From Sphingomonas sp. (GTDB lineage: Bacteria > Pseudomonadota > Alphaproteobacteria > Sphingomonadales > Sphingomonadaceae): a stretch of DNA of 40,264 nt. Numbering within the stretch: position 1 is the first letter of the stretch; every line of letters begins with the position of its first letter. Shown here one piece after another: positions 1 to 40,264 of this stretch. The stretch is taken from positions 1 to 40,264 of the forward strand of contig JAICVC010000003.1 of NCBI GenBank assembly GCA_025935515.1, read 5' to 3'. The notes beneath the pieces are model-generated. The model was not told the DNA's origin and did not search any database. It was given only the letters and a program-made list of their open reading frames with translations. Both the position numbers and the translations under genes were made by a program.

Positions 1-725
1 ACGATCGGAACGCTGTCGGCGATCCCATGCTCGCGCATCGTGTCGCGAAGCGCCTTCACACGCGGATACGGCGGCTGCGGTGCGCGAGGGTCTTCCGCGT
101 TCGACAGGCCGTTATGGCCGCCGGCCAGCCACGGGTCCTCATAGACGACGGCGGCGAGCCATTCCGCGGACTTGTGATAAGCGCGCTTCCACAAGGCGCT
201 GAACGCGCGCGCGGAGCTGATGATCGGCAGGTAATTGACGCCGTAGGAGGCCGCGATTTCGCTCAGCTTGTAGGGCATGCCCGCGCCGCAGGTAACCCCG
301 CTGACGAGCCCCTTGGTGCGCTCTAGCACGCCGTGGAGCACGCGCTGCGCGCCGCCCATTTCCCACAGCACGTTGATGTTGATCGCGCCCTTGCCCGACG
401 CCATCTCGTAGGCGCGCTGGACCTGCGCGACGGCGCCGTCGACGGCATATTTGATCAGCTCTTCGTGACGCTCGCGGCGAGTCAGGCCCGCGTAGATTTG
501 CGGGATGATCCGACCTTCGGGATCATAGCTGTCGGCGTTGACCGCGGAGACGGTGCCGATGCCGCCGGCCGCCGCCCAGGCGCCGCTGCTGGCATGGTTG
601 GTGGCCGACACGCCCTTGCCGCCTTCGATCAGCGGCCAGACTTCGCGGCCGCCGTAGAGGATGGGCTGGAGGCCCTTGAACAAAATCCGTCTCCCAGGCG
701 CCCCTGCGCCATTCGCCGCGCCCAT
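1..725 (-). CDS. NAD(P)H-dependent flavin oxidoreductase / nitronate monooxygenase family (partial, runs off left edge)
   Basis: Manual translation of minus strand from ATG at 725: MGAANGAGAPGRRILFKGLQPILYGGREVWPLIEGGKGVSATNHASSGAWAAAGGIGTVSAVNADSYDPEGRIIPQIY...SGVTCGAGMPYKLSEIAASYGVNYLPIISSARAFSALWKR; absent from ORF track because it is open at the edge. Confidence 0.8.
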   Translation of the reverse strand, partial: MGAANGAGAPGRRILFKGLQPILYGGREVWPLIEGGKGVSATNHASSGAWAAAGGIGTVSAVNADSYDPEGRIIPQIYAGLTRRERHEELIKYAVDGAVAQVQRAYEMASGKGAININVLWEMGGAQRVLHGVLERTKGLVSGVTCGAGMPYKLSEIAASYGVNYLPIISSARAFSALWKRAYHKSAEWLAAVVYEDPWLAGGHNGLSNAEDPRAPQPPYPRVKALRDTMREHGIADSVPI

Positions 726-751
726 ATAGGGACGCTTGGCCGGCAATGCGC

Positions 752-793
752 TAAAAAATTAAGCGGGACCCCGGTTGGTTCCGGGGCCCCGCT
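752..793 (-). terminator. Rho-independent terminator of the YG-rich protein gene
   Basis: Inverted repeat agcgggaccccgg/ccggggccccgct (762-793, one mismatch) followed on the minus strand by TTAATTTTTT. Confidence 0.75.
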
Positions 794-821
794 GCGTGAG
801 ACAGTTTTTGCTGTCGTGGCT

Positions 822-1292
822 TCAGCACTGCTGCGAGGCGACGGCCCCGCCGAGGATCGCGCCGATCACCGCGCCGGCGATCGCGCCGTCGGTGCTGCCG
901 CCACGATGGCGATAGCTGTAGCGATAGCGGCGATGGCCGTTGCTGCCGATCGCGCTGCCGATGGCCGCGCCGGCAACTCCGCCGATGGCCGCTCCGCCAA
1001 GCGGGGCGGTGCAACGGTAGCCGTTGCGATAATAGCGGTTGGAATAGCCGTAGTTGCTGTAGCCATACGCCGGATAGCCGTAATTCCCGTAGCCATAGCC
1101 CGGATAGCCGGAACCGTAATTGCCGTAGGCCGGATAGCCGTAGCCATAGGATGGAGCGCCGTAGCCATAGTTGTGCCCGTAGGCCGGGTAACCGTAGCCA
1201 TACCCGCCATAATATCCGCCGCGGGCTTCCGCGCCGGCGGGAATGGCGACCAGCGCGGCTGCGGACAATGCCAGTGCGATTTTCCTGATCAT
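822..1292 (-). CDS. Secreted Tyr/Gly-rich repeat protein with C-terminal glycine-zipper segment
   Basis: Signal peptide MIRKIALALSAAALVAIPAGAEA, repeated YGYPAYG/YGYGN motifs, then GGAAIGGVAGAAIGSAIGSNG and GAIAGAVIGAILGGAVAS. Confidence 0.8.
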   Translation of the reverse strand: MIRKIALALSAAALVAIPAGAEARGGYYGGYGYGYPAYGHNYGYGAPSYGYGYPAYGNYGSGYPGYGYGNYGYPAYGYSNYGYSNRYYRNGYRCTAPLGGAAIGGVAGAAIGSAIGSNGHRRYRYSYRHRGGSTDGAIAGAVIGAILGGAVASQQC

Positions 1293-1418
1293 CGGAACGC
1301 TCCTCGATTTCGGCCGCCTGGGAAGGACTCGCGGCCATCTGGCGGCGCAATTACGCCTGCCAAGCTGTCGCCGCTGTGAACGTTGCGGTTCGGAATCGAT
1401 AAGCCTGCCTACTATCGT

Positions 1419-2264
1419 TCAGGCGAGCGAATAATCGAGGCCGATATCCACCGCAGGCGCCGACTGCGTGATGCGGCCGACCGAGATGAAATCGACGCCG
1501 GTCTCGGCGAGAAAGCGGATGGTTCCGAGCGTCACTCCGCCCGAGGCTTCGAGCGGCACCCGGCCGGCGACAAGCTCCACTGCCTCGCGCAGCTTGGCCG
1601 GGTCCATGTTGTCGAGCAGCAGCCGGTCGGCGCCGGCAGCGAGCGCCGGCTCGATCTGATCGATCCGGTCGACCTCGACCTGCACCTGAAGCCCGGTAGT
1701 GGCGGACTTCGCGCGGCGCACGGCCTCGGCGACTCCGCCGCAGACCGCGACATGATTGTCCTTGATTAGCACGCCATCATCGAGCCGCATCCGATGATTC
1801 TGCGCACCGCCCATCCGCGCCGCATATTTTTCGAGGACGCGCAGGCCCGGGATGGTCTTGCGCGTGTCGAGCAGCACCGCGCCGGTTCCGGCGATGGCGT
1901 CGACATATTGCCGTGTCATCGTCGCGATGCCCGACAGGTGTTGGAGCGTGTTCAGCGCAGAGCGTTCCGCGGCGAGCATTGCGCGCGCGTTGCCGCTCAC
2001 CAGCATCAGCGTTTGGCCATGCTCAACGCGTTCGCCATCATTTGCGAGAATCTCGAGATGAACGTCGGGATCAAGCACGCGGAAGAATGCTGCGGCGATT
2101 TCCAGTCCGGCGACGACGATCATCTGGCGCGCATTCATCTCCGCAGCGAAGCGGGCATCCTCGGCGATCACCGCCTTTGACGTGACGTCGCCGCCCTTGC
2201 CGAGATCTTCGGCAAAGGCGCGCCGTACAAATTCGTCGAGATCGAAACCTTCCGGAAGCGCCAT
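1419..2264 (-). CDS. nadC: Carboxylating nicotinate-nucleotide diphosphorylase (quinolinate phosphoribosyltransferase)
   Basis: 281 aa; AERSALNTLQHLSGIAT, LDTRKTIPGLRVLEKYAARMGGAQNHR, DGVLIKDNHV, EASGGV are NadC hallmarks. Confidence 0.95.
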   Translation of the reverse strand: MALPEGFDLDEFVRRAFAEDLGKGGDVTSKAVIAEDARFAAEMNARQMIVVAGLEIAAAFFRVLDPDVHLEILANDGERVEHGQTLMLVSGNARAMLAAERSALNTLQHLSGIATMTRQYVDAIAGTGAVLLDTRKTIPGLRVLEKYAARMGGAQNHRMRLDDGVLIKDNHVAVCGGVAEAVRRAKSATTGLQVQVEVDRIDQIEPALAAGADRLLLDNMDPAKLREAVELVAGRVPLEASGGVTLGTIRFLAETGVDFISVGRITQSAPAVDIGLDYSLA

Positions 2265-2296
2265 GCTCCGCGTCTAGACGAGCGCGGCGGTCAAAT

Positions 2297-3130
2297 TCAA
2301 TGCGCTGGCTCGGCTGTTTTGCGGAGTACCCATCGGCCCTCGCGCCAATCGTACCGCTGCGCGTCCTTCGCCTTGAAGTCCTCGCCGATCCAGGCGTGAA
2401 CCGTGATGGTCGCGCTGCCCTCGACAATGTCGATCGTGTTGAAGCTCTGCTCCTGCTCGCGGACGCGCGTCGACGTCGCGGTGCCGGCCTGGACGACCAG
2501 CACGCCGCCGGCGCGGGTGACCAGATCGCCGGCATCCTGGCTGACCGCATGATGCGCGTGACCGGCGAGCAGCATGTCGACGCCCGAGTCCTCGATCGCG
2601 TTCAGCGCCAGTTCCTGGCGCCCGATCGCGCGCTCCACCTCGTCGCCGATCCGGAGCGCGAAGAGCGGATGGTGAGTGACCAGGATCCGGAATGATTCGC
2701 TCGGCGTGCGCGAGAATGTTTCGCTGATGAAAGCGACCTGGTCCTGATTGATCCGCCCGTCCTTAAACGTCAGCGAGCGGGCGGTGTTGATGCCGAGCAC
2801 CGCGACGCCGGGAAGCTCGATGAACGGGCACAAGGTATCGTCGATGAAGCGCCGGTAGCGCGCGAGCGGCGACAGGAAGCGCCGCAACACGTCGTACAGT
2901 GGAACATCGTGATTGCCCGGCACGCCGAGCACTTCGTGGCCCCGCTCGCGAAGCCCGTCGAGGAACGCGCAGGCGTCGCGAAACTGCTCGGTCCGCGCAC
3001 GCTGCGTGAAGTCGCCGCTGATGACGATGAGGTCGGGCTTGAGCTGGTCCGCCTGCCAGTCGACCGCCTCGACGAGGCGATCGTCATGGGCGCCGAAATG
3101 CAGGTCCGAAAGATGGAGGATGCGGGTCAT
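2297..3130 (-). CDS. Metallophosphoesterase family protein
   Basis: MTRILHLSDLHFGAHDD, VISGDFTQRAR, GVPGNHD, LLAGHAHH motifs; ATG at 3130 preferred over ORF-track start. Confidence 0.9.
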   Translation of the reverse strand: MTRILHLSDLHFGAHDDRLVEAVDWQADQLKPDLIVISGDFTQRARTEQFRDACAFLDGLRERGHEVLGVPGNHDVPLYDVLRRFLSPLARYRRFIDDTLCPFIELPGVAVLGINTARSLTFKDGRINQDQVAFISETFSRTPSESFRILVTHHPLFALRIGDEVERAIGRQELALNAIEDSGVDMLLAGHAHHAVSQDAGDLVTRAGGVLVVQAGTATSTRVREQEQSFNTIDIVEGSATITVHAWIGEDFKAKDAQRYDWREGRWVLRKTAEPAH

Positions 3131-3167
3131 GGGCGGAGAAACGCGTCTCCGCCCCTTCCGGTTCACC

Positions 3168-5330
3168 TCAGTCGGTCGGGAATCCCCGGCGCTTCAGCAG
3201 CGCCGACACGTCCGGATCGCGGCCCCGGAACTGGCGATACGCCTCCGCCCGATCGGTCTCGTTCCCGGTTGCCAGCAGGATGGTCTTGAAACGCTCGGCC
3301 GTCGCCTTGTCCCACACGTTACCGGTTTGCTCGAACGCGGCCCAGGTGTCCGCGTCCATCGTCTCCGACCACAGGTAGGAATAATAGCCGGCCGAGTAGG
3401 CGTCCGAGGAGAACAGGTGATTGAACTGCGGCAGGCGGTGCCGCATCACGATCTCCTTGGGCATCCCGATCTTCGCCAGCGCCTCGCGCTCGAACTTGTC
3501 TGGATCGGCGACACCGTTGGGGTCGGTGTGCATCATCATGTCGACGATCGCCGAGGAGAGATATTCGACCGTCGCGAAGCCCTGGTTGAAGGTGTTCGCC
3601 TTCTCGATCTTGTCGACCAGCGCCTGCGGCATCGGCTGACCCGTCTGGTAGTGCTTGGCGAAGCGGTTGAGGACGGCTGGCGTCAGCAGCCAGTTCTCGT
3701 TCACCTGGCTCGGATATTCGACGAAGTCCCGCTGCGACCCCGCGAAGTTGGGATAGCGGACGTCCACCGTCAAATAATGGATCGCGTGCCCGAACTCGTG
3801 GAACATCGTCTCGGCGTCGTCGAGGCTGATGAGCACCGGCTGCCCGGGGCTCGGCTTGGTGAAATTGTTGTTGTTGGAGTTGAGGACGATCTTCTGATCG
3901 AGGAGTCCGATCCGCGCGCGATAGGCATTGTGCCACGCGCCGGAGCGCTTGCCGGTGCGGGCGTAGGTGTCGAGGTACCAGAGGCCGACGACATGGCCGT
4001 CGTTGCGATCGGTCACCTCGAACGTCCGCACGTCGGGCTGGAAGACCGGAATCGAGCCCGTATTCTCCTTGAAATCGTAGCCGTAGAGCTCGCCCGCGGC
4101 CCAGAACATGCCTTTCAGGATGTTGTTGAGCTCGAAGTACGGCTTCACCTCTTCCTGGCTGAAGTCGAACTTATCCTTGCGGACCTTCTCCTGGTAGTAA
4201 CGATAGTCCCACGGCTCGATCGTGATCTTGTCGCCGCGCTTGTTGGCGAGCGCCTGCTGGTCGGCGACCTCTTCCTTCACTCGAGCCACCGCCGCCGGCC
4301 AGACCTTCATCATCAGCCTCATGGCGTTGTCCGGCGTCCTCGCCATCGTGTCCTGCATCCGCCACGCGGCGTGGCTCGGATAGCCGAGCAGCCGTGCACG
4401 GTCCGCGCGCAACTTGACGATCTCGGCGATGGTCGAATTGGTGTCGTTCTTGTCGCCGTTGTCGCCGCGGTTAACGAACGCCCGCCACACCTTCTCGCGG
4501 AGCGCGCGATTGTCGGCGAAGGTCAGGATCGGATCGACCGCCGAGCGCGTGTTCATGATCGCATATTGGCCGGCCGGGAGCTTGTGCTCCTTGGCCGATG
4601 CCAGCGCAGCGTTCTTCACGTCGTCGGGAACACCGTTGAGCTGCGCCGCTGTGGCGACGGTATATTTGGATTCGTCCGCCAGCACCTTCTCGCTGAAGGT
4701 CGAGAAGGCCTTGGCGAGCTGCTGGTTGATCGCGGTGAGCTGCTGCTTCTGCTGCGGATCGAGGTTGGCGCCGTTGCGGACGAAGGACTCATAGTAGCGC
4801 GTGACCAGCCGCTGCTCCTTGGCCGGAAGGCTTGCACGCGCGTCATAGACCGCCTTGATCCGCTGGAAGAGCTGGGGGTTGAGCGTGATCTCGTCCTGCG
4901 CGGCCGAGAGCTTCGGCGACCATTCCTTGTCAAGCGCCTGATATTCGGGCGTCGTCACATTGCTGGTCATCACGCCGAACAGCGTACCGACGCGGTCGAG
5001 CCGCTGGCCCGCCTTCTCCATCGCGACGATGGTGTTTTCGAAGGTCGGTGCCGCCGAATTGTTGGCGATGGCCAGATATTCGCGCCGCTGCTCGTCGATG
5101 GCGAACTGGAAGGCCCCGGGGAACAGCTCGGGCCTGACCTTATCCCATGGCGGAACGCCGCCGTACGGCCCGGTCCACTCACCCAGGAGCGGGTTGTTGG
5201 GCACCACGACGTTTGGCGTGGCAACCGCCGGGGTTTGTGCGGCAGCTGGGAGCGCTGCTGGCAGCGTTTCGGCGATTGCGTCGCCGCCAAAGGCTGCGGC
5301 GGCGCAGCCCAGCAGGAAAATCCGGTTCAT
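3168..5330 (-). CDS. M3 family metallopeptidase (peptidyl-dipeptidase Dcp/oligopeptidase-like), exported, possible lipoprotein
   Basis: FHEFGHAIHYL zinc motif; N-terminus MNRIFLLGCAAAAFGGDAIAE with LLGC lipobox-like sequence. Confidence 0.9.
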   Translation of the reverse strand: MNRIFLLGCAAAAFGGDAIAETLPAALPAAAQTPAVATPNVVVPNNPLLGEWTGPYGGVPPWDKVRPELFPGAFQFAIDEQRREYLAIANNSAAPTFENTIVAMEKAGQRLDRVGTLFGVMTSNVTTPEYQALDKEWSPKLSAAQDEITLNPQLFQRIKAVYDARASLPAKEQRLVTRYYESFVRNGANLDPQQKQQLTAINQQLAKAFSTFSEKVLADESKYTVATAAQLNGVPDDVKNAALASAKEHKLPAGQYAIMNTRSAVDPILTFADNRALREKVWRAFVNRGDNGDKNDTNSTIAEIVKLRADRARLLGYPSHAAWRMQDTMARTPDNAMRLMMKVWPAAVARVKEEVADQQALANKRGDKITIEPWDYRYYQEKVRKDKFDFSQEEVKPYFELNNILKGMFWAAGELYGYDFKENTGSIPVFQPDVRTFEVTDRNDGHVVGLWYLDTYARTGKRSGAWHNAYRARIGLLDQKIVLNSNNNNFTKPSPGQPVLISLDDAETMFHEFGHAIHYLTVDVRYPNFAGSQRDFVEYPSQVNENWLLTPAVLNRFAKHYQTGQPMPQALVDKIEKANTFNQGFATVEYLSSAIVDMMMHTDPNGVADPDKFEREALAKIGMPKEIVMRHRLPQFNHLFSSDAYSAGYYSYLWSETMDADTWAAFEQTGNVWDKATAERFKTILLATGNETDRAEAYRQFRGRDPDVSALLKRRGFPTD

Positions 5331-5407
5331 GAAATCCCTCGAGTTGGAATGGCCGGTCAATGGGGAGGGCGGCGCCGAACCGCAACCGCTCGTTCGACGA
5401 ACGGCCG

Positions 5408-5923
5408 CTAGAAGTTGAGCAGCAACAGCAACTTGACGTCGACGCCCAGGCCCTCGGCCCGTTTCTCCTCGAGGACGTTCGGAATCTCCGCCCGCGGCAC
5501 CAGATGTACAGTGATGTCCTCGCTATCGGTTCCTCCCCCCTCCCCGATCCTGCGGACGCCGTGGGCACGGACCAGCGTGAAGCTTTCCGAGAGCATTCCC
5601 GGCGAGGCATAGAAGTCGCCGAGCCGGTCGACATGGCTGGCAGTGAACCCGGTCTCCTCCTCTAGCTCCTTGATTGCGGCAGTTTCCGGCGTGGCGGCTG
5701 GATCGTCGTCGCCGACCAGCCCCGCGGGAAGCTCGATGCAGCGGCAACCGAGCGGCACTCGCGGCTGCTCCACCAGGATTACCTTACTCTCATATTCGGC
5801 AAGGATGACGACCGCGCGGATGCCGCCCGTGCGGCCGGCATATTCCCATTTTCCGCGGCGCAGCGCACGGACGAACTTGCCTTGCCACATGACCTCCAGT
5901 GGAGGCAGGTCGTCCAGGTTCAT
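5408..5923 (-). CDS. NUDIX hydrolase (ADP-ribose pyrophosphatase-like)
   Basis: 171 aa; NUDIX box ...ETAAIKELEEETGF; start overlaps upstream gene stop (ATGA at 5920-5923). Confidence 0.88.
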   Translation of the reverse strand: MNLDDLPPLEVMWQGKFVRALRRGKWEYAGRTGGIRAVVILAEYESKVILVEQPRVPLGCRCIELPAGLVGDDDPAATPETAAIKELEEETGFTASHVDRLGDFYASPGMLSESFTLVRAHGVRRIGEGGGTDSEDITVHLVPRAEIPNVLEEKRAEGLGVDVKLLLLLNF

Positions 5924-6597
5924 AGCTCGATCAGCTTGTCCGGAATTTCATTGGTGTCGCTCGTCGAGCGCGGGAAATGTTCGGCCAGCACCGCCCCGAC
6001 CCGCTCGACCGCGGCCACAATCCCGTCCCCGACGCGGCCCTGCTTCACTTCGACCAGCAACGCGGCCATCGCCTCGCCCCAGGTCTCGGGGGTGGTAACC
6101 TTGGTGATCGCCTCATCGCCGATGATCTCGGCGCGCCGCTCCGCCATCGACAGATAAACGAGGATTCCGGTGCGTCCAGAAGTGCGGCGTTCGGCGGCTG
6201 CCTTGAAGATCGCAATTGCCCGGCGGCGGACCCGGCGATGTTTGGTCGCGGCTGGGGTCAGCGCGATCCTGAGCGGCATCCATTTCATGATCAGCAGCGC
6301 AACGGTGAATTTCAGCGCCGCGAACACCATCAGCAGCGTGAGCAGCTGGCTGAGCGTCGGATCGGGCTGCCAGCCGCCAAGCAGCAGATTGTACCACCAG
6401 GCGAGCGCCGTCGGCCGCCAAGCGGCCCACGCCAGGACCGCGAACAGGGGGATCAGCGCCCAATGCAGGCCGACGTCGTGATAGGGATCGCTGATCGGCG
6501 TCGCGACCGCGACGATCTCGCCATTGCTGCTTGCCTCCGCCGCGGCGATAGCAGCCGAAATCTTTTCGTGATCGGCGACGGACAGCCGCATCACCAT
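5920..6597 (-). CDS. TPM domain-containing membrane protein
   Basis: MVMRLSVADHEKISAAIAAAEASSNGEIVAVAT... two hydrophobic segments, YLSMAERRAEIIGDEAI; start overlaps upstream stop (ATGGTGA at 6591-6597). The longer ORF start at 6759 reads through the Gly-rich end of the neighbour in another frame. Confidence 0.85.
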   Translation of the reverse strand: MVMRLSVADHEKISAAIAAAEASSNGEIVAVATPISDPYHDVGLHWALIPLFAVLAWAAWRPTALAWWYNLLLGGWQPDPTLSQLLTLLMVFAALKFTVALLIMKWMPLRIALTPAATKHRRVRRRAIAIFKAAAERRTSGRTGILVYLSMAERRAEIIGDEAITKVTTPETWGEAMAALLVEVKQGRVGDGIVAAVERVGAVLAEHFPRSTSDTNEIPDKLIEL

Positions 6598-7445
6598 GAG
6601 CCCGAGGCTCCGCCGCCGCCGAAGCCGCCGCCACCAAAGCCGCCGAAGCCGCCGCCTCCTCCGCCGCCGAAGCCGCCTCCCCCTCCCCAAGAGCCTCCGC
6701 CCCAGCCGCCACGGCGCGAACCACGGCTCAGCTCGTTCAGCCCCCACAGGATCACCCATGGGCTGATCCCGCCGCGGCGCGTGCGGTAACGGCGCCCGAC
6801 CGCGCGGCGGAACTGCGACAGGATCACGAAGCCGATCACGAACACCCAGAAGATGATCGGCAGCGGGTTGCCGCCCGAACGCTCGCGCTGCTGCTGCGCC
6901 TGCGCGGCGGACGCGGCATTTTTCTGCGCTTCCTCTGGCGGCAGGCTCATCTGCTTGATGATTGCGTCGGCGCCCGCCTCGATCCCGCCGCCGTAATCGG
7001 GCGGGTTCTGCTTGAAGTGCGGCAGGATCGCTTCGCGGATGATGATCCCCGACATGGCGTCGGTCATGTACCCGCCGGCGCCATAGCCGGTGGCGATCGA
7101 CACCTTGCGCTCAGCCGGTGCGACCAGCAGCAGGACGCCGTCATCGTTCTTGGCGCTGCCGAGCTTCCAGTAACGGCCGAGGCGGTAGGCATAATCCTCG
7201 ACCGGATAGCCTTCGAGGCTCTTGACTGTCGCGACTGCGAACGCCCGCCCGCTCTGCGCGTAAAGCGCTTCGGCCTTCGACTTCAGTTCGGCGACTTGCT
7301 CGGGCCGCAGGATGCCCGCCTGGTCGACGACCGGCGATCCGTTGTTGGCCGGGAACGTCTGCCCCGCAGCGGGGCCCGCCAAGCAGAGCAGAACTGTCAT
7401 TGCGAGCGCAGCGAAGCAATCCAGGATGCGCCTCTGGATCGCCAC
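6591..7445 (-). CDS. TPM domain-containing protein (YgcG-like) with Gly-rich C-terminus
   Basis: PVVDQAGILRPEQVAELKSKAEALYAQSGRAFAVATVKSLEGYPVEDYAYRLGRYWKLG...DDGVLLLVAPAERKVSIATGYGAGGYMTD; tail GGGGGFGGGGGGGFGGFGGGGFGGGGASGSW. GTG start at 7445 lies in a palindromic repeat. Confidence 0.88.
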   Translation of the reverse strand: MAIQRRILDCFAALAMTVLLCLAGPAAGQTFPANNGSPVVDQAGILRPEQVAELKSKAEALYAQSGRAFAVATVKSLEGYPVEDYAYRLGRYWKLGSAKNDDGVLLLVAPAERKVSIATGYGAGGYMTDAMSGIIIREAILPHFKQNPPDYGGGIEAGADAIIKQMSLPPEEAQKNAASAAQAQQQRERSGGNPLPIIFWVFVIGFVILSQFRRAVGRRYRTRRGGISPWVILWGLNELSRGSRRGGWGGGSWGGGGGFGGGGGGGFGGFGGGGFGGGGASGSW

Positions 7446-7469
7446 GTCGCTGCGTTCCTCGCGATGACG
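7396..7469. repeat. Interspersed palindromic repeat (family 1, copy A)
   Basis: GTCATTGCGAGCGCAGCGAAGCAATCCAG ... CTGGATCGCCACGTCGCTGCGTTCCTCGCGATGAC, imperfect inverted arms; related to copy B at 24743-24818. Confidence 0.85.
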
Positions 7470-7479
7470 GTTCAGTGAC

Positions 7480-8079
7480 TTAGCTCGCGTTGAAATTGAC
7501 GCTGGGCGCTTCCTGCGCCGCGGCTGCAGCCTCGAACGGGACCTTGGGCTTGGCGCCGTAGAAGACCTTCGCGCCGATCGCGTCGGGGAAGGTGCGGATG
7601 CGGGTGTTATAAGCCTGGACCGCGCCGTTGTAGTCGCGTCGCGATGCGTTGATGCGGTTCTCGGTGCCCTCCAGCTGGTCCTGCAGCGCCAGGAAGTTCT
7701 GGTTGGACTTGAGGTCCGGATAGGCTTCCTGCAGCCGCTGCAGCGGGATGATGGCCTGGGTCAGCCGGCCCTGCGCATCGTTGAAGGCCTTTACCTTGGC
7801 CGGGTCATCGAGGTCGCCCGGGGCGAGCTGCACACGGCCGGCCTCGGCGCGCGCCTGCGTGACGGCGATCAGGACGCCGCTTTCCTGCTTGGCGTAGCCC
7901 TTCACCGTTTCAACCAGGTTGGGAATGAGGTCGGCACGGCGCTGATAATCGGCCTGGAGGTTACCCCAGGCAGCGTTGACCTGTTCCTCGGCGGTGGGGA
8001 CGCTGTTGAGCCCGCAGCCGGCGAGGCTGAAGGCGGCCAGCGGCGCGAGCAAACCAAAGCGGCGAACTGCAGTCATCAT
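7480..8079 (-). CDS. LemA family lipoprotein
   Basis: MMTAVRRFGLLAPLAAFSLAGCG (lipobox LAGC); VNAAWGNLQADYQRRADLIPNLVETVKGYAKQESGVLIAVTQAR typical LemA; SD GGGAGGG upstream. Confidence 0.92.
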   Translation of the reverse strand: MMTAVRRFGLLAPLAAFSLAGCGLNSVPTAEEQVNAAWGNLQADYQRRADLIPNLVETVKGYAKQESGVLIAVTQARAEAGRVQLAPGDLDDPAKVKAFNDAQGRLTQAIIPLQRLQEAYPDLKSNQNFLALQDQLEGTENRINASRRDYNGAVQAYNTRIRTFPDAIGAKVFYGAKPKVPFEAAAAAQEAPSVNFNAS

Positions 8080-8258
8080 TCCCTCCCAACGGTGGTTGCG
8101 CGCATACGTAGATTTACCGCCGTTCAGATTCAATAAGCTGTCCTATCCGCGCAACACACACTGGCCCGGCTTTGCCTCGCGCTGGCCCGTCGGCGGTAAT
8201 GCAAATTTAACGGCGGCTGGGGCAAATTACTGGGCGCAGAGGGTCGAAAGGGACGGGC

Positions 8259-8861
8259 ATGGCTGAGGTGTTTCTAGCAAACTTGTTTGCGTGGATTGTG
8301 GAGAATTGGCAGATTCTGCTCGCCATCGGCGTCGCAATCATCCTCGCGGCGACCTTCTGGATCCAGCAGGACCTGCTGGCCAAGCTCGACGAGCGCTGCA
8401 ATGCCGCCTGGTCGGACATCGATTCCCTGCTGGTCCAGCGCCACGACCTCATTCCCCCGCTGGTGGAAGCGGTCAAAGGCTTCATGAAGCATGAAGCCAG
8501 CGTCCTCGGCGATGTCATCCGCGCCCGGGCGATGGCGATGCGCGCCGTCGGCAATCAGAAGGTGGAGGCAGAAGCTCAGCTCGGGCAGTCGCTCGCGACC
8601 CTGTTCAGCGTCACCGAGGATTACCCCCAGATCGCGGCATCCTCGCATTTTCGCGAGCTCCAGCAGGAACTGGTCCGGATCGAGGACAAGCTCAACGCGG
8701 CGCGCAGCTTCTACAATCTGTCGGTCGAGGAAATGAACGGCACCCGCCGCACCTTCCCGTCGAACGTGGTCGGCTGGATCGCGCGCATCGAGAAGCGCGT
8801 CTTCTTCACCATCGCCGGCCCGCGCGAGCATTACGAGCAGCCGGCCGAGGTGAAATTCTAG
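8259..8861 (+). CDS. LemA family protein (membrane-anchored)
   Basis: N-terminal TM, CNAAWSDIDSLLVQRHDLIPPLVEAVKGFMKHEASVLGDVIRARAMAM. Confidence 0.9.
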   Translation: MAEVFLANLFAWIVENWQILLAIGVAIILAATFWIQQDLLAKLDERCNAAWSDIDSLLVQRHDLIPPLVEAVKGFMKHEASVLGDVIRARAMAMRAVGNQKVEAEAQLGQSLATLFSVTEDYPQIAASSHFRELQQELVRIEDKLNAARSFYNLSVEEMNGTRRTFPSNVVGWIARIEKRVFFTIAGPREHYEQPAEVKF

Positions 8862-8880
8862 GACGGCCGAGCGAACGACG

Positions 8881-10281
8881 ATGGCGGTTCGCGGTTTCGT
8901 CACCCAGGCCCGGCGGAACGACCGGCTGACGCTCCTCATGTTCGGAGGGTTCATGCTGGCCGTCGAGCTGCTCGGTGCGCTGGTGCTGACATTCTTCACG
9001 ATCATGTTCGACCCGGCGCACACGGTCTTCGTGCATCCGCTCGCTTATCTCGCCCGCTATTTCCTGCCGGTCAGCGCGGCCGGCGCCGCCGTCTTCGCTC
9101 ACTTTTACTTCGGTCATGCCGACCAGGTCCGCGACGCGCTGGGCAGCCGTCTCGTCGACCGGCAGCTCGAGCCGCGGCTGTGGCGGATTGTCGAGCTCCA
9201 GTGCGCCGCGCTCGGAATCCGCGATCCGCGGGTCGCGGTCATCGAGACCGAAGTGCCCAATGCTTTGTCCTGCGGCGCGACCGGAAAGAGCGCGCTGATC
9301 ATCGTAACCAGGGGGCTACTCGACAGCCTCGACGACGACGAGCTCGGCGCGGTGATCGCCCACGAATGCGCGCACCTTCGCAATCACGACACCCGCACGC
9401 TCGCCGCGGCGCACGCCTGGATGTGCAGCGCCCTGCGCTTCCAGACCCATAACGTCCTGCGCATCGAGGACTGGCGGCAGCTCTTCTATTTCCTGGTGTG
9501 GCCGGGGCTGCTCCTGCTGTCACTGCTTGGCGGCGGCCTGACCATGCTGGCGTTGCGTATCAGCCGCTGGGCGCACCGCGGCATCGCCCTCGCCCGCGAC
9601 CAGATCGCCGACGGCGAGGCGGTGCGTGCGACCAAGGACCCGGCAGCGCTGCTCGACGCGCTTCGCAAGATCCATGGCGGCGGAGCGGTCAAGGACAGCG
9701 AGAATTTCGACGCGATGCTGTTCGCGGGGTGCCGCAGCGAGGCCGCGGAGCACGCGCAGGAACGGCACCAGGCCATCGCCGCGCTCGCCGGATCGATGCT
9801 CGGCGCGCCGCGCTTGCGTCGCGACACCCGCGAAACCGGCCCGAGCCTCAAGCCGGCCGCCGGGGGCTTCGGCCGCAAATGGACCGCCGCGCCGGTTGTC
9901 GTGCCCGCCGCACCGGCAGCGCCATCGATCGCTCGGGGCGATCCAGCGCCCGAGCGGCTGACCTTCACGATGATGCTAACCGACTGGGACAAGTTCCGCC
10001 GTCTTTGCGCCGAGAGCCAGCGCTACGCCGAATGGCGCGAAGAAGACAATCGCAACATGTTCGGGCTTGCGCCGCGGATGCAGATCCCGGTCGCCGCGCT
10101 AGCGATGTTCCTGCTGGTCTTTCATTGGCCGACCAACGGCGACTTTACCAAGATGAAACGGGCGTTCAGCCCGCTTGCGCTGATGGAAGTCTTCGAGCCT
10201 GCCGCCGACGAGCTTGTCCACGGACCTTCGATCTGCAGCGGCAAGAGTTGCCACTATCTGCGCGAGGCGAAAGCACACTAG
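8881..10281 (+). CDS. M48 family metalloprotease, multi-TM
   Basis: AVIAHECAHLRNHDTRTLAAAH zinc motif; TM segments; upstream PNALSCGATGKSALIIVTRGLLDSLDDDELGAVIAHE. Confidence 0.88.
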   Translation: MAVRGFVTQARRNDRLTLLMFGGFMLAVELLGALVLTFFTIMFDPAHTVFVHPLAYLARYFLPVSAAGAAVFAHFYFGHADQVRDALGSRLVDRQLEPRLWRIVELQCAALGIRDPRVAVIETEVPNALSCGATGKSALIIVTRGLLDSLDDDELGAVIAHECAHLRNHDTRTLAAAHAWMCSALRFQTHNVLRIEDWRQLFYFLVWPGLLLLSLLGGGLTMLALRISRWAHRGIALARDQIADGEAVRATKDPAALLDALRKIHGGGAVKDSENFDAMLFAGCRSEAAEHAQERHQAIAALAGSMLGAPRLRRDTRETGPSLKPAAGGFGRKWTAAPVVVPAAPAAPSIARGDPAPERLTFTMMLTDWDKFRRLCAESQRYAEWREEDNRNMFGLAPRMQIPVAALAMFLLVFHWPTNGDFTKMKRAFSPLALMEVFEPAADELVHGPSICSGKSCHYLREAKAH

Positions 10282-10351
10282 CGCGGCACCCTTCACATCG
10301 TTCGCAACAGCGTTACTGTCACCCACCCGACGGAAAGCTCAGGAGGGCGCG

Positions 10352-10774
10352 ATGCTGAAAGAATTTCGCGAGTTCATCGCCAAGGGCAATGTGCTCGATC
10401 TCGCCGTCGCGGTGATCATCGGCGCAGCCTTCGCCAAGATCGTCGCCAGCCTCACCGACGACATCATCATGCCGATCGTCGGCAGGATCTTTGGCGGGCT
10501 CGATTTCTCGAGTTATTTCATCCTGCTCGGCCCCGTCCCCGCCGGCTATCGCGGCTCGATGACCGATTATGCCGCGCTCAAGAAAGCCGGCGCGCCGGTG
10601 CTGGGCTGGGGCTCGTTCGTGACCGAGCTCGTCAGCTTCCTGATCCTCGCCTTCATCATCTTCCTGATGATCAAGGCGGCCAACAAGGCGATGCGCAAAG
10701 GGCCGGACGCGCCGGCCGCTCCGAGCGAGGTCGAGCTGCTGACCGATATCCGCGACGAGCTCCGGAAGCGCTAA
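10352..10774 (+). CDS. mscL: Large-conductance mechanosensitive channel MscL
   Basis: MLKEFREFIAKGNVLDLAVAVIIGAAFAKIVASLTDDIIMPIVGRIFGG; SD AGGAGG at 10341-10346; ORF-track start at 10214 is too far upstream. Confidence 0.95.
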   Translation: MLKEFREFIAKGNVLDLAVAVIIGAAFAKIVASLTDDIIMPIVGRIFGGLDFSSYFILLGPVPAGYRGSMTDYAALKKAGAPVLGWGSFVTELVSFLILAFIIFLMIKAANKAMRKGPDAPAAPSEVELLTDIRDELRKR

Positions 10775-10777
10775 CTA

Positions 10778-12817
10778 CTACTTCGGCATGCCGGTGAGGC
10801 CGCTCGCCTTGCGAAGCGCGTCTCCATCGAGCCGGTAGCCGTCGAGGAAGACGGTGCGGACGTGACGGAGATTGCCGAGCTTCTTCGAGACGTCGCCGTC
10901 GACCAGGATGATGTCCGCGGTCTTGCCCGGCTCGATCGAGCCCGTCCGGTCGGCCATTCCGACCATCCTGGCCGGGACGATTGTCGCGGTCTGGATGGCT
11001 TCGGGATTGGTGAGGCCCGCGATCTGATAAAGCTCGAGCTCGCGCACGAGCTCGAGGCCGTAACCGTCGGTGCCGGCGACGATCCGGACGCCGGCCTGGT
11101 GGAGCTTCCCGACGACGCCGACCATCTTGTCGAAGCTCTTCTTGAAATCGTCGCGCGTGAGGCCGCCGAACAGCGGATAACCACCGATCTTCCAGCCGCG
11201 CGCGACGGAGGGTGGAGCGATATCGGCGAACGGCGCATATTCGGGTGAGATCGTCGTGCCATCGGACGTCATCAGCGGCTCCCAGACGCTGAGCGTCGGA
11301 TCGATGATCGTGCCGCGCCTGGCCAGCTCGGCGTAAAATGCCTTCATCGCCGGGGAGTCGAGGTCGACGTCCTTGCCGTATTTGGCCGGCCCTTCGAGCC
11401 GAGCCGCGGTGTTGGCCTTGTCGACAACCTCCTGCGGCATTGCCTGCATCATGATGAAGTTGATGTGCGTAACTTCGTCATAGCCGGCGCGGACCGCGTC
11501 GAGGGGCCGCATTCCGGCAGGAACGTGCCCGTGGACGTGAAGCCCGAGCCGGTGCGCCTCCGCCGCGCCCGGCGCAATCCAGGCGGGATTCATCGAGGTA
11601 TAGAATTTGACCCCCCACAGGCCGGCAGCCTTGACCTTGTCGACCGCGGCGATCGTCTCGGCCGCCGAATTGACGGTCAGAGCGCCTTGCGCGGCAAGCG
11701 GGTCCTTGCGGTCGATGATCACGGAGATTTTGCCGTCGGGCGCGAGGAGGTCCCCGGCCGCGCGCCGCTTGATGATGTCGAGCGCCTCGTCGATCAGGGT
11801 CCCGGGGCTGCGGTAATTGGTCATGCCCGTCGCGAGGTTCTGAAGGAGGTTCCAGTCGCCTCCCACGTGCTGGTGCGAGTCCCACAGGCCCGGCAGAAGC
11901 GTCTTCGCCCGGCCGTCGATGACCGTTGCGCCGGCGGGTGCCTTGATCGAGCCACCGGCGCCGACCGCCGCGACCTTGCCGTCAACGATCAGCACCGCGC
12001 GGTCGGGAAGGTACCGGCCCGCGACCGAGTCGAACATGAGCACATGGTCGACCAGCGTCGGCGTCCGGTTGGCCGGGCTAAGGAACTGGTGGGCGATGTC
12101 CCGCACCATCGCCGCGGTCGCCTTGTCCTGGATATCCTTGAGCTTCGGCCCGGCTTTTTCATAGCCTTCGGGAAGCAGCGAGATGACTCCGGCATTGCCG
12201 AAGAAACGATTGTCGCTGTCGAGCCAGAATGGGCTCGGCGAGAAGCCGTAGCCTTTGACATAGGCCAGCTTGACCGTCTTCGGCCCTTGCGGGCCGTCGA
12301 TCTGCACCGACTGGCCGATGGTCATGGTCGCGTGGCCGTTGGGAAGCAGGTCGATGCCCTTGTCGCCGGCCCTGACCAGGGCTTCGATGTCCTTTTCGCC
12401 GGTCAGCCAGGGCCCGCCATAGGTATTGTAACGCTTGCCGGCGAACGGCGCCGAGCCTGAATCGACCACGGTCTTCCAGTGCGCCACGCCATTGCCGTCG
12501 ACGTTGAAGTCCTCGGTCGCGTCCCCCTGGTCGGTGTAGCCGCGGATCGCGATCGCGATGGGCCGGCCATCAGGCCCGAGCGTCATCAGCGAGTCATCCT
12601 CGGTGATCCAGCCGCGCAGCGACATCGACATGCGATACGCGACCTTCCCGTCGGGCCGGGTCCACGACCAGATGTCGCCGTGCTTCCCGGCGGTCGAACT
12701 GATCGTGTAGTGCCGCGCACCGGCGGGCGGCGTCATCAGCTGTTCCTTCGGTGTCGGAGCGGCCGCCGCAATCGAGGCAGTCGCGGCGAGCAAGGCGGCA
12801 AGAGATGGTCGGCGCAT
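10778..12817 (-). CDS. Exported amidohydrolase family protein
   Basis: Signal peptide; LLPGLWDSHQHVGG, GVKFYTSMNP, LHVHGHVPAGM, IVAGTDGYG, GSIEPGKTADIILVDGD. Confidence 0.88.
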   Translation of the reverse strand: MRRPSLAALLAATASIAAAAPTPKEQLMTPPAGARHYTISSTAGKHGDIWSWTRPDGKVAYRMSMSLRGWITEDDSLMTLGPDGRPIAIAIRGYTDQGDATEDFNVDGNGVAHWKTVVDSGSAPFAGKRYNTYGGPWLTGEKDIEALVRAGDKGIDLLPNGHATMTIGQSVQIDGPQGPKTVKLAYVKGYGFSPSPFWLDSDNRFFGNAGVISLLPEGYEKAGPKLKDIQDKATAAMVRDIAHQFLSPANRTPTLVDHVLMFDSVAGRYLPDRAVLIVDGKVAAVGAGGSIKAPAGATVIDGRAKTLLPGLWDSHQHVGGDWNLLQNLATGMTNYRSPGTLIDEALDIIKRRAAGDLLAPDGKISVIIDRKDPLAAQGALTVNSAAETIAAVDKVKAAGLWGVKFYTSMNPAWIAPGAAEAHRLGLHVHGHVPAGMRPLDAVRAGYDEVTHINFIMMQAMPQEVVDKANTAARLEGPAKYGKDVDLDSPAMKAFYAELARRGTIIDPTLSVWEPLMTSDGTTISPEYAPFADIAPPSVARGWKIGGYPLFGGLTRDDFKKSFDKMVGVVGKLHQAGVRIVAGTDGYGLELVRELELYQIAGLTNPEAIQTATIVPARMVGMADRTGSIEPGKTADIILVDGDVSKKLGNLRHVRTVFLDGYRLDGDALRKASGLTGMPK

Positions 12818-12903
12818 GGATCAATCCCCCGGAGATGGCGTGACGGCAGACTGACAAGCCCGGCCCGTTCGCGCAACTCGCGCTTCGAGGAACCGCTTCG
12901 ATG

Positions 12904-13800
12904 CTAGAGGCGGATGAGCGTCTCGGGGATCTTCTTCGAGGACGCGTCGATATCCCAATGAAGCGCGCGACCGCGCGGTCCCGCCGACGGCCCGTCTTCG
13001 CTGTTGTTGGTCAGTATCTCGCCATCGGTCGTCACCGTGAAACGGCCATTCGCGCGCGAGATAGGCGAACCCTTCGTCGATCCCGCTAATCCGGCAGCCC
13101 TGGTCCCGAGCGGCCCTGTACCGCCGACGAACTCCGGCGCCGTCACGAGAACCGATCCATCGGCGCGCCGCCTGATCGCGATGAACGGAATCAGGAAATC
13201 ATTGTCCGGAAGCGCCGGGAATACGAAGTCCTGCTTCGCGCTTCCGACGAAGTGATAGTCGACGTCGAACACGCCGTTGCCGCGGTAGGTGACCGATCGC
13301 CATCCGGCATATTTCATCAACTTCGCCGCAAACTCGCGGCTCGAGGCGTCGTCGATACCCGGCATGCCGAACATCTTGGCCATGTTCTCCGCATCGGCGC
13401 GCTTCTTTTCGGCCGTAGTCGCCTGGTTCTTCTCAAACGCCTGCCTCTGCTGGGCGATTTCCGCCGGAGTACAAGTGCGCTGCTTCGGCGGAACATAGGC
13501 GGGCGCTGGCGTTCCCAATCCTGGCGGCGCCGGCGGCGGAGGAGCAATCACGACCGGAAGCGTTCCCGGGCTCTGAAGGGAGCTCTTTCCGACGTAGCAA
13601 TAGGCTTGGCTGTCGGTCCACGGCTTCGGCGAAAATTCGTCCTGCGGGATCTGCAGAACAATCTCGCCGCGATAATCGAGGACGAAGCTTCCGTCCCGGT
13701 GCAAGACCAAGTCCGATTTGAATTTGCCCGGCCCCCACAGGCAGCCGGTGAGCAGCAGCGGCGCAGCGATTGCGAACAGCAACTTGGACAAACGGCGCAT
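12904..13800 (-). CDS. Hypothetical lipoprotein
   Basis: MRRLSKLLFAIAAPLLLTGCLWGPGKFKSDLVLHRDGSFVLDYRGEIVL; lipobox LTGC. Confidence 0.75.
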   Translation of the reverse strand: MRRLSKLLFAIAAPLLLTGCLWGPGKFKSDLVLHRDGSFVLDYRGEIVLQIPQDEFSPKPWTDSQAYCYVGKSSLQSPGTLPVVIAPPPPAPPGLGTPAPAYVPPKQRTCTPAEIAQQRQAFEKNQATTAEKKRADAENMAKMFGMPGIDDASSREFAAKLMKYAGWRSVTYRGNGVFDVDYHFVGSAKQDFVFPALPDNDFLIPFIAIRRRADGSVLVTAPEFVGGTGPLGTRAAGLAGSTKGSPISRANGRFTVTTDGEILTNNSEDGPSAGPRGRALHWDIDASSKKIPETLIRL

Positions 13801-13854
13801 ATGAAAAGGCCTCCTTTGTGGGAGGCTTATCGAACAACAGTACGGACGAGAAGT

Positions 13855-14185
13855 TAAGGTGGGGGACTTCTGTTGCCCGGCGTCCCCCGTGCCGCTGGAA
13901 TCCCCTTCTGTTGCCCGGTGGGGTCCGACCGCGCTTTAGCTTTGTAACTTCAGTCCGCTAGGACGTCAGTTACGCGGCAAGAGCGAGCGCCTCGTTATCG
14001 TTGGCACTTGTGGTTATGAGCCGTCACGGTGGCATCCATACCGATCGGCAATCGGGCCTTTATTGCACTCGTCGATCCTATTTCGCCCCCATCAACAGCC
14101 CTCGCGAAAGCGGGGGTTGATGGTGGAGGCGCCGGGGTACTGCCCCCCGGGTCCGAAGTGCCTATTCCACCTGACAGTCTACCGA
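13855..14185 (-). ncRNA. ssrA: Transfer-messenger RNA, circularly permuted two-piece (alphaproteobacterial) type; outer limits approximate
   Basis: Minus strand order: acceptor piece ending ...GGCGCCTCCACCA (3' end 14121), short intervening segment, coding piece starting GGGGGCGAAATAGGATCGACG (5' end about 14090) whose GGGGGCG pairs with CGCCTCC; tag ORF GCC AAC GAT AAC GAG GCG CTC GCT CTT GCC GCG TAA = ANDNEALALAA* (13970-14005). Confidence 0.95.
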
Positions 14186-14293
14186 CATAGCCGGTTGCCC
14201 GGCTCCCTTTAGATAGGGATTTTGGAGGTGAATCTCAAGCTCGCCGCTGTTATTGGGACCAATTCTCAACTGCTTTTGGGGAACGAAAAAGCA

Positions 14294-14566
14294 ATGAAAA
14301 GACTGGTATTTGCGTGTCTTGGAACAGCCGCGTTGGCGCTTGCGGCGTGCAACAACAGCAATCAGGACGCGGTCCAGAATGCCGAGATCAACCAGCCCGG
14401 CGCCGACCAGCTGAATGAGCTCGCCAACCAGGCGGCGATGGACGCGGCCAACGCGCAGGCGGCTGCCCAGGCCAATCTGCAGAACCAGATGCAGCAGGAA
14501 AACGCCGCGATCGACAACACTGTCAATCCAACCGACGCGGACGAGCAAAACGTCAGCGGCATGTAA
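14294..14566 (+). CDS. Small Asn/Gln/Ala-rich lipoprotein
   Basis: MKRLVFACLGTAALALAACNNSNQDAVQNAEINQPGADQLNELANQAAMDAANAQ; lipobox LAAC. Confidence 0.75.
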   Translation: MKRLVFACLGTAALALAACNNSNQDAVQNAEINQPGADQLNELANQAAMDAANAQAAAQANLQNQMQQENAAIDNTVNPTDADEQNVSGM

Positions 14567-14581
14567 GCGGCGCGCCGGCCG

Positions 14582-15322
14582 GTGAGCGACGACGCGATCC
14601 CGGCCGCCACGCTGATCGTGGTCCGCGAGCGGCCGGGCGGCGCGCCGGAGCTGCTGATGGTCGAACGCGCGGGCGGGATGGCGTTCGCCGCGGGGGCCTT
14701 GGTCTTTCCCGGCGGCCGGATCGACGAGGCCGACCGCCGGCTCGCCGAGGATCTCGGGATCGAGGCCGCAGCAATCGCTGCAATCCGTGAGACGATGGAA
14801 GAAACGGCGGTGCCGGTGGCGCTGTCGCCGATCCCCGATGCGATGATCTCGCAAGAGATTCAGGATGCGCTGGTCGCCGACGTTCCCCTCATCGACGTGT
14901 TGCGGGACCACCGTCTCGAGCTCGACGCCGCCGCGCTGATCCCCTTTGCGCGCTGGGTACCTAAATTCCACGCCGTCCGCCGGTTCGACACGTTGTTCTT
15001 CGTCGCGCGCTGCCCCGCCGGGGAGTGGGCGCCGCGAGTGATCGAGGGCGAATGCGCGGGCGCTGCCTGGTCGAGCGCAGCGGAGGTTCTGGACCGCGAC
15101 GCGCGCGGCGAGGCGTGGTTAATCTTCCCCACGCGCCGTAACCTCGAGCGTCTCGCCCAGCATTCCTCGTTCGATGAAATTCAGGCCGATGCGCGGGCTC
15201 ATCCGATCGAGCCGGTGACGCCGTGGGTCGAGGAGCGCGAGGGCGAGCGATTCATTACGATCCCGGATCATCTCGGCTATCCGGTCACGCAGGAGCGGCT
15301 GGACGGCTTGTGGCGCGGCTGA
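14582..15322 (+). CDS. NUDIX hydrolase
   Basis: FPGGRIDEADRRLAEDLGIEAAAIAAIRETMEETAV NUDIX box; GTG start. Confidence 0.85.
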   Translation: MSDDAIPAATLIVVRERPGGAPELLMVERAGGMAFAAGALVFPGGRIDEADRRLAEDLGIEAAAIAAIRETMEETAVPVALSPIPDAMISQEIQDALVADVPLIDVLRDHRLELDAAALIPFARWVPKFHAVRRFDTLFFVARCPAGEWAPRVIEGECAGAAWSSAAEVLDRDARGEAWLIFPTRRNLERLAQHSSFDEIQADARAHPIEPVTPWVEEREGERFITIPDHLGYPVTQERLDGLWRG

Positions 15323-15351
15323 GCGCCTGCCGAGTCGCCAACATTTGTCTA

Positions 15352-15381
15352 CAAAAAAGGGGACCCGCGGAGCGGATCCCC
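15352..15381 (-). terminator. Rho-independent terminator of the SWIB gene
   Basis: ggggacccgc/gcggatcccc stem (15359-15381, one mismatch, GGA loop) followed on minus strand by TTTTTTG. Confidence 0.75.
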
Positions 15382-15406
15382 CTTGTCGTCCGGAACCTTC
15401 CCGAAC

Positions 15407-15673
15407 TTACTTCAGGTGGTTCGACAGATGCTTGTTCATTTCGAACATGCTGACCCGATCCTTGCCCCCAAAGACCTTCTTCAGCTTGTCGTCGGCAAGA
15501 ATTTCCCTTTTGTTTTGAGGGTTTTGCAGGTTGTTCTTGCGGATGTGGTCCCAAATCTTCGAAACGACCTGGCTGCGCGGAAGCGGTGCGCTTCCGGTAA
15601 TCGCCGCGAGATCCGCCGAAGGTTGAACCGGGCGGGCCAGTCCGCCCCCTGCCTTACGTGCGCCTTGTGCCAT
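15407..15673 (-). CDS. SWIB/MDM2 domain-containing protein
   Basis: MAQGARKAGGGLARPVQPSADLAAITGSAPLPRSQVVSKIWDHIRKNNLQNPQNKREILADDKLKKVFGGKDRVSMFEMNKHLSNHLK; AGGAGGG SD upstream; ORF-track start too early. Confidence 0.92.
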   Translation of the reverse strand: MAQGARKAGGGLARPVQPSADLAAITGSAPLPRSQVVSKIWDHIRKNNLQNPQNKREILADDKLKKVFGGKDRVSMFEMNKHLSNHLK

Positions 15674-15749
15674 CGTGGCCCTCCTGTTGTTCCTGTCTGT
15701 GGATAGAGCGCAAAGCGGGCTGCTTTGCAATGCTATTGCAGAGGGAAAT

Positions 15750-16562
15750 TCAGTCATTTCTCCAACGAAACGGAACCACCCGATTTTGAGCGTCGTGACC
15801 GATATCCGCCCGGCCCCCAAATGGGATACCTGACCGTGCGCACCATTGTTCGACGATCGCTGTTTCGTCGCCGGCAAAGGGGGGGGCGTTGGGGAGCACA
15901 TCGCTCACCCTTCCAAGCCGCAGCCGGCGCACCTTTCGGACCGCCGGGCTGGCAGTGACGTGAAACATCGAACGGTCGATCCGGTAGAGGTGCTCGCCGA
16001 TGTCCTCGATGAGCAGATCGACGCCCGAAAAGTCCGGCTCGAGCGACGTTCCGAGCAGGTTGGAGAGGACGGTCAGGTTGAACGCCATCGCCGGCCCGTC
16101 GAGCGCGGGCTCGAGCGCGGCCCGATCGCGCCGCACGATCCAGTCGAGCGCGCGGTTGACCGCCGCCTCGCCGCCCGTTCGAAGAACGTCCTGCGGCATC
16201 GGCCCCCAGGCGACCTCCAGCCCGGCCTTATGGAAACCTCCATGGAGGAATCCGGCGTCGCTGTAGCCGAGATAGAGCTTCGACGAGGCAGCCGCCGGCA
16301 AGTCGGCAAGGACCGCCTCCGCGATGCGATTGGAGCCGTAGCCGCCGCGGGCAAACCAGACCGCGTTGACCGAAGGGTCGGCCATGACCTCGAGCAAGGC
16401 CAGCAGCCGCATCTCATCGGACCCCGCGAAGTGACCGTCGCTCTCAAAGCATTGCGGGTGGATGACGAGCTCGCAGTCGCCACGCGAGGCGGCAATGGCC
16501 TGCATCGCTTCGGCGGCCTCGCGATTCAGCGTGCAGCTGGGGGCGACAACGGCGATGCGCAT
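15750..16562 (-). CDS. S66 family LD-carboxypeptidase
   Basis: MRIAVVAPSCTLNREAAEAM, FARGGYGSNRIAEAV, LYLGYSDAGFLHGGF, WGPMP, FNLTVLSNLLGT. Confidence 0.9.
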   Translation of the reverse strand: MRIAVVAPSCTLNREAAEAMQAIAASRGDCELVIHPQCFESDGHFAGSDEMRLLALLEVMADPSVNAVWFARGGYGSNRIAEAVLADLPAAASSKLYLGYSDAGFLHGGFHKAGLEVAWGPMPQDVLRTGGEAAVNRALDWIVRRDRAALEPALDGPAMAFNLTVLSNLLGTSLEPDFSGVDLLIEDIGEHLYRIDRSMFHVTASPAVRKVRRLRLGRVSDVLPNAPPFAGDETAIVEQWCARSGIPFGGRADIGHDAQNRVVPFRWRND

Positions 16563-16623
16563 CGGTGGCGCTTATGGATGGACAGTCGGGGCAGGCGCAA
16601 TGGGTGCCGCGGAGGGCGCGCGG

Positions 16624-18246
16624 TCAGCGCCGACCTCCGGACGCGCGGCGCTTCCGATCTCTTCGCTCATTCGCCGGAGTCTCGGGCGCTTCGACGGGCT
16701 CGGTGTTGCTGGCGCCATCGGGAATGCCGAGACTGGCTCTCACGGTGCTTCCCGAGACCGCCTTGCCGAACAACCAACCCTGTCCGTCGGAGCAACCCAA
16801 TTGCGACAATCGCGCCTTGGTCCCGGCGTCTTCGATACCCTCGGCCGTAATCGGCAGATGCAATGCGCGGCCGAGCGACAGAATGGTGCTCACGATCGCA
16901 TCGCTCTGGCTGTCGGACAGCAGCGACGTGACGAAGCTCTTGTCGATCTTGATGCGGTCGAACGGCAGCGACTGGAGCTGCGAAAGCGAGGCGTAGCCGG
17001 TACCGAAATCGTCGAGCGAAATCGTCACCCCCATGTTCTTCAGGCTCTCGACGATCGCGAGCGCCGTTTCGCGGTCCTCGAGGAAGGATGATTCGGTGAT
17101 CTCGACTTCGAGACGGGAAGGCGGAAAGTTTGTTTCCGTCAGCAGCTTCAGAATCCGTTCGGCCAGATGCGGATCCCGGAACTGGATGGGCGAGATGTTG
17201 ACGGCGATCTTCAAATGGCCCGGCCAATCGCGGGCCTCGGTCAGCGCCTGGACCATGACGCTGAGCGACAATTCGGAGATCATGCCCGAAGCTTCGGCGA
17301 CGTCCATGAATGCCGACGGCTCGAGCAGCCCCTTGATCGGCGAATTCCATCGCGCGAGCACTTCGAAGCCGGTGAGTTCACCCGTCCCGAGATCCATCTG
17401 CGGCTGATAGAAAGGCACGAATTCGCACGCCTCGACGGCATTGCGAATCTCATCCTCGAGCTGCGTGCGGGCGAGCAGCTCCTGCTCCATTTGCCGGTCG
17501 AACCAGACCCTGCAATTGCGGCCGGCGCGCTTGGCCGAATACATCGCGATGTCGGAGCGGCGCAGGCAGTCCTCAGCGGTCATTCCGGGTTCCACCGGCG
17601 AAATGCCGACGGATGCGGAAACGTGTACCGTGGCGGTGCCAAGTGTCAGCGGTTCGGCGATCGAGCGGATGATGTCGGCGACGGACTCTGACACCAGACC
17701 GCCGTCGATCGGAGGAACCAGGACCGCAAACTCGTCACCGCCCAGGCGCGCGCAGCAGGAGCCTTCCGGCGCGCAGGTCCGAATGACCTTGGCGACATGC
17801 TTCAGCACTTCGTCGCCAACGACGTGACCGTATAGATCATTGACCTTCTTGAAGAAATCGAGGTCGAGCAGCAGCAGCGTGCTGCCCTTGTCCCGCAGCG
17901 CTCCGTCCGAAAGCACGCGCATCAGCTCGCGCCGGTTGGCGAGGCCCGTCACGTGATCGATATACGCGTTGTCGTGAGCCGATTGTTGGGCGATCTCATT
18001 CGCCGCCAGCGCTGCCTGAAGGTCCTTCGAGCGGCGCCAGGCGAACAGGATCACGGCGATGTTCAGCAGGAATGCGACGGTCATCTGCGAGTCGATCGGC
18101 GCGGTCGACGACTGGTCGAACATCGCCGCGACGATCCGCTGCCCGATGGGAATGAACACGAACAGCGCGGCAAGCGCTGCGCAGCTGGTGATCAGGTGGC
18201 TGCTCGCCAGCTGGCGGGCCGCCTCTAAGGTCGAGCGTCGATCCAC
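16624..18246 (-). CDS. Membrane-bound GGDEF-EAL bifunctional c-di-GMP protein
   Basis: DHVTGLANRRELM, DLDFFKKVNDLYGHVVGDEVL, ARLGGDEFAVL; EAL part GFEVLARW, ISLDDFGTGYASLSQLQSLPFDRIKIDKSFV. Confidence 0.95.
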   Translation of the reverse strand: MDRRSTLEAARQLASSHLITSCAALAALFVFIPIGQRIVAAMFDQSSTAPIDSQMTVAFLLNIAVILFAWRRSKDLQAALAANEIAQQSAHDNAYIDHVTGLANRRELMRVLSDGALRDKGSTLLLLDLDFFKKVNDLYGHVVGDEVLKHVAKVIRTCAPEGSCCARLGGDEFAVLVPPIDGGLVSESVADIIRSIAEPLTLGTATVHVSASVGISPVEPGMTAEDCLRRSDIAMYSAKRAGRNCRVWFDRQMEQELLARTQLEDEIRNAVEACEFVPFYQPQMDLGTGELTGFEVLARWNSPIKGLLEPSAFMDVAEASGMISELSLSVMVQALTEARDWPGHLKIAVNISPIQFRDPHLAERILKLLTETNFPPSRLEVEITESSFLEDRETALAIVESLKNMGVTISLDDFGTGYASLSQLQSLPFDRIKIDKSFVTSLLSDSQSDAIVSTILSLGRALHLPITAEGIEDAGTKARLSQLGCSDGQGWLFGKAVSGSTVRASLGIPDGASNTEPVEAPETPANERRDRKRRASGGRR

Positions 18247-18411
18247 GGTCCCACTCCCACGTCGCCAATTTGCGTGGACAGCGTGAAGATGAAGTAAACG
18301 GTCGCGTGGCCCGCCCGGCCCGCGCGGTAATCACTTCGCAATCACTCGGGGCGTAGCCTCATCGGGGCCGAAGCTCGAGGCAGCCTCGGCAAGAAGGGGT
18401 TGGAGCGGAAC

Positions 18412-18930
18412 ATGTCGGACGTACGGGTCTTCGAGCGGGCATCACCTTCCTTCGCGGCGGGCCTCGCGCAGCGAGGACACCACATCGTCTATCGCGCCAA
18501 TGCGGAAAACCATTGCCCCGGGTGCGGCCGCTCGCACTGGTATATCGGGCGAGTGAGCGCCGAATGCGGTTTCTGCGGCACCGCGGTTCCGCTCGCCGAG
18601 GCGCGGCACGATGACGCGCCCTCGCCGGCTCCCCGTCCTCGCACCACCTCGTCGGCCGACCAGCGCCAGCACCCGCGCATGCCCGCCAGGGGACGCAAGC
18701 TCCAGCTGTTGATCGAGGGCTCGCCGGCCAGCTTCGCGCTGCAGAACATTTCCGAAGGCGGCGCGATGGGCAGCAACGCCGCCGACCTCGCTCCAGGCGC
18801 CAAGGTCCATGTCCGCTTCGAGGGCGGGCTCCTGGTTCCGGCCGTCGTCAAGTGGGCCGAGGACGGAATGGTCGGCCTGGCCTTCATCACGCCGGTGATG
18901 CTCGACCGTTCGAGGAAGAGCGCGAACTAG
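18412..18930 (+). CDS. PilZ domain protein with N-terminal CxxC...CxxC zinc-ribbon-like segment
   Basis: CPGCGRSHWYIGRVSAECGFC; RQHPRMPARG (RxxxR) and NISEGGAMG (NxSxxG). Confidence 0.82.
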   Translation: MSDVRVFERASPSFAAGLAQRGHHIVYRANAENHCPGCGRSHWYIGRVSAECGFCGTAVPLAEARHDDAPSPAPRPRTTSSADQRQHPRMPARGRKLQLLIEGSPASFALQNISEGGAMGSNAADLAPGAKVHVRFEGGLLVPAVVKWAEDGMVGLAFITPVMLDRSRKSAN

Positions 18931-19679
18931 CGCTTCGGCTTCACGAATTTCAGCGCGTACTGGTCCGTCTTGCCGCGGATCGACGGGTCGAAGATCGGCT
19001 TTGAATGGTCGTCACCCGAGCGACGCAGGAATTTTCCTTCTGCGGCGAGCCTGAAGCCGGCTGAAGTCACTTCCTTGACGACTTGGTCGCGATTGATCCG
19101 ATGCAGCCTTTCGATCTGCGGATTCGTCAGACCAGGCGCACCCTGATGGTCGAGGATGAAATAGATCCCGCCGGGCTTCAGCGCCTTGTAAACCGCGCGG
19201 TTGAAGGCGACCGTGTTGACCCTGCCGTACTTGGCGATCTTCATGTCATGATAGTTCTGGCTGACCCAGGCGAGGTCGAGCGGTCTTGGGAATTTGACCG
19301 TGCCGAACGGCTGGACGTCGATCGACACGTTCTTCCATTTGCCCTCGGCGAGCATGACCTTGTCGTCCCTCGCCGAGTCCGCCCAGGCAGCGTTCTCGAT
19401 TCCATAGATGCGGCCATTTGGACCGACCACGTCGCTCAACATGCGCGTGAAATAGCCGCCTGCGGGATAGAACTCGCCGACAACCATGCCGGGCCGAACG
19501 CCCGAGAAGGCCAGGGTTTCGGCCGGTTTTCGATAAGCGTCCGCCGCGCGGTAGGCCGAGGGCCGCGCCGGATCGGCAACCGCGGCTCTGATTACCGCGG
19601 AAAGATTTCGTGGCGCCGCATCCGCCGCCAGCGGCGCTGTGGCGATTAACGAGACCAGCAGGACTGTGATGCCTCTCAT
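18927..19679 (-). CDS. Exported class I methyltransferase-like protein (COG4798-like), copy 1
   Basis: Signal peptide MRGITVLLVSLIATAPLAADAAP; SGVRPGMVVGEFYPAGGYFTRMLSDVVGPNGRIYGIE; ALKPGGIYFILDHQGAPG; paralogous to 29795-30559. Confidence 0.8.
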   Translation of the reverse strand: MRGITVLLVSLIATAPLAADAAPRNLSAVIRAAVADPARPSAYRAADAYRKPAETLAFSGVRPGMVVGEFYPAGGYFTRMLSDVVGPNGRIYGIENAAWADSARDDKVMLAEGKWKNVSIDVQPFGTVKFPRPLDLAWVSQNYHDMKIAKYGRVNTVAFNRAVYKALKPGGIYFILDHQGAPGLTNPQIERLHRINRDQVVKEVTSAGFRLAAEGKFLRRSGDDHSKPIFDPSIRGKTDQYALKFVKPKR

Positions 19680-19833
19680 GGAGCTCTCCACTTCCGGGTA
19701 AGGCCGTGGCTCTAGTCGAAACCGCGTCGTGTTGAAGTGGAATTCTACGGAGGGTTGCGCTGCGACTGCCGACCGCATCGCATTGCACACCGCATCAGGA
19801 TGGGGCAGCTTCGCGGCGCTCGAGGGGGCTTTG

Positions 19834-21543
19834 ATGAAGAAACCGACCACGCTCGCGTTCGTTCTCGCCGGCCTGCTCGTCACATCGGCAGCGCCGCCGC
19901 CCGCCGACTACAGCGTGCTCATTCGCGGCGGCACCGTCTACGACGGCTCGGGCGGGGCACCTTATGTCGGCGATGTCGCGATCAAGGGCGACAAGATCGT
20001 CTATGTCGGGCCGCACGCGCCGGGCAGCGCCGCGCGAACCCTTGATGCTACCGGCAAGGCCGTCTCGCCGGGCTTCGTCAACATGCTGAGCTGGGCCACC
20101 GAAAGCCTGATCGCCGACGGTCGCGGGATGAGCGACACCGTGCAGGGCGTGACCCTGGAAGTGATGGGCGAAGGCGATTCGATGGGGCCGCTGACGCCGG
20201 CGATGAAGGCGCGCGCCGTGAAGCGGCAGGGCGACATCAAATATCCGATCCGCTGGACTAGCCTCGCCCAATATCTCGAATATCTTCAGCGCAATGGCGT
20301 CACACCCAACGTCGCCTCGTTCGTCGGAGCGACGACCGTGCGGGTCCACGAACTCGGCGAGAAGGACGTCGATCCGACGCCCGCACAGCTCGACCGCATG
20401 CGCGCGCTGGTGCGGCAGGCGATAAAGGACGGCGCGCTCGGCGTCGGCTCGTCGCTGATCTACGCGCCCGCGACCTATGCCGAAACGCCGGAGCTGATCG
20501 CGCTGACCAGCGAGGCTGCGAAGTGCGGCGGCATGTACATCAGCCACATGCGCTCGGAGGGGAACAAGCTTCTTGAGGCGATCGACGAGCTGGTGACGAT
20601 CAGCAAGGAGTCCGGCGCACCGGCCGAAATCTATCACTTCAAGCAGGCGGGCCAGCCCAACTGGGGCAAGCTCGACGCGGCGATTGCGCGTGTCGAAGCG
20701 GCGCGGGCGGCCGGCCAACGCATCACCGCCGACATGTACACCTACACTGCCGGAGCGACCGGCCTCGACGCCGCCATGCCGACCTGGGTGCAATCGGGCG
20801 GGCTGGAGGCTTGGATCAAGCGGATGAAGGACCCCGCGACGCGCGCGCGGCTGGTCAAGGAAATGCGCACTCCGTCCAACGATTGGGAGAACCTGCTGCT
20901 CCTCGCCGGAAGCCCGGACCGGGTGCTGCTCATCGCTTTCAAGAACCCGAAGCTGAAGCCATTGACTGGCAAGACGCTTGCCGAGGTCGCGAAGATGCGC
21001 GGCAAAAGCCCCGAAGAGACGGCGATGGACCTTGTCATCGAAGACGGCAGCCGGGTCGGCACGGTCTATTTCCTGATGAGCGAGGACAATGTGAAGCGCG
21101 AGGTCGCTTTGCCGTGGATGAGCTTCGGCTCGGACGAGGCATCGGAGGTTCCCGAAGGCGTGTTCCTCAAATCGAGCAGCCACCCGCGCGCCTACGGCAA
21201 TTTCGCGCGCGTGCTTGCCGAATATGTGCGCAAGGACAAGGTCGCGCAGCTGCCCGACGCGATCCGCCGGCTGACGTCGCTTCCGGCCTCGAACATCGGC
21301 GCGCGCAACCGAGGCTGGCTCGCACCCGGCTATTACGGCGACGTCGTCGTGTTCGATCCCGCGAAGATCCAGGACCACGCGACCTTCGAGAAGCCCAAGC
21401 AGCTGGCGACCGGCGTCGACGACGTGTTCATCAACGGCGTGCAGGTCCTCGCCGACGGCAAGCACACTGGCGCCAAGCCGGGGCGCGTCGTCCACGGCCC
21501 CGGCTGGACCGGCTGGCCGGGCGGAGGCGCGTGTAAGCCGTGA
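19834..21543 (+). CDS. Exported amidohydrolase (N-acyl-D-amino-acid deacylase-like)
   Basis: MKKPTTLAFVLAGLLVTSAAPPPADYSVLIRGGTVYDGSGGAPYVGDVAIKGDKIVYVG, YISHMRSEGNKLLEAIDELVTISKESGAPAEIYHFK, GARNRGWLAPGYYGDVVVFDP. Confidence 0.88.
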   Translation: MKKPTTLAFVLAGLLVTSAAPPPADYSVLIRGGTVYDGSGGAPYVGDVAIKGDKIVYVGPHAPGSAARTLDATGKAVSPGFVNMLSWATESLIADGRGMSDTVQGVTLEVMGEGDSMGPLTPAMKARAVKRQGDIKYPIRWTSLAQYLEYLQRNGVTPNVASFVGATTVRVHELGEKDVDPTPAQLDRMRALVRQAIKDGALGVGSSLIYAPATYAETPELIALTSEAAKCGGMYISHMRSEGNKLLEAIDELVTISKESGAPAEIYHFKQAGQPNWGKLDAAIARVEAARAAGQRITADMYTYTAGATGLDAAMPTWVQSGGLEAWIKRMKDPATRARLVKEMRTPSNDWENLLLLAGSPDRVLLIAFKNPKLKPLTGKTLAEVAKMRGKSPEETAMDLVIEDGSRVGTVYFLMSEDNVKREVALPWMSFGSDEASEVPEGVFLKSSSHPRAYGNFARVLAEYVRKDKVAQLPDAIRRLTSLPASNIGARNRGWLAPGYYGDVVVFDPAKIQDHATFEKPKQLATGVDDVFINGVQVLADGKHTGAKPGRVVHGPGWTGWPGGGACKP

Positions 21544-21544
21544 G

Positions 21545-21573
21545 CTAATGTCCGCTTAGGGTGGAAAGCTGCC
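21545..21573. repeat. Interspersed repeat (family 3), copy 1
   Basis: CTAATGTCCGCTTAGGGTGGAAAGCTGCC; 24/29 identical to 21873-21901 in direct orientation. Confidence 0.65.
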
Positions 21574-21574
21574 G

Positions 21575-21850
21575 TTAGAGCGAGTCTCCTGTCACCTTCA
21601 TCAGCGCCACAAGTAATAAGGCAGCAAGGGTTACGATGCTTGCCGCCGAAGCTACGAACGCCGCCCAAGAACGCGTCAAAAAAACAACGGCCATGTGCAA
21701 TGCGACGGCCACGGCAATAAATACCAGCACGGCAACACCAAAGGGTCGGCTGGTTATGAAAGCCGTATTCGGGCTCATGAACAGTGCTCCAATGCAAGTC
21801 AGATACACTGCGACAATGGCACAAAGGAGAAGGCGAACAGCTGTGGACAT
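21575..21850 (-). CDS. Small membrane protein (about 91 aa)
   Basis: MSTAVRLLLCAIVAVYLTCIGALFMSPNTAFITSRPFGVAVLVFIAVAVALHMAVVFLTRSWAAFVASAASIVTLAALLLVALMKVTGDSL; three hydrophobic stretches. Confidence 0.65.
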   Translation of the reverse strand: MSTAVRLLLCAIVAVYLTCIGALFMSPNTAFITSRPFGVAVLVFIAVAVALHMAVVFLTRSWAAFVASAASIVTLAALLLVALMKVTGDSL

Positions 21851-21872
21851 GGAAAGTGTCTGCCAGTGGGAC

Positions 21873-21901
21873 CTAATGTCTGCAATGGGTCGAAAGCTGC
21901 C
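21873..21901. repeat. Interspersed repeat (family 3), copy 2
   Basis: CTAATGTCTGCAATGGGTCGAAAGCTGCC; reverse reading frame gives SFRPIADIRSH, a string I recall from sphingomonad repeat translations. Confidence 0.65.
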
Positions 21902-21989
21902 ACCACCAATCTGATAAAAGACTGTCCTACAGGCGCCCGAATGTGCTTGACTGCGCGGTCGATCGACGAAATGGACAGGAAAGCCTTCC

Positions 21990-22376
21990 GTGCATCTTCT
22001 CTCCCGCCCTCGCCGTCCACGCCGCTCCGGTGAATGGACGTCCGATGGGGCTGTTACCTTCATTGTCACCCTCGCCGTGAGCCGGTCTGTCACCCTCGCC
22101 GCCCGTAAGGCGGGCATGAGCCGCAAATCGGCGTACGCGCTCAAAGGCCGCGATCCGGTCTTTGCCTCTCCCTGGGCCGCCGCAATGCAAGCGCGCCAAG
22201 TGCGTGGCCTGAGCTCGTCGAAGGGTGACAAAGTGAAAGAAGTACACGAACCCTCGGTTTCACCACGTCACGGTGACACGTCACCCTCGCGACTGGACCG
22301 TGAACGAGCGTTCGCCGGCCTCGTCGCCAGGCTCCGCGAATCGCCTCCGCTTGCTCCCCGCGCGTCCGCCCAATAG
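21990..22376 (+). CDS. Small HTH-like protein (sphingomonad-type, function unknown)
   Basis: SGEWTSDGAVTFIVTLAVSRSVTLAARKAGMSRKSAYALKGRDPVFASPWAAAM helix-turn-helix-like pattern; GTG start. Confidence 0.65.
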   Translation: MHLLSRPRRPRRSGEWTSDGAVTFIVTLAVSRSVTLAARKAGMSRKSAYALKGRDPVFASPWAAAMQARQVRGLSSSKGDKVKEVHEPSVSPRHGDTSPSRLDRERAFAGLVARLRESPPLAPRASAQ

Positions 22377-22386
22377 GGCCGCGCTG

Positions 22387-23784
22387 ATGATCGATTCACC
22401 AGTGTTTTTCAGCGGCATCGGCGGCAGTGGGATGTTGCCGCTCGCATCGATCGTCCGGGCCGGCGGCGCCAAGGTCGCGGGCTCGGACCGGTCGCTCGAC
22501 GCGGGCCGCACGCCGCACAAGTTCGACTATCTGCGCTCGCTCGGGATCCAGCTGTTCCCGCAGGACGGCTCGGGGCTCCAGGACGGCATGACCCTGGTCA
22601 CGTCGGCGGCGGTCGAGGCGACGGTGCCCGACGTGGTGCGCGCGAAGGAGCTTGGCCTGCCCCACCTCACCCGGCCCGAATTCCTCGCTGGCCTGCTCAA
22701 CTCCGCGCAGCGCAGCGTCGCCGTCGGCGGGACGAGCGGCAAATCAACCGTCACCGGCATGATCGGCTGGATCCTCCAGGCCGGCCATCGCCAGCCGACC
22801 GTAATGAACGGCGCGGTGATGAAGAATTTCGTCACGCCGAGCGCGCCTTTCGCAAGCGCGCTGGTCGGCGACCCCGAGCTGTTCGTTAGCGAGGTCGACG
22901 AAAGCGACGGCTCCATCGCGCTTTACCAGCCGGAGATCGCGGTGCTGACCAACATCAGCCTCGACCACAAGGAAATGGACGAGCTTCGCTCGCTGTTCGC
23001 GCATTTCCTCGGCCGCGCGCGGAAAGCCGTGCTCAACCTCGACGACCCGGAGACGCGGGCGCTGTCCGAAACCGTTCCCGCCGACAAGGTCCTCGCTTAC
23101 GGCTTCGACAGCCCGGGCGCCGATTTCATGGGGAAGGATCTTCAGCTCCTGCCCGACGGTGTGACCTTCGCGCTCGAGGCCGAAGGCGAGCGGCACGAAG
23201 TTCGGCTTGCGGTTCCCGGCCGACACAATGCCTCAAACGCCCTTGGCGCGATCGCCGCGGCTGGTTCGCTCGGCGTGCGCATCGAGGATGCGGTGATCGC
23301 GATCGGCCGGTTCGAAGGTCTCAAGCGCCGGCTCGAAACGGTCGGCGAGGCGGGCGGCGTGACCGTCATCGACGATTTCGCGCACAATCCGGACAAGATC
23401 GCCGCCACTCTGGCGACGCTCCGCGCGCAGCCGGGGCGGCTGCTGATCATGTTCCAGCCGCACGGTTATGGGCCCCTCGCCAAGATGGGCGAACCGCTCG
23501 CCGAGAGCCTCGCCGACGGAATGGCGTCCGAGGACCGGCTTTACCTGCCCGATCCGGTCTATCAGGGCGGCACGGTCGAAAAGGTGCGCGGGTCCGACTG
23601 GCTTGCCGAGCAAGTCCGCGAGCGCGGCAGGCAGGCAGAGCATCTCGCCGACCGACCGAAGATCGGCGATGCGCTGATCGCCGAAGCGCAGCCCGGCGAC
23701 CGTATCCTCATCATGGGCGCGCGCGACGACACGCTGATCGAGTTCGCCCGCGGGCTCGTCGAGCGGCTAGGCTCGTCATCCTGA
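22387..23784 (+). CDS. Mur ligase family protein (MurC/Mpl-like)
   Basis: FFSGIGGSGMLPLASIVRAGGAKVAGSDRS, GGTSGKSTVTGMIGWIL, VSEVDESDGSI, ISLDHKEMDEL, VIDDFAHNPDKI. Confidence 0.9.
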   Translation: MIDSPVFFSGIGGSGMLPLASIVRAGGAKVAGSDRSLDAGRTPHKFDYLRSLGIQLFPQDGSGLQDGMTLVTSAAVEATVPDVVRAKELGLPHLTRPEFLAGLLNSAQRSVAVGGTSGKSTVTGMIGWILQAGHRQPTVMNGAVMKNFVTPSAPFASALVGDPELFVSEVDESDGSIALYQPEIAVLTNISLDHKEMDELRSLFAHFLGRARKAVLNLDDPETRALSETVPADKVLAYGFDSPGADFMGKDLQLLPDGVTFALEAEGERHEVRLAVPGRHNASNALGAIAAAGSLGVRIEDAVIAIGRFEGLKRRLETVGEAGGVTVIDDFAHNPDKIAATLATLRAQPGRLLIMFQPHGYGPLAKMGEPLAESLADGMASEDRLYLPDPVYQGGTVEKVRGSDWLAEQVRERGRQAEHLADRPKIGDALIAEAQPGDRILIMGARDDTLIEFARGLVERLGSSS

Positions 23785-23862
23785 ACTCGTTTCAGGATCC
23801 ATTTTTTTGAGCAACGCGGCACACATCGGCGGAATGGATGCTGAAACAAGTTCAGCATGACG
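23774..23862. repeat. Interspersed palindromic repeat (family 2)
   Basis: CGTCATCCTGAACTCGTTTCAGGATCCAT ... ATGGATGCTGAAACAAGTTCAGCATGACG; arms are near-inverted copies (3 differences) and each arm is itself a hairpin. Confidence 0.85.
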
Positions 23863-23876
23863 TTGTTGGAGTCTCA

Positions 23877-24253
23877 TGGCCAAGCCCGGAACCGTCACTG
23901 GCTGGAAGCTTCCAGGCGATGAGCGCGCCCTGCTGCTTCAGCGCTTCGCCCCTAGGTACGAAAACGTGGTCGCCGATCACGTGACCCTGCGCGTCGGCGC
24001 GACACCCGAAACGCCTTTGCCGCGCAAACCCGACGCGCAGATCGTCGGCTACGCAGACGACGGCGACAGTCTCGAATGCCTGGTCGTGGCGCTCGACGGG
24101 ACGACCGACCGCCCGGACGGCTCGACCTATCACATCACCTGGTCGCTCGGCTCCGGGCGGAAAGCGCGGGAGAGCAACGCCGTGATCCGCGATCAGGGCT
24201 GGAAGCCGATACCCGCCCCCATCGATGTTACTTTGGAGCCCGCCCGGTTCTGA
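23877..24253 (+). CDS. Putative 2H phosphoesterase-like protein
   Basis: 125 aa; two H-x-T motifs ADHVTLRVG and YHITWSLG spaced as in 2H phosphoesterases; stop overlaps next start (TGATG). Confidence 0.6.
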
Positions 24254-24741
24254 TGTCCGAACCAAGGCTCTTCCTGGACGCCGACGGAGTCCTCGCCGAT
24301 TTCGACCGCGGCACGCAGCGGCTGCTTGGGATGAAACCCAAGGCTTTCATCGCGAAGCACGGCCGGGGGGCATTCTGGAAGCGGCTTGCCAACGCGAAGA
24401 ACTTCTACGGCACGCTTCCGAAGATGTCCGACGCTGAGCTGTTGTTCGACGCGGTCAAGCATTTGAAGCCGACGATCCTGACCGGCCTGCCGCTCGGCAA
24501 TTGGGCGGCCGCGCAGAAGGTCGAATGGGCGGCCGAGCATTTCCCCGGCGTGCCGATCATCACCTGCATGGCGCGGGACAAGCACAAGCATATGCATCCC
24601 GGCGACGTGCTGGTGGACGACCGGGAAAAGCACCGCGAGGCCTATGAGGAAGCCGGCGTGGTCTTCGTCCATCACAAGAATGCCGAGGACAGCCTCAGGC
24701 AGCTGGCGAAATTCTTTCCGTCGGTGGGGGTGCTTGCCTAG
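24253..24741 (+). CDS. HAD superfamily 5'-nucleotidase-like protein (NT5C-type)
   Basis: MSEPRLFLDADGVLADFDRGTQRLLG (DxDGVLADF motif), KPTILTGLP, HPGDVLVDDREKHREAYEEAG. Confidence 0.82.
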   Translation: MSEPRLFLDADGVLADFDRGTQRLLGMKPKAFIAKHGRGAFWKRLANAKNFYGTLPKMSDAELLFDAVKHLKPTILTGLPLGNWAAAQKVEWAAEHFPGVPIITCMARDKHKHMHPGDVLVDDREKHREAYEEAGVVFVHHKNAEDSLRQLAKFFPSVGVLA

Positions 24742-24742
24742 C

Positions 24743-24818
24743 CGTCATTGCGAGGAGCGAATGCGACGAAGCAATCCAGTGCGTGCTTCTGGATTGCTTC
24801 GCTACGCTCGCAATGACG
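24743..24818. repeat. Interspersed palindromic repeat (family 1, copy B)
   Basis: CGTCATTGCGAGGAGCGAATGCGACGAAGCAATCCAG tgcgtgctt CTGGATTGCTTCGCTACGCTCGCAATGACG. Confidence 0.9.
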
Positions 24819-24826
24819 CTAAGCGT

Positions 24827-25378
24827 TTAGGCCGCGGCCTTGAGGTCGACCTTCTCGACCCACTCCGGCCAAAACACCGGCTCGCGGCTCGACCAGCCTG
24901 GCGCGGTCGCGGCGCTCTCGCTGATCGACTGGAGCAGGGTCCGGCGGCGGTCCGGGTGTAGGTGCGGCAGCGCCGCGGCAGCGCAGAAGGCGCTCGGCAG
25001 CCACGGCCGGGAGGAAGCGCCGATCAGCCGCTCGTACAGGAAGCGGTAGGCGGCGAAATTGGGCAAGCGGTCCTGCCCGAGATCGAACGCCGAAAGCGTG
25101 ATCAGCATGCCGACGAACGGCTCGATCATGTCGAGGCCGCTGTCGTCCGGCACCTGCAGCCGCAGATGGTCGAGCTGCTTGTAGAGACGGGCCTGGGCGC
25201 GGATCGACGCGGCTTCGCCTTCGTCGCGGGCCCAGCATTCGATCGGGTCGCGGCGGCCGTAGGCCACATCGAGCGACCGGCGGATGTAGCGCTGGGTCGC
25301 TTTGGCGAAGCTTGCGAACTCCTTCATTTCGGAGATCAGCATGGCCCCACTCGCCGGCTGACTGGTCCGCGTAATCAT
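24827..25378 (-). CDS. Hypothetical protein
   Basis: MITRTSQPASGAMLISEMKEFASFAKATQRYIRRSLDVAYGRRDPIECWARDEGEAASIRAQARLYKQLDHLRLQVPDDSGLDMIEPFVGMLIT; start uncertain (25378 or 25342). Confidence 0.7.
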   Translation of the reverse strand: MITRTSQPASGAMLISEMKEFASFAKATQRYIRRSLDVAYGRRDPIECWARDEGEAASIRAQARLYKQLDHLRLQVPDDSGLDMIEPFVGMLITLSAFDLGQDRLPNFAAYRFLYERLIGASSRPWLPSAFCAAAALPHLHPDRRRTLLQSISESAATAPGWSSREPVFWPEWVEKVDLKAAA

Positions 25379-25585
25379 GATTCCGACTCCCGTTCCACAG
25401 GCGGGATCATGCGGCTCTATTGGTTTCGAGAAACTTAACCACAGTCCCACCCCCCGTTCAGATTGAATCAGAGGGGAGTCACCGCGTCTAGGTAAGAAAT
25501 TGGCGAGACGCCGGAAAACTGTGGATTGTTGATTATTTGCAACGGCGAGGCATTTTTGTGACGCAGCCGTTACCTTCGCTAAACG

Positions 25586-25804
25586 TTACTCGGGGAATCC
25601 CGACGACGGCGCTGGATCGTCTGAGCTTCCAGGCTGCGCCGCGGCCGGCGGGTCCGACGCATCCATCGATTCATCGCTGCCGACGTCGGCCTTGGCATCG
25701 GGGTCGCCGGGGTGGCGCTTCAGCTTACGCTCGAGCTCGCGTCCGGGCGGACCGGAGATCACCGGCGGGGGCGCGCGGCCATCACGTTCTTTCGCTGCAT
25801 TCAC
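25586..25804 (-). CDS. Small Pro/Asp-rich hypothetical protein (72 aa)
   Basis: GTG start: (M)NAAKERDGRAPPPVISGPPGRELERKLKRHPGDPDAKADVGSDESMDASDPPAAAQPGSSDDPAPSSGFPE; C-terminal part of the 340-aa minus ORF. Confidence 0.55.
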   Translation of the reverse strand: MNAAKERDGRAPPPVISGPPGRELERKLKRHPGDPDAKADVGSDESMDASDPPAAAQPGSSDDPAPSSGFPE

Positions 25805-25948
25805 AGCCGAACCTCCATCGGTATAACATTGCAGCCCGGAAACGAGCAGAGAGGCTTCGGCGTTCCGCGATAGGCGATGTTTCGACCGGCAGCGGCAGTG
25901 GTTCTGCCAACGGGCAAGCGGCGGTTTCCGGGAAGGGAGTTTTGGGAC

Positions 25949-27175
25949 ATGACGGTGCCAATGCTCATGATGCCCCCACCGATCGCGCGGACGAAGTTCT
26001 GCGACTGGCCGTTCGCGCTCAAGTCGATCGTCGGCTTTTGGCTGTTCTATGCCCTGACCGTTGCCGCCCGCGCGTTCCTCGGCTCCGACCCGTGGACGAT
26101 CCTCGAGAACAAGCTGCTGGTGGTCGGCATCGGCATTGTCATCAATTGCTTCATCTATCTCGCGATCAGTGCCTGGAGCAGCGGCAACAATATCCGTCGC
26201 AAGGCGGTCGTCGCCGGGCTCAGCTGCGCGTTCGGCTCGCTGGCGCTGGGCGGGCTGGTGGTCATGTCCGAGGACTGGATGCGGGAGAGCAAGGAAGAGT
26301 TTCGCTTCCAGGCCCGCGAAGGCTTCACGGTGGTCGAGCAGGGCAACCAGATCCGGATCGAGCGCACGGCGCAGGAGCCGCTCGTCCTGACCATGCCCAA
26401 GGTCCACGAGCTCGATCCGATGAAGCGGGTACGCTACGCGCTGGATTTCGCGGTCACCTGGCTGTTCTTTTTTATCGGCTGGAGCGCTTTCTACATCGCC
26501 AACCAGGCCCAGGCCGAAGCACTCGGCGCGCAGCGAAGGCTTGCCGACGCCGAAAGCGCGGCACAGGCCGCGCAGGTCCGGGCGCTGCGCTACCAGGTCA
26601 ATCCGCACTTCCTGTTCAACACGCTGAACTCGCTCTCGTCGCTGGTCATGACCGGGCGCTCAGATCGGGCCGAGACGATGTTGCTGGCACTTTCGACCTT
26701 CTTCCGGACCAGCCTGTCGCTCGATCCCAGCGCCGACGTCAGCCTGGCCGAGGAAATTGACCTCCAGCGGCTCTATCTCGACATCGAGATGGCGCGGTTC
26801 CCCGATCGCCTGACGGTCGAGATCGACGTTCCGCAGGAGCTCGAGCAGGCCCGGCTTCCAGCGCTGCTGCTGCAGCCGATTGTCGAGAACGCGATCAAAT
26901 ACGGCGTGTCGAAAAGCCGCAAGGCGGTCTTGATCCGGATCGAGGCGCGTCACCTCGACAATCACCGGATGCTGCTCGAAATCAGCAATCGAATGAAGCA
27001 TGGCGGCAAGGAGGAGCTACCGGCCGCCACCCACGAAGGAACCGGCCTCGGCCTCGCCAACGTTTGCCAGCGCCTCGAAGCGCGCTGGGGCAGCCGGGCG
27101 AGCTGCCGTTATGGACCGATGACCAGCGGCGGGTACAAGGTGTCGCTGACTATGCCGGTGGAGACGAATGGCTGA
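25949..27175 (+). CDS. LytS-type sensor histidine kinase (His_kinase/HATPase)
   Basis: RALRYQVNPHFLFNTLNSLSSLVMTGRSDRAETML; LPALLLQPIVENAIKYGV; EGTGLGLANVCQRLEARWG; N-terminal TM segments. Confidence 0.92.
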   Translation: MTVPMLMMPPPIARTKFCDWPFALKSIVGFWLFYALTVAARAFLGSDPWTILENKLLVVGIGIVINCFIYLAISAWSSGNNIRRKAVVAGLSCAFGSLALGGLVVMSEDWMRESKEEFRFQAREGFTVVEQGNQIRIERTAQEPLVLTMPKVHELDPMKRVRYALDFAVTWLFFFIGWSAFYIANQAQAEALGAQRRLADAESAAQAAQVRALRYQVNPHFLFNTLNSLSSLVMTGRSDRAETMLLALSTFFRTSLSLDPSADVSLAEEIDLQRLYLDIEMARFPDRLTVEIDVPQELEQARLPALLLQPIVENAIKYGVSKSRKAVLIRIEARHLDNHRMLLEISNRMKHGGKEELPAATHEGTGLGLANVCQRLEARWGSRASCRYGPMTSGGYKVSLTMPVETNG

Positions 27176-27914
27176 AGCTGACCCGCTGCGCGTCCTGATT
27201 GCCGATGATGAACCGCTGGCTGCCGAACGGCTGCAGCTACTGCTGGCTCGCGCCGAGGGCGCGCAGTTGGTGGGCACCGCCAGCGACGGCGACAGCGCGA
27301 TCAACCTGACCGAGGCGCTGCACCCGGACCTGCTGCTGCTCGACATTGCCATGCCCGGGCTCGACGGGATCGGCGTCGCCCGGGCGCTGGCGGCGCAGAA
27401 TCCGTCGCCCGCAGTGGTGTTCGTGACCGCGTTCGACCAGTTCGCCGTGGCTGCCTTCGAGGTCGAGGCCGTCGACTATCTGATGAAGCCGGTCGATCCC
27501 AGCCGGCTGCAGCGCGCGCTTGACCGCACCCGCGCCTATCTCCTGCAGCGGAGCGCGCAGCCGGCGCCGGGCAAGGCGTCACAATGGCTCGAGGAATTCT
27601 GGGCCTCGGACTTGTCGGGCCTGGTCAGGATCGCCGCGCGCGACGTCGACCGGGTCTCGGCGGAACGCGACTATATGCGCCTGCACGTCGGCCGCCGAAG
27701 CTGGCTGATCCATCATTCGATGGCGGCGCTGGAGGAAGGGCTGGATCCCGAGTTGTTTGTCAGGCTTCACCGCTCGGCGATCGTGCGCAAGGATTTCATC
27801 GCCGGATTCACGCGCAATCCTTCAGGACGCTGGATCGCGCGTCTCGCCGACAGCACCGAGCAGCCGGTCGGCCGCCTCTATTCGGACCGCGTCCGAGCGA
27901 TCGCCGGGCGCTAG
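27168..27914 (+). CDS. LytTR family response regulator
   Basis: VLIADDEPLAAERLQLLL, LLLLDIAMPGLDGIGVARAL, VDYLMKPVDPSRLQRAL; C-terminal LytTR domain AERDYMRLHVGRRSWLIHHSM; overlaps kinase gene. Confidence 0.93.
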   Translation: MAEADPLRVLIADDEPLAAERLQLLLARAEGAQLVGTASDGDSAINLTEALHPDLLLLDIAMPGLDGIGVARALAAQNPSPAVVFVTAFDQFAVAAFEVEAVDYLMKPVDPSRLQRALDRTRAYLLQRSAQPAPGKASQWLEEFWASDLSGLVRIAARDVDRVSAERDYMRLHVGRRSWLIHHSMAALEEGLDPELFVRLHRSAIVRKDFIAGFTRNPSGRWIARLADSTEQPVGRLYSDRVRAIAGR

Positions 27915-27917
27915 GCA

Positions 27918-27961
27918 CAAAAAAAGACCGCCGCGCGTCCGGGGAAGTGGATGCGCGGCGG
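27918..27961 (-). terminator. Rho-independent terminator of the UrcA gene
   Basis: ccgccgcgc (27928-27936)/gcgcggcgg (27953-27961) perfect stem followed on minus strand by TCTTTTTTTG. Confidence 0.8.
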
Positions 27962-27975
27962 CCCCTGGTTGCCGG

Positions 27976-28323
27976 TCACTGGGCGGTGACGATCAGCGCT
28001 GCGGTATCCAGCACCTCGACGCTTGGCCGGCGAGCCTTGCCAATCGCTGCCAGGATCGCCGGCTGAGCGGCGGAGATTGCACCGGAGCGGCATCCGGCCA
28101 CCTCGCGCTCCAAGTTCAGGTCGAGCGGCGCGGCGGTGTCGCAGACCAGCGTCGCAGCATGCGCGACACGACGCTGCAGCTTGCTTTGCCCGAAGTCGGT
28201 CCTGAGATTGAGGTCCGCGTAGGAAACGCGCACCGAATTGCGCTCCGCGGCCTGGCTGACTGTGGGCACCACGAGTGCGGTGCTGATCGCGAGTGCGGCG
28301 AGCGCGGGAATGGTCTTGAACAT
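27976..28323 (-). CDS. UrcA family protein
   Basis: Signal peptide; SVRVSYADLNLRTDFGQSKLQRRVAHAATLVC. Confidence 0.85.
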   Translation of the reverse strand: MFKTIPALAALAISTALVVPTVSQAAERNSVRVSYADLNLRTDFGQSKLQRRVAHAATLVCDTAAPLDLNLEREVAGCRSGAISAAQPAILAAIGKARRPSVEVLDTAALIVTAQ

Positions 28324-28514
28324 CCTACTTCTCCCTTTTCGCGACGCGGGGCGGCTGGGGAAACCGAGAGGGGATTGCCCCGCGTCGCAAGGGCCGTATG
28401 CGCCGCGATCGTTAGGCGGTCGCGCCTGGCTCGATGGCGGGGCGGCGACTTGTCGGCGACTGGACGAAGGCCCTTCGTCAGCCGGTCAATCGACGAACGG
28501 TGGTCAGCGGGCGT

Positions 28515-29798
28515 TCAGCTTTCGGGCGGCGATCGGCTGCCGCGGTCGACGATGGTCGCAAGCGCGACATCGTGGGTCACATTACCCACCGTCCGGAAGA
28601 TGTCGGGAATCATCTCGACCGCCACCAGCAGCCCCAGCGGCGCGATCGGAACCCCCAATGCCAATGCGATGGGCGCGATCGAGCTGATATAGCTGACCTC
28701 GCCGGGCAGGCTGACCGCGCCGTAGCTCATTACCGCGCCCACCGCGGTCGCGGCGATCATCTGCGCCATCGTGGGTTGGAGCCCCAGCCAGTGGGCGACG
28801 TAGAACGCCACCGCCGTATTCATCGCCGGACCGGTCGCGCGGAACAATGCAACCGCGATCGGCAGGGTCACGTCGCTGACCTCTTCGCGAATACCCATGT
28901 CACGGGCCCCGTCCAGCATCGCCGGCAGCGAAGCCAGCGACGAGCGCGTCGAGATGGCTACCGTCTGCGGCGCGATCAGGCCGCGCGTAAAGCGACCCAT
29001 GCGCACATCGCCCGCCATCGCCGCCAATGGATAAGCGGCGATCGTCACGAGGATCCCGATCGCGGAGATGATGACGACATAATGGCCAAGCCCCGCGAAG
29101 GCAGCGCCGCCGGCGGCGGACCCGACCGTGAAGGCCAGGGCAAACACGCCGATGGGCGCCACCGCGAGCACCCAGGTGATGACCACCAGCAGCGCTTCGC
29201 CGATCGCGTCGAAGAAATTGACGACGGCCCAGCGCCCGTCCGCGCCGATCCGCGTGAGTGCGAGTGCGAACAACACCGCGAAGACCGTCAACGGCAGGAT
29301 ATCGCCGTTGTTGGCGGCGGCGACGACGTTCGCTGGCACCACCCCCTTGAAGAATTCCATGGCGCCCGGAACCGGCCCCGACGCCGTCTGCTCGACCTTG
29401 CCGAGCGCGCCCTGGAGCAGCTGGGCCGTCTCATGGGAGAGCGGGAAGGTCCGCGTCAGCGCGACCGCGGCAATGGCTCCAAACACCGATGAGGCGGTGC
29501 AGATGATGACGATCCACAGGACAGAGCGCCCGGCGATTCGACCGGCCTGGGCGGCTTCGGCGCTCCTCGCGATGCCGACCACCAGCAGCGCCACCACCAG
29601 CGGGATGACCGTCATCTTCAGGGCGTTGAGCCACAAGGTCCCGACGAATGAAGCAACCGCGAGCGCGTTGTCGCGCACCGCTTCGGCCAGCTCGCCCGCG
29701 AAAATGCCGGCGATCAGCCCGAGGACCAGCGCGGCCAGCGCGTAATAGGCTTGGAAGCTGCTCCCGCCCGCGCGGGACGTGCTCGCGGGAGCGGTCAA
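28515..29798 (-). CDS. Dicarboxylate/amino acid:cation symporter family (SDF) protein, divergent
   Basis: 427 aa multi-TM; NALKMTVIPLVVALLVVGIA, QTVAISTRSSLASLPAML, MSYGAVSLPGEVSYI. Confidence 0.88.
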   Translation of the reverse strand: MTAPASTSRAGGSSFQAYYALAALVLGLIAGIFAGELAEAVRDNALAVASFVGTLWLNALKMTVIPLVVALLVVGIARSAEAAQAGRIAGRSVLWIVIICTASSVFGAIAAVALTRTFPLSHETAQLLQGALGKVEQTASGPVPGAMEFFKGVVPANVVAAANNGDILPLTVFAVLFALALTRIGADGRWAVVNFFDAIGEALLVVITWVLAVAPIGVFALAFTVGSAAGGAAFAGLGHYVVIISAIGILVTIAAYPLAAMAGDVRMGRFTRGLIAPQTVAISTRSSLASLPAMLDGARDMGIREEVSDVTLPIAVALFRATGPAMNTAVAFYVAHWLGLQPTMAQMIAATAVGAVMSYGAVSLPGEVSYISSIAPIALALGVPIAPLGLLVAVEMIPDIFRTVGNVTHDVALATIVDRGSRSPPES

Positions 29799-30559
29799 CG
29801 CGGCTTCTTGAACTTGAACACTGCGCGGTCGGTCTTGCCCCGGATCTTGGGGTCGAACACCAGCAGGCTATGGTCGTCCGCAGGGTTGCGCAGCATGTCG
29901 CTGGTGCCCACCAGGACGAAGCCCGCGCGCTTGAAGTCCGCCGCGATCACGTTGGGATCGATCCGGTGGAGCTTCTCCACCGTCGCCCGGGTGTCGCTGT
30001 TCGGAGCGGCGACATGGTCGACCACGCCAACGATGCCGCCGGGCTTCATCGCGGCATAGAGCGTCTTCAGCCATGCGTCGGGATCCATCCGGACAATCTT
30101 GCGCTGCGGATTCTCCCAATAGACGTCGTGATAATCGAGGTTGATGAGGGCGAAGTCGAACTTGCCCTTGGGAAGGTCGGGCGCCTCGAACGGGCTCGAG
30201 ATCAGGTTTACGTTGGGGTGCTTGGCGGCAAATTCCTCGAACGGTCCGCGATTCTTGTCGGTCAGGAACTGCGCCGCCTGCCAGACCGTCACATGACCCT
30301 TCGGCCCGACGGCGGGCGCCATGATCTCCGACCAATATTTGTTGGCGCCGAACATATCGAGCACCTGCATTCCCGGCCGAAGACCGAAGAATTGCAGCAA
30401 TTGCGCGGGCTTCCGGCCTTCGTCGAGCTTCACATTGTCCGGCGTACGATTGGCCCTGTCGGCAACCGCGGCGGCGATGGGCGACGGAGCCGGCTTGGCG
30501 GCCGCTGGTGAAGCGAAAGCCAGCGAAATGGCAAAGACTGTGGCGAGGCGCATGCGCAA
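29795..30559 (-). CDS. Exported class I methyltransferase-like protein (COG4798-like), copy 2
   Basis: Signal peptide MRMRLATVFAISLAFASPAAAKPAP; FGLRPGMQVLDMFGANKYWSEIMAPAVGPKGHV; AMKPGGIVGVVDH; DHSLLVFDPKIRGKTDRAVFKFKKPR shared with copy 1. Confidence 0.82.
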   Translation of the reverse strand: MRMRLATVFAISLAFASPAAAKPAPSPIAAAVADRANRTPDNVKLDEGRKPAQLLQFFGLRPGMQVLDMFGANKYWSEIMAPAVGPKGHVTVWQAAQFLTDKNRGPFEEFAAKHPNVNLISSPFEAPDLPKGKFDFALINLDYHDVYWENPQRKIVRMDPDAWLKTLYAAMKPGGIVGVVDHVAAPNSDTRATVEKLHRIDPNVIAADFKRAGFVLVGTSDMLRNPADDHSLLVFDPKIRGKTDRAVFKFKKPR

Positions 30560-30613
30560 ATCCCCTTCGGTGGTGAGGACCTTCTATTGCCGCAAGCGAC
30601 TGCGCGCCAGCGT

Positions 30614-32185
30614 CTAGGCGGCGCTCGCCTTGGCCATCGCAGCGACCAGCTTCAGCGCCTCGTGCGCCGACAGCGCCGCGCCTTCCTGCCAGAGCCCTTG
30701 GTAGCTCAAATGCTCGCCGGCGAAGACGATCGGACCCTCCGGCTTGAGGAGTTCGGCATATTGCCCCCCGCGTGCCCCATTCCCCCCAGGGCCGTCCGGC
30801 CACAGCGCGCCGACGCCTTCGGAATAAGGCACCAGCCCCCAGCCGACCGACACGCCCTTGGACAGCAGCTTTGAGCGGCCGGGATGCAGGGCCTCGATGG
30901 AATCGCGGCAGACCTCGAGGCGCTGTTCGTTGCCGTAGCCGGCGAATTTCTGCGGATTGTCCCGGTTAGTCCAGCCCGCGACGTAGGCCGCGACCAGAAC
31001 GCCCCTTGCGGCCCCGAAGTTGTTGGACGGATAGATCACATTCTCATTGGCACGATCGGTCCACGCGAGGCCGCCGAAAATGTTGTCGTCGCTCTCCCAG
31101 AAGCGGGGCGCCTCAAAGCCGACCTTCACGCTCGCCAGGTAATTGACCCCCTTGAGGGCCGCCTTCTTGGCGGGCGAGAAATCGTTGGGAATTTTCTCGA
31201 GCAGGTTGGCGCCGAGCGTGCACACGCAATGATCGGCCTCGGTCATTTGGCTCCCGGGACCATGCTCGATGCGTACGCGGTCGCCGGAACGCCGGATGGC
31301 CGTGACCGGCGAGCGCAGCCGCACCGACGGCTTCACCTGCTGGTAAATCGCGTGGGCGATGCGATCCATCCCGCCGACCGGCTGGAGCATGGTCGATTGC
31401 ATGTCCCAGATATGCTCGAACAAGTAGGGCAAGGTGACTGCCGGGGACGGCGCCAGGTCGTTGAAGGCAAGTCGCGGCAAGGGCACCGGCGCCTGGGCAT
31501 AGCCGCCGCCGTCGACGGACCAGCCCGACGATCCTCCCGGTGCATATCGGCCCTTGTCGTCGAGCGAGGCGTACGGAACCAGGAACCGGCGAACGGCGGC
31601 CAATTCGTCCTTTGAGACCTGGCCGTCGAGCGCGTGGGCGTCGATCGCCTTGGCCAGCAGCTCGCCGAGCTGGCCGCGCATGTCCTCGACCATCCGCCGT
31701 TCGCGCTGGACCTTGCCGCCGAAATCCCAGCCCGCGTTGCGGTTGACGTTGACGAAGGTTTCCAGCCCGACGCCGAACTTGCGCGCGTAGCCGAGGATGA
31801 CCCGGTGGGTGGACGGGATGCGCGCCGGGCCGGCGTTGAAATAAAGGCCGGGCGAGAAGCTCGCGCGCTGGTCAGGCCGCCCGGTTTGGACGATGCGGTC
31901 GCCGTTGCGGATCGACCAGGCCCGTCCGCCAATCCGGTCGCGTGCTTCGAGCACCGTCACCCGATAGCCGGCGCGCTTCAGCTCATAGGCGGAAACGAGG
32001 CCTGAAATACCTGCCCCCAGGATGACGACGGACCGGCCGTCGCCGCTTCCTCCCGGAAGCTTGAAATTCTCCGCGCCCGCGGCAGTCGGGATCGCCAAGC
32101 CCAGCGCTTCCATCGCGAGATAGGCTGCGCCGAGCCCGCCAACCGTGCCGATATGTTCGAGCAGCGCCCTCCGCGTCAGTGCCAT
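30614..32185 (-). CDS. FAD-dependent amine oxidase family protein, putatively exported
   Basis: VVILGAGISGLVSAYELKRAGYRVTVLEARDRIGGRAWSIR; C-terminal GPIVFAGEHLSYQGLWQEGAALSAHEAL. Confidence 0.9.
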   Translation of the reverse strand: MALTRRALLEHIGTVGGLGAAYLAMEALGLAIPTAAGAENFKLPGGSGDGRSVVILGAGISGLVSAYELKRAGYRVTVLEARDRIGGRAWSIRNGDRIVQTGRPDQRASFSPGLYFNAGPARIPSTHRVILGYARKFGVGLETFVNVNRNAGWDFGGKVQRERRMVEDMRGQLGELLAKAIDAHALDGQVSKDELAAVRRFLVPYASLDDKGRYAPGGSSGWSVDGGGYAQAPVPLPRLAFNDLAPSPAVTLPYLFEHIWDMQSTMLQPVGGMDRIAHAIYQQVKPSVRLRSPVTAIRRSGDRVRIEHGPGSQMTEADHCVCTLGANLLEKIPNDFSPAKKAALKGVNYLASVKVGFEAPRFWESDDNIFGGLAWTDRANENVIYPSNNFGAARGVLVAAYVAGWTNRDNPQKFAGYGNEQRLEVCRDSIEALHPGRSKLLSKGVSVGWGLVPYSEGVGALWPDGPGGNGARGGQYAELLKPEGPIVFAGEHLSYQGLWQEGAALSAHEALKLVAAMAKASAA

Positions 32186-32330
32186 CGACTCGCCCCTTCA
32201 TGGCCAATGCGGGCGGCAGACTGACAGCAATTCGGGCCGGACGGCGATGATTTTTCGACCGGCGGTCCGCATCGCCTCGCGAAGTTGAGCGTTGTCCCTC
32301 CGAACCAATCCCCAGCAAGCGGAGAAGACG

Positions 32331-32795
32331 ATGGCCGAACATTCAACCGAAATCAGCACGCTCAATACCCTGATCGCGACGACGATCGACAGCATCACGG
32401 GCTATGAAGACAGCGCCCAGAACATCGACAATGAGCGATTCCGCGAAATCTTCCGCCAGCGCGCCAACGAGCGGCAACAGGTCGTCGAGCAGCTGCGCGC
32501 CGAAGTCCGCCGGCTCGGCGGCAACCCCGAGGACGACGGCTCCTTCCTCGGCAAGGCGCACCAGCGCTTCGAGGATTTGAAGGCTGCGATCACCGGCCGC
32601 GACGAGAAAGCGATCATCAATGAGGTCGAGCGCGGCGAGGACTATCTCAAGGATAAGTTCGAGGCGGCGCTCAACAGCGACGAGCTCACCGGCGAGAGCC
32701 GCTCGGTCGTCGAGCGCTGTTATCAGTCGGTCCGCTCAGGCCACGACCAGATGAGCCAGCTCAAGCATGGGATGGAGGCATCGCCCCAGGCGTGA
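32331..32795 (+). CDS. PA2169 family four-helix-bundle (DUF2383) protein
   Basis: ISTLNTLIATTIDSITGYEDSAQNIDNERFREIFRQRANERQQVVEQL...EVERGEDYLKDKFEAAL. Confidence 0.85.
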   Translation: MAEHSTEISTLNTLIATTIDSITGYEDSAQNIDNERFREIFRQRANERQQVVEQLRAEVRRLGGNPEDDGSFLGKAHQRFEDLKAAITGRDEKAIINEVERGEDYLKDKFEAALNSDELTGESRSVVERCYQSVRSGHDQMSQLKHGMEASPQA

Positions 32796-32840
32796 ACCGT
32801 CAAATGTAATGAACCGCCCCTTAGAAACGGGGTGGGGCGC

Positions 32841-32871
32841 GGGGCGATCCTCAGGCCAGCGGGATCGCCCC
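32841..32871. terminator. Perfect inverted repeat between convergent genes, possible terminator
   Basis: ggggcgatcc/ggatcgcccc, 11-nt loop; no clear T-tract. Confidence 0.4.
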
Positions 32872-32889
32872 GATCGCTAAGCGGATCGC

Positions 32890-33519
32890 TCAGTAACCCA
32901 TCAGCGCCAGCACTTCGCGGCGGCTGCGTTCGTCCTCGCGGAAGGTGCCCATCATCCGGCTGGTGGTCATCATGACCCCGGGTGTCGAAACGCCGCGGGC
33001 CGTCATGCAGGCATGGGTGGCCTCGATCACCACCGCGACTCCCTTGGGCTGGAGATGCTCCCAGATCGCGTCCGCGACCTGCGCGGTCAGCCGCTCCTGC
33101 ACCTGCAACCGCCGGGCAAAGCCGTGGAGGACCCGCGCGAGCTTGCTGATCCCGACGACCTTGTCCTTGGGCAGATAGGCGATCGCCGCCTTGCCGATGA
33201 TCGGCGCCATGTGATGCTCGCAATGCGACTGGAACGGGATGTCCTTGAGCAGCACGATCTCGTCATAACCGCCGACCTCCTCGAAGGTTCGGCTGAGATG
33301 AACCGCGGGATCTTCCGCATAGCCCCTGGCATATTCGCGCCAGGCGCAGGCGACGCGGCGCGGCGTGTCGAGCAGCCCTTCGCGGTCGGGGTCGTCGCCG
33401 GTCCAGCGGATCAAGGTCCGGATCGCCTCCTTGACCTCCGCCGGAACCTGCTTTGTCTCGCGTGAATCGTCGACGAGGTCGCCGTCTTCCGGCTCGCCAT
33501 GCTCGAACCGCGGGTTCAT
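32890..33519 (-). CDS. folE: GTP cyclohydrolase I
   Basis: [84 protein letters not shown]. Confidence 0.96.
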
Positions 33520-34805
33520 GCGGCAAGCTCCCGCTGGATGTCATCGGCCACCTGGGCGGCCTGCTCGCGGATGTCCGGCACGGCAATGATCTCCCAGTAG
33601 CGGCCCTTGGTCAGTGGGCCCATCGCCCATAGATGCTCGCCGGCGCGGCAGGTTCCGTCGATCTCGATGCCGATGCCGAGATGATCGGGCCGAATCTCGC
33701 CCCCGTCGAGCAGGCTGCGGAGCAGCGGGTCTTTCGACCGGGCGATGGAATGCAGCGGCCCGGTGCAGTTGAAGGCGTAGGCGAAGGTTTCGGCATGCAC
33801 GTCCTGCTTGCCACGCCCCCGGTACCCCACCTTCAGTCCTTCGGGAACCGCGTCGACCGTCACGATTCGTGCAGCCACGATCTCGAGCCGGCCGTCGCCG
33901 ACCATGCGCGCGATCGTCGCGGCGACTTCCGGCGCAATCCGGTGGCGGTGGACGTCCCACCACGGCCGGACATGGCGCAGGAAGCGGCGCTGCTGGTCTT
34001 CGCCGAGGCTCTGCCAGAGCGGGTGGCTGTGCGGCCTCAGGCTGTCCACCGCCGCCCGCCAGCCCACCTCTGCGCTCCTGCGCCTCAGCCAGCGCCACAG
34101 GCTGCCGACGCTTCCGGAAGGTACGTCGTCCCGCTCGACTGGCGCAGGGTCGAAATCGGCATGAGAACGGGGGATCAACCCTCGCCGCGACAGCGCAAGA
34201 ATCTTGCCCTGGTGCCCGCCGGCATCCAGCGACAGCACCAGGTCCACCATCGTCAGGCCGGTGCCGATCAGCAGCGCCGAGCTTCCGCTGCTTGCAACAT
34301 CCTCGACCGCGGCGCGGGCCGCCTCACCCCAGGGGTTGCGGATGAAGCGGTCGCCGATGCCGGCGAAGGCGCTCAGCGGTTCCGGCTCCTGGTTGCCGAC
34401 GGCGAGGACCAGCGCTTTGGTCTCGATTGCCGAGCCGCCGTCAAAATCGACCCGCCATCCGTCCTGGTTTCGGATCCCGCGCATTGCCGTCGCCTCGACG
34501 ATTTCCGCGTGCCCGCTCCGCACCGCTTCATCGAGGATCCCACCGAGATAGCGCGCGAAAAAGCGCCGCTGTGCGAAATCCCGCGGCTCCCCTCCATCGG
34601 CCGCGAACGCCCGCGCGAAATGGTCGGGCTCGCCCGCGATCGCGCTCATTCCCTCGGCGCGGACGTTCAGCAGGTGCGCCGGCTCGGTCGTCGAATAAGC
34701 GACACCCTTGCCGACGCGGCCGCTACCGTCGATCAGGAACGACTTGATGCCTCGGCGCGCGAGCTGCGCGGCAAGGATCGTTCCCGATGCGCCGCCGCCG
34801 ACAAT
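33516..34805 (-). CDS. FAD/NAD(P)-binding protein; start codon non-canonical or uncertain
   Basis: Frame continues upstream of ORF-track ATG (34649): [62 protein letters not shown]; overlaps folE by ATGA. Confidence 0.8.
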
Positions 34806-34824
34806 CGCGACCGCCCCCTGGCGG

Positions 34825-35106
34825 TCAGATTTCGTAGTCAGGCCAGTTCTCCGGATTTGCGGCGCCCGCCTTGCGCTTGTTCATATGGTCATACATGCCG
34901 GTGATGGTCTTGCCCGCCGTCTGCGTGAAGAGTCCCGGAACAACCGCATGGACGAGGCAGGCGAGCCCGGCGCCGACAAGCTTCGCGCCGATTGCCACCG
35001 CTCCAATACCATGCGCTGCCCAGCTCATTCCCAGCGAACGCGGGTGCTCGAACAACATGCGACCGGCCAACCCCGGCCGATGCTCGTCCTCTTGCTTGGT
35101 CGCCAT
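34825..35106 (-). CDS. DUF6356 family protein
   Basis: 93 aa: MLFEHPRSLGMSWAAHGIGAVAIGAKLVGAGLACLVHAVVPGLFTQTAGKTITGMYDHMNKRK. Confidence 0.78.
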   Translation of the reverse strand: MATKQEDEHRPGLAGRMLFEHPRSLGMSWAAHGIGAVAIGAKLVGAGLACLVHAVVPGLFTQTAGKTITGMYDHMNKRKAGAANPENWPDYEI

Positions 35107-35127
35107 CCGTCAGCCCTCACAAATAGC

Positions 35128-35204
35128 TGGCGACCCCGACAGGATTCGAACCTGTGGCCCTCAGATTAGGAATCTGATGCTCTATCCTGCTGAGCTACGG
35201 GGTC
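35128..35204 (-). tRNA. tRNA-Arg (anticodon CCT)
   Basis: GACCCCG TA GCTC AGCAGGATA GAGC A TCAGA TTCCTAA TCTGA GGGCC ACAGG TTCGAAT CCTGT CGGGGTC G CCA: full cloverleaf with encoded CCA. Confidence 0.97.
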
Positions 35205-35254
35205 GCTGGCGCATCGAATAGGGGCAGCCGCGCGACCAATCAATTGACCGGCAA

Positions 35255-35656
35255 TCAATTGACCTGGTTCGGAGGAGTGACCGGCAGCGGCAGGGGAGCG
35301 ACCGGGATCCCGTCGTCGGCCAGCGATTTGGCTTGCTCGAGCGTGGCGTTGCCGTGGACCTGCTGGCGCTCGATCTCGCCGCTGTGCATGGCGCGGGCGG
35401 TGTCGGTGAATTCGTCGCCGACCCAGCGCGAGTTCTTGAGCAACTCGCCCTGGAACGCCGCCAGCCTCGCCATCGGTGAATCGGCGCCCTTGATTGGCAC
35501 GCGCGGTGCCATCGGCGCCTTGCCGACATTGGCCGACCGGCAGACCGGGCATTGCACCAGTCCGGCCTGGCGCTGCTCGTCGAAGTCGGCATTCGAACGG
35601 AACCAGGCTTCGAACGTCTCGCCCCCCTCCCGGCATTGAAGATCGAACACGATCAT
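35255..35656 (-). CDS. DUF1178 family protein
   Basis: MIVFDLQCREGGETFEAWFRSNADFDEQRQAGLVQCPVCRSANVGKAPMAPRVP; start overlaps upstream stop (ATGA). Confidence 0.9.
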   Translation of the reverse strand: MIVFDLQCREGGETFEAWFRSNADFDEQRQAGLVQCPVCRSANVGKAPMAPRVPIKGADSPMARLAAFQGELLKNSRWVGDEFTDTARAMHSGEIERQQVHGNATLEQAKSLADDGIPVAPLPLPVTPPNQVN

Positions 35657-36480
35657 AAGCTTACCGCGTCGGGGATAGGCCGGCGGTGGTTGAGTGCCGG
35701 GATACGCGAGCGCACCTCGACGATCCGCTTCAAATCGATGTCGGCGAAGCCGACGCCGGATTCCTCGCCCATGTCGAGCAGGATGTCGCCCCACGGGTCG
35801 GCGACCAGCGAATGGCCAAATGTGTTGCGCCCATCTTCATGATGCCCGACCTGGGCCGCCGCGACCACGAACAGGCCGGCCTCGATGGCCCTCGCCCGGA
35901 GCAGCACGTGCCAGTGCGCCTTGCCGGTCGGGACGGTGAAAGCGGCCGGGACGGCGATCACGTCGGCGTAGGATTCGGCGAGCCGCGCATACAGGCCCGG
36001 GAAGCGACGGTCGTAGCAGATGGTGAGGCCGAGCTTGCCGATCGGCGTGCCGTTGACCAGCACGACGCCGCCGCCGGCGGAATAGACATTGGACTCCCGC
36101 CAGCTCTCGCCTGTCGGCAGGTCGACGTCGAACAAATGGATCTTGTCATAGGTCGCGCGCACCTCGCCCTCGCGATCGATGACGAAGCCGCGGTTTGCCA
36201 CCTTGCCGTCGCCGGCGAGGACCGCGAGCGAGCCGACATGGAGCCAGATGCGGTGCTGCGCCGCCGCCTCGCGGACCGCGGCAAGCACCCGGTCCTCGTC
36301 CTGCGGCCAAAGCACCTTTGCGGCGCGCTGAGCGTCGCGGTCGAGAAGCCCGGACATTTCCGGCGTGAACAGCATTTCCGCGCCGCCCGCGACCGCCTGC
36401 TCGATTGCCAAAACCAGCGAGCGCGCGTTGGCTTCGGGATCGATTCCCGTATTCGACTGAAAAAGCGCGATGCGCGTCAT
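35653..36480 (-). CDS. Carbon-nitrogen hydrolase (nitrilase) family protein
   Basis: LFTPEMSGLLDRD, YDKIHLFDVDLP, KLGLTICYDRRFPGLYARLAE, WHVLLRARAIEAGLFVVAAAQ. Confidence 0.93.
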   Translation of the reverse strand: MTRIALFQSNTGIDPEANARSLVLAIEQAVAGGAEMLFTPEMSGLLDRDAQRAAKVLWPQDEDRVLAAVREAAAQHRIWLHVGSLAVLAGDGKVANRGFVIDREGEVRATYDKIHLFDVDLPTGESWRESNVYSAGGGVVLVNGTPIGKLGLTICYDRRFPGLYARLAESYADVIAVPAAFTVPTGKAHWHVLLRARAIEAGLFVVAAAQVGHHEDGRNTFGHSLVADPWGDILLDMGEESGVGFADIDLKRIVEVRSRIPALNHRRPIPDAVSL

Positions 36481-36731
36481 TGGCCGAAGAGTTCGTCCAG
36501 CTTGCCCGAGCGCTCGAGCGCAACCAGGTCGTCGCAGCCGCCGACATGGTGTTCGCGGATGAAGATCTGGGGGACCGTGCTTCGTCCGTTCGCGCGCTGG
36601 ATCATCAGCGCGCGCGCTTCTCCGCCATAGTCGACGGGAATCTCCTCATATTTGACGCCTTTCGCCTCGAGCAGCTGCTTTGCGCGCCAGCAATAAGGGC
36701 AAAACGCCTTGGTATAGATTTGAACGGTCAC
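36477..36731 (-). CDS. grxC: Glutaredoxin 3
   Basis: MTVQIYTKAFCPYCWRAKQLLEAKG, STVPQIFIREHHVGGCDDL. Confidence 0.94.
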   Translation of the reverse strand: MTVQIYTKAFCPYCWRAKQLLEAKGVKYEEIPVDYGGEARALMIQRANGRSTVPQIFIREHHVGGCDDLVALERSGKLDELFGQ

Positions 36732-36767
36732 GGTCGGTCCTTCACGCCGGATAGTTAGGCACTCGCA

Positions 36768-37502
36768 TCAACGCATCAACTGCAAAGGTTTCACCACGCG
36801 CGCCCAGCTTACCAGCTCAACCCGGGCTGCCCCGGCGCGCCTGAGCGTCCGAGCGCAGGCCTCCGCCGTGCTTCCAGTGGTCAGGACGTCATCGACCAGG
36901 ATCACGGTCTTCCCGGCGATTGCCGATTTGTCCCTGACGCGAAAGGCGCCGGCGACCGTCCTCCGCCGCTGGAGCGGGCTCATCCCCTTGAGCGGCGGCG
37001 TCCGCCGGATTCGTGTGAGCGCCAATGGATTGGCAGCGATCCCAAGCCGTCGAGACAGTTCGCGCGCGACCAGCGCCGACTGGTTGAACCCACGCCGCCA
37101 CAATCGCGTCCGGTGCAACGGCACTGGGACCAGCAGGCGATCACCCCCCTCGCCGACCAGCGGCGCCATGTACCGCGCCATCGTCCGGGCGATCGCGACC
37201 TTGCGCCCATATTTCAGGCGGATCGCCAGGCTCCGCGAGAGATCGTCGTACGCGACCGCCGCGCGAGTGCGGGCAATCCTCGGCGGCCGTGCCAGGCAGA
37301 CGCCGCAGCTGGTCTCCTCGGTGGCCTGCAGCGGCAACCCGCAGGTCGAGCAACCCGAGTGGCCGAGAAATTCAATCTGCTTCCAGCAATCGGCGCAGAA
37401 GCTGTGCACGTCGGCGACGATGGTCCCGCAGACGGCGCAGCGCGGCGGCAGCGCGAAATCGAGCGCCCAGTGCGCGGCGACACGGACGGCATTGCCAATC
37501 AT
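36768..37502 (-). CDS. ComF family phosphoribosyltransferase
   Basis: CAVCG..CADCW..CSTCGLPL zinc finger; LVPVPLHRTRLWRRGFNQSALVARELSRR; KTVILVDDVLTTGSTAEACARTL. Confidence 0.93.
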   Translation of the reverse strand: MIGNAVRVAAHWALDFALPPRCAVCGTIVADVHSFCADCWKQIEFLGHSGCSTCGLPLQATEETSCGVCLARPPRIARTRAAVAYDDLSRSLAIRLKYGRKVAIARTMARYMAPLVGEGGDRLLVPVPLHRTRLWRRGFNQSALVARELSRRLGIAANPLALTRIRRTPPLKGMSPLQRRRTVAGAFRVRDKSAIAGKTVILVDDVLTTGSTAEACARTLRRAGAARVELVSWARVVKPLQLMR

Positions 37503-37540
37503 TGCGCGTCTTGTCGCTTGGTCGCGGCCAGCGCACAAGC

Positions 37541-38314
37541 GTGTCAGTGCCCGCGCTCTTCGACATGGAGCTCCGCGCGCTGCGGCGCGACCGCGCCGCC
37601 CGCGCGGGCGCCGACTTATTCCTTCATCAACGCGCCTTCGACGATTGCCTCGAGCGCCTCGCGCTGATGCAGCGGCGGTTCGAGCGCGCGCTGCTGATCG
37701 GCTGTCCGGATGCGTCCTGGCCCGGTCGGCTGGCCGTTGCCGGCCAGCTCGACGTTCGCGATCCGGGCCCCTTGTTCTCAGCCGGGGCAAAAGGGGAAAC
37801 GATTGTCGAGGACCAGTGGCATCCGCCTGAAGCGGCTTACGACCTCGTGCTCGCCATCGGCACGCTCGATACAGTCAACGATCTGCCGCTGGCGCTGCGG
37901 CTGATCCGCCACGCAATGCGCGATGGCGGGCTGTTCATCGGCGCGCTGTCAGGCGGCGACACGCTCCCGCAGCTTCGGCACGCGATGCGCGCCGCCGACG
38001 CCGCCTCTGGCACAGCCGCACCGCATGTTCACCCGCGCATCGAAGCGGCGGCGCTTGCGCCGCTTTTGACCAACGCCGGGTTCATCGATCCGGTGGTCGA
38101 TGTCGACCGCATATCCGCCTCTTATGCTTCTCTGAGCCGGCTGGTCGCCGACCTCCGGGCGATGGGCGCCACCAGCCTGTTGACCGCGCGCCCGAAATTC
38201 GTCGGCAAGTCCGCACGTGCTGCAGCGCTCAGCGCCTTCGCGAGCCGCGGCGACGGCGCGCGGACGGTCGAGACTTTCGAGGTTCTGCATTTTGCCGGCT
38301 GGACGTCAAAATAA
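37541..38314 (+). CDS. Class I SAM-dependent methyltransferase (NDUFAF5/BioC-like)
   Basis: GTG start; LFDMELRALRRDRAARAG, YDLVLAIGTLDTVNDLPLALRLIRHAMRDGGLFIGALSGGDTLPQLRHAM; divergent from comF-like gene. Confidence 0.85.
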   Translation: MSVPALFDMELRALRRDRAARAGADLFLHQRAFDDCLERLALMQRRFERALLIGCPDASWPGRLAVAGQLDVRDPGPLFSAGAKGETIVEDQWHPPEAAYDLVLAIGTLDTVNDLPLALRLIRHAMRDGGLFIGALSGGDTLPQLRHAMRAADAASGTAAPHVHPRIEAAALAPLLTNAGFIDPVVDVDRISASYASLSRLVADLRAMGATSLLTARPKFVGKSARAAALSAFASRGDGARTVETFEVLHFAGWTSK

Positions 38315-38408
38315 AGAGCTGAAAGTCCATTAACTGTAGTCGTCGAAAGACTTGTTAACCCTCAGTCACGTAAACCCGCCGCGTGGACGTGGACCAGAGG
38401 AGGGTGGC

Positions 38409-38594
38409 GTGAGCGCTATCCGAAAGATCTTGCGCAGGTTCGGCGCCGACGAGCGCGGAGCAACTGCGATCGAATACGGGCTAATCGTCGGACTGATTGC
38501 AGTCGCCTCGATCGGCGGCATGCAGCAGCTCGGCGGGGGCGTCGGCGGCAAGTGGGGCAATCTCGCTTCGACCGCGAATACCTATATGCCCTGA
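38409..38594 (+). CDS. Flp family type IVb pilin
   Basis: FGADERGATAIEYGLIVGLIAVASIGGMQQLGGGVGGKW; GTG start. Confidence 0.9.
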   Translation: MSAIRKILRRFGADERGATAIEYGLIVGLIAVASIGGMQQLGGGVGGKWGNLASTANTYMP

Positions 38595-38603
38595 GCTATC
38601 GGC

Positions 38604-40052
38604 TCAGCTTCGTCGCGTCCCGTAAATGACCAGCTTGACCTTGCGGCCTGGCACCAAAGTGCTGTTGGCCGCAAGGCCATTTAAGGACAGGAACCGCTCG
38701 ACCTTGAAATCGCGATAGGCCATCCGGTTGCTGAGCGACTGGATGGTGTCGCCCGGCCTCACCGTTTCGATGTGTATGATCCTCGGGCGGATCGCCGCTG
38801 CTTCGGCGGGCGTAACGCGGCGCAGCGAATTGATCATCGGCGCGAACGGCCCGACGCCGTAACCGCCCGGCGTCAGCATTACGAAATAATAGATGCGCTG
38901 GGCATCCCACTGATAGGCGGCGACGCTCGCGTCGATCAGGCCGGAATCGGTGTTCACGCGCGCGGTCGTGATCGCCGCGGGCATCCCGTTGATTGTGACA
39001 TGCTGCGGCTGCGGAACCGGGAAGTTCGCCTGTCCGCGCGTGAGTTGGCGGAAGGCGAGCAGGATCGCATTATCAAGCGTCCCATTATACTGGCCGCCGC
39101 GGAACTGCGCCTTGCCCGCCGATCCGGAGATGGTCACCGCGTCCGTGCCGTTTGACATCAGATAACCTTGGGGCACGCTGAACTGGATGCGCAGGTCGGG
39201 ATGGGTGAAGGTCGCCCCTTCGATGACGCCCTGGGCCGGATCGTCGTCGACATAAAGCCCTTCAAGCTCCCTCAGGAAGACGTCGCGGTTGCGGATGCCG
39301 GTGCCGAGCCTCCCGGTCGCGCGGCCGGCGGCAAGGGCGCGTTGCATGCGGTTCTCGCTAAGGGGGTGAGTGCTCGCCCACTCGGGTGTCTGGCGGTTGC
39401 TTCTCCCCTGGACCCTGGCCTGCAAGGCGCTCTGGCGACTGAGTGCGGCGAGAATGCCGGCGGCTCCGGCAGGATCGTAGCCGGCGGCGAGCATGTAGCG
39501 CAGGCCGAGCGTGTCGGCCTGATATTCCTGGTCCCGCGAGAAGCTCAACGTATCGAGCCGCGCCCGCGCCTGGAGAACGTCGGTGATGCCCGGGCCGAAA
39601 ATCGCCCCGATGATCTGGCCGAACACGCCCAGCGGATTGCGCTGCGCATATTGCTCGCGGATGTGGGCATGGTTTGCGGCGACATGACCGACCTCATGGC
39701 CCAGTGCGAACGCGAGCTGGGACTCGTCTTCCATCAGGCCCATCAGCTGGCGGGTGATGTAGACGTAGCCGCCGGGCACCGAGAAGGCATTCTCTACCGC
39801 CGAATTGAGGGTGGTGAAGTGCAGCGCCTGGCCGGGATTTCCGATGCCGGATACGGCGCCGACCCGGCGGCCCACGGACTCGACATAGGTTGCGCGGGGG
39901 CCGGTCTCGGCGCCGCCAAGCTCGCGCACCAGTTCCGCATGGTCGCGCTGCGCTTCGGCAACGTCCTGCGGGTTGAGATAACGGAGACGCTGCGCCGCCG
40001 CGGGCGTGATCGCCAGAGCGGCGGCGGCAAGCAACAGGATGGTTCTACGCAT
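38604..40052 (-). CDS. Exported M48 family metalloprotease with C-terminal LysM-like domain
   Basis: LAFALGHEVGHVAANHAH; VPGGYVYITRQLMGLMEDESQ; C-terminal VRPGDTIQSLSNRMAYRDFKVERFLSLNGLAANSTLVPGRKVKLVI. Confidence 0.92.
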   Translation of the reverse strand: MRRTILLLAAAALAITPAAAQRLRYLNPQDVAEAQRDHAELVRELGGAETGPRATYVESVGRRVGAVSGIGNPGQALHFTTLNSAVENAFSVPGGYVYITRQLMGLMEDESQLAFALGHEVGHVAANHAHIREQYAQRNPLGVFGQIIGAIFGPGITDVLQARARLDTLSFSRDQEYQADTLGLRYMLAAGYDPAGAAGILAALSRQSALQARVQGRSNRQTPEWASTHPLSENRMQRALAAGRATGRLGTGIRNRDVFLRELEGLYVDDDPAQGVIEGATFTHPDLRIQFSVPQGYLMSNGTDAVTISGSAGKAQFRGGQYNGTLDNAILLAFRQLTRGQANFPVPQPQHVTINGMPAAITTARVNTDSGLIDASVAAYQWDAQRIYYFVMLTPGGYGVGPFAPMINSLRRVTPAEAAAIRPRIIHIETVRPGDTIQSLSNRMAYRDFKVERFLSLNGLAANSTLVPGRKVKLVIYGTRRS

Positions 40053-40138
40053 AGGGCCTGGATCACTTTCCCGTTTCGCAGCAACTAAAGCGCGGCGATT
40101 TTGAACGGAAAATGACTGGTCGAGGTTCCTGGCGCGAC

Positions 40139-40264
40139 CTAGCCGATGGCGAGGAACTTGGCGCGACGCTGGGCCCGGAGCTCGTCGGGGCCGAGGTTGC
40201 CGCAGCCGTCCAGCTCCTCGATCAGCGCGCCTTTCAAGGCGCCGATCGCCGCGTCGGGGTCCCG
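40139..40264 (-). CDS. accA: C-terminus of acetyl-CoA carboxylase carboxyltransferase subunit alpha (partial)
   Basis: Manual translation: RDPDAAIGALKGALIEELDGCGNLGPDELRAQRRAKFLAIG*, consistent with AccA C-termini. Confidence 0.65.
   Translation of the reverse strand, partial: RDPDAAIGALKGALIEELDGCGNLGPDELRAQRRAKFLAIG

Follow-up and report, generated by a model that had tools for sequence, protein, structure and literature searches.

Overlapping genes for a minimal 2H-phosphoesterase-like protein and an NT5C-type HAD phosphatase in Sphingomonas: a candidate pair for healing RNA 3' ends

In described RNA-repair systems, the cyclic end is resolved by a 2H enzyme, after which a HAD phosphatase takes off the linear phosphate (PMC7824862, PMC9503650). 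In jumbo phages the 2H step and the HAD phosphatase step precede ATP-grasp ligation, and the phage sets comprise a 2H protein, a PNK-HAD or Swiss-army-knife HAD protein and an RNA ligase (PMC7824862). Products of 2H enzymes that bear a 2'-phosphate have been described (PMC9503650), and CNPase makes 2'-phosphate products (PMC3290555). Here, we describe a pair of genes, P1 and P2, in a 40 264-nucleotide stretch of a Sphingomonas sp. contig (JAICVC010000003.1; hereafter the window). The pair would share the division of labour of the phage sets, and a ligase lies beside it in one phage lineage. It differs from these sets in that its 2H protein belongs to an unregistered family, its HAD protein is NT5C-like and its bacterial loci contain no ligase. 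The combination of such a 2H family with an NT5C-type HAD protein in overlapping genes, in a host for which scans with RtcB, KptA and RNA_ligase (PF09414) gave no known sealing partner, sets it apart from the known sets. We propose that P1 and P2 are a two-step 3'-end healing pair, in which the 2H protein opens a cyclic phosphate and the HAD protein removes the phosphate, and assign this reading a probability of roughly one half. The features of the locus are summarized in Table 1.

Table 1. Features of the P1–P2 locus in window coordinates.
Feature	Coordinates	Strand	Evidence
Mur-ligase (Mpl-like) gene	22273..23784 (predicted start)	+	Pfam Mur_ligase domains, synteny
Family-2 palindrome, dispersed repeat	23774..23862	.	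Folding, genome-wide copies
P1, minimal 2H-phosphoesterase-like protein, 125 aa	23876..24253	+	ORF, conserved motifs, AF2 model, Foldseek
TGATG stop/start overlap of P1/P2, one shared base	24251..24255	+	Sequence
P2, NT5C-type HAD phosphatase, 162 aa	24253..24741	+	PF06941, HAD motifs, AF2 model, Foldseek
Family-1 palindrome, dispersed repeat	24743..24818	.	Folding, genome-wide copies

Gene products and predicted folds

P1 begins with an ATG at position 23876, one base before the start given in a preliminary description of this DNA (23877), and stops at TGA 24251–24253. It contains the two motifs that had been pointed out in the 125-aa protein, ADHVTLRVG (HVT; His35 and Thr37) and YHITWSLG (HIT; His86 and Thr88). 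The ATG of P2 at 24253 lies inside the P1 stop codon, and the protein, which ends at 24741, carries LFLDADGVLADFD; both the overlap and the HAD signature were correctly described. Low dN/dS values against four relatives (0.11–0.22 for P1 and 0.13–0.16 for P2) indicate purifying selection, and both are therefore real genes. Residues His35, Thr37, Arg79, Gly82, Ser83, Thr84, His86, Thr88, Trp89, Ser90, Ser100 and Asn101 of P1 are invariant in 54 aligned relatives, with conserved blocks GST-H-TWS and SN, and neither HxT motif varies in a phage-centred alignment of 13 divergent sequences. The two histidines are conserved in homologues, as the preliminary description expected.

Scans of P1 against Pfam and NCBIfam gave zero matches, and neither P1 nor its 54 relatives reached the curated cut-offs of the Pfam 2H families LigT, 2_5_RNA_ligase2, tRNA_lig_CPD and 2H-SAK. 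Similarity below the cut-offs was found for one bacterial relative to tRNA_lig_CPD (E of 0.014), for another to 2H-SAK (E of 0.16) and for the member from phage Atu_ph07 to tRNA_lig_CPD (E of 0.004, second half only, 17.1 bits versus a cut-off of 23). An assignment of P1 to a named Pfam 2H family was rejected, since the profiles remain below their curated cut-offs. The sole PHROGs match is phrog_36523 (PHROG 36523, function unknown), with an E of 5.8e-25, and sequence searches of the PDB with P1 as a single sequence and as two profiles returned chance-level matches only. Judged by its sequence, P1 is a member of a 2H family that is unregistered in Pfam and NCBIfam.

The AlphaFold2 model of P1 has a pLDDT of 94.9 and shows a small protein without an RNA-binding extension. 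In a Foldseek search of the PDB the first rank was taken, with a probability of 1.00, by the fungal RNA kinase entry 6u05, which we take to be a Trl1 kinase–cyclic phosphodiesterase (CPD) construct, and the next ranks by mouse CNPase entries, mostly with probabilities of 0.82–0.99; the E-values of these matches are modest, the best being 2.8e-3 and none reaching 1e-3. Among viral models, a Marseillevirus RNA ligase ranks first (E of 9.8e-5), ahead of proteins of Cafeteria roenbergensis virus and Sylvanvirus and, lower down, of Acb1 models. The modelled structure supports the double-lobed 2H fold for P1, in agreement with the 2H character given to this protein in the preliminary description.

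LigT structures are absent from the top 50 fold matches of P1. We place P1 as a minimal 2H protein closer to Trl1-CPD and CNPase than to LigT. P1 resembles the Trl1 CPD (PF08302) in its HxT/HxT motifs, its predicted fold, its best PDB match and the weak profile similarity of divergent members (E of 0.004–0.014), but it is a stand-alone protein of 125 aa as opposed to a Pfam domain of 250 positions, lacks a fused kinase or ligase and scores below the cut-off. The CNPase catalytic domain has the HxT motifs and the 2H fold in common with P1 (Foldseek probabilities reach 0.99), but is a vertebrate domain of 207–218 aa with 7–10% identity to P1. LigT/ThpR (PF13563) is, like P1, a bacterial 2H family, but P1 has no PF13563 match; the genome carrying the window encodes two LigT-type 2H genes besides P1. 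By analogy with the chemistry described for CNPase and LigT, a 2'-phosphate is the more likely product of P1 (PMC3290555, PMC5283653).

The place of Acb1 among the viral matches bears on another role for P1, the degradation of cyclic oligonucleotide or ADP-ribose cyclic-phosphate signals in signalling or counter-defence, which we consider very unlikely. Acb1 is a compact anti-CBASS 2H nuclease with an HxT/HxT tetrad (PMC9117128) that, like P1, occurs in phages, P1 being present in jumbo phages. However, the Acb1 models match P1 far more weakly than the RNA-ligase-type models (TMq of 0.42–0.47 versus 0.63–0.70), Acb1 has no linked HAD phosphatase in PMC9117128, and the chromosomal position of P1 is conserved in the bacterial genus.

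P2 matches NT5C (PF06941) with 34.9 bits versus a cut-off of 24.8, and all 34 aligned P2 members match this profile (E up to 1). HAD_SAK_2 is touched by nine of the 34 (best E of 0.002), with no match for P2 itself. The HAD motifs of P2 consist of motif I (Asp9-x-Asp11), Thr77, Lys110 and Asp122-Asp123; in the alignment the four aspartates and Lys110 are invariant and Thr77 is present in at least 90% of members. The AlphaFold2 model (pLDDT of 95.1) finds human and mouse 5'(3')-deoxyribonucleotidases as its best Foldseek matches (E of 2.4e-6). P2 passes the Pfam cut-off for NT5C and shares the fold and the catalytic motifs with these enzymes, and differs from them in being ∼30 residues shorter than the animal proteins and in being coupled to a 2H gene. 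In one relative (G009:C1:2457176-2457645) P2 is split over two pieces, by a frameshift or an assembly error.

Linkage of P1 and P2

The TGATG overlap is likely to couple translation of the two genes, as read from the sequence, and in nearly all relatives the two genes either overlap (by −1 or −4) or lie only a few bases apart. P1 was found in 31 of the 61 genomes sampled closest to the window, all from the same genus, and P2 adjoins it in every one of the 31. Beyond these, P1 is carried by 66 contigs of other species (Sphingomonas, Novosphingobium, Azospirillum, Phenylobacterium, Roseomonas, Microvirga and others), by plasmids, by the jumbo phages SCTP-2, Phosso and Atu_ph07 and by viral contigs. 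P2 adjoins P1 in 37 of the 66 wider loci and P1 stands without P2 in 29; together with the phage loci described below, these counts agree with the preliminary description, in which the genes were expected to be neighbours elsewhere. Two of the 37 paired loci are convergent (Roseomonas, L084 and L087), so that three arrangements occur overall: P1–P2, convergent and P2–P1. Fusions of P1 and P2 were sought as well; none occurs among the loci, and long frames (such as 585 aa in L080) are upstream open frames.

Across 301 genomes of the family, P1 is present in 34, a strong P2 in 21 and both in 14 (13 adjacent), compared with ∼2.4 co-occurrences expected (Fisher 2e-10; 4e-7 outside the genus; the test ignores phylogeny). 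Distances between P1 proteins correlate with those between P2 proteins (r of 0.61, reached in 0 of 2000 permutations), to which shared descent contributes. In a class-wide sample of 389 genomes P1 was present in only three of the 388 others and is hence rare outside the family. In G013 (L173) and G690 (L174), mpl, P2 and the downstream genes are kept and P1 is missing, and P2 can therefore persist alone.

Phage loci and the proposed route of end healing

An NT5C gene adjoins P1 in 23 of 73 phage or viral loci (counted with duplicates), arranged as NT5C–2H or 2H–NT5C. In five contigs (L191, identical to L119, and L186, L199, L202 and L206) NT5C–2H is followed by a T4-type RNA ligase 1 (Rnl1), which in L119 matches PF09511 at 6.7e-20 and PF20819 at 3.6e-20; P1 in the Rnl1 contigs is 60–82% identical to that of L191. 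No T4-type RNA ligase 1 occurs in 71 nrdB control loci; a control built on topoisomerase yielded two loci only and was set aside. A CCA-adding-type nucleotidyltransferase follows P1 in a further lineage (L107/L226 and L225). All five Rnl1 contigs represent a single syntenic phage lineage, as do the CCA contigs. Taken as gene order, these cassettes lend support to a link between the pair and RNA-end processing. The preliminary description, which saw an RNA-end or nucleotide-processing module, is in this respect partly supported: the link to RNA ends has gained from the phage loci, and that the two proteins act one after the other on an RNA end is kept here as a proposal, to which free nucleotides are a serious alternative.

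In other phages the pair adjoins the ribonucleotide reductase genes nrdA/nrdB. This neighbourhood, together with the best structural matches of P2 and the annotation of phrog_2643, would fit control of the deoxynucleotide pool, with P2 as a dNMP phosphatase and P1 as an unrelated accessory hydrolase kept alongside for operonic convenience. The overlapping genes and the three arrangements argue instead for a joint role, P2 is ∼30 residues shorter than the animal enzymes, and we judge this explanation improbable.

The two-step healing reading would run as follows. Metal-independent RNases would leave 2',3'-cyclic phosphates on RNA 3' ends; P1, as a Trl1-CPD/CNPase-like 2H protein, would open the ring, probably to a 2'-phosphate; and P2, as an NT5C-class HAD protein, would take off the remaining phosphomonoester to give a clean 3'-OH. 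The phage RNA ligase 1 could then seal this end, the CCA-adding enzyme could extend it again, or host exonucleases could degrade it. We infer the substrate and the product, the order in which the two proteins act and their physiological role from the invariant HxT/HxT motifs, the predicted 2H fold, the intact HAD motifs and the NT5C fold, and from the recurrent adjacency, the co-occurrence, the conserved overlap, the correlated distances and the Rnl1/CCA context in phages. The reading offers a testable function for an unregistered 2H family found across alphaproteobacteria, plasmids and jumbo phages, and for a partner for which annotation would otherwise suggest a deoxyribonucleotidase. If it is true, removal of cyclic and of linear 3'-end phosphates forms a separable pair, maintained by hosts in the absence of a ligase and joined to one by phages, and P1, as a candidate cyclic phosphodiesterase of 125 aa, might serve as a small end-healing reagent.

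Conserved small genes lie upstream of HAD–2H–Rnl1 (L191:5030-7466 and the syntenic L186, L199, L202 and L206), including a calcineurin-like phosphoesterase gene and, immediately ahead of NT5C, a gene for 81 aa; they may be further members of this repair set. In Phosso and Atu_ph07 (L121 and L122), the P1 relative is located between a topoisomerase gene and the genes for a Clp ATPase and IF-3.

Bacterial surroundings and flanking repeats

RtcB and KptA are each absent from 22 of 23 sampled same-genus genomes (each present in one), and the RNA_ligase (PF09414) match in the genome carrying the window is LigD, with 52% identity to S. cloacae LigD. The host therefore has no obvious sealing partner within the scan, which took in RtcB, KptA and RNA_ligase (PF09414). 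No RNA ligase was seen beside P1–P2 in the bacterial loci. In a ligase-independent version of healing, genera largely without RtcB and KptA would use their own 2H–NT5C pair to restore a 3'-OH on tRNA cleavage products or at DNA breaks that end in ribonucleotides and are passed to LigD; completion would fall to the CCA-adding enzyme, to exonucleases or to LigD, and phages would have captured the pair and added RNA ligase; we regard this version as doubtful.

The same lack of a visible partner (RtcB, KptA and PF09414 having been scanned) would suit salvage of free nucleotides, in which P1 would hydrolyse the 2',3'-cNMPs of RNA decay and P2 would convert NMP to nucleoside, RNA ends not being the target. 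NT5C is a mononucleotidase family, P1 is small and has no RNA-binding extension, and mononucleotides are also bound or acted on by CNPase and LigT (PMC3290555, PMC5283653). The Rnl1 and CCA-adding-type genes linked to P1 in phages speak against salvage, as does the patchy class-wide distribution (3/388), which is unusual for a core salvage function, and we think salvage possible but unlikely. Counting against the two-step healing reading are the host without an obvious ligase, the loci with P1 or P2 alone and the nrd neighbours in phages, as well as the restriction of the Rnl1 and CCA contigs to one lineage each and the lack of PDB matches with E ≤1e-3.

The neighbours of solo P1 are housekeeping or stress genes, and no general third partner emerges in these loci. 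On Sphingobium/Sphingomonas plasmids (L160, L163 and L165), solo P1 lies near ligD, exodeoxyribonuclease III (xth) and cupin genes; L160 and L163 also have genes for an SOS-response peptidase, and L160 has imuA. These surroundings look like stress islands. On Sphingobium plasmids (L159:4839-6836 and L167:4880-6871) a PCMT–erythromycin esterase fusion directly follows P1–P2. A role in stress or DNA-repair islands, including the healing of ribonucleotide-terminated DNA ends for LigD, could draw on both kinds of plasmid loci and on the LigD of the genome carrying the window, but the evidence comes from two plasmid lineages only, many other loci have unrelated neighbours, and we hold such a role to be hardly probable. 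Genes related to the PCMT–erythromycin esterase also occur close to P1–P2 in L057, L069 and L090 and next to a solo P1 in L081, and the P1 copies in L163 and L165 appear frameshifted.

The gene order in the genus is mpl–P1–P2–(207-aa gene)–histidine kinase–LytTR regulator. For most relatives with a measurable distance, mpl ends −1 to 72 bases from P1, and mpl is probably the operon leader in the genus, outside the P1–P2 module. The 207-aa protein (24827–25450, minus strand) has no Pfam match above cut-off, is syntenic and is 80–84% identical in relatives, a conservation that exceeds that of P1 and P2.

The preliminary description had the pair bracketed by two palindromic repeats. Both repeats are present and fold far better than shuffled sequences (z of −5.5 and −4.9), but the bracketing is incidental: half-site matches number nine for family 1 and 17 for family 2 in the 1.89-Mb assembly (0 for a reversed-pattern control), and beside same-genus pairs a family-1 unit occurs on one side in two relatives only and family 2 in none. 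The palindromes were therefore rejected as part of the module, being dispersed repeats that are not conserved beside the pair. The half-sites of the two families are GTCATNCTGAACTNGTTTCAG and GTCATTGCGAG; a further copy in the window lies at 7396–7468, and other contigs of this genome carry more copies.
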